Assembly (NCBI GenBank): GCA_004211905.1
Contig: SHBP01000012.1
Span: 1-43,612 of the forward strand
DNA length: 43,612 nucleotides
DNA from: SAR92 clade bacterium
GTDB taxonomy: Bacteria > Pseudomonadota > Gammaproteobacteria > Pseudomonadales > Porticoccaceae
Direction: 5' to 3'
Below, piece by piece: positions 1 to 43,612 of the stretch. The notes under the pieces are model-generated. The model saw only the letters and a program-made list of their open reading frames with translations, made no database searches and was not told the DNA's origin. Within the stretch, counting starts at the first letter, position 1; every line of letters starts with the position of its first letter. The translations under genes and the position numbers were made by a program.

Positions 1-939
1 GCTGGGGATGAAGAGTGCGGCTATGAACAATTTTTTCCAGAGTGTGAAGAAGAGGGCCAGACGTCCTGTATTTACCCTACGTCAATGATGCGCGATGGAC
101 TGCAAATAGGTTTAGCGCTGGAGGATCAAATCGGTATTAATCCTCTTAAGGTGGGCTTGATTGGGTCAACAGATACCCACAATTCCAACCCGGGTGACAC
201 CGAAGAATGGGATTATCGCGGTGCAACCACATTTGCCTCAAGCCCAGCCAAGCGAAGGTACGAGAGTACTCGCTTAGTTGGTACTCAATACAACAATCCT
301 GGTGGGCTAGCCGCCATATGGGCTCCGGAAAACACTCGAGAAGCGCTGTTTGATGCAATGAAGCGCAAAGAGGTTTACGCCACCAGTGGAACGCGCATTA
401 AACTGAGATCTTTCGGTGGATTTAATCTGCCAGAGGACATTGCAGTCACAGCTGATATAGCGGCTGCATATACCCACGGCGTCCCGATGGGTGGAAGCTT
501 AGTTGCTAGCAAAGATAACAGCCTGTCTTTGTTTGTGTGGGCGGTGAAGGACCCAGACAATGCGCCTCTGGCAAAGATTCAAGTGATCAAAGGTTGGATA
601 GAGCAAGGGCAACGCCAGGAAGTCGTCTATGACGTTGCTTGCGGGGGGTCAGACTTGGACCCTGTAACTGGTAAGTGCCTAGCTAATGGTGCGACGGTAA
701 ATATGACTGACTGTCGATGGGATAACAGTGCTGGGGCAGCTGAATTAATGACCTTGTGGACTGACCCTGATTTTAGTGCTGATGAGGATGCGTTCTACTA
801 TGTGCGCGCTATACAAAATCCTACCTGCCGATGGAGCACTTATGATAGCCTCCGTCTGGGCAAATCTCCTCGTGATGATGCGCCGTTAATCTCTAAAGAA
901 ATGGCTTGGGGATCACCCATTTGGGTGAATGCAAAATAA
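1..939 (+). CDS. DUF3604 family protein, C-terminal part (5' end outside window)
   Basis: The frame is open from the first base, so this is the C-terminal ~312 residues of a longer protein. It aligns by eye with the C-terminal half of the next gene: both carry an IGS-(S/T)-DTH motif (here near base 165), a GLAA-(I/A)-WA-EN-TRE-(A/S)-L block, an RRKEV/KRKEV-(Y/F)-ATSG block and a CRWST motif near the end. DUF3604 proteins resemble PHP-type metal-dependent hydrolases, and the SDTH/TDTH motif is a plausible metal ligand; no substrate is established. The gene is followed after 76 bases by its paralogue on the same strand, which suggests a tandem duplication and probable co-transcription. Family assignment is confident; biochemical function is unknown. 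Confidence 0.85.
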   Translation, partial: AGDEECGYEQFFPECEEEGQTSCIYPTSMMRDGLQIGLALEDQIGINPLKVGLIGSTDTHNSNPGDTEEWDYRGATTFASSPAKRRYESTRLVGTQYNNPGGLAAIWAPENTREALFDAMKRKEVYATSGTRIKLRSFGGFNLPEDIAVTADIAAAYTHGVPMGGSLVASKDNSLSLFVWAVKDPDNAPLAKIQVIKGWIEQGQRQEVVYDVACGGSDLDPVTGKCLANGATVNMTDCRWDNSAGAAELMTLWTDPDFSADEDAFYYVRAIQNPTCRWSTYDSLRLGKSPRDDAPLISKEMAWGSPIWVNAK

Positions 940-1015
940 CAATCAGCTAGACTCGTTATAATTACCTACAACTACCTGCAACCGCGCAGCGATCTGATAA
1001 CTAGAGATAATAATT

Positions 1016-3178
1016 ATGATAACTAGACACGCTACATATCGACAATCAGCTTTGGTTTTACTGATGGGGCTGGGTTTGACCGCCTGTTCTGGGGACAAAA
1101 TGGGGTCCTCGAATGAGGCTTTTAGTACGGCTGCAGATGTTCATGGTAATGAGGAAGTTATTGCTACGACACGTGAAATTGATGAGCTATTACAGCAGCG
1201 TGGTGGTGCTATTTTAGGTGGCCAAAAGCCCTTATTTGACGTTGAGACAGAGCTGCTGCAAAACAAGAGTGCCCCTCAGTCAAAGTCAATAGATCTAGAG
1301 ACCTTAGATCAAGCGCGAAATGCCTATTTTGGCGATTTACACGTGCACACAACTTACTCCTTTGACGGCTACTCTTTTGGTACTTTAGCCACTCCTTATG
1401 ATGCCTATCGCTTTGCTAGAGGAGAAGCTATTAAAAATCCTGCAGGTTATGAAATGCAGTTAACACGGCCTATGGATTTTTATGCAGTGACAGACCACGG
1501 GATGTTCTTAGGTGTTGTGCAGGCCGCTTCAGACACATCGACAGAGTTTTCAAAGAATCCTTTCTCTGAGCCATATCATGATCTTAACGCGCCAGATAAC
1601 TTTGGCACGGGCTTTTTCAGTCGCATGAAACGCTTACTGACATTCTCAGGGTTTATACCTGAGATCATTGCTGGTATCTCCCAGGGGAGTGTAGATCGTG
1701 ACGAAGTGCTTAATGTTGTGAGGACCGCATGGGAAGATACTATTGATGCTGCGGATCAGTTTTATAGTCCCGGTGAGTTCACCACCTTTGCAGGCTACGA
1801 ATACACGACCTCGAGTGTGGAGATGGGAAATTTACACAGAAACGTTATATTTGACGGAACAGAAAGCCTGCCCCGCGAGCCTTTTTCGCGTTTTCATTCA
1901 AGCAACCCAGAGGACCTCTGGGATTGGATGGATGAGCTGAGAGCTAAAGGTGTTGAGAGTTTGGCGATACCGCATAATTCAAATGGTTCTAATGGATTGA
2001 TGTTCCAGACCAATGACTTTGCCGGTAACCCTTTTGATAAAGCGTATGTCGAACAACGTAGCAGGAATGAGCCGATTGTAGAGATCACACAGATAAAGGG
2101 AACATCTGAGACTCATCCGACATTGTCTTCCCGAGATGAGTGGGCGGGTTTTGAAATTATGCCCTACAGAGTGGCAACAGCGGCGCTTAGTCAACTCGAA
2201 GGCTCCTATGTGCGAGAAGCGTTACTAAATGGTTTAGCAATTGAGAAACAAGGTGTTGGCAACCCTTATGGGTTTGGTTTTATTGGCTCAAGCGATACTC
2301 ACTCTGCAGCAAGTCAAAATGATGAGTCAAACTTTGTATCTAAGCTAGGGATTTTGTCCAGTACGGCCGAGCAGCGCGGCTCTGTTCCCTTTGAAGGTAT
2401 TGACGGTCAATTTGCTTATTACGCAAGTTACCTAGCCACACGGTTGTATCCAACACCCCTGGGTAAAAATATGTACGTAAAGATTGATGGTGACATTTAC
2501 ACCGGAGGATCAACACCTACTTTTGGTGCAGCGGGTCTTGCCGCGGCTTGGGCTGAAGAAAATACCAGGGAATCTTTATACAGTGCGTTCCGTCGCAAAG
2601 AGGTATTTGCTACCTCAGGTCCGCGCATAAGACTCCGGTTTTTTGCAGGGTATGACTTTGATGAAGCTATGTTAAGTGCGCCAGATGGAGTAGAGCAGGC
2701 TTATGCTAAGGGTGTCACTATGGGTGGCTCTCTTGTAGGTAATGGCATGGAATCTCCAGGATTTTTGGTGATGGCGTCAGCTGATCCAGAAAATGCGCCC
2801 CTACAACGACTGCAAATTATTAAAGGTTGGATTGACGATGATGGAGCTACTCATGAAGAAGTGATTGATGTCGCCTGTGCCAACGGCGCAGAGGTTAACC
2901 CTAAAACAAACCGTTGTTCTGATAATGGTGCTCGGGTAGATGTCTCCAATTGTGCAATTAACCCTGAAACCGGTTCTGATCAATTATCTACTCTTTGGTA
3001 TGACCCCAACTTTAAGTCAGATCAACGAGCGTTTTACTATGCGCGAGTGCTTGAAAATCCAACCTGTCGCTGGTCTACTTGGGATGCTATCCGCGCTGGA
3101 ATTGCGCCCAGACCAGATCTTGCGAAGACTGTTCAGGAGCGGGCTTGGTCATCACCAATTCATTATTTGAAGGACTAA
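1016..3178 (+). CDS. DUF3604 family lipoprotein
   Basis: This 720-residue protein begins with a lipoprotein signal peptide: a hydrophobic stretch ends in a lipobox LTAC with the modified cysteine at residue 24, so it should be membrane anchored facing the periplasm. A PHP-like motif GDLHVHTTYSFDGY (residues 106-119; H109 and H111) is followed by TDHGMF, an IPHNSN block and a GSSDTH block, which together look like a metal-binding hydrolase centre. Length is typical of DUF3604 proteins (about 600-750). The upstream partial gene is a paralogue. The gene converges with an exported amidohydrolase gene only 34 bases away, so the neighbourhood may handle an imported or periplasmic substrate. The actual reaction is not known. 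Confidence 0.88.
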   Translation: MITRHATYRQSALVLLMGLGLTACSGDKMGSSNEAFSTAADVHGNEEVIATTREIDELLQQRGGAILGGQKPLFDVETELLQNKSAPQSKSIDLETLDQARNAYFGDLHVHTTYSFDGYSFGTLATPYDAYRFARGEAIKNPAGYEMQLTRPMDFYAVTDHGMFLGVVQAASDTSTEFSKNPFSEPYHDLNAPDNFGTGFFSRMKRLLTFSGFIPEIIAGISQGSVDRDEVLNVVRTAWEDTIDAADQFYSPGEFTTFAGYEYTTSSVEMGNLHRNVIFDGTESLPREPFSRFHSSNPEDLWDWMDELRAKGVESLAIPHNSNGSNGLMFQTNDFAGNPFDKAYVEQRSRNEPIVEITQIKGTSETHPTLSSRDEWAGFEIMPYRVATAALSQLEGSYVREALLNGLAIEKQGVGNPYGFGFIGSSDTHSAASQNDESNFVSKLGILSSTAEQRGSVPFEGIDGQFAYYASYLATRLYPTPLGKNMYVKIDGDIYTGGSTPTFGAAGLAAAWAEENTRESLYSAFRRKEVFATSGPRIRLRFFAGYDFDEAMLSAPDGVEQAYAKGVTMGGSLVGNGMESPGFLVMASADPENAPLQRLQIIKGWIDDDGATHEEVIDVACANGAEVNPKTNRCSDNGARVDVSNCAINPETGSDQLSTLWYDPNFKSDQRAFYYARVLENPTCRWSTWDAIRAGIAPRPDLAKTVQERAWSSPIHYLKD

Positions 3179-3212
3179 AGCTTTCTTTACAAATTTGTGG
3201 AAGAATCGCAGT

Positions 3213-4655
3213 TTACTTAACTGCCGTTCTTAATGGCGGAATCTCAAGAATCCATTGTGCGCGATCGTTTTCATCCTGAGGCCCAATTTTGCCTTCTGCG
3301 GATTTTAGTAGGGTTTTTGGATCATGCACAAACCCCTGTTTTATCACACGATGTATGTTGCGCGTATGTTTGATGTCGGCAAGTGGATTGCCATTCACTA
3401 TGATGAGATCTGCTAATTTATTAACCTCTATAGAGCCTAGCGAGTCGCCTAAACCAAGGGCCGTAGCTCCATTAAGTGTTGCGGCCTTTAGAACGATGTG
3501 ATTGGGTAAGCCCGCGTAGGTAAGAGCTAATAGCTCTCTGTGATAGGCAAATCCGGGCAGGAGCAAGGTATAAACTGGCTCATCTGTTCCAACAACCAAA
3601 AGGTTTTCGCCCCCGGAATTATAGAGTGCCATAAGTTCAATGAGACGTTGCCGATATTCAGGCCAATCTGACTCCGGTGGTGGTGGTCCGCGCTGTAGCA
3701 GTAGTTTTTGCGCGTAGGGAGTAAAGTATTGGCCTTCATTTGTCCAAACCATTTCCTCTCGATGTTTTTCACGTAAATTAACGCTGCCGTACATTTGCAG
3801 GTTTGCATCATAGAAAACTTGGTGGTCGATCATCAGCTTGACCGCAGTATCTAACTCTTCTTGATCAGCTTCTTCTGGACTCAACGCCAGCAGTAATTGG
3901 TGTTCAATACGATCAATACCAAGTTTTATGGCCTGCTGGGTAGATACATCAAATTCAATATTGTAGTTACCTAGGTGGCCGGTGGTGGTCAATCCATGTT
4001 GTTTAGCTTGGTTGATAATAATAGACATTTCATGGGGAGTTGCCTGCTTTATTTTAACACTGGTGATGCCAGTGCCTGCCCAGTAGTCCACTTCATTTTT
4101 TATTTCTTGCTCAGTTATGTCATTTGGCCAAGCGACGCAGTCATCGGCCGCGACTTTGACATTGTATTCGCATCGAAAACCACCGAAGTAGGGGCCAGAT
4201 GATAGAAGGCGAGGGCCTACTGCCTCACCAGATTCAATAAGATTACGCTGAGCGATTATTCGTTCGGGATTGAACTCTCCGGCAGACCATGTGCTGGTTA
4301 CCCCATTGGCAAGATACACGATACCGTTATAGGCCGCCTCTACGACCCGGCCCTCGTCAAGAAAGTCAAAGCCATAATGTGCATGCAGATCAACTAGCCC
4401 TGGCAGAACCGTCTGCTCATCAGACAACTTGATTATTTTGGTATCTTGGGAATGAATCCTTGTATCAGGTAAATCTAGCGCTGTGATGACACCATTTTCG
4501 ACCAAAATACCACTGTTTACTCTGCGTTCAGCACTGACGCTGTCAAATAGCCAGCCACCACGAATAAGTAATCTATCATCTGCTTTTGAGCCTGCAGCTA
4601 TGGAGCCACTCAAGGATGTCAGCAACAGTGCTACAGCCAGTATCGCTTTCTCCAT
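3213..4655 (-). CDS. Exported amidohydrolase family protein
   Basis: The 480-residue product has an N-terminal signal peptide (hydrophobic residues 5-20 then AAGSKA) and a metal-dependent amidohydrolase fold. The first metal motif is GLVDLHAHYGF (H91, H93). Later conserved positions are TTGHLGNYN, RIEHQLL and VVGTDEP, the last carrying the usual metal-binding aspartate. Family members hydrolyse cyclic amides, dipeptides or related bonds; the substrate cannot be read here. A good ribosome site (AAGGAAG) lies 10 bases before the ATG. The gene sits 48 bases after the phytanoyl-CoA-dioxygenase-like gene on the same strand and may be co-transcribed with it. Confidence 0.85.
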   Translation of the reverse strand: MEKAILAVALLLTSLSGSIAAGSKADDRLLIRGGWLFDSVSAERRVNSGILVENGVITALDLPDTRIHSQDTKIIKLSDEQTVLPGLVDLHAHYGFDFLDEGRVVEAAYNGIVYLANGVTSTWSAGEFNPERIIAQRNLIESGEAVGPRLLSSGPYFGGFRCEYNVKVAADDCVAWPNDITEQEIKNEVDYWAGTGITSVKIKQATPHEMSIIINQAKQHGLTTTGHLGNYNIEFDVSTQQAIKLGIDRIEHQLLLALSPEEADQEELDTAVKLMIDHQVFYDANLQMYGSVNLREKHREEMVWTNEGQYFTPYAQKLLLQRGPPPPESDWPEYRQRLIELMALYNSGGENLLVVGTDEPVYTLLLPGFAYHRELLALTYAGLPNHIVLKAATLNGATALGLGDSLGSIEVNKLADLIIVNGNPLADIKHTRNIHRVIKQGFVHDPKTLLKSAEGKIGPQDENDRAQWILEIPPLRTAVK

Positions 4656-4703
4656 ACTTGGTAACTTCCTTAGTCGTCGGCACTTGCCTTGGGCAGTGGT
4701 TAT

Positions 4704-5873
4704 CTAAATACTTAAATCCGTTAAATTATAATTTTTAAGTGATGGCATGATTGCGTCGTTCCAAACAGGTTTCTCAGGGCCATTTGCGTCCGGTGCATAT
4801 TCGTAAGGTATCTCATCGGGGAATCGCTGTCTTCTTGCGTCAATGGCTAGGCCAATTAATCGAGAACGATTTTTGATAAACGCATCATCAAACGTTACTG
4901 CCTCTGCATGAATACCTGCGCCGTGTACATTGAGCACTGATGAACGACGATGAAAACCAAAGTTAACAGTTACCCTTGTTTCAAAGCCAGTATTGGCAAA
5001 TGACCCATGCAGTATTTGGCGATTATTAATGACTACATCACCCGCATTACAAATAATGGGGACGGCATCAGGGAGACGCTCGGTGCCGGCCTCCGCAATA
5101 AGTTTCACTATATCTACTCGACCATGCTTGTGGGTCCCAGGTAGCACCCAAACCCCATTAACGGCAGTACTGCCGTGTATTTGCCCCATAAAGTTGAAAC
5201 CGTGAATATCTTCATCAAAATTGGGGTTGTCCCAGTGGGTGTCTCCATCTTGATGCCAGGACACGGCTGCACCAAGCCCTGCGTCCTTAATAAAAAGCCC
5301 TTCATGAAATGGTGTAAAGTCAGCCCCGTTAATGGCTTCTGCCATCTTTAAAAGCCCTGGATGTGCATAGGTGACCAGACAGGCTTTAGAAAACTGTAAA
5401 GAGCCACCAAGATAGACAGGTGTCGCTTGGGGAGCGCTAGCGTCAGGTTTTGGTTCAAATAACTTTACTTGGTGTCGTCCATTGGCCATTGCTGTACCGC
5501 CAAGAGGGTCAGAAAGGGGTTTTGCCCACTGCAGTGTGAAACCTGTGGTATCCGCCCCAAGGGCTGGCCGCCCCTTAGCATCAGTAGCCGCACCCATTTC
5601 AGTGGGAAAGTTATCGCGCATAGCTTCAAGATCATTTTCGAGGTCTTGCAGCTCTTCTGGGCGTAGCGCATTTTCAAAAATATAGAAACCATAGGTTGAA
5701 TAGGCTTCTAGAATATCACTGTGGATATCGCCGTTATCCTTAAATCGCAGAGGACCTCGGTTGGGTAGGGCTAAGGCACGCTTTTGTCCCTCAATTAGAT
5801 ACTCTCGAACGGCGGCTGCATCGTCACCATAATAGGCGGCGCAAGCCTCAATTGATTTGCTTATATCTTGCAC
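4704..5873 (-). CDS. Phytanoyl-CoA dioxygenase (PhyH) family protein
   Basis: This is an Fe(II)/2-oxoglutarate-dependent oxygenase of the PhyH family, 389 residues from the start chosen here. The metal triad is visible: HQD (H207, D209) and a distal histidine in ILHGSF (H289). R300 in ETR is the likely 2-oxoglutarate anchor. I place the start at a GTG (5873) because AAGGAGA lies about 7 bases upstream; an in-frame extension to 5954 adds 27 residues unlike the family. PhyH enzymes hydroxylate diverse small molecules, not only phytanoyl-CoA, so the substrate is unassigned. It lies between a SnoaL-like gene and an amidohydrolase gene on the same strand, suggesting a catabolic or modifying pathway. 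Confidence 0.87.
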   Translation of the reverse strand: MQDISKSIEACAAYYGDDAAAVREYLIEGQKRALALPNRGPLRFKDNGDIHSDILEAYSTYGFYIFENALRPEELQDLENDLEAMRDNFPTEMGAATDAKGRPALGADTTGFTLQWAKPLSDPLGGTAMANGRHQVKLFEPKPDASAPQATPVYLGGSLQFSKACLVTYAHPGLLKMAEAINGADFTPFHEGLFIKDAGLGAAVSWHQDGDTHWDNPNFDEDIHGFNFMGQIHGSTAVNGVWVLPGTHKHGRVDIVKLIAEAGTERLPDAVPIICNAGDVVINNRQILHGSFANTGFETRVTVNFGFHRRSSVLNVHGAGIHAEAVTFDDAFIKNRSRLIGLAIDARRQRFPDEIPYEYAPDANGPEKPVWNDAIMPSLKNYNLTDLSI

Positions 5874-5990
5874 TTGGACATCTCCTTTGAAAAATCTTAG
5901 CAAATATTCTTTATTCAATAACAAAAGTATATGCTTTGCACAGAAGCGGTTCAATTACCATTGTTGTGGTGTAAAGATAGGTGTGCCCAG

Positions 5991-6020
5991 AAAAAATAAG
6001 CCCCTCCAAGCGGAGAGGCT
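5991..6020 (-). terminator. Rho-independent terminator after the SnoaL-like gene
   Basis: Read on the minus strand, a 9-bp stem (AGCCTCTCC / GGAGGGGCT, one G-U pair) with a GCTT tetraloop is followed by TATTTTTT. It lies 37 bases beyond the stop codon of the SnoaL-like gene and separates it from the PhyH-like gene. Confidence 0.88.
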
Positions 6021-6056
6021 ATAGGCTCAAATCGAGTTAAGTGATAGTTTGCTATT

Positions 6057-6590
6057 TTATTCCTCTTCAGCAATGACGGCTCTGGAGGCCACTAAGATAT
6101 ATTTAATCTTACCGTTTTCAATGCGCACATCAAAAAACTCTTCAGAAACCACTTCTTTGCCATCGATTGTGTCTGTGACTGTGTAAGCTGAGGTCACCCA
6201 ATGATGGACAGTACCATCTGACTGGGGTACATCATTTGCGATGGCATAGTTGTATTTCCACGATGGGTTAGATGTTGCGAACCATTCCTTTAGAAACGCT
6301 GCGTGAGCTTCTGGGCCCTTTACGATAACGCCATTTGATGCACGGCCTTCAAAGTCGGCAGCGTTGGTGCTGTTGATAGCCTCAAGGTCACGCGTATTAT
6401 GAGCTTCAACATAATTAACCCAAATATCGATGTTAGATGTATTTCCCGCGATGATATCAAGTTTCTCACCCTCATCTGAGATTTCATAACCAATGACGGT
6501 TGCCATCTCTTTCTCACTCTTTTCGTGATGACCTGCGAAGGAGAGTTGTGCCAGTAAAACTACGCTAATGCCGAGTAATATTTTATTCAT
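6057..6590 (-). CDS. Exported SnoaL/NTF2-like protein
   Basis: This 177-residue protein has a cleavable signal peptide (MNKILLGISVVLLAQLSFA, then GHHEK). The mature part fits a SnoaL/NTF2-like cone fold: a helix with YVEAHNTRDLEAI, then N-AADFEGRASNGVIVKGP, FLKEWFA and C-terminal strands ending in FFDVRIENGKIKYI. Such folds serve as isomerases, hydratases or ligand-binding proteins; no catalytic residue can be assigned. AGGGGA lies 6 bases before the ATG. The gene has its own terminator downstream and a 123-base gap upstream, so it may be monocistronic. Confidence 0.75.
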   Translation of the reverse strand: MNKILLGISVVLLAQLSFAGHHEKSEKEMATVIGYEISDEGEKLDIIAGNTSNIDIWVNYVEAHNTRDLEAINSTNAADFEGRASNGVIVKGPEAHAAFLKEWFATSNPSWKYNYAIANDVPQSDGTVHHWVTSAYTVTDTIDGKEVVSEEFFDVRIENGKIKYILVASRAVIAEEE

Positions 6591-6713
6591 AAAAGTCCCC
6601 TAATTTGATTTATTGAAGTTGTTCTTTAGGTTTTACCTAATTACTTTAGCATAGACGTTAATTTCAACACTTGGTAGTTGGTAGATTTTTGAAACGGATA
6701 AAATAGGTAATTA

Positions 6714-8138
6714 TCAGTTTTTTGCACCACGACCCAAGGTGTTAAGGTTGGCAGTGTGTTGGTCTCGATCAACTTCGTAATAAGAAATACACCAAATCAT
6801 AATCATCCAAACCGTAACCACAGTAGGCACATAAAGGGCACCAAGCTGGAATATGGCTTCTGAAGGAACATTCTCAATACTTACCCCCTTCGGAAACTGG
6901 GCAATAGTAAGAATTGTACTAGCCATTACAACGCCGAATCCTTGAACAAACTTTTTAACAAAGGTCATAGTAGCAAAGAAAACACCTTCAGAACGGCGCC
7001 CTGTATTGACCTCACTCTGCTCCACTAAATCGGCAATCATTGAGGTGGTGATAGTTTGGTAACTTATAATTAAACCAACGTCAATAATGGTTACGCTAAG
7101 AATAATTGGAAATAAAAGAGGGTCACCATTCTCCGGCATTAACCCCAATAGGCGAAGTATGATAGTCATTGGGAGTATGGTGAACGCCAGTAGCCCCGTA
7201 ATAATCGCCGCACGTTTTTTGCCAAGCTTTCTAGACACGATAGGGGAGATGACAAGACCGATGATAGCTGAAATAACCACCGACAAGGAAATCAAAGAAT
7301 ACTGCGCTGTAGAGAAACCCCAAAAGAATGAGTTTAGATATAGAGACAACCCCGCAGCGGTGCCGGTGCCGATGGCGCCAAATAGAGCGGCGGCGAACAG
7401 GGCGACAAATGAGCGATTCCGCAAGGTCTCAAAAATCTCCCTATAAATCTGCCTAATTGTTAGTTTCCGTTTGGATGGTGCTGGCTTGAGTTTTGGTATT
7501 AAATTATGGGTGCCTATGGCTGATGTCATAATAGCTGTGAAAATAATGAGGGCAGCAACTAGCCCCATCTGGCCATATCCGGCCACATTAAATGTGCCAT
7601 GACTATATTCACTAGTGGGCACTAGTAAATAGTAAGATGTGCATGCGCCCATAAGGGTACCGCCACTCCAACCAAAAAAGAAACGGTAGCTGAGTATGCT
7701 GGTTCGCTCATCATAGTCCTCGGTCATCTCTGCCACCATTGCCGAATTTGGAATTTCATAAATAGTGATCAAAGTGCGAACGAGAATAGCAAGACACAAA
7801 ATGTAACCAAATAGCTCATTGCCGCTTAAGCTGGCGGGTGGATTCCAGATAAAGAAATATGAAAGACTAACAGGTATTGCCGCAGCGTACATGTATGGAT
7901 GGCGGCGACCCCAGCGTGTATGGGTGTTATCCGAAAAATATCCTATTAAAGGGTCACTTAAAGAATCGATAACTAAAGAGATCATTAGAGCCAAACCAAC
8001 CAGATATGCATCTACTCCCATAGCCTGGCTGTAAAAAATTAAGAACCAGTAATCAAACCCATTACTCTTCACACCATATGCAATCGAGCCTATACCATAG
8101 GTGAGCTTATTGACCGGGGAAATATGTGAGTTCTTCAT
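6714..8138 (-). CDS. GPH-type MFS transporter (glycoside/cation symporter family)
   Basis: The 474-residue protein has about 12 hydrophobic segments and the GPH (MelB-like) signature DPLIGYFSDNTHTRWGRRHP in the loop after the second membrane segment. Other family features are the N-terminal KLTYGIGSIAYG and a second-half repeat with SYQTITTSMIADLVEQSE. Members import sugars, glycosides or sulfonated/organic solutes with H+ or Na+; the substrate is not determined. It is the most upstream gene of the minus-strand catabolic set and is divergent from the structured RNA at 8238, so the ~90-base gap must hold promoters in both directions. Confidence 0.87.
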   Translation of the reverse strand: MKNSHISPVNKLTYGIGSIAYGVKSNGFDYWFLIFYSQAMGVDAYLVGLALMISLVIDSLSDPLIGYFSDNTHTRWGRRHPYMYAAAIPVSLSYFFIWNPPASLSGNELFGYILCLAILVRTLITIYEIPNSAMVAEMTEDYDERTSILSYRFFFGWSGGTLMGACTSYYLLVPTSEYSHGTFNVAGYGQMGLVAALIIFTAIMTSAIGTHNLIPKLKPAPSKRKLTIRQIYREIFETLRNRSFVALFAAALFGAIGTGTAAGLSLYLNSFFWGFSTAQYSLISLSVVISAIIGLVISPIVSRKLGKKRAAIITGLLAFTILPMTIILRLLGLMPENGDPLLFPIILSVTIIDVGLIISYQTITTSMIADLVEQSEVNTGRRSEGVFFATMTFVKKFVQGFGVVMASTILTIAQFPKGVSIENVPSEAIFQLGALYVPTVVTVWMIMIWCISYYEVDRDQHTANLNTLGRGAKN

Positions 8139-8225
8139 TCGGTTTCCAAGATATTAGGCCGTTTAATCCCTTAACTTTGATTCCTTTTATTGGCTAGACG
8201 CTGTTTTGTTTTTCAGCTACCTGTG

Positions 8226-8231
8226 TATAAT
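8226..8231 (+). promoter_or_regulatory. Perfect -10 box (TATAAT) for the structured RNA
   Basis: TATAAT matches the sigma-70 consensus exactly. A -35 about 17 bases upstream is poor (T-rich, TTTTGT around 8204). The predicted start of transcription is near 8238, right at the 5' edge of the folded RNA described next. Confidence 0.65.
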
Positions 8232-8237
8232 ACATGA

Positions 8238-8347
8238 CGCACCGATTTGATCCAGATTGCGGGGTGCTTTATAAATACCAGCTAAATCGGAGTGTCGACA
8301 TCAATCGACTCACTAACCCGATTTAGCGTTGCTGGATCGGGTTTTTT
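8238..8347 (+). ncRNA. Structured ~110-nt RNA with intrinsic terminator (novel sRNA or leader/attenuator)
   Basis: The segment folds as a three-way junction. Closing helix GATCCAG (8249-8255) pairs with CTGGATC (8332-8338). A short GGTG/TACC hairpin follows at 8262-8279. A third arm is a perfect 10-bp helix GCTAAATCGG (8281-8290) / CCGATTTAGC (8318-8327), extended by AGTG/CACT and TCGA/TCGA and capped by loop CATCAA. GGG and TTTTTT (8342-8347) follow, as in an intrinsic terminator. A second copy of CCGATTT at 8242-8248 can pair with AAATCGG (8284-8290) instead, giving a competing fold. I do not recognise a known family: it is not 6S, SRP RNA, or any SAM, SAH, glycine or THF riboswitch I know. 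It may be a free sRNA or a switch in the leader of the operon beginning at 8729. Confidence 0.6.
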
Positions 8348-8438
8348 GCATTTAAAGGATTAGCTTCCCTTAGAAGCTGGGCATTTGATAACCAGATTGT
8401 GCGCCCGCATATCGCAAAGCACTAAAGAGGATAATCCA

Positions 8439-8603
8439 ATGAGTGATCGAGAGAAAACCTATTATAGATGCGCAAATGCGCATCTAAATCCTGATAAAGC
8501 TATCCAAGCTACGATGATCAAATTAAAAATTCACGGTCATCGCAGAACTCTTATTAAGAGTTATTTTTCTATACCTAAATTATCAGCGGGCCAGTGCCGA
8601 TGA
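8439..8603 (+). CDS. Small ORF, 54 residues, unknown
   Basis: An ATG preceded by AAAGAGGA at good spacing opens a 54-residue frame (MSDREKTYYRCANAHLN...) rich in lysine, arginine and histidine. I recognise no family. Its codons 10-16 contain a perfect 9-bp inverted repeat AGATGCGCA-AA-TGCGCATCT (8466-8485), which could be a DNA operator or an RNA hairpin. It lies between the terminator of the structured RNA and the methyltransferase gene, 125 bases before the latter. It could be a real microprotein, a leader peptide, or a chance frame. Confidence 0.35.
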   Translation: MSDREKTYYRCANAHLNPDKAIQATMIKLKIHGHRRTLIKSYFSIPKLSAGQCR

Positions 8604-8728
8604 AGTTGTCTATTTTGGTGATTTCTTGTCGTAAAAAAATATCCTTGTGTCGTCAGTTTATACGCGTTAGCGCAATTTTGCGTCCACAATCCACAAAATT
8701 CGTTAGAGCAAATTAAAGAGCAATTACT

Positions 8729-9955
8729 ATGTCTATAACACACGAAAATACAGAGTCAGTGACCCTTGATTTTGACGTTCAAGTTCCCGAAGTTTTAGCT
8801 GCAAATGATGCGCCTAAACCCTTTGGTTTCGGTACACAGATTCGTAAATCATGTTATTTCGATGCCACCGTACGCTGGGGTGCTAGCGCATTCTCGGTTT
8901 ACAACCACATGTATATCCCCAGGGATTTTGGCGATCCTGAGCAAAACTTTTGGAATCTTGTTAATGCAGCAACGTTGAGTGATGTAGCCGTTGAGCGGCA
9001 GGTTGAGATAACCGGACCAGATGCGGCTAGTTTTGTACAGTTGTTAACCCCGCGTAACCTTTCGACCTGTGCTGTGGGGCAATGTAAATATGTGTTAATT
9101 ACCAATACCGATGGTGGCATACTAAATGACCCTATCTTATTGCGTTTGGCTGAAAATCATTTTTGGCTCTCGTTAGCTGACAGCGACATTTTACTTTGGG
9201 CTCAGGCGCTTGCTATTAATTCTGGTTTAGATGTTCAGATTAATGAGCCTGATGTGTCGCCATTGCAGTTGCAGGGCCCAAAGTCCGGTGCAATTATGCA
9301 GTCTTTGTTTGGCGACAAGATTAATGAGCTGCGCTACTACTGGTTTGGTGAGTTTGAATTGGACGGTATGCCTCTAATAATCTCCCGCACTGGTTGGTCA
9401 AGTGAGTTGGGTTATGAGATTTATTTACGTGATGGTACTCGCGGTGACGAACTATGGGAGCGTCTGATGCATGTCGGCGCAGAGTTTGGCCTTCAGCCAG
9501 GCCACACCTCAGCAATTCGACGTATTGAGGCGGGCATGTTGTCTTATCATGCTGATATGGACAACAAGACTAACCCCTATGAATTGGGCCTTGACCGCCT
9601 GGTTGATCTAGAAATGGCGGCTGATTTTGTTGGCAAGGCGGCGCTGACCAAGATTGCAGCAGAGGGTGTTAAGCGTAAACAGGTTGGTCTAGTTATTGAT
9701 GGTGAGCCATTTGACGGGGCAAATACTGATTTTTGGCCAGTTTTTGTTGGTTTTGAGCAGGTTGGGGTGGTTACTTCGGCCATTTACTCGCCGCGCTTGA
9801 AAGCAAATATAGCCTTAGCTATGGTAAGCATCGAGCATAGTGCTGTAGATACAGAAGCTCAGATTGTGACTCAATTTGAACAACGCGGTGCTAAAGTAGT
9901 AGCTAAGCCTTTTTACGATCCTAAAAAAAGCATTGCTAGTTCGGTAAAGGTATAA
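8729..9955 (+). CDS. GcvT-family methyltransferase, DmdA-like (candidate DMSP demethylase)
   Basis: This 408-residue protein has the folate-binding GcvT/aminomethyltransferase fold. Blocks typical of the DMSP demethylase (DmdA) branch are VYNHMYIPR, VAVERQVEITG, LLTPRNL, LSLADSD, LQGPKS, RRIEAGMLSYHADMD and SAIYSPR. However the WSKQGG motif that I remember from SAR11 and roseobacter DmdA reads WSSELG here, and the RIE block is preceded by TSAI rather than C-P-N. It therefore belongs near DmdA but may act on another methyl donor with tetrahydrofolate as acceptor. It heads a four-gene set with CoA-related enzymes and follows the structured RNA. A modest AAAGAG ribosome site precedes the ATG. 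Confidence 0.7.
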   Translation: MSITHENTESVTLDFDVQVPEVLAANDAPKPFGFGTQIRKSCYFDATVRWGASAFSVYNHMYIPRDFGDPEQNFWNLVNAATLSDVAVERQVEITGPDAASFVQLLTPRNLSTCAVGQCKYVLITNTDGGILNDPILLRLAENHFWLSLADSDILLWAQALAINSGLDVQINEPDVSPLQLQGPKSGAIMQSLFGDKINELRYYWFGEFELDGMPLIISRTGWSSELGYEIYLRDGTRGDELWERLMHVGAEFGLQPGHTSAIRRIEAGMLSYHADMDNKTNPYELGLDRLVDLEMAADFVGKAALTKIAAEGVKRKQVGLVIDGEPFDGANTDFWPVFVGFEQVGVVTSAIYSPRLKANIALAMVSIEHSAVDTEAQIVTQFEQRGAKVVAKPFYDPKKSIASSVKV

Positions 9956-9964
9956 CTTAAATTA

Positions 9965-10420
9965 TTGAATGGAGCTGTATCTATTAATCACGACCATTAT
10001 TCAGATGAATATTTGAAGGACATTCTCACCGAGGTGCAATCAATAGCATTGGTGGGTGCTAGCCCGAGAGCTGATCGTGATAGCCATATCGTAATGAATG
10101 TGCTTCTTGAGGCTGGTTATCAGGTGATTCCTGTCAACCCGAGAGAGGCGGGGAACTCCATTCTGGGTCAGACCTGTTATGGGTCTTTGGCAGAGATTGA
10201 TATTCCCGTTGATATGGTTGAGATCTTTCGCTCCTCAGAAGCCGCATTAGGTGTGACTAAAGAGGCTATCGCGATTGGTGCTAAAGTAATTTGGATGCAG
10301 TTGCAGATTGTTAACCACCAGGCTGCACAGATGGCTGAATCGTCCGGTATAAAAGTTGTGATGGACCGTTGTCCAAAGCTAGAATTACAGAAAACTTATT
10401 GGACGGATCGAGAAACATAA
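9965..10420 (+). CDS. CoA-binding Rossmann-fold protein (YccU type)
   Basis: About 150 residues with the CoA-binding domain fold: SIALVGASPRADRDSH, then GYQVIPVNPREAG, CYGSLAEI, VDMVEIFRSSEAA and KVIWMQLQIVN, ending with VMDRCPKLEL. The domain resembles the CoA-binding half of succinyl-CoA synthetase; stand-alone members have no agreed function. The start is uncertain. TTG at 9965 has no ribosome site, whereas GGAG (9971-9974) sits 8 bases before an in-frame ATT at 9983, which would be a rare start codon. It follows the methyltransferase gene by 9 bases, so it is almost surely co-transcribed. Confidence 0.8.
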   Translation: MNGAVSINHDHYSDEYLKDILTEVQSIALVGASPRADRDSHIVMNVLLEAGYQVIPVNPREAGNSILGQTCYGSLAEIDIPVDMVEIFRSSEAALGVTKEAIAIGAKVIWMQLQIVNHQAAQMAESSGIKVVMDRCPKLELQKTYWTDRET

Positions 10421-10457
10421 TCCACGTTAGTAAAACAGTTAACTTTGAGGCAACACA

Positions 10458-11264
10458 ATGGCAGGTCAAGCTGATAATGACATCTTACTGAGTGAATTAA
10501 CAGATGGTATTCTTAGACTCACTTTAAATGACAATCAACGGCGTAACGCACTGTCCACTGAAATGCTAGCCCGATTGTCAGCCGCATTTACCGAAGCGGC
10601 GGATGATGTAAGAGTACGAGTCGTAGTGTTAGCGGCTACTGGCCCAGTATTTTGCTCTGGGCATGATTTAAAAGAGATGACTGCGGCCCGTGCTGAGTCT
10701 GATAAGGGTCACGAGGCCTATCAACAGTTATTCGCTGCTTGTGCATCGGTGATGCAACTGATCGTGCGTAATCCCAAGCCAGTCATTGCCGAGGTGGCTG
10801 GAGTTGCAACTGCGGCAGGCTGCCAATTGGTGGCTAGTTGTGATTTGGCAATGGCCTCAAATACAGCACAATTCGCCACTCCTGGGGTTAATCTTGGTTT
10901 ATTTTGCTCTACTCCAATGGTGGCATTGTCACGAAACGTTGGTCGTAAGCATGCGATGGAAATGCTTCTGGGTGGTGATATGGTGGACGCCAGCAGGGCA
11001 GAGCAGATAGGATTGATCAATAGGGCGTTTGAGGCCGATCAATTGACCGCTGAAACTATGGCTATTGCACTCAAAATCGCCAGTAAATCCACCATGACCA
11101 TTGCAATTGGCAAACGCGCTTTTTATGAGCAGGCAGAGATGCCTTTGAGGGAAGCCTATGCCTACACATCGCAGGTGATGACCGAAAACATGCTCACTAG
11201 GGATGCCGATGAGGGAATTGGCGCCTTTTTGGAGAAGCGCAGCCCTAAGTGGGAAGATCAATGA
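10458..11264 (+). CDS. Enoyl-CoA hydratase/isomerase-fold protein, ECHDC3-like, catalytic glutamates missing
   Basis: The 268-residue crotonase-fold protein has an intact oxyanion/CoA region (FCSGHDLKEM near 65-74; VATAAGCQLVASCDLA near 116-131). In classical enoyl-CoA hydratases two glutamates do the chemistry (in GGCELA and PEI-LG contexts). Here these positions are Q123 (GCQLVAS) and G143 (ATPGVNLG). The pattern AAGCQLVASCDLA...FATPGVNLGLFCSTP matches the ECHDC3-type subfamily. It is therefore unlikely to hydrate enoyl-CoA in the standard way; a hydrolase, isomerase or binding role is possible. GAGG precedes the ATG at 8 bases. Its stop overlaps the ligase start (ATGA). Confidence 0.85.
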   Translation: MAGQADNDILLSELTDGILRLTLNDNQRRNALSTEMLARLSAAFTEAADDVRVRVVVLAATGPVFCSGHDLKEMTAARAESDKGHEAYQQLFAACASVMQLIVRNPKPVIAEVAGVATAAGCQLVASCDLAMASNTAQFATPGVNLGLFCSTPMVALSRNVGRKHAMEMLLGGDMVDASRAEQIGLINRAFEADQLTAETMAIALKIASKSTMTIAIGKRAFYEQAEMPLREAYAYTSQVMTENMLTRDADEGIGAFLEKRSPKWEDQ

Positions 11265-12907
11265 CATCTAACATGTATGAAGTAGGTTTGGATAAAAACG
11301 AAGCTAACTATCAGCCTCTAAGTCCCTTGCCCTTCCTAGAGCGTGCTGCGACTGTATTTCCTGATCATATAGCAGTGATACATGGAAATACTAAGGTTAC
11401 CTATTCTGAGTTTTATCGACGGTGTCGTCAGTTTGCATCGGTATTAGCTGCAAGAGGGATTGGTCGCGGAGATACAGTTTCTGTGATGTTGGCGAATACC
11501 CCGCCAATGCTGGAAGCCCATTATGCAGTTCCTATGTGTGGCGCAGTACTGCACGCCATTAATACCCGTTTGGATGCCAGCGTGATTGCCTTTCAGTTGG
11601 AGCATGGCGAAAGCAAAGTGTTAATAACTGATACAGCGTTCTCTTCTACAATTGATGCTGCTCTTGAAAAGACGAAAGCAGGGCCTTTGGTGATTGATTA
11701 CTCGGACCCAGTGTTTCCACAAACAGGAGAGAGATTGGGCAGTGATGACTACGAAACCCTCGTAAAGTCAGGTGATCCAGATTTTCCCTGGCTAATGCCT
11801 AATGATGAGTGGGATGCAATTGCGCTCAATTACACCTCTGGTACCACAGGCGATCCAAAAGGTGTTGTATACCACCATCGTGGTGCTTGTCTAATCGCGC
11901 AGGGGAACATTATTACCGCGTCGATTGCTAAACATGCGGTTTATTTATGGACTTTACCAATGTTTCACTGCAACGGTTGGTGTTTCCCTTGGACCATCGC
12001 GGCGGTCAACGGAACCCACGTTTGTCTTAGAGAGGTGAGAGCCGATGCCATATGGGCCTCTTTGGTGGACAACGAGGTGACGCTATTGTGTGGGGCACCT
12101 GTGGTGATGTCTGCTCTTCTGAGTGCAACAGATAAAGAAAAGCGAACACTGCCAAAGCCTGTAGATTTTTTTACCGCCGCTGCACCGCCGCCTGAGGCAG
12201 TATTGGCGAGCATGAGTGAAGCAGGATTTAACGTGACTCATCTCTATGGCCTGACGGAGGTTTATGGCCCTGCAGTAGTCAATGACTGGCATTCTGAATG
12301 GGATGTTTTGCCCAGCGCCCAGAAAGCGACGCTAAAGGCGCGGCAAGGAGTTCGATATCATGCTTTGGAAGAGCTTGATGTGTTGGATCCGGAAACTATG
12401 CAGCCGGTTCCGAGGGATGGGGAAACACTTGGAGAGGTTATGTTCCGTGGGAATGTCGTGATGAAAGGCTATTTAAAAAACAGGCAGGCTACTGATGAGG
12501 CGTTTAAGGATGGTTGGTTTCATTCAGGTGATCTAGGTGTGGTCTATCCTGATGGTTATATCCAACTTAAAGACCGTTCCAAAGATATTATTATTTCTGG
12601 TGGTGAAAACATTTCATCCATTGAAATTGAAGATGTCCTGTATAAGCACTCTGCTGTTATAGCAGCAGCTGTAGTAGCTATGCCCCATGAGAAGTGGGGA
12701 GAGACTCCCTGTGCGTTCATTGAGCTTGTAGAATCAAGTGAGTTAACGGCGGAGGACATGACCCTCTGGTGTAAACAACATATGGCAAGTTTTAAAGTTC
12801 CGCGTCACTTTGTGTTTCAAGAAATTATTAAAACCTCTACGGGCAAAGTGCAGAAATTTTTACTCCGTGAGCAGGCAATTAATTTAGCAGGGCATAATGA
12901 ATCGTAG
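11261..12907 (+). CDS. Acyl-CoA synthetase (AMP-forming)
   Basis: This 548-residue ligase carries the AMP-binding signature YTSGTTGDPKGVV (about residues 191-203), the LYGLTEVYGP block, GWFHSGDLGVVYPDGY, the hinge KDRSKDIIISGGENIS and the C-terminal catalytic lysine in KTSTGKVQK. It activates a carboxylic acid with ATP and CoA in two steps. The subfamily is that of medium/short-chain and aryl acid ligases; methylmercaptopropionate (DmdB-like) is one option suggested by the neighbouring DmdA-like gene, but sequence alone does not show it. I chose ATG 11261, which overlaps the previous stop as ATGA, over a GTG 12 bases upstream. Confidence 0.88.
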   Translation: MTSNMYEVGLDKNEANYQPLSPLPFLERAATVFPDHIAVIHGNTKVTYSEFYRRCRQFASVLAARGIGRGDTVSVMLANTPPMLEAHYAVPMCGAVLHAINTRLDASVIAFQLEHGESKVLITDTAFSSTIDAALEKTKAGPLVIDYSDPVFPQTGERLGSDDYETLVKSGDPDFPWLMPNDEWDAIALNYTSGTTGDPKGVVYHHRGACLIAQGNIITASIAKHAVYLWTLPMFHCNGWCFPWTIAAVNGTHVCLREVRADAIWASLVDNEVTLLCGAPVVMSALLSATDKEKRTLPKPVDFFTAAAPPPEAVLASMSEAGFNVTHLYGLTEVYGPAVVNDWHSEWDVLPSAQKATLKARQGVRYHALEELDVLDPETMQPVPRDGETLGEVMFRGNVVMKGYLKNRQATDEAFKDGWFHSGDLGVVYPDGYIQLKDRSKDIIISGGENISSIEIEDVLYKHSAVIAAAVVAMPHEKWGETPCAFIELVESSELTAEDMTLWCKQHMASFKVPRHFVFQEIIKTSTGKVQKFLLREQAINLAGHNES

Positions 12908-12945
12908 AGTGGTCAAAATAATTCTATACTGATCCGGTGACTTGA

Positions 12946-13266
12946 TTATCCAAGGCTGCGCCGTTGGAACGCAGGTGGATCATACTTTGCCCAATTAGGT
13001 TTCGTCTTTTGTTCTGGAAGTTTGTCTTGCATTTGACGATATTTAAGAGATGTTCCATAGGCTAGATGGTGTTCCTGGTCGACGAGACTTGTGATGTCAG
13101 TCTCTTCGATAATTCCCAGTAATAAGCCAGCTTTGAAATAACCTTCCAGTTGATCTCTATGCTTTTCACGGCTGGGATTTTGCTCGCCCAAGCTATAAAT
13201 CTGCTGTAATTTATGACGAGCAGTTTCGATGTAACGGGTTCGCTTGTAAGCATTTTCAAATGACAT
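12946..13266 (-). CDS. Hypothetical protein, 106 residues
   Basis: I do not recognise this protein. It is hydrophilic and probably helical in the first 70 residues (ENAYKRTRYIETARHKLQQIY, then LEGYFKAGLLLGIIEE), with a basic, proline-containing tail. It has no signal peptide or membrane segment. It converges with the acyl-CoA ligase gene (38 bases apart) and diverges from the DUF2815-like gene across 160 bases. The ribosome site is weak. Amino-acid composition looks like a real gene rather than a shadow. Confidence 0.6.
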   Translation of the reverse strand: MSFENAYKRTRYIETARHKLQQIYSLGEQNPSREKHRDQLEGYFKAGLLLGIIEETDITSLVDQEHHLAYGTSLKYRQMQDKLPEQKTKPNWAKYDPPAFQRRSLG

Positions 13267-13426
13267 GTTGGAAGTTTTTCAAATAAAACAGAACGCCTTT
13301 CATGCTATCGCAGACTACTGAAGAACACCATGTTTTACTAACAAATATGAAGTAAAAAATGTAGGCGGTAACATTTCCCGGGGGCGTAATCTCACATCAA
13401 CATCATTATTAAGCTATCTTAAAAGC

Positions 13427-13963
13427 ATGCCTATTGATTATGTTCATATCACTACGCCGCCAGTTCACGCTCACATCAATTTTCTTCATGTGCCAGATAT
13501 TGGTGGGCCTTTATCTGATGATCGCTATAAAATCACGATCTTGATTTCCAAGCATGATACAGAATGTATTAAAGAAATTAATAACGCCTGCGAAAGAGCC
13601 GCTAATCATGAATGGTCGGCTAGTGGAACTAAAAATGTTCAGATGCCTTTGATTGACGGAGAGAGCCAAAAATCGCTCTGGCCAGATCTGGCTAGTTATC
13701 ATCTTTGCACATTTAAAAGTTTTCATGCTCCTATATTGCAGATGCCCGACGGTACAGCGATGCCTCGATCAGTTGAGATTAAGGTGGGAGATCCCGTTCG
13801 GGTATTTGGTGCTATGGGGGGCTTGATTGAGGATCAAAGAAAAGTCGTCGCATGTTATCTAAGCGGTGTACAGTTACTCAGTGAACCGCCTGATTCGAAA
13901 GATAACTCCTCAGTTATTGAGCGCCTGCACCAACGGCTAGGCAACTTTTTGCCATGGAATTAA
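13427..13963 (+). CDS. DUF2815-like protein (phage single-strand DNA-binding protein relative)
   Basis: The 178-residue protein resembles DUF2815, a phage/prophage family thought to be OB-fold single-strand DNA-binding proteins. Matching features in order are a beta segment (VHAHINFLHVP), DDRYKITILISKHDTECIKEI followed by a helix, MPLIDGE, a SYHL-TFKS strand, MPDGTAMPRS, and IKVGDPVRVFGAMGG...RKVVACYLSGVQLLSEP, where the family usually has a residue block ending in G-x-VQ-L-x-(D/E). The assignment is by eye from memory. No phage genes surround it, so it looks like a domesticated or remnant gene. Its last 10 bases overlap the next gene, implying translational coupling. Confidence 0.55.
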   Translation: MPIDYVHITTPPVHAHINFLHVPDIGGPLSDDRYKITILISKHDTECIKEINNACERAANHEWSASGTKNVQMPLIDGESQKSLWPDLASYHLCTFKSFHAPILQMPDGTAMPRSVEIKVGDPVRVFGAMGGLIEDQRKVVACYLSGVQLLSEPPDSKDNSSVIERLHQRLGNFLPWN

Positions 13964-14328
13964 TAGTTCTGTCCCAAATCATGATAAGCCTTTTGATGCT
14001 TGCTTTGGTAAGCACCTATCGTTTATATCAGAGACGATCTCTGTCAAGCCTTAGTACTGAGCAACCCCTATTATTTTCAATATACATGACATTCCTAGCC
14101 GCAATGGTGTTTGTATTTGGCCTGTATTTTTTGCAGCTGTTTATAAGCTTTACTTACGTTTTGGGTCTTATAGGTTATGCGGTAATTTTTTTAATGCTTA
14201 TTAAACACTCTGGTTATACCTCAACACTTTGGGCACTGGCGCTGGTTGGGTTGGTCGGTACAATTTTGATGCAGCTATTATTCTTTATTAATGACTACGA
14301 TGTAACGGCAATCTCGAGTCAACGATGA
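13954..14328 (+). CDS. Small integral membrane protein, unknown
   Basis: This 124-residue product has about four hydrophobic helices (residues 2-20, 42-66, 67-82 and 92-112) and short basic loops (YRLYQRRS). I recognise no family. It begins inside the end of the DUF2815-like gene, so the two are probably made together, although the functional link is unclear. No terminator is seen after it; the next gene converges 14 bases away. Confidence 0.6.
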   Translation: MELIVLSQIMISLLMLALVSTYRLYQRRSLSSLSTEQPLLFSIYMTFLAAMVFVFGLYFLQLFISFTYVLGLIGYAVIFLMLIKHSGYTSTLWALALVGLVGTILMQLLFFINDYDVTAISSQR

Positions 14329-14342
14329 GCAAAGGAATAACA

Positions 14343-14537
14343 CTACTTATCTTTTTTTATACGAGTAATAGCGGTTTGAATATCCCCATCTTCAAGACGC
14401 TTATCAATTTCTTCAGGGGATAAATAGTCTAAATCCCAATGGTTACAGATATCATTTCTATAGCGTGTATGGTTCTTGTCGGTAGATTCTGATTTTTTCT
14501 TGTTAAAGTAGCTCAGTAATCGATTGCTGATGGACAT
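14343..14537 (-). CDS. Hypothetical small protein, 64 residues
   Basis: The frame encodes a hydrophilic 64-residue protein with a basic N-terminus (LLSYFNKKKSES), an N-H-W-D-L-DYL segment and a charged helix SPEEIDKRLEDGDIQTAI. It looks like a real small protein by composition, but I know no family, and the ribosome site (AAGAAG, 14 bases away) is weak. It converges with the small membrane protein gene. Confidence 0.42.
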   Translation of the reverse strand: MSISNRLLSYFNKKKSESTDKNHTRYRNDICNHWDLDYLSPEEIDKRLEDGDIQTAITRIKKDK

Positions 14538-14776
14538 AAGTCATCGACTTCTTGGTTTTAGGCTGAAGGCATATTGTAGTATATGGAAAGTTCTTTTGGC
14601 TATAGACACACTTAACCATGAAACTAATGTGTGAGCTAGCAGTCTTATCCCTGCAACCCACTGATAAATACATACCTTTATAACCAACAGAGCGAGCGCA
14701 ATTTTTGGACATTTATACTTTTGTAATACTGTTGGGTTTTGTATGCAGTGTTTTTAGCGTGATTTTTTTCGGACTA

Positions 14777-14817
14777 ACGATCGAAAGTATAGCGGGGCTA
14801 ACCGCTTATACTATCGT
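14777..14817. repeat. Long imperfect hairpin (inverted repeat)
   Basis: ACGAT (14777-14781) pairs with ATCGT (14813-14817), AGTATA (14786-14791) with TATACT (14807-14812), and GCGG (14792-14795) with CCGC (14802-14805), with a bulged T and four unpaired bases. No T-tract follows on either strand, so it is not a standard terminator. A REP-like element or a regulatory hairpin are options. Confidence 0.5.
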
Positions 14818-14996
14818 GGGAATAATGACGTTGTCTGACTAACAAGAAATCTCATCTTTGAATAATCTACATCCACTTTTGCGCACGCGAAATACTGTCG
14901 TTGTACATATTTAACTTCACTTTTGGCTTCCCGTTCTGCTTTGTGCAAAATATGGTGGTCTTCTGTAAGATGACATGTTTTATTGTGCTCATATTG

Positions 14997-15010
14997 ACCG
15001 TCTCGACGGT
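14997..15010. promoter_or_regulatory. Palindromic operator candidate before the RND exporter operon
   Basis: ACCGTCTCGACGGT is a perfect inverted repeat (ACCGTC-TC-GACGGT), 20 bases upstream of the ATG of the RND-type gene. It is a plausible site for a dimeric repressor, for example of TetR type, though no regulator gene is nearby. It could also form a hairpin near the ribosome site AAAGG. Confidence 0.4.
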
Positions 15011-15030
15011 ACGATTTTAAAGGTCCATTA

Positions 15031-17727
15031 ATGGAAAAGTTGCTTCTCAAGCTTACTGACCTGTTTGCTAAGGCACCCAGTGTGGTGCTCCGATTCAAAG
15101 TATTAGTATTGTGTACATTAGTTACAGTATCTATTGGTATGGGGTTTGCGATTGCCAATCTTACAGTATTTAACCTTTCTTCTGAGTCGTTTATGCAGGA
15201 GGACAGTCCTGCTCAGCTTGCCTTAGAGGAATTTAGACGACAATTTGGCAGTGACAGGTCGGTCTTTATTATTTATGAGCCAACTGATGGCGATGTATTT
15301 TCTCGTGAGTCCTTAACCGAATTACAGAAATTAACTAACGACTTAGAGAATTGGCAAGATCTTGATCCAAAACATTTTCCTGATGTCGATCTACAGCAAT
15401 TACTGCATATTAGACGGGTCCAGTCCTTAGCCAATTTGCAAGTGCAGACAAGTGTTGATGATACGTTACTGTCCAGTAGGATTTTACCTAGGCAACTACC
15501 AGACACGCAGGGCGAGCTAGACGAAATAAAAGCCCGAGCCTTGGCCGAAAAAGATTATGTGTCTGGGTTTTATGCAAAGGATGGGAGTTTTGCTGCCATC
15601 CTGCTCCAGACGGATTTCGGCACGATTCCAGTTGAAGGGTATGAGTCAGCCATTGATGATGCGGGAGTTGAGCTAGATGCTAGTTTTGACGATTTTGAGC
15701 TCGTATTTGATGAGCAAGCGGTGGTGCAAGAGGTTGAGTTTGAGGACGTGGATCCAAGGGTGTATTTCGCGTTTAACGATGCTCTCACGGCGGTGTATGA
15801 TCAGTACGGAGAGCAGTTTGTATTTTACCCGGTAGGGGAGCCATCATTGATGACTCAAATGCAGGGAATCTTAGATCAATTGGTTATTTTAGGTTATCTG
15901 ATGGTGCTTATTTTTGCCATCCTACTCTGGGTTTTGTTTCGCTCAGCAAGTGCTCTATTCTGGCCGCTTCTAACCATAGCTTTGAGTGTGGCTTGGTGCT
16001 GGGGATTCACTGTCTTATTGGGTTTGGAGCTATCCAGTATGATAGGCCTAACAGTACTGCTGATATTTTCAGTGGGTATCGCCGACTGTGTCCATGTAAT
16101 GAGCGCATACTTTAGCTTCAGACGTCAGGGGATCGACCATCGAAATGCTTTGACCAAGTCCTATGAAAAAGTAGGCTTGGCAATTTTACTCACTACACTA
16201 ACTACCGCGGCTGGCATATTAGTGTTAGCAACGTCCAATCTTGAGCCAATCAGAGTCTTTGCATATATGTGCGCGTTTGGGGTAGTGCTCGCCTTTTTCT
16301 TTACTATCGTTTTACTGCCGATTCTTCTTGATATTTGGCATCCTACTGGAATAGCCGAAAAAGGCAGTATCGCTGACCGACTGGGGAAGGGATGGCATGG
16401 GTTGAACCGCATCGTCAAAAGCAGTATCGCAATGTTTGCGGGCGGGACGATTTTTTACTCTCTTGGATTGTTTTTAGGATTGTTCATTAACTCAGTAATA
16501 TTACTTACCTACTGGATTGTCAATTCACAGCAAGTGATCCTTGCAGCAGTTCCCCTAATGGTGGAGCGACGCCCCAAGTTTATTTTGCTTATCTTTGCTT
16601 TTATATTGGCTATTTGTTGCTACGGAGCTAGCAAGATCCTTATTGACACAAATATAGCAGGCCTGTTTAAAGACGACCATCCGCTGGCTGTTGCGGTTAA
16701 CGTGGTAGATAACAATATGTCAGGTTCCCAAAATATGGAAGTGATGATCGATACTAAAGTTATCGATGGCATGCTTGATGCTGAGTTATTGATTGCTGTG
16801 GACGACTTGCAAAGGACTTTAGAGCAACGATATCCTGAAACCGTTGGTCGTACTCAATCTCTTGCTAATATCGTTAAAAAGACTAATCAGGTGATGAATG
16901 ACGATGATGAGGTCTATTATCGCATTCCTGGATCTAGTCAAGCGGTGTCTCAGCTACTTTTTCTGTTTAACAGTGCTAATCCTGAGGATAGGAGAAGTTT
17001 AGTTTCTGATGATTACAGCCGGTCTCATATTAGCGTTAATTCCAAAACTATGGGCTCCTACGGATACCAGCAAATGTTTGAGGAGGTTGCGGAGATTATT
17101 GATGAGCGATTTTCCCCGTTAAAGATAAAGTATCCAGACTTGGAGATTGTGCTTACCGGAACAATGGCGACTTTAATGGTCGTCTCAGATGAAATTGCAC
17201 GATCTCAGTTTAATGGTTTCGCGCTCGCGTTATTACTGATTAGTTTAATTATGATCATTACTCTTGGTTCTCTGCGTGGTGGTCTGATGGGCATGATACC
17301 TAATGCAATCCCAGCGTTTTTAGGTTTTGGTCTCATGGGCCTATTTAATGTTCCTCTCGATACCGACACTCTGCTGATAGCCCCCGTTATTTTGGGAATA
17401 GCGGTGGATGACACAATTCATTTTATGACCCATTACAGGGTTGAGTTAAGCAAGTCAAAAAGTGTCAGTATCGCCTTGGAGAGCGCGATTAGGGAAGTTG
17501 GACAAGCGGTAATGTTCACCACTATGATCATTGGTCTCGGCTTCGCTGTTTTAAGCTTTTCAGATTATTTAGGCATGGCCAAAGTTGGATTTTTCGGTTC
17601 TCTATCGATCTTCTTTGCCTTGCTTTGTGATTTATTTTTAATCCCCGCCATTATTATTGTGTTCAAACCTACTTTTGGTGTTGTAGGGGCAGACACCTCG
17701 ATTAATTTTCAAGGAGCAAATGCGTGA
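15031..17727 (+). CDS. RND/MMPL superfamily exporter
   Basis: The 898-residue inner-membrane protein shows the duplicated RND/MMPL plan: a first helix (about 24-46), a large periplasmic domain to about residue 275, five or six helices with GIADCVHVMSAY (near 348), then a second helix, second periplasmic domain and final helix bundle with GIAVDDTIHFMTHYR (near 789). The acidic residues in these two motifs are the usual proton-relay positions. MMPL-like permeases move lipids or hydrophobic compounds to the periplasm. AAAGG lies 6 bases before the ATG. Its stop overlaps the next start (GTGA), and a beta-barrel gene follows, so the three likely form one envelope transport system. Confidence 0.88.
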   Translation: MEKLLLKLTDLFAKAPSVVLRFKVLVLCTLVTVSIGMGFAIANLTVFNLSSESFMQEDSPAQLALEEFRRQFGSDRSVFIIYEPTDGDVFSRESLTELQKLTNDLENWQDLDPKHFPDVDLQQLLHIRRVQSLANLQVQTSVDDTLLSSRILPRQLPDTQGELDEIKARALAEKDYVSGFYAKDGSFAAILLQTDFGTIPVEGYESAIDDAGVELDASFDDFELVFDEQAVVQEVEFEDVDPRVYFAFNDALTAVYDQYGEQFVFYPVGEPSLMTQMQGILDQLVILGYLMVLIFAILLWVLFRSASALFWPLLTIALSVAWCWGFTVLLGLELSSMIGLTVLLIFSVGIADCVHVMSAYFSFRRQGIDHRNALTKSYEKVGLAILLTTLTTAAGILVLATSNLEPIRVFAYMCAFGVVLAFFFTIVLLPILLDIWHPTGIAEKGSIADRLGKGWHGLNRIVKSSIAMFAGGTIFYSLGLFLGLFINSVILLTYWIVNSQQVILAAVPLMVERRPKFILLIFAFILAICCYGASKILIDTNIAGLFKDDHPLAVAVNVVDNNMSGSQNMEVMIDTKVIDGMLDAELLIAVDDLQRTLEQRYPETVGRTQSLANIVKKTNQVMNDDDEVYYRIPGSSQAVSQLLFLFNSANPEDRRSLVSDDYSRSHISVNSKTMGSYGYQQMFEEVAEIIDERFSPLKIKYPDLEIVLTGTMATLMVVSDEIARSQFNGFALALLLISLIMIITLGSLRGGLMGMIPNAIPAFLGFGLMGLFNVPLDTDTLLIAPVILGIAVDDTIHFMTHYRVELSKSKSVSIALESAIREVGQAVMFTTMIIGLGFAVLSFSDYLGMAKVGFFGSLSIFFALLCDLFLIPAIIIVFKPTFGVVGADTSINFQGANA

Positions 17728-18623
17728 AGTTAAAAGAGATACTCGGAATCGTCTGTATGACAGCATTGGCCTTTAATACACCTAGTAGCGGAGCTGAGAT
17801 GACGGGTCTGCAGATTATGCAGATGATGGAAGACGCGCAGCGTGCAACCAATGATTCATCATTCACGCGATTAAAGCTTTCAAGCTGTAAATTCGGTGTC
17901 AAAAAGGGTCGTATTGCCTGTGCGGAAAAACCCAGAGTAAAGGTTTTAGAGTCGGTGTCTGTTAATCACGGCAAAGATAATAAAGATACAAAAAGCGTGA
18001 GTATTACCCTCGAGCCTGCGTCAGAAAGAGGAATAGGGATGCTGTCTTATGCCTATGACGAGGCGGGGCGAGACAATCAAACGTGGTTGTATCTATCTGC
18101 GCTTGGTAGGGTTAAGCGGATCGCTGGTGGAGACTCAGATGAAGACACTGAGCCTGCATCGCTGTTTGGTTCTGAGTTTACGACAGAAGACACCGACACA
18201 GGCAAGCTTGCTGAATACCAAATTACATTGCTTGAAGAAACCAAACAGCGTGGTCGTGAGGTATGGAAAGTTCAGGCGATCCCCAATGCTGAAAGGGCGA
18301 AAAAAAGCCGCTACTCAAGAACTGTGCATTACATTGATAAGGAGCGCTATGTTCCGTTGCGATCTGAGATGTATGATAAATATGATAAAGAGATTAAGCG
18401 CACTATGGCATCCCGTGTTGAGCTGATCAATGATAATTGGGTGGCTCGATCAGTGACGATGATGAATTTGGTATCTAACCGCCTTTCAAATATGGCCTTG
18501 GTAGAGCTTTATGTAGATCTCGATATTAGAGATGACTTTCTTACTCAGCGAACGCTGACAGATAGTGCTTATCGAGAAGCTAATCTAGAACGCCTGAGAG
18601 CGCAAATAGAAAAAGGTGACTAA
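17724..18623 (+). CDS. LolA-like periplasmic protein (outer-membrane lipoprotein-sorting family)
   Basis: The 299-residue product starts at GTG overlapping the preceding stop, with AAGGAG 7 bases upstream. A signal peptide (residues 1-23, ending SSGA) is followed by a helix GLQIMQMMEDAQRATNDSS and a long beta-rich domain with TWLYLSALGRVKRIAGGDSDED and SLFGSEFTTED. This layout matches the LolA-like family that accompanies RND/MMPL exporters; members are thought to shuttle lipids or hydrophobic cargo across the periplasm. It is not the housekeeping LolA, which is at 28933. The next gene overlaps its end by 8 bases. Confidence 0.8.
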   Translation: MKLKEILGIVCMTALAFNTPSSGAEMTGLQIMQMMEDAQRATNDSSFTRLKLSSCKFGVKKGRIACAEKPRVKVLESVSVNHGKDNKDTKSVSITLEPASERGIGMLSYAYDEAGRDNQTWLYLSALGRVKRIAGGDSDEDTEPASLFGSEFTTEDTDTGKLAEYQITLLEETKQRGREVWKVQAIPNAERAKKSRYSRTVHYIDKERYVPLRSEMYDKYDKEIKRTMASRVELINDNWVARSVTMMNLVSNRLSNMALVELYVDLDIRDDFLTQRTLTDSAYREANLERLRAQIEKGD

Positions 18624-20040
18624 AATTTCCATGCCTTTACGGACTTACGTTTTAGGAATTCTGCTATTGCATCAGGCTGCTTTTGCCCAGCAGGCTGTCT
18701 CAGTAATACCAAATAATGAGGACACTCTTGACGATTTCAGTTTTGAAGATGACCTGTTTCATGATGCCTTCAATGAACCTGAAATTTTAACTAAGTCTTG
18801 GCGAGATGGCTTCACTGTTTTAGTAAATCAGCAGTTTTTTGGGCAGGTTAATAAGCACTCAGTTGAACCCGTACCTGGTGTCATTATCAAAAAGAATCCA
18901 AGTGTCGAGAATAACCGTCTAGGGGTAAATTTACGATATCAAAATGCCTTTTCACCGGGATGGTTACTCCAGGGGAGTTGGCAAGGCCGTGTATATTTGA
19001 AAGATGATTATGAATATGAAGTCAGCGAAAACAAAGTGAATGCTGAGTATCGCGTCAATGAGCTCTATTTGCAGCGCAGTTTTGATGATCATAGTTTCAA
19101 ATTTGGTCGTCAAACAGTTGTCTGGGGCGAGACGGTTGGGAACTCAGTTTTAGATGTTATCAATCATACCGAATTTCGCGACTTCAGTATTATTGATATT
19201 GAGGATGCAAGACTTAATCAGTGGATGTTGGTATGGGATGTTTTCCAAGAGCAAAGTAGTTGGTCTAGTTTTATTAATTTGTATCCGGAATTCAATCCGG
19301 TACCGCGATTAGGCGGGCCATTTTATTTCCAATCCCCTTTTGAATTCGGAGACTATAAGCGTAGCGGCGATGTATTGCTTGAAGCGGGTACCCAGTGGCG
19401 TAAGTCATATGAGGCAAGTGATATAGCTTTCATGACTGCTTACCTTTATGAAAATCAATTGCGTTATGAATTACCAAACTCAGGCTTTGGTGAAGCAATT
19501 CCAGTTAAAAATGACTTTTTATTGGTTGGGTTTAGTGCCAATAGAGCTGTTGGAAACCTATTGTTAAATCTTGATGTGGCTTTTAGTCATGGCATCCTAA
19601 TTGATAATTCAAGCCTCATAAGTAACGGTACAACCGATGTTCCGATAAATTTAAAACGCGATCAAATAGGGGTTTCCTTTGGTTTCGAATATGGCATAAC
19701 CAGCGTGCAAAATATTAGCTTAGGAATACAGGCTAAAAAGATGTTGGATGAAAGAGAAGGCCTGAGGTCTGAGCAATCGCTGCTTAACGAAGGTATTTAT
19801 GGTTCGTGGTTGCTACGCTTTAGCAACAGGGTGTCGAACGACGACATAGTGATATCAGCAACTATGCAGGGCGACCTAGACGGCAATTCGATTTTGGCGT
19901 CCTTACGCGCTGATATGACGATAAACGATCATTGGAAAGTTGGTGCTCAGTTTGTGGGTATTAATGCGAAGAAACCCTCTCAACTCGTGTTTTTTGATGA
20001 TGATGTGAGGGTCGGCGCCACCATCACTTACTCTTTTTAG
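18616..20040 (+). CDS. Predicted outer-membrane beta-barrel protein (DUF1302-like)
   Basis: The 474-residue product has a signal peptide (LRTYVLGILLLHQAAFAQQ) and many alternating beta strands, and ends in YSF with a terminal phenylalanine, typical of outer-membrane barrels recognised by BAM. The segment KFGRQTVVWGETVGNSVLDVIN resembles the GRQ-WGE motif of DUF1302-type proteins. The start is either GTG 18616, overlapping the previous gene, or ATG 18631. It completes an inner-membrane, periplasmic and outer-membrane set with the two preceding genes. Substrate unknown. Confidence 0.72.
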   Translation: MTKISMPLRTYVLGILLLHQAAFAQQAVSVIPNNEDTLDDFSFEDDLFHDAFNEPEILTKSWRDGFTVLVNQQFFGQVNKHSVEPVPGVIIKKNPSVENNRLGVNLRYQNAFSPGWLLQGSWQGRVYLKDDYEYEVSENKVNAEYRVNELYLQRSFDDHSFKFGRQTVVWGETVGNSVLDVINHTEFRDFSIIDIEDARLNQWMLVWDVFQEQSSWSSFINLYPEFNPVPRLGGPFYFQSPFEFGDYKRSGDVLLEAGTQWRKSYEASDIAFMTAYLYENQLRYELPNSGFGEAIPVKNDFLLVGFSANRAVGNLLLNLDVAFSHGILIDNSSLISNGTTDVPINLKRDQIGVSFGFEYGITSVQNISLGIQAKKMLDEREGLRSEQSLLNEGIYGSWLLRFSNRVSNDDIVISATMQGDLDGNSILASLRADMTINDHWKVGAQFVGINAKKPSQLVFFDDDVRVGATITYSF

Positions 20041-20200
20041 TTAGCCCCCCATTTGTCAATGGTACGATTTTGACATTCTTCCGTATACATTTTGTAATTT
20101 GTGTATTTAAGTGTGATAGGTTTACGCTTTTTACTCTTACTTGACGAACATATTGTGGTGTACCATAGACACTTGAGACACTTCTGAACTGGCTGTATTA

Positions 20201-20542
20201 ATGAGCGATAATAACGACGATTTCTGGCAGGACGATAACGGTACTCTGACTCAAGAGGCGCCGCCAAAATTAAAAAAGCCGCGGTTGTACCAAGTGGTGC
20301 TTCTTAATGATGATTACACTCCAATGGAGTTTGTGGTTGAGTTAATTGAGCAGTTTTTTTATAAATCACGAGAAAATGCCACTCAAATCATGCTAAAGAT
20401 ACATACAGAAGGCAAAGGTGTTTGTGGCGTCTATACTGAAGATATAGCCGAGACAAAAGCGGCTATTGTGACCCAATATGCTCAGGACCATCAGCACCCA
20501 TTAATGTGTCAAGCAGAGCCGGCCAATGATGATAAGGATTAA
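20201..20542 (+). CDS. clpS: ATP-dependent Clp protease adaptor ClpS
   Basis: This 113-residue protein has the ClpS core: [24 protein letters not shown], then [23 protein letters not shown]. ClpS binds N-terminal Leu, Phe, Tyr or Trp of substrates and passes them to ClpAP. The NDD and IH residues that form the binding pocket are present. The N-terminal 25 residues are acidic and flexible, as usual. clpA follows after 5 bases, the standard arrangement in gammaproteobacteria. The ribosome site is weak. Confidence 0.97.
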
Positions 20543-20547
20543 TTGAG

Positions 20548-22824
20548 ATGTTAAGCAGAGAACTTGAAGTCACCCTCAATTTGGCATTTAAGAACGCCCG
20601 TGAGAAACGACACGAATTTATGACAGTTGAGCACCTCTTGTTAGCGTTGCTCGACGATGCATCAGCGTCTTCGGTGTTAAAAGCCTGTGGAGCAGATCTC
20701 AACGCATTGCGAGAAGACCTCAGTGAGTTTATTGATTCGACGATGCCGACTATTCCGGATGCACAACTCGAGCAAGAGACTCAGCCAACCCATGGATTTC
20801 AGCGGGTGTTACAAAGGGCCGTATTTCAGGTTAACTCGGCAAATCATAGTGAAGTGATCGGTGCGAATGTAATCGTGGCTATATTTAGCGAGCAGGAAAG
20901 CCAGGCTGTTTACTTACTTCGGTTGCAAGATGTAGCCAGAATTGACGTGGTGAATTTCATATCACATGGTATTTCAAAATATGCCGATCACATTGAAAAT
21001 ACTGGTGAGACCCAAGACGAAACAGCTCAAACAGACCAGTCTGAAGATCCTGCGGAGCAGAGTTTTCTGAGTCAATTCACGACAGATTTAAATGAACAAG
21101 CACGCTTGGGATTAATCGATCCACTGATTGGGCGAGATGCAGAAATCGAAAGGGTCAGCCAGATTCTTATTCGTAGACGCAAGAACAACCCATTGTTGGT
21201 GGGTGAATCGGGTGTAGGAAAGACAGCTATAGCTGAAGGTTTGGCCAAGCTAATCGTCGAAGAAAATGTCCCTGAGCCGATGATTGGTAGCAGAGTATTT
21301 TCTTTGGACATGGGATCACTTCTAGCTGGCACTAAATATCGAGGTGATTTTGAGAAGCGTTTGAAGAGCTTGATCGCCGAGTTAGTCAAACATGAAAAAT
21401 CGATCTTATTCATCGATGAGATCCATACGATTATCGGAGCTGGAGCGGCATCGGGCGGCGTAATGGATGCATCTAACCTCCTTAAGCCATTGTTATCGTC
21501 TGGCCAGCTGCGCTGTATTGGCTCGACGACTTACCAAGAGTATCGTGGCATCTTTGAGAAAGATCATGCATTGGCGAGGCGATTTCAAAAAATAGATGTT
21601 TCTGAGCCCAGTATTGATGAGACCTTCGAGATTCTGAAGGGCTTAAAGTCTCATTTTGAGGAGCACCATGACTTAAAGTTTACAAACCCTGCCTTAAAGG
21701 CTGCGGCTGAGTTGTCCAGTCGTCATATTAACGATAGGTTTTTACCCGATAAAGCAATCGATGTGCTTGATGAGGCTGGTGCCTATCAGCGTTTACAGCC
21801 CGAGTACAAGCGCAAGAAAACGGTAGGCTTGAGTGATATCGAGTTGGTAATTTCAAAAATTGCCCGCATTCCAGCTAAAAGTGTTTCAGCGTCCGACAAG
21901 GCTCAGCTCGCTGATCTTGCGTCAAATTTGAAAATGGTAGTGTTTGGCCAAGATACGGCTATAGATGCCTTGTCTACTTCGATCAAGCTAGCCCGTGCTG
22001 GTCTTCGCGAGGGTAGTAAGCCTATAGGTAGTTTTTTGTTTGCCGGCCCTACTGGTGTTGGTAAAACAGAGGTCTGCAAGCAACTCGCGAACGTCCTGGG
22101 AATAGAATTAGTTCGATTTGACATGTCTGAGTATATGGAAAGGCACACAGTCTCTCGGTTGATAGGAGCCCCTCCTGGCTATGTTGGCTATGACCAGGGT
22201 GGTTTACTGACTGAAGCGGTGACAAAACAGCCACACTCGGTGATTTTGCTTGATGAAGTTGAGAAAGCTCACCCCGACGTGTTTAATCTTCTTTTGCAGG
22301 TGATGGATCACGGGACCTTAACTGATAATAATGGCCGCAAAGCTGACTTCCGTAACGTTATATTAATCATGACCACTAATGCTGGCGCAGAGCTGATGAG
22401 TAGGGCCTCTATTGGGTTCTCAACTCAGGATCATCGAACCGACGGGATGGAGGCTATCAAGAAAATGTTTACACCTGAATTTCGTAATCGTCTTGATAGT
22501 ATTGTTCAGTTTGGTGAACTTACAGTGGATATTATTAAAACTGTGGTCGATAAATTTCTTGTGCAGTTACAGTCGCAACTTGATGATAAGAAGGTGTTCA
22601 TAGAGGTAAATGATGAGGCGCGTCGGTGGCTAGCAGAGCATGGCTACGATGCGAAGATGGGTGCTCGCCCGATGGATCGTCTTATTCAAGAGAGGATCAA
22701 AAAACCACTAGCCGAAGAAGTCTTGTTTGGCGCCCTTGCTGAAAAAGGAGGAACGGCCTACGTGACCGTTGAGGATAACGAGCTCGTGGTAAGTACAGAG
22801 GTAAAGGCTGCGGTCACGGTATAG
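20548..22824 (+). CDS. clpA: ATP-dependent Clp protease ATP-binding subunit ClpA
   Basis: A 758-residue class I Clp ATPase. It has an N-terminal Clp-N repeat domain (1-145), a first AAA+ module with Walker A GESGVGKTA (about 218) and Walker B LFIDEIHTIIGAG, and a second with Walker A GPTGVGKTE (about 499) and Walker B VILLDEVEKAHPD. There is no ClpB-type middle coiled coil. ClpA unfolds substrates for the ClpP peptidase (not in this window). Length matches E. coli ClpA. AAGGA precedes the ATG at 9 bases. It is co-transcribed with clpS. Confidence 0.97.
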   Translation: MLSRELEVTLNLAFKNAREKRHEFMTVEHLLLALLDDASASSVLKACGADLNALREDLSEFIDSTMPTIPDAQLEQETQPTHGFQRVLQRAVFQVNSANHSEVIGANVIVAIFSEQESQAVYLLRLQDVARIDVVNFISHGISKYADHIENTGETQDETAQTDQSEDPAEQSFLSQFTTDLNEQARLGLIDPLIGRDAEIERVSQILIRRRKNNPLLVGESGVGKTAIAEGLAKLIVEENVPEPMIGSRVFSLDMGSLLAGTKYRGDFEKRLKSLIAELVKHEKSILFIDEIHTIIGAGAASGGVMDASNLLKPLLSSGQLRCIGSTTYQEYRGIFEKDHALARRFQKIDVSEPSIDETFEILKGLKSHFEEHHDLKFTNPALKAAAELSSRHINDRFLPDKAIDVLDEAGAYQRLQPEYKRKKTVGLSDIELVISKIARIPAKSVSASDKAQLADLASNLKMVVFGQDTAIDALSTSIKLARAGLREGSKPIGSFLFAGPTGVGKTEVCKQLANVLGIELVRFDMSEYMERHTVSRLIGAPPGYVGYDQGGLLTEAVTKQPHSVILLDEVEKAHPDVFNLLLQVMDHGTLTDNNGRKADFRNVILIMTTNAGAELMSRASIGFSTQDHRTDGMEAIKKMFTPEFRNRLDSIVQFGELTVDIIKTVVDKFLVQLQSQLDDKKVFIEVNDEARRWLAEHGYDAKMGARPMDRLIQERIKKPLAEEVLFGALAEKGGTAYVTVEDNELVVSTEVKAAVTV

Positions 22825-22853
22825 CTATTTACCAACACTGGGAGGTCATTCAG

Positions 22854-23486
22854 TTGCCTGTAACCAAAGGGCCCTGTGCCTTTGTCAGCGAGGCATATAG
22901 CCTAGGTCAGGGCGAAAATATCGTCGGTTTCTACCAGAAATGGGCAGATGACTACGATGACCAGATGCTCGAGGTCGATTATGTTGCGCCTACGGTCATT
23001 GCACAATTACTCTGTGAACATGTGTCTGAAAAGTCTGCTGAGATATTGGACGTTGGTTGCGGTACAGGGCTCACCTGCAGGCTTCTAGCTGAACGTGGTT
23101 ATTATTCACTCGATGGAATAGATCTCTCTCCTGACATGATAAGGGTTGCTGGCGGACAGGGTATTTACCGCGACTTAATCGTGGGGGATGTGAACAAAAC
23201 CATAGAGCGCGAAACAGATAGTTATGATGCTGTCATCTCCTCAGGCACATTCACCCATGGTCACGTCGGACCAGAACCCTTTGACGAGATTTTTAGAATA
23301 CTTCGTCCTGGAGGAATATTTGCCTGCACGGTACACAAGGATCTTTGGGAGTTAAAAGGTTTTAAGGATAAGTTTGATTTTCTAGTGGGTGATGGGATTT
23401 GCCAGTGCTTACACCAGAAAAAGGGTAGATATTACGAAACTGAGAATATCGATGGTTGGTTTTGTGTCTATCAAAAATCAAGTTAA
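22854..23486 (+). CDS. Class I SAM-dependent methyltransferase, METTL27-like
   Basis: This 210-residue protein has motif I EILDVGCGTGLTCRLL, then DGIDLSPDMIRVA, YDAVISSGTFTHGHVG and ILRPGGIFACTVH. The N-terminal FYQKWADDYDDQML and VDYVAPTVIAQLL blocks recall the METTL27 (WBSCR27) group. The substrate is unknown. The start is TTG at 22854, supported by a strong GGAGG 8 bases upstream. It lies 29 bases after clpA and converges with infA; E. coli has a serine tRNA gene in this place. Confidence 0.82.
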   Translation: MPVTKGPCAFVSEAYSLGQGENIVGFYQKWADDYDDQMLEVDYVAPTVIAQLLCEHVSEKSAEILDVGCGTGLTCRLLAERGYYSLDGIDLSPDMIRVAGGQGIYRDLIVGDVNKTIERETDSYDAVISSGTFTHGHVGPEPFDEIFRILRPGGIFACTVHKDLWELKGFKDKFDFLVGDGICQCLHQKKGRYYETENIDGWFCVYQKSS

Positions 23487-23548
23487 AAACACACTCCCTA
23501 AAATCCGACGAACGAATTCTAAAAGCGATCTTGTCATTTTGGGGATGT

Positions 23549-23565
23549 GCCCTCTAAAAGAGGGC
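23549..23565. terminator. Convergent-region hairpin (7 bp, no T-tract)
   Basis: GCCCTCT-AAA-AGAGGGC forms a perfect 7-bp stem between the converging methyltransferase and infA genes. Neither side has a T-run, so it is either a weak bidirectional terminator or an mRNA 3'-end stabiliser. Confidence 0.45.
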
Positions 23566-23578
23566 TAATTCAAGAGAA

Positions 23579-23797
23579 TCAACGTTCTCTGAAAGTGATT
23601 CGACCTTTTGTGAGGTCGTAGGGAGTCATCTCAACCTTAACCTTGTCTCCAGTCAAAATTCGGATGTAATGTTTTCTCATCTTTCCAGAAATGTGGGCAA
23701 TGATTACGTGATCATTCTCCAGCTTCACTTTGAAAGTTGTGTTCGGAAGGGTGTCAATCACCTCTCCTTCAAATTCGATATGCTCTTCTTTCGCCAT
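23579..23797 (-). CDS. infA: Translation initiation factor IF-1
   Basis: The 72-residue S1/OB-fold protein is typical of IF-1: [58 protein letters not shown]. It blocks the ribosomal A site during initiation. It is the last gene of the minus-strand series trxB-aat-bpt-infA. Confidence 0.98.
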
Positions 23798-23859
23798 ACT
23801 ATTTATAGATGTCCTTAAAAAAGGGCGCAGTTTGCCCTAAAACAGTCGTTTTAGCAAAG

Positions 23860-24582
23860 TCATTCGCTCAATTTCCAGCTATTTTCTTTGAAAAACTCCA
23901 TTGGCTGATATTTTTTCTTGTAGCTCATCTTCTGGCAGTTCTCTATCCAGTATCCAAGATAAACATAGGATTTATCCAATTTTGCCGCGAGGGAGATTTG
24001 AAACAAAACAGCGAAATTACCTAGCCCGCGCTTATTAAGTGACGGATCAAAATAGGTGTAGATAGCCGAGAGTGAGTTTGGTAGTACATCGACTACTGCG
24101 CATCCAATAAGCCTATTATCTACCCTGAATTCAAAATATTGAGTGCACTCCCATGTCGTTCCTAGAAATTGCTCGAATTGGTCTTTTGATGGGGGGTACA
24201 TGTCACCATCTTTATGGCGCTCATTGATGTACTTCTCGTACAACGGATAATGCTCCGCTGTATCTATGGTATGCCGTTGCTGTACATTAATATCGCTATT
24301 TCGCTTAATACAGCGCTTTTGAGCGCGATTCTGGCTGAATTGTTGTACAACTACTCTGGCAGGGATGCAAGCACTGCAGGTGCCGCACATTGGGGTATAG
24401 AGGTATGGGCCACTTCGACGAAACCCAATTTCAGCAAGACGGGTGTAGAGAGAGGGTTCGATTATTAGTTCCGGATCAACAAAAGCGGTGGTTGATTGCT
24501 CGCCTTCAAGATAACTGCAAGCGTGCGGAGCAGTTTTTAGAATTCTTATGCGCCTTATTTGAGCGGATGCATCTGTTGTCAT
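23860..24582 (-). CDS. bpt: Aspartate/glutamate leucyltransferase (Bpt)
   Basis: The 240-residue arginyltransferase-family enzyme carries the N-terminal cysteine motif LYTPMCGTCSACIPARV, a KRC-KRN segment and the acyl-transferase fold with YE-Y--ERHKDGDMYPPS and SLNKRGLGNFAVLFQI. Bpt moves leucine from Leu-tRNA to proteins starting with Asp or Glu, making them ClpS/ClpAP substrates. Bacterial members of this ATE branch with the short form are leucyl-specific. It sits between aat and infA, 38 and 62 bases apart. Confidence 0.93.
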   Translation of the reverse strand: MTTDASAQIRRIRILKTAPHACSYLEGEQSTTAFVDPELIIEPSLYTRLAEIGFRRSGPYLYTPMCGTCSACIPARVVVQQFSQNRAQKRCIKRNSDINVQQRHTIDTAEHYPLYEKYINERHKDGDMYPPSKDQFEQFLGTTWECTQYFEFRVDNRLIGCAVVDVLPNSLSAIYTYFDPSLNKRGLGNFAVLFQISLAAKLDKSYVYLGYWIENCQKMSYKKKYQPMEFFKENSWKLSE

Positions 24583-24620
24583 AAAAGAAATATTTGTTGA
24601 TTGGTAACAGTAAGACTAGC

Positions 24621-25340
24621 TTATGACCGATCTGTTCTCAAGGCCTCAGTCCACTGGCTTTGTTGAGGAAAGCTCCAGCCTTTATTTATATAGGGGGTTT
24701 TCTGTAATTCCTCTAAAAAAACTGACCTTTTAATGGACTGTGCTCCTAAGGATGTTAGGTGTGGGTTAACCAGCTGACAGTCCAGCCATTGCATACCGCT
24801 AACCTTCATCCATTGGCAAAGATGGGCAATGGCAATTTTGGAGCCATTATCAACGGCGCTGAACATTGATTCGCCGCAAAATATCTTGCCAATTAACACC
24901 CCATAAATACCTCCAACAAGCGTCTCCTGTTGCCATACTTCTACACAGTGAGCATAACCCTGGTGAAATAGCTCGATGTAAGCCTCAATCATTTCGTTGG
25001 TTATCCATGTGCCGCCGTCATCTCGAGGCTTGGCGCAGGCATTTATAACCTGCCCAAATGCAGTATCGCCGGTCACTGTATAGCGATTCTGTCTGAGTAA
25101 TCGACGCAGTCTACTGGAAATGTAAAGGTTTTCTGGCTCAATAATGCAGCGAGTAGATGGGTTCCACCAAAGAATAGGGTCATCGTCTTGAAACCAGGGA
25201 AAGATTCCCTGGCTATAGGCAGTTAGTAGCGTATCTGGGTTGAGGTTCCCACCCACTGCGAGGAGGCCATCAGGTTCATCCAGGGCGTTATGTGGTGATG
25301 GAAACTCTGGGTGGTCTTGGTCCATTAATACAAGCTTCAT
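24621..25340 (-). CDS. aat: Leucyl/phenylalanyl-tRNA-protein transferase (Aat)
   Basis: About 239 residues with family blocks FPSPHNALDEPDGLLAVGGNL, YSQGIFPWFQDDDPILWWNPSTR, the central GGIYGVLIGKIFCGESMFS and WLDCQLVNPHLTSLGA. Aat adds Leu or Phe to proteins with N-terminal Arg or Lys, targeting them to ClpS/ClpAP. I start at ATG 25340 (MKLVLMDQ); an extension to a TTG at 25364 adds eight residues without support. Located between trxB and bpt. Confidence 0.95.
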   Translation of the reverse strand: MKLVLMDQDHPEFPSPHNALDEPDGLLAVGGNLNPDTLLTAYSQGIFPWFQDDDPILWWNPSTRCIIEPENLYISSRLRRLLRQNRYTVTGDTAFGQVINACAKPRDDGGTWITNEMIEAYIELFHQGYAHCVEVWQQETLVGGIYGVLIGKIFCGESMFSAVDNGSKIAIAHLCQWMKVSGMQWLDCQLVNPHLTSLGAQSIKRSVFLEELQKTPYINKGWSFPQQSQWTEALRTDRS

Positions 25341-25382
25341 AGAGTATCGCTTTTCCGGTAGCAATCAACACCATAGCAGGTT

Positions 25383-26354
<972 letters not shown>

Positions 26355-26539
26355 TCAATTTTGCGTGCAGACGCTTTAAGGATGCTCATCATAATGGTTC
26401 AAATGATTTACGCCAATTACCTTTTTTAATTTATTCTATTGTTATATTTTATTGAACGATAATTTCAGCCCTGTGATCTTTTGTTTATGCGATAATCAGC
26501 TACAATTACTAACCGGTTAAAAACATAGGGATCAGCTCG

Positions 26540-28909
26540 TTGACTACCAACAAGTCGAAACAAACTAAAAAGAAGCTTTCCGGCCAACCTGAGTCAAGTT
26601 CCCGTAGTAAGCTTCTGTTAGCTGAAGGAGCGCTGATTGGTTGGGTTGCGCTCTGTTTGATTCTACTGCTGGCCTTACTCAGCTATTCCCCAGACGATCC
26701 CGGCTGGTCGCATACTGGCAGTCGAGAGGGCGTAGCTAACCTGATAGGCCCTGCGGGGGCTTGGATGTCAGATATATCTTTTGCTTTGTTCGGGCTGATG
26801 GCTTACTTATTGCCTGTTTTGTTGGGTGTGAGAGCTCTACAGATATTACGGACCTATTTCCTCCGTGAACCTAGTGAGTTCGATTCTGCGACGGTTGTCC
26901 TAAGAGTCGTTGGATTCATGCTGGTGATGATCAGCGCAACATCCTTGGCCAACATTCAATACGAGGATATCGCAAATACTTACCCAGAGGGCATGGGGGG
27001 TATTTTGGGAGAATATGTTGGCGTGGCGATCATCTCTATGTTCAGTCATACCGGCAGTACGCTCTTATTGCTAGCGCTATTTTTGTTTGGTTTAACTGTT
27101 TTTGCCGACATTTCATGGATTAAGTTGATAGATTATCTTGGAATGTCAACCGTTGTGATTGGAGGAAAGGCGCGAAACTACTATAGCCAGCGAAGCATGC
27201 AACGTAGGGAAGCGAAAAAAGCAAAGGTGGCAGTCAGCGAACGATTAGTTAAGGTAGAGAGTGCGGCCAAAAGAAAAGAAACTAAAGTACCACCGGTAAT
27301 ACAGCCGGTCACTCAGACTAAGCGCCAAAGTCCACGGGTGCTGCGGGAAAAGCAGCAAAAGCTTTTTGATGATTCAGAACTCGTTGGGTCCTTGCCTCAG
27401 ATTAACCTGCTAGACCCGCCTGATAAATTAGGTGTAACCGGCTATTCAGCCGATTCTCTGGAGCATTTGTCTCGCCTGCTTGAGCTGAAGTTGCAAGACT
27501 TTGGTATTAGTGCAGAGGTGACCGAGGTGTTGCCAGGGCCCGTTGTTACGCGATTTGAAATTCAGCCTGCGCCAGGGATCAAGGTCAGCCGTATTAGTGG
27601 ATTGGCTAAAGATTTGGCCCGTTCCATGGCGGTAATTAGTGTCCGTGTTGTGGAGGTTATTCCCGGTAAATCCGTTGTCGGTATCGAGATACCGAATGAA
27701 AAGAGAGAGATGGTGCGACTTAGTGAGGTTATCTCCTCGGAGGCTTTTGATCGCTCTAGTTCACCTTTGACATTAGCCTTAGGTAACGACATTGCGGGAG
27801 TACCCACTGTGGCAGATCTTGCACGTATGCCTCATCTGCTGGTTGCTGGAACCACTGGCTCGGGTAAGTCTGTGGGCATAAACGCCATGTTATTAAGCCT
27901 GTTACTCAAAGCATCACCTGATGAAGTTAAACTAATACTTATCGATCCAAAGATGCTAGAACTGTCAATTTATGATGATATCCCGCATCTCTTGACTCCG
28001 GTGATCACCGACATGAAGGATGCAGCCAGTGGGCTGCGCTGGTGCGTCGGCGAAATGGAGCGTCGTTATAAATTAATGGCTGCGCTCGGAGTAAGGAATA
28101 TAGCGGGTTATAACCGAAAGATTGAAGATGCTATTAAAGCTGGAAATCCTATTGTGGACCCTCTATGGACGTTTGATCCGTCTATTGTGGGTTGGGATGA
28201 GACGGAGGATCCCCCGGAAGCTCCTATGTTGGAGGCGTTGCCATACATTGTCGTTGTGATTGATGAATTTGCTGACATGATGATGATAGTTGGTAAGAAA
28301 GTGGAACAGCTCATTGCCCGAATTGCCCAAAAGGCCCGCGCAGCAGGCATTCATCTTATTTTAGCTACTCAGAGGCCCTCAGTGGACGTTATAACGGGTC
28401 TGATAAAAGCCAATGTCCCAACACGTATCGCCTTTCAAGTGTCCTCTAAGATCGATTCTAGGACGATTTTGGACCAAGGCGGTGCTGAACAACTGCTCGG
28501 CCATGGCGATATGCTCTATTTGCCGCCGGGAACTAGCGTTCCTGAGCGTATTCATGGTGCATTTGTTGATGATCATGAGGTTCACAAGGTAGTGGCAGAC
28601 TGGAAACGTCGCGGTACGCCTAGCTACTTATCTGATATTACTGATGAGGCTAGCGTTTCTTCTATCGCGGTTCCTGGGTTCGATACTACTGAGGAGAATG
28701 GCGATGATGCAGAGTCAGATCCGTTGTACGATGAAGCGGTTGCCTTCGTTCTGGAAAGTGGAAAGGCATCTATATCCTCGGTTCAGCGTAAGCTTAGGGT
28801 CGGCTATAACCGCGCTGCGCGACTCATTGAGCAAATGGAAGCCAGCGGCGTGGTCAGTCCCATGAGCAGTAATGGTAGTCGAGAAATTCTGGCCCCTAAT
28901 AACAACTGA
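26540..28909 (+). CDS. ftsK: DNA translocase FtsK
   Basis: The 789-residue protein has four N-terminal membrane helices (about 28-205), a short basic linker, the alpha/beta motor with Walker [11 protein letters not shown] (about 438) and Walker [13 protein letters not shown], and a C-terminal winged-helix gamma domain (about 730-785) that reads KOPS sites. It pumps DNA at the septum and activates XerCD. The linker is short compared with E. coli FtsK, as in Pseudomonas-type enzymes. Start is TTG 26540, with GGGAT upstream; a TACAAT at 26501 is a possible -10. Confidence 0.96.
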
Positions 28910-28932
28910 GGCTAGCAAAAAGTAATATTCTT

Positions 28933-29559
28933 ATGAGATTTTATTCGGTTCTTCTGTTCTGTTTGGTCAGTCTGTCTGTTAGCTCGGTGAAGGCAGCTAA
29001 TGCTGATCAAAATCTTGCTGGTCTTCTGTCACCTGCAGAAAAGATTAGCGCCAACTTCTCTCAAAAGCTGTTTGACGCGGATGGATTTGAAATGGACAGC
29101 TCAATTGGCCGCTTTAGTGTTGCTAGACCAAAGCAAATACTGTGGCATACCACCGAGCCCTTGGAACAAAAGGTGGTTTCTAACGGCAAAGTAGTATGGA
29201 TTTATGACCCTGACCTTGCTCAGGTTATTATTGAACCAGCTGAGCGCTTACTGAGCGGAAGCCCAATAGCCTTGTTTTCAGGAAATTTGTCCGATATCCA
29301 AGAGCACTATGAGGTGGCCGAGGAATATCGTGCCAACAGGGCTATATTCTCTTTAGTACCAACTAGTAAAGCCAGTTTATTCAGAGAGATAATAATTATC
29401 TTTGTGGGTGGTGTGCCCGATTCAATTGCTCTAACTGATACCCTCAATCAAAAGACCAAAATCCAGTTTAGCAATGTGAACCTGAGCCCGGCACTTGATG
29501 ACGCTCCATTCGACTTTGCAGTTCCTGCTGATGTTGATGTGATTAACAATGTCAGATGA
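28933..29559 (+). CDS. lolA: Outer-membrane lipoprotein carrier protein LolA
   Basis: The 208-residue protein has a signal peptide (residues 1-21, ending VKA) and a LolA fold: ISANFSQKLFDADGFEMDSSIGRFSVARPKQILWHTTEPLEQKVVSNGKVVWIYDPDL is spread over residues 40-95. It ferries lipoproteins from LolCDE to LolB. It follows ftsK by 23 bases and its end overlaps rarA by 11 bases, the same order as in Pseudomonas. Confidence 0.92.
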   Translation: MRFYSVLLFCLVSLSVSSVKAANADQNLAGLLSPAEKISANFSQKLFDADGFEMDSSIGRFSVARPKQILWHTTEPLEQKVVSNGKVVWIYDPDLAQVIIEPAERLLSGSPIALFSGNLSDIQEHYEVAEEYRANRAIFSLVPTSKASLFREIIIIFVGGVPDSIALTDTLNQKTKIQFSNVNLSPALDDAPFDFAVPADVDVINNVR

Positions 29560-30894
29560 TCTGTTTAGCCAAACCGTGTATAAGCCTTTAGCTGCGCGTA
29601 TGCGACCTAACAGTCTAGATGGTTTCCACGGACAGCAGCACCTTATAGGACAAAATCGACCACTGAGAGAAGCAATTGATAGCGGGATGTTACATTCAAT
29701 GATCTTTTGGGGCCCCCCAGGGGTTGGTAAAACAACCTTAGCCAAGATGATTGCCCATAAAGTTGATGCCCATTTTGAAAGTATCTCTGCGGTACTGTCT
29801 GGGGTGAAAGAGATACGAGCCGCTGTTGCTAAGGCTCAGGAGCAGCGTGATGTTCGTGGCCGTAAGACAGTATTATTCGTTGATGAGGTGCATCGCTTTA
29901 ATAAGTCTCAACAGGATGCCTTTCTCCCTTATGTTGAGGATGGGACTATCGTATTTGTTGGTGCAACCACAGAGAATCCATCTTTTGAACTGAACAATGC
30001 GCTACTTTCACGCTGTCGAGTGTATGTCTTAAAGAGCCTTACAAATAGTGAGATAAAAACCGTAGTTTCTAATGCTTTGGCGGATTCAGAGTGCGGCTTG
30101 GGGGTTCAAGGTTTAATTCTGGAGGATGAAGCACTTGATCTACTGGCCGTTGCGGCGGATGGTGATGCACGACGGGCCCTGAATCTCCTTGAAATAGCTA
30201 GTGATCTTGGAGTACACGGCAGTAACGGATCCGTAATTGATAAAGAGATTTTAGAGCAGGTTTTGGTCGGCGATAGTCGGCGCTTTGACAACGGTGGTGA
30301 GTATTTTTACGATCAAATATCAGCACTTCATAAATCAATACGGGGATCCTCGGTGGATGCTGGACTATATTGGTTATGTCGAATGTTAGACGGTGGGTGT
30401 GACCCCATTTATCTGGCTAGGCGTTTGGTTCGTATAGCAAATGAGGATATTGGAAATGCGGACCCTAGAGCTCTAGAGCTAGCATTGAACGCTTGGAGTG
30501 TTCAGGAGAGATTGGGCAGCCCAGAAGGGGAGTTAGCGCTCGCGCAATCAGTGATCTATATGGCTGCGGCGGCAAAAAGCAATGCTGTTTACAGCGCTTT
30601 TAATGCGGTGATGGCAGATGTAAAATCGCTGCCAAGTTATGATGTGCCTTTGCATTTGCGTAATGCACCAACTTCGTTGATGAAAGATATGGATTATGGC
30701 AAAGATTACCGTTATGCCCACAATGAAGAGGGCGCATATGCAGTAGGCGAGAGCTATTTGCCAGATGAATTGGCAGGAAAACAGTACTATTTTCCCTCTG
30801 ATCGTGGCTTAGAGAAGAAGATTAGTGAAAAACTAGATTACTTGCGCAGTCTGGACGATACTGGCGCCCTCAATAAACATAAGGATCATCAGTA

Positions 30895-30895
<1 letters not shown>
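29549..30895 (+). CDS. rarA: Replication-associated recombination protein RarA (MgsA)
   Basis: The 448-residue AAA+ clamp-loader-like ATPase has Walker A WGPPGVGKTTL (about 54), Walker B LFVDEVHRFNKSQQDAFLPYVEDG, the sensor GATTENPSFELNNALLSRC and a C-terminal RarA-specific domain with IRGSSVDAGLYWLCRMLDGG and EDIGNADPRAL. It acts at stalled replication forks. Overlaps lolA upstream and crcB downstream (TAATG). Confidence 0.96.
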
Positions 30896-32554
<1,659 letters not shown>

Positions 32555-32568
32555 CGGGTAACTCACCT

Positions 32569-33972
32569 ATGGACTTTCTTCCACTTTTCCATAATTTAAA
32601 CGATCGGAATGTTTTGGTGGTTGGCGGTGGTGAAGTAGCCCTGCGTAAAGTGCGATTAGTTCATCAGGCTGGGGCGAGAATTACAGTGGTAGCCAAAGAC
32701 TTTTGTCCAGACTTGGTTGAATTGGCTAACGAGGCAGCGTTTATAGACAAACCTGGTCTAAATCTAATTACCGCTGCCTATGATCAAGCGCAGATGGAGA
32801 CATTAACACCGATTGTTCTTGTGATAGCAGCTACCAATGACAGAGAGCTTAATCATCAGGTTTCTGCTGACGCTCAAGCTCTCAATATCCTTTCCAATGT
32901 GGTTGATGATCCTGATTACTCCACAGTTATATTTCCTTCAATTGTTGATAGATCACCTATCCAAATAGCTATTTCTAGTGGAGGTTCGGCGCCAGTTTTG
33001 GTTCGACGTATCCGTACCCAGCTAGAGAGCTTAATTCCCTCAGGTATGGGTCGCTTGGGAGCTTTAGCCCGCAGCTATAGAGATAAAGTTAAAGCTAAAT
33101 TAGCATCTGGGCTAGATCGAAAAGCTTTTTGGGAGTCTGTTTTTGACGGTCCGGTGGCCGAGCAAGCCTATGCAAATAATATGGATGAAGCCACACGATT
33201 AATGGAAGACTCTGTTAATAGTTTTTCAACCATTGATATCGGTGAAATTTACCTAGTTGGCGGTGGTCCTGGTGATCCTGATCTATTGACATTTAAGGCC
33301 GTGCGGCTAATGCAGCAAGCTGATGTTGTTTACTATGATCACAGGATATCTAACGAAGTTCTTGAATTAGTACGCCGTGATGCAAGTCTGATTTTTGTTG
33401 GTAAATCAAGTGCCGGAACAGCTGCAAACCAGGATAATATTGCACAAAAAATGATCGAGAGCGCCCTAGAGCGCAATCGAGTGGTGCGCTTGGTGGGTGG
33501 TGATCCCTTTACCTTTGATCATGCCAGTGAAGAAATTGATGCATTGCTGGAACACAATATTCCTTTTCAGGTGGTCCCAGGTATTCCAGCAGCTAACGCC
33601 TGTGCAGCCTATGCGGGAATTCCTTTAACTGACAGTAGATATTCGCAATCTGTACAGTTCTTAGATGGTCACCCAAGGTCTGGCCAACTTAATCTCGACT
33701 GGTCTAGCCTGTCGCGAGCAAATCAAACTCTTGTGTTTTATCGCGCTAAAGCGGCCATTGACATTATTTGTAAGGAACTTATATCTAATGGATTAGATGC
33801 ACATACCCCTGCTGCTTTGGTTGAACGTGGTGCCTATGCGGATCAACGAGTGATTGTTGGCGATCTTACAGATCTACCGGCAAAGGTGGGAGACGCGAAA
33901 ATAAAGCCACCTACGGTTGTTATTATCGGTCGTGTAGTTGAGCAGCGGGATCGATTGGCTTGGTTTAGATGA
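32569..33972 (+). CDS. cysG: Siroheme synthase CysG with degenerate methyltransferase half
   Basis: The 467-residue fusion has an N-terminal precorrin-2 dehydrogenase/sirohydrochlorin ferrochelatase part (VLVVGGGEVALRK; NVVDDP; SSGGSAPVL, all intact). The C-terminal part (about 222-467) has the SUMT fold. In E. coli CysG the latter uses Asp248, Lys270 and SAM contacts GGD, TA and Met382. Here D257, K279 and GGD310-312 remain, but GITAASG has become GIPAANA, GRGGEE has become DHASEE, LKGGD has become LVGGD and the methionine is R392. The methyltransferase may be inactive or altered. A separate intact SUMT is at 39488. It ends the ftsK operon, 14 bases after serS. Confidence 0.9.
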   Translation: MDFLPLFHNLNDRNVLVVGGGEVALRKVRLVHQAGARITVVAKDFCPDLVELANEAAFIDKPGLNLITAAYDQAQMETLTPIVLVIAATNDRELNHQVSADAQALNILSNVVDDPDYSTVIFPSIVDRSPIQIAISSGGSAPVLVRRIRTQLESLIPSGMGRLGALARSYRDKVKAKLASGLDRKAFWESVFDGPVAEQAYANNMDEATRLMEDSVNSFSTIDIGEIYLVGGGPGDPDLLTFKAVRLMQQADVVYYDHRISNEVLELVRRDASLIFVGKSSAGTAANQDNIAQKMIESALERNRVVRLVGGDPFTFDHASEEIDALLEHNIPFQVVPGIPAANACAAYAGIPLTDSRYSQSVQFLDGHPRSGQLNLDWSSLSRANQTLVFYRAKAAIDIICKELISNGLDAHTPAALVERGAYADQRVIVGDLTDLPAKVGDAKIKPPTVVIIGRVVEQRDRLAWFR

Positions 33973-34044
33973 TCGTAGCGATGAACTAATATCGCTGTCA
34001 TATTCTTTTTGGTTATGTCCTATGATTAACAGTCAGTGCTATTT

Positions 34045-34060
34045 GGACGTCTAAACGGCA
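34045..34060. promoter_or_regulatory. Tandem MetJ boxes upstream of cysJIH
   Basis: GGACGTCT (34045-34052) and AAACGGCA (34053-34060) are adjacent 8-mers matching the MetJ consensus AGACGTCT at 7 and 5 positions. They lie 30-45 bases before cysJ and just after a possible -10 (TATGAT, 34021). MetJ binds such tandem 8-mers as arrays of dimers with S-adenosylmethionine as corepressor. Confidence 0.6.
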
Positions 34061-34090
34061 ATAATTCATCCAACTTAGCAACCTTTGTGA

Positions 34091-35890
34091 TTGACTGTGA
34101 CAGCCAAACAAACAAGTCCTATTCAACAGGCAACTGCCCGATTCTCAAATATTGACGGTGACCTTTTAAGCAAAGTGTCCAATTTGGGACCAAGTGAGCT
34201 TCTCTTATTAGCGGGCTATTGTGCCGGCTTGGCGGAGAATAATTCCATCGCTGCAACTACGAGTGTCGCCACAAATTTAGTGACTGATAATGCTATCAAG
34301 GTGCTAGTTCTCTATGCTTCGCAAACTGGTAATGCCGAAACCATCGCGAAAAGTATTGGTGATGACTTAGATTCTAAAGGTTATTTCGCGGATGTAGAGT
34401 CAACATTGGACGTTAAATTGTCCAGTATAAAAAACTATTCTCTCATTCTTATAATCGCTTCAACCCACGGAGAGGGTGAGCCGCCGGATGATGCAATTGA
34501 TTTCCATGAAGCCATTTTCTCAAAGAAAGCACCAGCTCTCCATGGTGCTAAGCATGCTGTGCTAGGTTTAGGCGACTCTACTTATGAGTTCTTTTGTCAG
34601 ACCGCCAAAGAGTTTGACGAGGTGCTGATTAAACTTGGGTCTTCCCCTTTAGTTGATAGGGTAGACTGCGATATCGATTTTGAAGTCGACGCCAAAAACT
34701 GGTCACTGAAGGTCCTAGAGGCACTTGAGACTTGGCAGCCAGCAGTTGTTACTGCTGATCCCAATCCAGTTAATGTGCTCCAGTTCCCGCATACCAAGGA
34801 CAAGCCATTTTCAGCAACTCTTTCAGGTATTCAAAAAATTACCGCACCTGGATCTATAAAGAATACTTATCATCTTGAAGTGGATTTATCGGGCTCTGGA
34901 ATTAGTTATCAGCCGGGAGATTCCATCGGGGTTTGGGCTGAGAATGACCAAGATTTAGTTGAGGAAGTTTTGTCTGAGTTAGACATTCTCGGCTCAACTG
35001 AAGTCCAATTTAAGGGTGAGAAGTACAGTATCGAGTATTTATTACTGCACAAATTGGAAATGACATTGCTTAACAAAGGTCTCATTAAAGAGATAGCATT
35101 ATCCAGCAACTCACAGCGGTTGAATCAGATAGCAGACACAGAATATTCAAGCTATATCAACAACCATCAACTACTTGATATCCTTAAACTAGCTAAATCT
35201 CCTTTGAGTGCTCAGCAGTTGGCCGATGTATTAAAGCCACTAAAGCCTCGCCTTTATTCTATTTCATCTAGTCTGGATGAAAATCCGGATGAAGTGCACA
35301 TTACTCTCAATCATGTTGAAAGCGAAAATGATGACGGGATACGTTATGGGCAAGCTTCGCATTTTTTAACTCACAACATTAATGTTGGAGATAAGATCAA
35401 CCTGTACGTCGATCAAAATAACAATTTCAGACTGCCGAGCCCGGAAAAGCCGATCATCATGGTTGGTCCAGGTACTGGCATTGCTCCATTTCGTGCATTT
35501 TTACAGCAACGATCATTACAAGAGGCAAAGGGCCAGAGCTGGCTGTTCTTTGGCAATCCAAACTTTAATAGTGATTTTTTATATCAGACTGAACTGCAGA
35601 AATACGTTAAATCAGGTGTTTTAAGTCAAATTGATCTAGCTTTCTCTAGAGATCAAAAAAGTAAGATTTATGTGCAGGACAGATTATTAAGCAAAGGCAG
35701 AGAGGTATGGCAGTGGCTAGAGCAGGGCGCTTATTTCTATGTGTGTGGTGATATGTCGCGCATGGCAAAAGAGGTTGAGAATACCTTGTTAGAGATTATC
35801 AAACTACATGGGAAAAGAGACCATGAAGAAGCGAAGGACTATCTCAAGCAATTGAAAAAGCAATCACGATATCAAAGAGATGTTTATTGA
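34091..35890 (+). CDS. cysJ: Assimilatory sulfite reductase (NADPH) flavoprotein alpha subunit
   Basis: The 599-residue diflavin reductase has an FMN flavodoxin domain (VLYASQTGNAETIA near 73; STHGEGEPPDD), an FAD domain (RLYSISSS) and an NADPH domain (GPGTGIAPFRAFLQQR; LFFGNPN; YVCGDMSRMAKEV), ending in RYQRDVY. It passes electrons from NADPH to CysI. Start codon is TTG 34091 or GTG 34097; no clear ribosome site. Overlaps cysI by one base. Confidence 0.96.
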   Translation: MTVTAKQTSPIQQATARFSNIDGDLLSKVSNLGPSELLLLAGYCAGLAENNSIAATTSVATNLVTDNAIKVLVLYASQTGNAETIAKSIGDDLDSKGYFADVESTLDVKLSSIKNYSLILIIASTHGEGEPPDDAIDFHEAIFSKKAPALHGAKHAVLGLGDSTYEFFCQTAKEFDEVLIKLGSSPLVDRVDCDIDFEVDAKNWSLKVLEALETWQPAVVTADPNPVNVLQFPHTKDKPFSATLSGIQKITAPGSIKNTYHLEVDLSGSGISYQPGDSIGVWAENDQDLVEEVLSELDILGSTEVQFKGEKYSIEYLLLHKLEMTLLNKGLIKEIALSSNSQRLNQIADTEYSSYINNHQLLDILKLAKSPLSAQQLADVLKPLKPRLYSISSSLDENPDEVHITLNHVESENDDGIRYGQASHFLTHNINVGDKINLYVDQNNNFRLPSPEKPIIMVGPGTGIAPFRAFLQQRSLQEAKGQSWLFFGNPNFNSDFLYQTELQKYVKSGVLSQIDLAFSRDQKSKIYVQDRLLSKGREVWQWLEQGAYFYVCGDMSRMAKEVENTLLEIIKLHGKRDHEEAKDYLKQLKKQSRYQRDVY

Positions 35891-37602
35891 TGAGCAGTAA
35901 CAAAATTATACCAACCGTATACGACCCCGTTAATCATAATGATGTTGAGAGAATTAAATCTAGTAGCGAATACTTACGTGGCAGTATCACAGAGGGGTTA
36001 ACAGATCCAATCACTGGCTCTATTTGTGATGATGACCAGATATTAATTAAGTTCCATGGCATCTATCAGCAAGATGATCGAGATGTACGCAATGATAGGC
36101 GCAAAGCAAAGTTGGAGCCACTTTACTCGTTCATGATTCGTGCTCGTGTACCGGGAGGGGTTGCTACTTCAAGCCAGTACAAGGTGCTAGCCGAACTTGC
36201 TAAGGAGCATGCAAATGGGAGCCTACGCTTAACTACTCGTCAGGCATTTCAGTGGCATGGGGTATTTAAGCGAAATCTAAAGCAAACTATCGCAGGTATA
36301 AATTCAACTCTTTTAGATACTATTGCAGCTTGCGGCGATGTTAATCGCAATGTAATGGCAAACCCGTTACCCGAGACCTCTAAATTACACCATGAGGTTT
36401 ACGGGTGGGCTAAAAGATTGAGTGAGCATCTGTTACCGAAAACAAATGCATTTCATGAAATTTGGTTGGATGGTAAAAAGGTTGAGACCACTGAGGAGCC
36501 CATTTACGGAAAAACCTATTTGCCGCGTAAATTTAAAATGGCCATCGCAGTGCCCCCGCATAATGATGTTGATGTTTATGCAAATGATTTAGGCTTTATC
36601 GCTATTATCGAGGACGAAAACCTAACTGGGTTCAATGTGGTGGTTGGTGGGGGAATGGGAAGTACCCATAACGACAATGAAACTTACCCTCGTATTGGGA
36701 ACATTATAGGTTTCTGCCGCCCTGACGAGTTATTAAATGTCGCTGAGGCTGTCATTAAGTTGCAGAGAGACTACGGTAATCGCGAAATTCGGAAGCTAGC
36801 TAGATTGAAATATACGCTTGATCGTCTGGGCATTGAGGAATTTAAAACGATTTTAAGCCAGTACATAGGGGCTTCCTTGGAGCCTGCTAAAACCTTTGAA
36901 TTTACCGATAATGGCGACCGCTATGGCTGGTTAAAGACTGAAAATGATCGATGGCATCTCACTCTATATATTCACAGCGGGCGGATTAATGACACACCTA
37001 GTTCTCGTTTGTTTTCGGGCTTGTTAAAGATCGCCCAAATCCATAATGGCGAATTTAGAATTACCGGCAATCAGAATTTGATTGTGAGTAATATTGATCC
37101 GGACACTAAAGATCCGATTCAGACAATAATTGATGCCCATAATATAAGTTATGGTGCTAATGAATCACCTACGCGTCTTAACTCTATCGCTTGTGTTGCG
37201 TTTCCAACTTGTTCCTTGGCAATGGCTGAGGCAGAGAGGTATCTACCCGAATTGATCTCCAAAATTGAGTCTCTTCTGGACGAAAACGGCCTCTTGGATC
37301 AGCCGATTAATATCAGAATGACCGGTTGTCCAAATGGATGTGCACGTCCGTTTTTGGGTGAAATTGCCTTCGTAGGGAAAGCCCCAGGTAAATACAATCT
37401 CTATTTAGGTGCGAGCTTCAAAGGCGACCGGCTAAACAAGCTGTATCGGGAAAATATCAATGAGCAACAGATTCTCGATGAACTGAGTCCTTTGTTTAAA
37501 GATTATGCCACTCGCCGTAATCAAGGTGAGTATTTTGGCGATTTTGTCATCCGTGCAGGGTATGTTGCGTCAGTGGAAAATGGTTTGGATTTTCATGGAT
37601 AA
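35890..37602 (+). CDS. cysI: Assimilatory sulfite reductase hemoprotein beta subunit
   Basis: A 570-residue siroheme/4Fe-4S enzyme. The cluster-binding cysteines appear in ACVAFPTCSLAMAEAERYLP and MTGCPNGCARPFLGEI; the RLTTRQAFQWHGV block binds siroheme/sulfite. It reduces sulfite to sulfide with six electrons from CysJ. The ATG at 35890 shares its A with the cysJ stop, and the 3' end overlaps cysH by 8 bases, so the operon is translationally coupled. Confidence 0.97.
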   Translation: MSSNKIIPTVYDPVNHNDVERIKSSSEYLRGSITEGLTDPITGSICDDDQILIKFHGIYQQDDRDVRNDRRKAKLEPLYSFMIRARVPGGVATSSQYKVLAELAKEHANGSLRLTTRQAFQWHGVFKRNLKQTIAGINSTLLDTIAACGDVNRNVMANPLPETSKLHHEVYGWAKRLSEHLLPKTNAFHEIWLDGKKVETTEEPIYGKTYLPRKFKMAIAVPPHNDVDVYANDLGFIAIIEDENLTGFNVVVGGGMGSTHNDNETYPRIGNIIGFCRPDELLNVAEAVIKLQRDYGNREIRKLARLKYTLDRLGIEEFKTILSQYIGASLEPAKTFEFTDNGDRYGWLKTENDRWHLTLYIHSGRINDTPSSRLFSGLLKIAQIHNGEFRITGNQNLIVSNIDPDTKDPIQTIIDAHNISYGANESPTRLNSIACVAFPTCSLAMAEAERYLPELISKIESLLDENGLLDQPINIRMTGCPNGCARPFLGEIAFVGKAPGKYNLYLGASFKGDRLNKLYRENINEQQILDELSPLFKDYATRRNQGEYFGDFVIRAGYVASVENGLDFHG

Positions 37603-38305
37603 GAATCATAGCCCGCTGGATGAACTAAATACATTATTGGAACGAAAAACAGCTCAAGAGAGAGTAGAATTTGCAGTTCAATCGCTACCTGAAAATTATC
37701 TTCTTGCATCTAGCTTTGGAGCCCAATCCGCTGCCAATCTGCACCTGATAACCCAAGTCGTGCCGAATATCCCAGTAGTTTTTTTAGATACAGGATACCT
37801 CTTTCCTGAGACATATCAGTTCGTTGATAAGCTTGTAGATTTGTTAAAGCTCAATATAAAGGTCTATCAAAGTGAGATGAGCCCTGCCTGGCAAGAAGCT
37901 CGTTATGGAAAGCTTTGGGAAAAGGATGCCAGCGCCCTTAATGAGTATAACCAGCGTAATAAAGTTGAGCCCATGGATAGGGCCCTAGATGAGCTAAATG
38001 TAGGGGTTTGGTTTGCTGGCCTGAGAAGAGTACAGTCATCTACTCGTACTCACGTTCCTGTACTTCAAAGTTTTAAAAAGAGAATCAAAATTCATCCGAT
38101 TATTGACTGGTCTAATCAAGACCTTCATCGGTATCTGGTTAAACATAAGCTTCCCTATCATCCCCTTTGGGATAAAGGTTATGTTTCAATTGGTGATAAG
38201 CACAGTACTCGGCCTCTTACTGCAGGTTTATCCGAGGAGCAGACTCGCTTTGCTGGGAATCAGCGAGAATGTGGGCTCCATGTGGACAATTTGGCTGGTC
38301 TCTAG
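37595..38305 (+). CDS. cysH: Phosphoadenylyl-sulfate (PAPS) reductase
   Basis: About 236 residues. It has the PP-loop-like SSFGAQSAANLHLI, LDTGYLFPETY, AGLRRVQSSTR and the C-terminal catalytic ECGLH. The paired cysteines that bind 4Fe-4S in APS reductases are absent, so it uses PAPS and thioredoxin. The start is ATG 37595 inside the end of cysI; a longer frame from 37505 is only an overlap with cysI. Converges with cysB 15 bases away. Confidence 0.96.
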   Translation: MDKNHSPLDELNTLLERKTAQERVEFAVQSLPENYLLASSFGAQSAANLHLITQVVPNIPVVFLDTGYLFPETYQFVDKLVDLLKLNIKVYQSEMSPAWQEARYGKLWEKDASALNEYNQRNKVEPMDRALDELNVGVWFAGLRRVQSSTRTHVPVLQSFKKRIKIHPIIDWSNQDLHRYLVKHKLPYHPLWDKGYVSIGDKHSTRPLTAGLSEEQTRFAGNQRECGLHVDNLAGL

Positions 38306-38320
38306 TTTATTTATGAGTGG

Positions 38321-39325
38321 TTATATATGCCACATTTCGTGCATTGGAAGGGTAGGCTGTAAGTCAGCCTGGGTGTCAGGTATCAGCTCCATAGACGTTA
38401 GATACTCTGAAAATAACTGCTGTTTGTAGTCATCTTCAGAGATATGTGGAGCAAAAAGTTCTATAAAATCCTTCATATGCTTAGCTAAAAATAAGTTTTT
38501 ATTGAAGGCAAGCCATGTTGTGCAACGAGGTAAAATATCCTTGGTCGAATAGCTGATTAAATCTCTATCAGCTTTTTGATCAAATGCCATACTTGCAATG
38601 ATGCCAACTCCAAACCCTCGCCTAACATAGGTTTTGATAACATCTGCATCTCTTGCGGTAAAGATGATATTGGGCTCAAGGCCATTGTTCTCGCAGGTAC
38701 TTACAAATGAAGAGCGCTCTTTTTCACCCACGTGATAACCAACCAGAGGGTATTTCGTAACATCTTCCAGGGTGATTTTTACCAGATCACCCAGTTCATG
38801 TTCATGAGGAAACAGTATAAGACGATCCCATTGGTAACATGGAATCTTGACGATATCAGGACCCAAGTCCTCATTGCCGGATGCGATTGCAAAGTCCACC
38901 TGTTGTTTTTTTAGTAATTCAACTATTTGCTCTGTTGAGCCTTGTTGCAGGTCGATTTTGAGATTCGGGTATTGCTTGTGGAAGTTAAGAAAGACTTGGG
39001 GTAGGACATACTGAGCCTGGGTTTGGGTGGTTGCTATTGAGAATCTGCCCGAAGGTGAAACAATGGTATCGGTAGTTAGTCGCTTGATGTTTTCAACTTC
39101 TTGAAGAACCTTTCGGGCTCGATTTAACACTTCCTCACCCGTTTTGGTTAAGCCAGTTAAAAGCTTACCATTGCGCTCAAAGATTTTAGTTTGCAGTTCA
39201 TCCTCCAGTAGCCTCAGTTGCTTGCTAATGCCTGGCTGAGAAGTATGAATTTTGGCTGCCGCAGATGTAATGCTTAGATTATTGTCCGCAATGGCAATTA
39301 AGTAGTTTAACTGCTGTAGTTTCAT
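38321..39325 (-). CDS. cysB: LysR-type transcriptional regulator CysB
   Basis: The 334-residue regulator starts MKLQQLNYLIAIADNNLSITSAAAKIHTSQPGISKQ, shown here as the family's hallmark helix-turn-helix region but split over residues 1-36. The effector domain has TTQTQAQYVLPQV, LQQGSTEQIVELL and FTARDADVIKTYVRRGFGVGIIASMAFD, all close to E. coli CysB. It activates cysteine biosynthesis genes with N-acetylserine. A TTG 33 bases upstream gives an unlikely longer form. A perfect MetJ box lies just before the start codon, and the gene is divergent from cobA-cysK. Confidence 0.93.
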   Translation of the reverse strand: MKLQQLNYLIAIADNNLSITSAAAKIHTSQPGISKQLRLLEDELQTKIFERNGKLLTGLTKTGEEVLNRARKVLQEVENIKRLTTDTIVSPSGRFSIATTQTQAQYVLPQVFLNFHKQYPNLKIDLQQGSTEQIVELLKKQQVDFAIASGNEDLGPDIVKIPCYQWDRLILFPHEHELGDLVKITLEDVTKYPLVGYHVGEKERSSFVSTCENNGLEPNIIFTARDADVIKTYVRRGFGVGIIASMAFDQKADRDLISYSTKDILPRCTTWLAFNKNLFLAKHMKDFIELFAPHISEDDYKQQLFSEYLTSMELIPDTQADLQPTLPMHEMWHI

Positions 39326-39333
39326 GGCCGTAT

Positions 39334-39341
39334 AGACGTCT
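39334..39341. promoter_or_regulatory. Perfect MetJ box directly upstream of cysB
   Basis: AGACGTCT is an exact consensus met box, 8 bases before the cysB ATG. The flanking 8-mers match weakly (about 5 of 8), so it may be a low-affinity or single-dimer site. Bound MetJ would cover the cysB ribosome-binding region. Confidence 0.5.
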
Positions 39342-39382
39342 AAATTAAGTACGCGCAATGTACCATAGGAAGGTATTCATTA

Positions 39383-39430
39383 ATAACCATTTTGCATATC
39401 ATCGCGAAATGTATGAGATCGTTTGGTTAT
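39383..39430. promoter_or_regulatory. Inverted ATAACCA / TGGTTAT pair between cysB and cobA (candidate CysB site)
   Basis: ATAACCA (39383-39389) and TGGTTAT (39424-39430) form an inverted pair in the divergent region. The same TTTGGTTAT string occurs before cysJ (34009-34017). This is shared sequence between sulfur operons; that it is a CysB site is inference. Confidence 0.35.
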
Positions 39431-39487
39431 ATGCTAGTTCATTTGCTTATTTATCTAGCGGCTGCTAACTCGTCATAATTACCGGCT

Positions 39488-40390
39488 ATGAGCACTAACC
39501 ACCCATACATCACAATAAAGTCTAGAGTTGCGAACTCCTCGCGCGCTCATACTCAACCGCAGGTCAGGAGAACTGACTCGATAGCGTCCAAAAAAGGGAA
39601 AGTGTATCTGGTAGGCAGCGGACCTGGCGATCCTGATTTACTAACTCTCAAAGCTTATAAGTTACTCCAGCGCGCAGAAGTGGTGTTACATGATTCACTA
39701 GTTAGTCAAGAAATACTTTCATTAGTCAACAACAGTGCACTGCTTGTTGATGTCGGAAAGAGGGCTAGTCACCATAGCAAACATCAAAGCGAAATTAACG
39801 ACCTTCTAGTAGATCATGGTTCTTCAAATCGCTGCGTGGTTAGGTTAAAGGGCGGTGATCCCTTTGTTTACGGCAGAGGGGGGGAAGAATTGCAGGCCCT
39901 AGTTGCCGCAAACATTGCTTTTGAAGTTGTACCAGGTATCACTGCTGCATCCGGTTGTGCAAGTTATGCAGGTATTCCGCTTACGCACCGTGACTATTCT
40001 CAGACTGTAATGTTTATCACAGCCCAGTGTAAAAACTCAGAGGAGAATCTAAATTGGCCGAGCATAGCTCGGCAGAATCAGACTCTTGTGGTTTATATGG
40101 GGCTATTAAAAAATGAAGTACTGGCAGAAAGGCTTATCAAATATGGCCGAGCTCCCGACACGGCAGTTGCCGTAATTGAAAATGGTACTACCAACTCCCA
40201 AAGAGTTATTACTGGTACACTAAGGACATTGAGTGATTTAGTGGAAAAGCATCGTGTGATATCTCCCGCTTTAATAATTGTCGGCGAGGTGGTCTCTCTT
40301 GCCTCCACGCTTGATTGGTTTACTGATAACAAGTTAATCGAACATACTAATAATTCAGACATATTTTACGAACTTGAAGAGGCTGTTTAG
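39488..40390 (+). CDS. cobA: Uroporphyrinogen-III C-methyltransferase (stand-alone SUMT)
   Basis: The 300-residue SUMT has the full motif set: VYLVGSGPGDPDLLTLKA, VVLHDSLVS, VDVGKR, LKGGDPFVYGRGGEE, PGITAASGCASYAGIPLTHRDYSQ and VVYMGL. It dimethylates uroporphyrinogen III to precorrin-2, the siroheme precursor needed by CysI. A basic, unstructured ~35-residue N-terminal extension precedes the fold, so the true start could be later. It is 5 bases before cysK and divergent from cysB. It probably supplies the activity lost from CysG. Confidence 0.93.
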   Translation: MSTNHPYITIKSRVANSSRAHTQPQVRRTDSIASKKGKVYLVGSGPGDPDLLTLKAYKLLQRAEVVLHDSLVSQEILSLVNNSALLVDVGKRASHHSKHQSEINDLLVDHGSSNRCVVRLKGGDPFVYGRGGEELQALVAANIAFEVVPGITAASGCASYAGIPLTHRDYSQTVMFITAQCKNSEENLNWPSIARQNQTLVVYMGLLKNEVLAERLIKYGRAPDTAVAVIENGTTNSQRVITGTLRTLSDLVEKHRVISPALIIVGEVVSLASTLDWFTDNKLIEHTNNSDIFYELEEAV

Positions 40391-40394
40391 CGCT

Positions 40395-41357
40395 ATGTCA
40401 AAAATTCACGATTCAATTCTAGACACCATCGGAAATACGCCGGTCATTAAAATTAATAGATTAGGCCCCAAGCACATTGATTTGTTCGTCAAGGCTGAGT
40501 ACTTCAATCCGCTCGCTTCAGTTAAGGATCGACTTGCTTTTGCCATCATCAATGATGCTGAACGGAAAGGATTGTTGAAAGCTGGCCAGACTGTTGTGGA
40601 AGCTACGTCTGGTAATACCGGTATTGCACTTGCCATGGTTTGTGCTGTGAAAGGGCACCCGTTTGTGGCTGTAATGACAGAGACGTTTTCTATAGAGCGA
40701 CGTAAAATCATGCGAGCGCTTGGTGCTAAAGTTGTTTTAACTCCTGCCGCAGAGCGTGGAACGGGCATGGTGAGGGTAGCTAAGGAGCTCTCTGAAAATA
40801 ATGGATGGTTTTTAGCGCGACAGTTTGAGAATGAAGCTAATCCCGAATATCACCGAAATACGACAGCTCCAGAAATCCTGCGGACCTTCGCAGGGCGTAA
40901 TCTCGACTATTTTGTCAGCGGGTATGGGACTGGAGGAACGATTACTGGGGTAGGCGAAGTATTAAAGGTTGCTCGACCAGATATTCAAGTGATAGCCACA
41001 GAACCTGATGGTGCAGCTTTGCTAAGCGGTGAAGACTGGCAGCCTCACAAGATACAAGGTTGGACTCCAGATTTTATCCCTGACGTTCTAAATACTAAGA
41101 TCTGTGATCAGATTATCCCTATAAGTGGCGATGTAGCCAAAGATACAGCATTGGCATTGGCGCAAAACGAAGGAATCTTCTGTGGTATATCAGCGGGCGC
41201 AACATTTGCTGCCGCGCTTGAGGTAGCTGAATCTGCGGCCGAAGGCTCATCAATATTGGCCATGCTGCCAGATACAGGAGAGCGGTACCTCAGCACCTTC
41301 TTATTTGACGATATTAAAGAAGGGTCTGATGAGACCGTGTTAGCGACGCTTTCTTAA
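40395..41357 (+). CDS. cysK: Cysteine synthase (O-acetylserine sulfhydrylase)
   Basis: The 320-residue PLP enzyme shows NTPVIKINRL, the PLP lysine in ASVKDRLAF, EATSGNTGIALA, the phosphate-binding GYGTGGTITGVGEVL, CGISAGA and LPDTGERYLST. It makes cysteine from O-acetylserine and sulfide. CysK versus CysM cannot be settled without alignment; either uses sulfide. ATG 40395 is preferred to a TTG at 40374 that lies within the upstream gene. Confidence 0.93.
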   Translation: MSKIHDSILDTIGNTPVIKINRLGPKHIDLFVKAEYFNPLASVKDRLAFAIINDAERKGLLKAGQTVVEATSGNTGIALAMVCAVKGHPFVAVMTETFSIERRKIMRALGAKVVLTPAAERGTGMVRVAKELSENNGWFLARQFENEANPEYHRNTTAPEILRTFAGRNLDYFVSGYGTGGTITGVGEVLKVARPDIQVIATEPDGAALLSGEDWQPHKIQGWTPDFIPDVLNTKICDQIIPISGDVAKDTALALAQNEGIFCGISAGATFAAALEVAESAAEGSSILAMLPDTGERYLSTFLFDDIKEGSDETVLATLS

Positions 41358-41397
41358 TAACAATCTAATTATTATTTCAGTACTGTTATTTGTGGAT

Positions 41398-41430
41398 AGC
41401 CTGCTTCCAAAGTGGGGCGAGGCTTTTTTT
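41398..41430 (+). terminator. Rho-independent terminator of the cobA-cysK operon
   Basis: AGCCTGCTTC (41398-41407) pairs with GGGGC-G-AGGCT (41414-41424, one bulged G, two G-U pairs) and is followed by T7 (41424-41430). It lies 41 bases after the cysK stop and directly before the end of the converging metB gene. Confidence 0.75.
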
Positions 41431-41432
41431 GC

Positions 41433-42602
41433 TCAGCTAGCTTTTACTGCTTTTAATCTACTGCGACTCAATGCTGTATTTAAGTCATTAATCAGGTCCT
41501 GAGCATCCTCTATGCCAACAGAGAGACGAAACAGGTTGCTTCCTATACCCGCAATTTCTAGAGCCTCTGGGCTTAATGCTGCATGAGTCATGGTGGCGGG
41601 GTGGCATATAAGACTCTCAACTCCCCCCAGAGACTCAGCGAGAGTGAAGAGCTGAAGATGCTTAACGAATGTTTTTAGACATATTTCCTCTTGATTGAGA
41701 GTAAATGAGAACATTGCGCCAAACCCGGTCTGTTGCTGTGCCGCTATTTGGTGGGTAGGATGAGTCTCAAGGCCAGGGTAAAACACCTGCTCAACAAGTG
41801 GATGTTTGTTAAGGTAGTCCACTACAGCCGATGCATTTTCCTCATGCTGCTTCATTCTAACACTCAGCGTTCTTAAACCGCGCGTAGTAATAAAACTGTC
41901 AAAAGGCGAGCCTGTAATACCTGTGCAATTTGCCCACCACGCTAAATCCTCATGGATCTCCTTGCGCTTAGCGATGACTGCGCCACCGACAACGTCGCTA
42001 TGACCATTGATGTATTTTGTAGTGGAGTGAACGACGATATCTGCACCTAAGCTCAAGGGTTGCTGAAGAATGGGCGATAAAAAGGTGTTGTCGACGACCT
42101 TGATGGCTTCATCTCCAGCCTCGCTGCAAATCTGTCGTATATCGACCAGTCGTAAAAGAGGGTTGCTAGGGGTTTCTATCCAAATGAGTTTAGGTTTTGA
42201 TTCTAGGGCTTCTGCTAGAGCTCTAGGGTTTCCTTGGTCGACAAAACGCACATCGAATAGCCCTTTATCATTTAATGTTTTAAATAACCTATAACTGCCG
42301 CCATAGCAATCGTGAGGAGCGATTATCACATCACCCTTATCCAGTAAGTGCGTCACCAAATAAATCGCAGACATACCACTCGAGGTAATGACTCCATCAT
42401 ATCCGCCTTCAAGATTTGCTAGCGCCTTGCCTAACTGATCACGTGTTGGATTGCCTGATCGAGTGTAATCATACTGGCGAGGCTGAGCGAAATCCTCGAA
42501 ACTAAAATTACTAGATAGATAGAGAGGTGGTGTCACTGAACCATATTGGCTGTCAGTATCTATGCCTGTGCGTACTGCTGCCGTGGTTTTGTTAATTGTC
42601 AT
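41433..42602 (-). CDS. metB: Cystathionine gamma-synthase
   Basis: The 389-residue Cys/Met-metabolism PLP enzyme has YDYTRSGNPTRDQLG, ITSSGMSAIY, DCYGGSYRLF, VDNTFLSPILQQPL, the PLP lysine in HSTTKYINGHSDVVGG and ESLGGVESLICHPATMTHA. It joins O-succinylhomoserine and cysteine in methionine synthesis. Lyase MetC-like activity cannot be excluded by eye, but the divergent metJ gene and shared met boxes support metB. AAGAGA lies 6 bases before the ATG. Confidence 0.9.
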   Translation of the reverse strand: MTINKTTAAVRTGIDTDSQYGSVTPPLYLSSNFSFEDFAQPRQYDYTRSGNPTRDQLGKALANLEGGYDGVITSSGMSAIYLVTHLLDKGDVIIAPHDCYGGSYRLFKTLNDKGLFDVRFVDQGNPRALAEALESKPKLIWIETPSNPLLRLVDIRQICSEAGDEAIKVVDNTFLSPILQQPLSLGADIVVHSTTKYINGHSDVVGGAVIAKRKEIHEDLAWWANCTGITGSPFDSFITTRGLRTLSVRMKQHEENASAVVDYLNKHPLVEQVFYPGLETHPTHQIAAQQQTGFGAMFSFTLNQEEICLKTFVKHLQLFTLAESLGGVESLICHPATMTHAALSPEALEIAGIGSNLFRLSVGIEDAQDLINDLNTALSRSRLKAVKAS

Positions 42603-42653
42603 GGTGATCTCTTGGTTGTTAATATGATTGACGACTTGCTAAAAAGGATGTTT

Positions 42654-42669
42654 AGCCGTCTAAACGTCC
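42654..42669. promoter_or_regulatory. Tandem MetJ boxes before metB
   Basis: AGCCGTCT (42654-42661) and AAACGTCC (42662-42669) match the met-box consensus at 7 and 6 of 8 positions. They lie 52-67 bases before the metB start codon. The 14-mer TTTAGCCGTCTAAA here is the exact reverse complement of that at 42706-42719. Confidence 0.75.
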
Positions 42670-42700
42670 AAGAAGTTTAACATTTAATCGAGACAAGTAA

Positions 42701-42716
42701 AGGTGTTTAGACGGCT
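42701..42716. promoter_or_regulatory. MetJ boxes before metJ
   Basis: AGACGGCT (42709-42716) matches the met box at 7 of 8 positions and is preceded by AGGTGTTT (5 of 8). The site lies about 44 bases before the metJ start, suggesting autoregulation. Confidence 0.65.
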
Positions 42717-42759
42717 AAAATTCGGTATGATAACTAAAACGAATAAGCCAGAGGTATAC

Positions 42760-43026
42760 ATGGTTAAAAAATGGAACGGCGATTTTATCAATCCATATAT
42801 CGAGCATGGGGAAAAGCGAGATAAAGTCAAAAAAGTAACTGTCTCGATCCCATTCAGTGTTTTAAAAATACTAACTGATGAGAGAACAAGACGCCAAGTC
42901 GCTAACTTGAGGCATGCAACCAATAGTGAGCTGTTGTGTGAAGCATTCTTGCATGCCTATACCGGCCAGCCACTGCCTACTGACGAGGAACTGGTTAAAT
43001 CGAGTAAAAACGACAGTCCTTCATAG
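42760..43026 (+). CDS. metJ: Methionine repressor MetJ, short C-terminus
   Basis: This 88-residue ribbon-helix-helix protein closely matches E. coli Met[64 protein letters not shown]. The beta strand KKVTVSI reads the DNA, and SAM is the corepressor. E. coli MetJ has 105 residues; this one ends ~17 residues earlier, just after the PLPTDEEL block. The start is ATG 42760 with AGAGGT upstream; an extension to GTG 42703 would run through the operator. Confidence 0.96.
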
Positions 43027-43081
43027 ATAATTTTTGGCAGCCGTTTGCACGACCTCCAATATCTCATTATAAGGAATCCTA

Positions 43082-43612
43082 ATGTCACAACAATTTGATT
43101 ATGACCTGTTTGTTATTGGCGCAGGTTCTGGAGGAGTTCGCGCGGCCCGTATGGCAGCGTCCAAGGGTAAAAAAGTAGCCCTCGCAGAAGAGCGCTATCT
43201 GGGTGGCACTTGCGTCAATGTAGGGTGTGTACCAAAGAAGTTGTTTGTGTATGCCTCACAGTTCCCTGAGCAGTTTCATAGTAGCCAGGGCTTTGGCTGG
43301 AGCCAATCATCCCAACCGACGTTTGATTGGGCAACCCTGAGGGACAATAAAACAACTGAAATTCAGCGGCTCAACAGTATTTATGAGTCCCTTATTGATA
43401 ACAGTGGCGCTGATCTTTTCGATGGACGAGCAACGGTGCTGGGCCCTAATTCAGTCGCCGTTAATGGGATGACCTATAGTGCAAAGGTAATTCTTGTTGC
43501 CACAGGCGGTTGGCCATTTATTCCTGACTTTCCGGGTTGTGAGCATGCGATCAGCTCGAATGAAATGTTCTTTCTCGATGAGTTACCTGCAACTGCAGTA
43601 GTGGTTGGTGGC
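43082..43612 (+). CDS. gor: Glutathione-disulfide reductase, N-terminal part (3' end outside window)
   Basis: The first 177 residues show FAD motif [36 protein letters not shown] with the redox disulfide cysteines (CVNVGC), and [14 protein letters not shown]. The pattern GSGGVRAAR and [16 protein letters not shown] is that of glutathione reductase rather than dihydrolipoamide dehydrogenase. AAGGA precedes the ATG. It follows metJ by 55 bases on the same strand. Confidence 0.9.

Follow-up and report, generated by a model that had tools for sequence, protein, structure and literature searches.

A SAM-II-type aptamer, an intrinsic terminator and a SAM-V aptamer in tandem upstream of a small orphan ORF and a dmdA-like gene in a SAR92 clade bacterium

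The window (the whole 43,612-nucleotide stretch of SAR92 clade DNA analysed, contig SHBP01000012.1) carries on its + strand a structured leader RNA, followed by a SAM-V aptamer, a 54-aa ORF, a direct repeat and a dmdA-like gene. A first-pass annotation had seen here an attenuator- or riboswitch-like leader RNA in which pairings exclude one another and which ends in an intrinsic terminator, and in this it was right; the helix P1, the pseudoknot, the SAM-V aptamer at 8370-8435 and the 54-aa ORF are additions to it. The motifs on which it was built all lie where it had placed them: TATAAT (8226-8231), CCGATTT (8242-8248), AAATCGG (8284-8290), a second CCGATTT within 8318-8327 and a GGG-T6 end at 8347. 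As to its claim of an own promoter, TATAAT at 8226-8231 (+ strand) is by its letters a probable -10 box, with a 5' end that would fall near 8238, and a sigma-70 scan, in which 1.9 matches are expected by chance, found no paired -35/-10 there, its sole match lying on the - strand elsewhere. The RNA folds stably, 8238-8350 reaching -38.4 kcal/mol (z = -3.32, with 1 of 200 shuffles as good) and 8237-8347 giving a z of -3.58 (0 of 200 shuffles as good), and the MFE fold of the window is indeed the three-way junction described, with an outer helix, a small hairpin and a 10-bp arm carrying two extending helices.

Judged from sequence comparison, 8237-8290 (+ strand) is a SAM-II-type aptamer, that is, a real RNA of a known class and not a new one, with SAM as the predicted ligand. 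Searching Rfam, as had been proposed, gave a match below its cut-off in the RNA and one above its cut-off downstream (SAM-V, see below). The former, from a sub-threshold scan of 8150-8760, is a SAM_alpha (SAM-II, RF00521) match at 8229-8306 with 20.1 bits (cut-off 36, E = 0.036), which by itself is no proof of SAM-II membership; the gathering score is a curator's threshold and no biochemical trait, and the relatives likewise score below 36 (22.4-34.1). A model of the window element and the elements of L047, L053 and L059 (R1) matches 10 of 114 related genomes (E <=0.05), six of them strongly (own genome, G025 (H921), G027, G041, G462 and G024); the weak matches in G052 (two), G012, G004 and G021 (E 0.002-0.05) resemble plain terminators by eye and were left out. 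For a hold-out model (R2), six SAM-II elements were taken from other genomes, with the window type excluded: L080, L081 and L082, which are alphaproteobacterial records above the Rfam SAM-II cut-off, together with L083, G041 and G462. Three of these (L083, G041 and G462) themselves fall short of the Rfam cut-off, and it was R1, a model that includes the window element, that led to G462; read with these caveats, R2 gives the window element 35.9 bits (E = 5.5e-6, 64,755 bases searched) and the L047, L053, L059 and G027 elements 30.7-38.9 bits, no other place in the window scoring above 13.1 bits. The RNA, which the first-pass annotation could not match to any class it knew, does have one in SAM-II. 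In scans of the own whole genome with RF00521 and R2, the element was absent among the 150 scored of 396 and 614 first-look candidates.

In the window element, P1 pairs 8239-8243 with 8263-8267, L1 starts with GATTTG from 8244, and the pseudoknot helix P2 pairs 8252-8260 with 8281-8290, GCTAAA standing at 8281-8286. In an alignment of seven elements (A3; 12 pairs, 5 in P1 and 7 in P2, 84 cells), P1 and P2 are paired in 98.8% of the cells, whereas sliding the partner strand brings pairing to <=57%. Two-sided changes occur in 4 of the 12 pairs versus 1.3 in shuffles (4 of 500 shuffles reach that), and none of the 500 attains the covariation score; further pair types are not above the shuffles (500 of 500 reach the value, with seven sequences). 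Taken singly, P1, which closes L1, is paired in 100% of its cells with two-sided changes at 2 of 5 pairs, and P2, an H-type pseudoknot between L1 and the 3' strand, in 98% with 2 of 7, its structure having been drawn with the tested sequences in view. Across the six R2 elements, all 30 cells of P1 are paired and 4 of its 5 pairs show two-sided changes. Covariation, which the first-pass annotation had named as a check, is present in both P1 and the pseudoknot. Competition for AAATCGG, as it had proposed, is also real, 8281-8290 being common to the pseudoknot and the antiterminator; for the pseudoknot, the covariation in the seven sequences supports 8252-8260 as the partner, the GATTT of CCGATTT 8242-8248 being the conserved L1 start. 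The ligand-site letters of SAM-II are reported as U, U in L1; A, U, U; and U, A, A in the 3' strand (PMC11508383). Mapped by eye onto A3, these letters are present: GATTTG, GCTAAA and the TT of TTGC are invariant, and the position preceding TT holds A in the window element and the other elements of the short-P1 type, but C in those of metN and metK.

Among the related elements, that of G462 lies before metK (626.7 bits, cut-off 309.4), and G041 has its element in front of a gene resembling MetN (497.1 bits, just short of the 499.7 cut-off), with MetI next (275.8, cut-off 212). The SAM-II elements of L080 and L082 precede O-succinyl- and O-acetylhomoserine sulfhydrylase genes, and that of L083 a desaturase-like gene. 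G027 has a lone SAM-II (L079 276-329, - strand) before a 64-aa ORF; its 3' strand runs into the likely ribosome-binding site, which points to translational, not terminator, control. On a G024 contig (L012 3050-5674), SAM-II (27.2 bits) stands before a desaturase/AlkB-like gene and SAM-V (38.2) before an OmpW-family gene. By eye, the SAM-V pattern is also seen before OmpW-like ORFs in L050, L055 and L057 and before an AlkB-like ORF in L056, and a ferredoxin-like ORF lies in the same SAM-riboswitch gene neighbourhood (L012 and the set L050, L055, L056, L057 and L083); the desaturase/AlkB-like, ferredoxin-like and OmpW genes possibly form a SAM-controlled monooxygenase cluster. The window element, its three tandem relatives and the elements before metK, metN and the 64-aa ORF make up a marine SAM-II group missed by the Rfam threshold, all being below 36 bits or unreported with the Rfam model. 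What is new in the window element is a SAR92 member below Rfam's SAM-II threshold.

The part downstream of the SAM-II aptamer (8291-8347) is the antiterminator/terminator. The antiterminator (8281-8327, + strand) pairs 8281-8290 with 8318-8327 over 10 bp in both the MFE and the constrained folds. The intrinsic terminator (8315-8347, + strand), found by scan and constrained folds, has core arms 8317-8327 and 8331-8341 followed by T6; it gives the one terminator-like hairpin (13 pairs and a T tail, 8315-8343) in 8100-8760, 661-base shuffles yielding a mean of 0.7. In an alignment of the window and three relatives (A1, 4 sequences), the 11 terminator core pairs stand in all four by eye, G-U counted, and the antiterminator is weaker in the three relatives, with one C.A mismatch. 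Constrained folds of the window put the terminator state at -36.0 and the antiterminator state at -38.4 kcal/mol, i.e. close, and P1 with the terminator at -33.5 kcal/mol, pseudoknot and ligand energy excluded. Equal-extent pieces of H921, UBA4451 and Hellea fold into a P1 hairpin and the terminator (z = -1.71, -3.44 and -3.29), and H921 pieces cut 2-4 nt inside P1 show a junction-like fold. The expectation that relatives would keep the three-way junction therefore failed: among equal-extent folds it is found in the window only and is the MFE fold of none of the three relatives. These folds, together with the constrained folds of the window, indicate that in the window the junction represents the antiterminator form. 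The ligand-bound fold would be an H-type pseudoknot, not a three-way junction. A new RNA class with such a junction, which the stable window fold (z from -3.32 to -3.58) and the score below the Rfam SAM-II cut-off might favor, is scarcely credible when the junction is absent from the folds of 3 of 3 relatives, R2 matches the element, and relatives sit before metK and metN-metI; it was rejected on these grounds, which removes a false lead.

The SAM-V aptamer starts 23 bases past the end of the noted RNA (8347). It occupies 8370-8435 (+ strand), holds the ribosome-binding site AGAGGA (8426-8431) and matches RF01826 over its full length with 42.4 bits (cut-off 41), as the sole gathering-threshold Rfam match in the window. 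The locus thus shows the tandem layout, with an intrinsic terminator between SAM-II and a SAM-V that lies at the start codon. Thirteen stretches of the genome collection match a DNA pattern of the SAM-V core. In L047 (SAR92 H921), L053 (Cellvibrionales UBA4451) and L059 (Hellea sp., which we take to be an alphaproteobacterium), SAM-V is preceded by this SAM-II element with its terminator, and in L051 (G024) the contig begins inside the element, so that the tandem's 3' part lies at the contig end; the other nine SAM-V stretches have no recognisable copy of the element in the preceding 220 bases. An ordinary terminator with chance upstream pairings and no ligand would account for the good intrinsic terminator, but it is most improbable given that four tandem loci, from gamma- and alphaproteobacteria, conserve the aptamer upstream of the terminator.

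The first gene behind SAM-V is the 54-aa ORF (8439-8603, + strand; ATG at 8439), an orphan family read from its translation and a homologue in G024. This homologue has 53 aa, lies at the same place and shows 43% identity over 53 aligned positions. In 51 aligned codons, there are 11 synonymous and 28 non-synonymous differences (22, 19 and 35 at codon positions 1, 2 and 3), by which the ORF is probably coding and fast-evolving; relatives are found in 2 of 56 genomes, its own and G024. The ORF behind SAM-V is readable in four of the five tandem loci (54, 53, 135 and 170 aa), the Hellea contig ending there. None of these four has a Pfam match above cut-off, nor has the H921 59-aa ORF behind a second SAM-V or the G027 64-aa ORF. 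That 4 of 4 readable tandem targets are small orphan proteins is new. Looking for a methionine- or SAM-related target in the window, we found that the first gene is the orphan ORF and that the dmdA-like gene follows 125 nt further; the gene nearest the RNA is this ORF and not the methyl-transfer gene of the operon that the first-pass annotation had placed downstream.

In SAR92 H921, three SAM aptamers lie in one small cluster (L047 1438-2319): the tandem stands before the 135-aa orphan ORF, followed by the second SAM-V (39 bits, just below the cut-off) and the 59-aa orphan ORF. The third ORF of this cluster (167 aa) is homologous to the UBA4451 tandem ORF (170 aa), with 50% identity. Within the 54-aa ORF of the window, 8461-8500 is palindrome-like, AGATGCGCAAATGCGCATCT, and an SdsR_RyeB match at 8507-8627 overlapping the ORF was set aside (29.6 bits, cut-off 38). 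A phage or plasmid origin of the tandem was likewise dropped: window 8226-8445 has no match among phages or plasmids, the SAM-II pattern has 0 matches in viral contigs, the 54-aa ORF has no relatives among phages or viral contigs, and PHROG gave none for five of the orphan proteins. The sole viral-contig SAM-V match is a core pattern followed by ATG in a 4.2-kb IMG/VR contig (L066 1360-1385, - strand).

The dmdA-like gene (8729-9955, + strand), of the DMSP demethylase family, has GCV_T and GCV_T_C domains, scores 375 bits with NCBIfam PRK12486 (below the equivalog cut-off of 410) and belongs to the SAR92 dmdA group, with 11 further near-full-length orthologues of 71-82% identity. Upstream of it lies a TGTCG-N16-TGTCG direct repeat (8627-8652, + strand), a probable own promoter/operator, which eleven of the twelve orthologous loci share (nine exactly, two with a single mismatch) and G044 lacks; it is a candidate site for a DMSP-responsive regulator. 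R1 and SAM-V matches occur at 2 of the 12 loci (window and G024), and the other ten have no R1 or SAM-V match within a 1500 nt flank. Because of this conserved repeat and the ten loci with neither riboswitch, dmdA need not be the target; with the repeat read as its own control site, the 54-aa ORF would be the first target and dmdA possibly reached by read-through.

One could argue instead that the real output of the tandem is the dmdA cluster, on a single transcript with the 54-aa ORF as a leader, SAM repressing DMSP demethylation. We regard this as possible but rather doubtful. The gene does stand 125 nt behind the small ORF on the same strand in both the window and G024, the scan for terminators in 8100-8760 detected none between the two, and DMSP demethylation is reported to supply methionine and SAM (PMC5069961). 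However, ten of the twelve dmdA loci have no riboswitch match while eleven keep the repeat, dmdA is described as functional and DMSP-inducible in HTCC2207, H921 and H231 (PMC10746254), and in H921 the tandem and dmdA are on different contigs, the tandem preceding other genes. The main text of the SAR92 dmdA regulation paper mentions riboswitches 0 times (PMC10746254), Pelagibacter DmdA is reported as constant under sulfur limitation (PMC5069961), and of the open-licence papers listed by the literature searches, none describes, by title and abstract, SAM-II/SAM-V before dmdA or in SAR92.

It is thus most probable that the RNA is a two-stage SAM-II/terminator/SAM-V tandem acting as a SAM off-switch, with the 54-aa ORF as the first target and dmdA as a possible read-through target. 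Both aptamers, the competing pairings, their order and their spacing are computed. During transcription, SAM would stabilise P1 and the pseudoknot and sequester 8281-8290, leaving 8317-8327 free to pair with 8331-8341, and transcription would end at the T run (8342-8347). Without SAM, 8281-8290 would pair with 8318-8327 and the polymerase would read through. In transcripts that escape, SAM-V would bind SAM and cover the ribosome-binding site from which the 54-aa ORF (8439) is translated. The modelled window fold, in which P1 and the pseudoknot are broken, suggests that SAM-II is masked by the linker as in the full-length Pelagibacter tandem RNA, where the linker is reported to block the SAM response of the SAM-II domain (PMC11508383). 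This masking might mean that the ligand response of SAM-II is lost, or hidden by the linker, and that SAM-V is the working switch, but we consider this unlikely, since GATTTG, TTGC and GCTAAA are invariant in seven elements, P1/P2 pairing is kept through two-sided changes, and equilibrium folds of the finished RNA do not represent co-transcriptional folding. Under the two-stage off-switch, we read the masking as a need for co-transcriptional binding of SAM.

SAM feedback on DMSP demethylation would be new, and is a possibility. Should the tandem act on dmdA, methanethiol versus DMS production by SAR92 would come under the control of SAM status. It is a speculation, in our opinion somewhat improbable, that part of the SAR92 clade couples SAM sensing in two steps to a small orphan protein and, through read-through, to the DMSP demethylation cluster, so that the SAM level of the cell sets its uptake of DMSP sulfur and methyl groups, and that this tandem type serves more widely as a portable cassette controlling small orphan proteins.

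A SAM-II/SAM-V tandem of Pelagibacter ubique bhmT is said to have been described by Poiata et al. 2009. The window element resembles SAM-II (RF00521) in P1, L1 with GATTTG and TTGC, the H-type pseudoknot and GCTAAA, and differs in P2, which is short (strands of 9 and 10 nt) where L081 and L082 have a longer one. The downstream aptamer is a SAM-V (RF01826) member by the Rfam cut-off, with no notable difference. In the published account of the tandem, SAM-II was always before an intrinsic terminator and SAM-V at the ribosome-binding site in the original 120 cases, and 149 SAM-II/SAM-V arrangements were counted later (PMC9481103). The Pelagibacter bhmT tandem and the window share the order SAM-II, terminator, SAM-V, start codon (PMC9481103, PMC11508383) and the same predicted modes, SAM-II ending transcription and SAM-V blocking translation (PMC9481103). 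They differ in that the window host belongs to a gammaproteobacterial SAR92 genus, and in that the window has the 54-aa orphan ORF and then dmdA, whereas Pelagibacter has bhmT.
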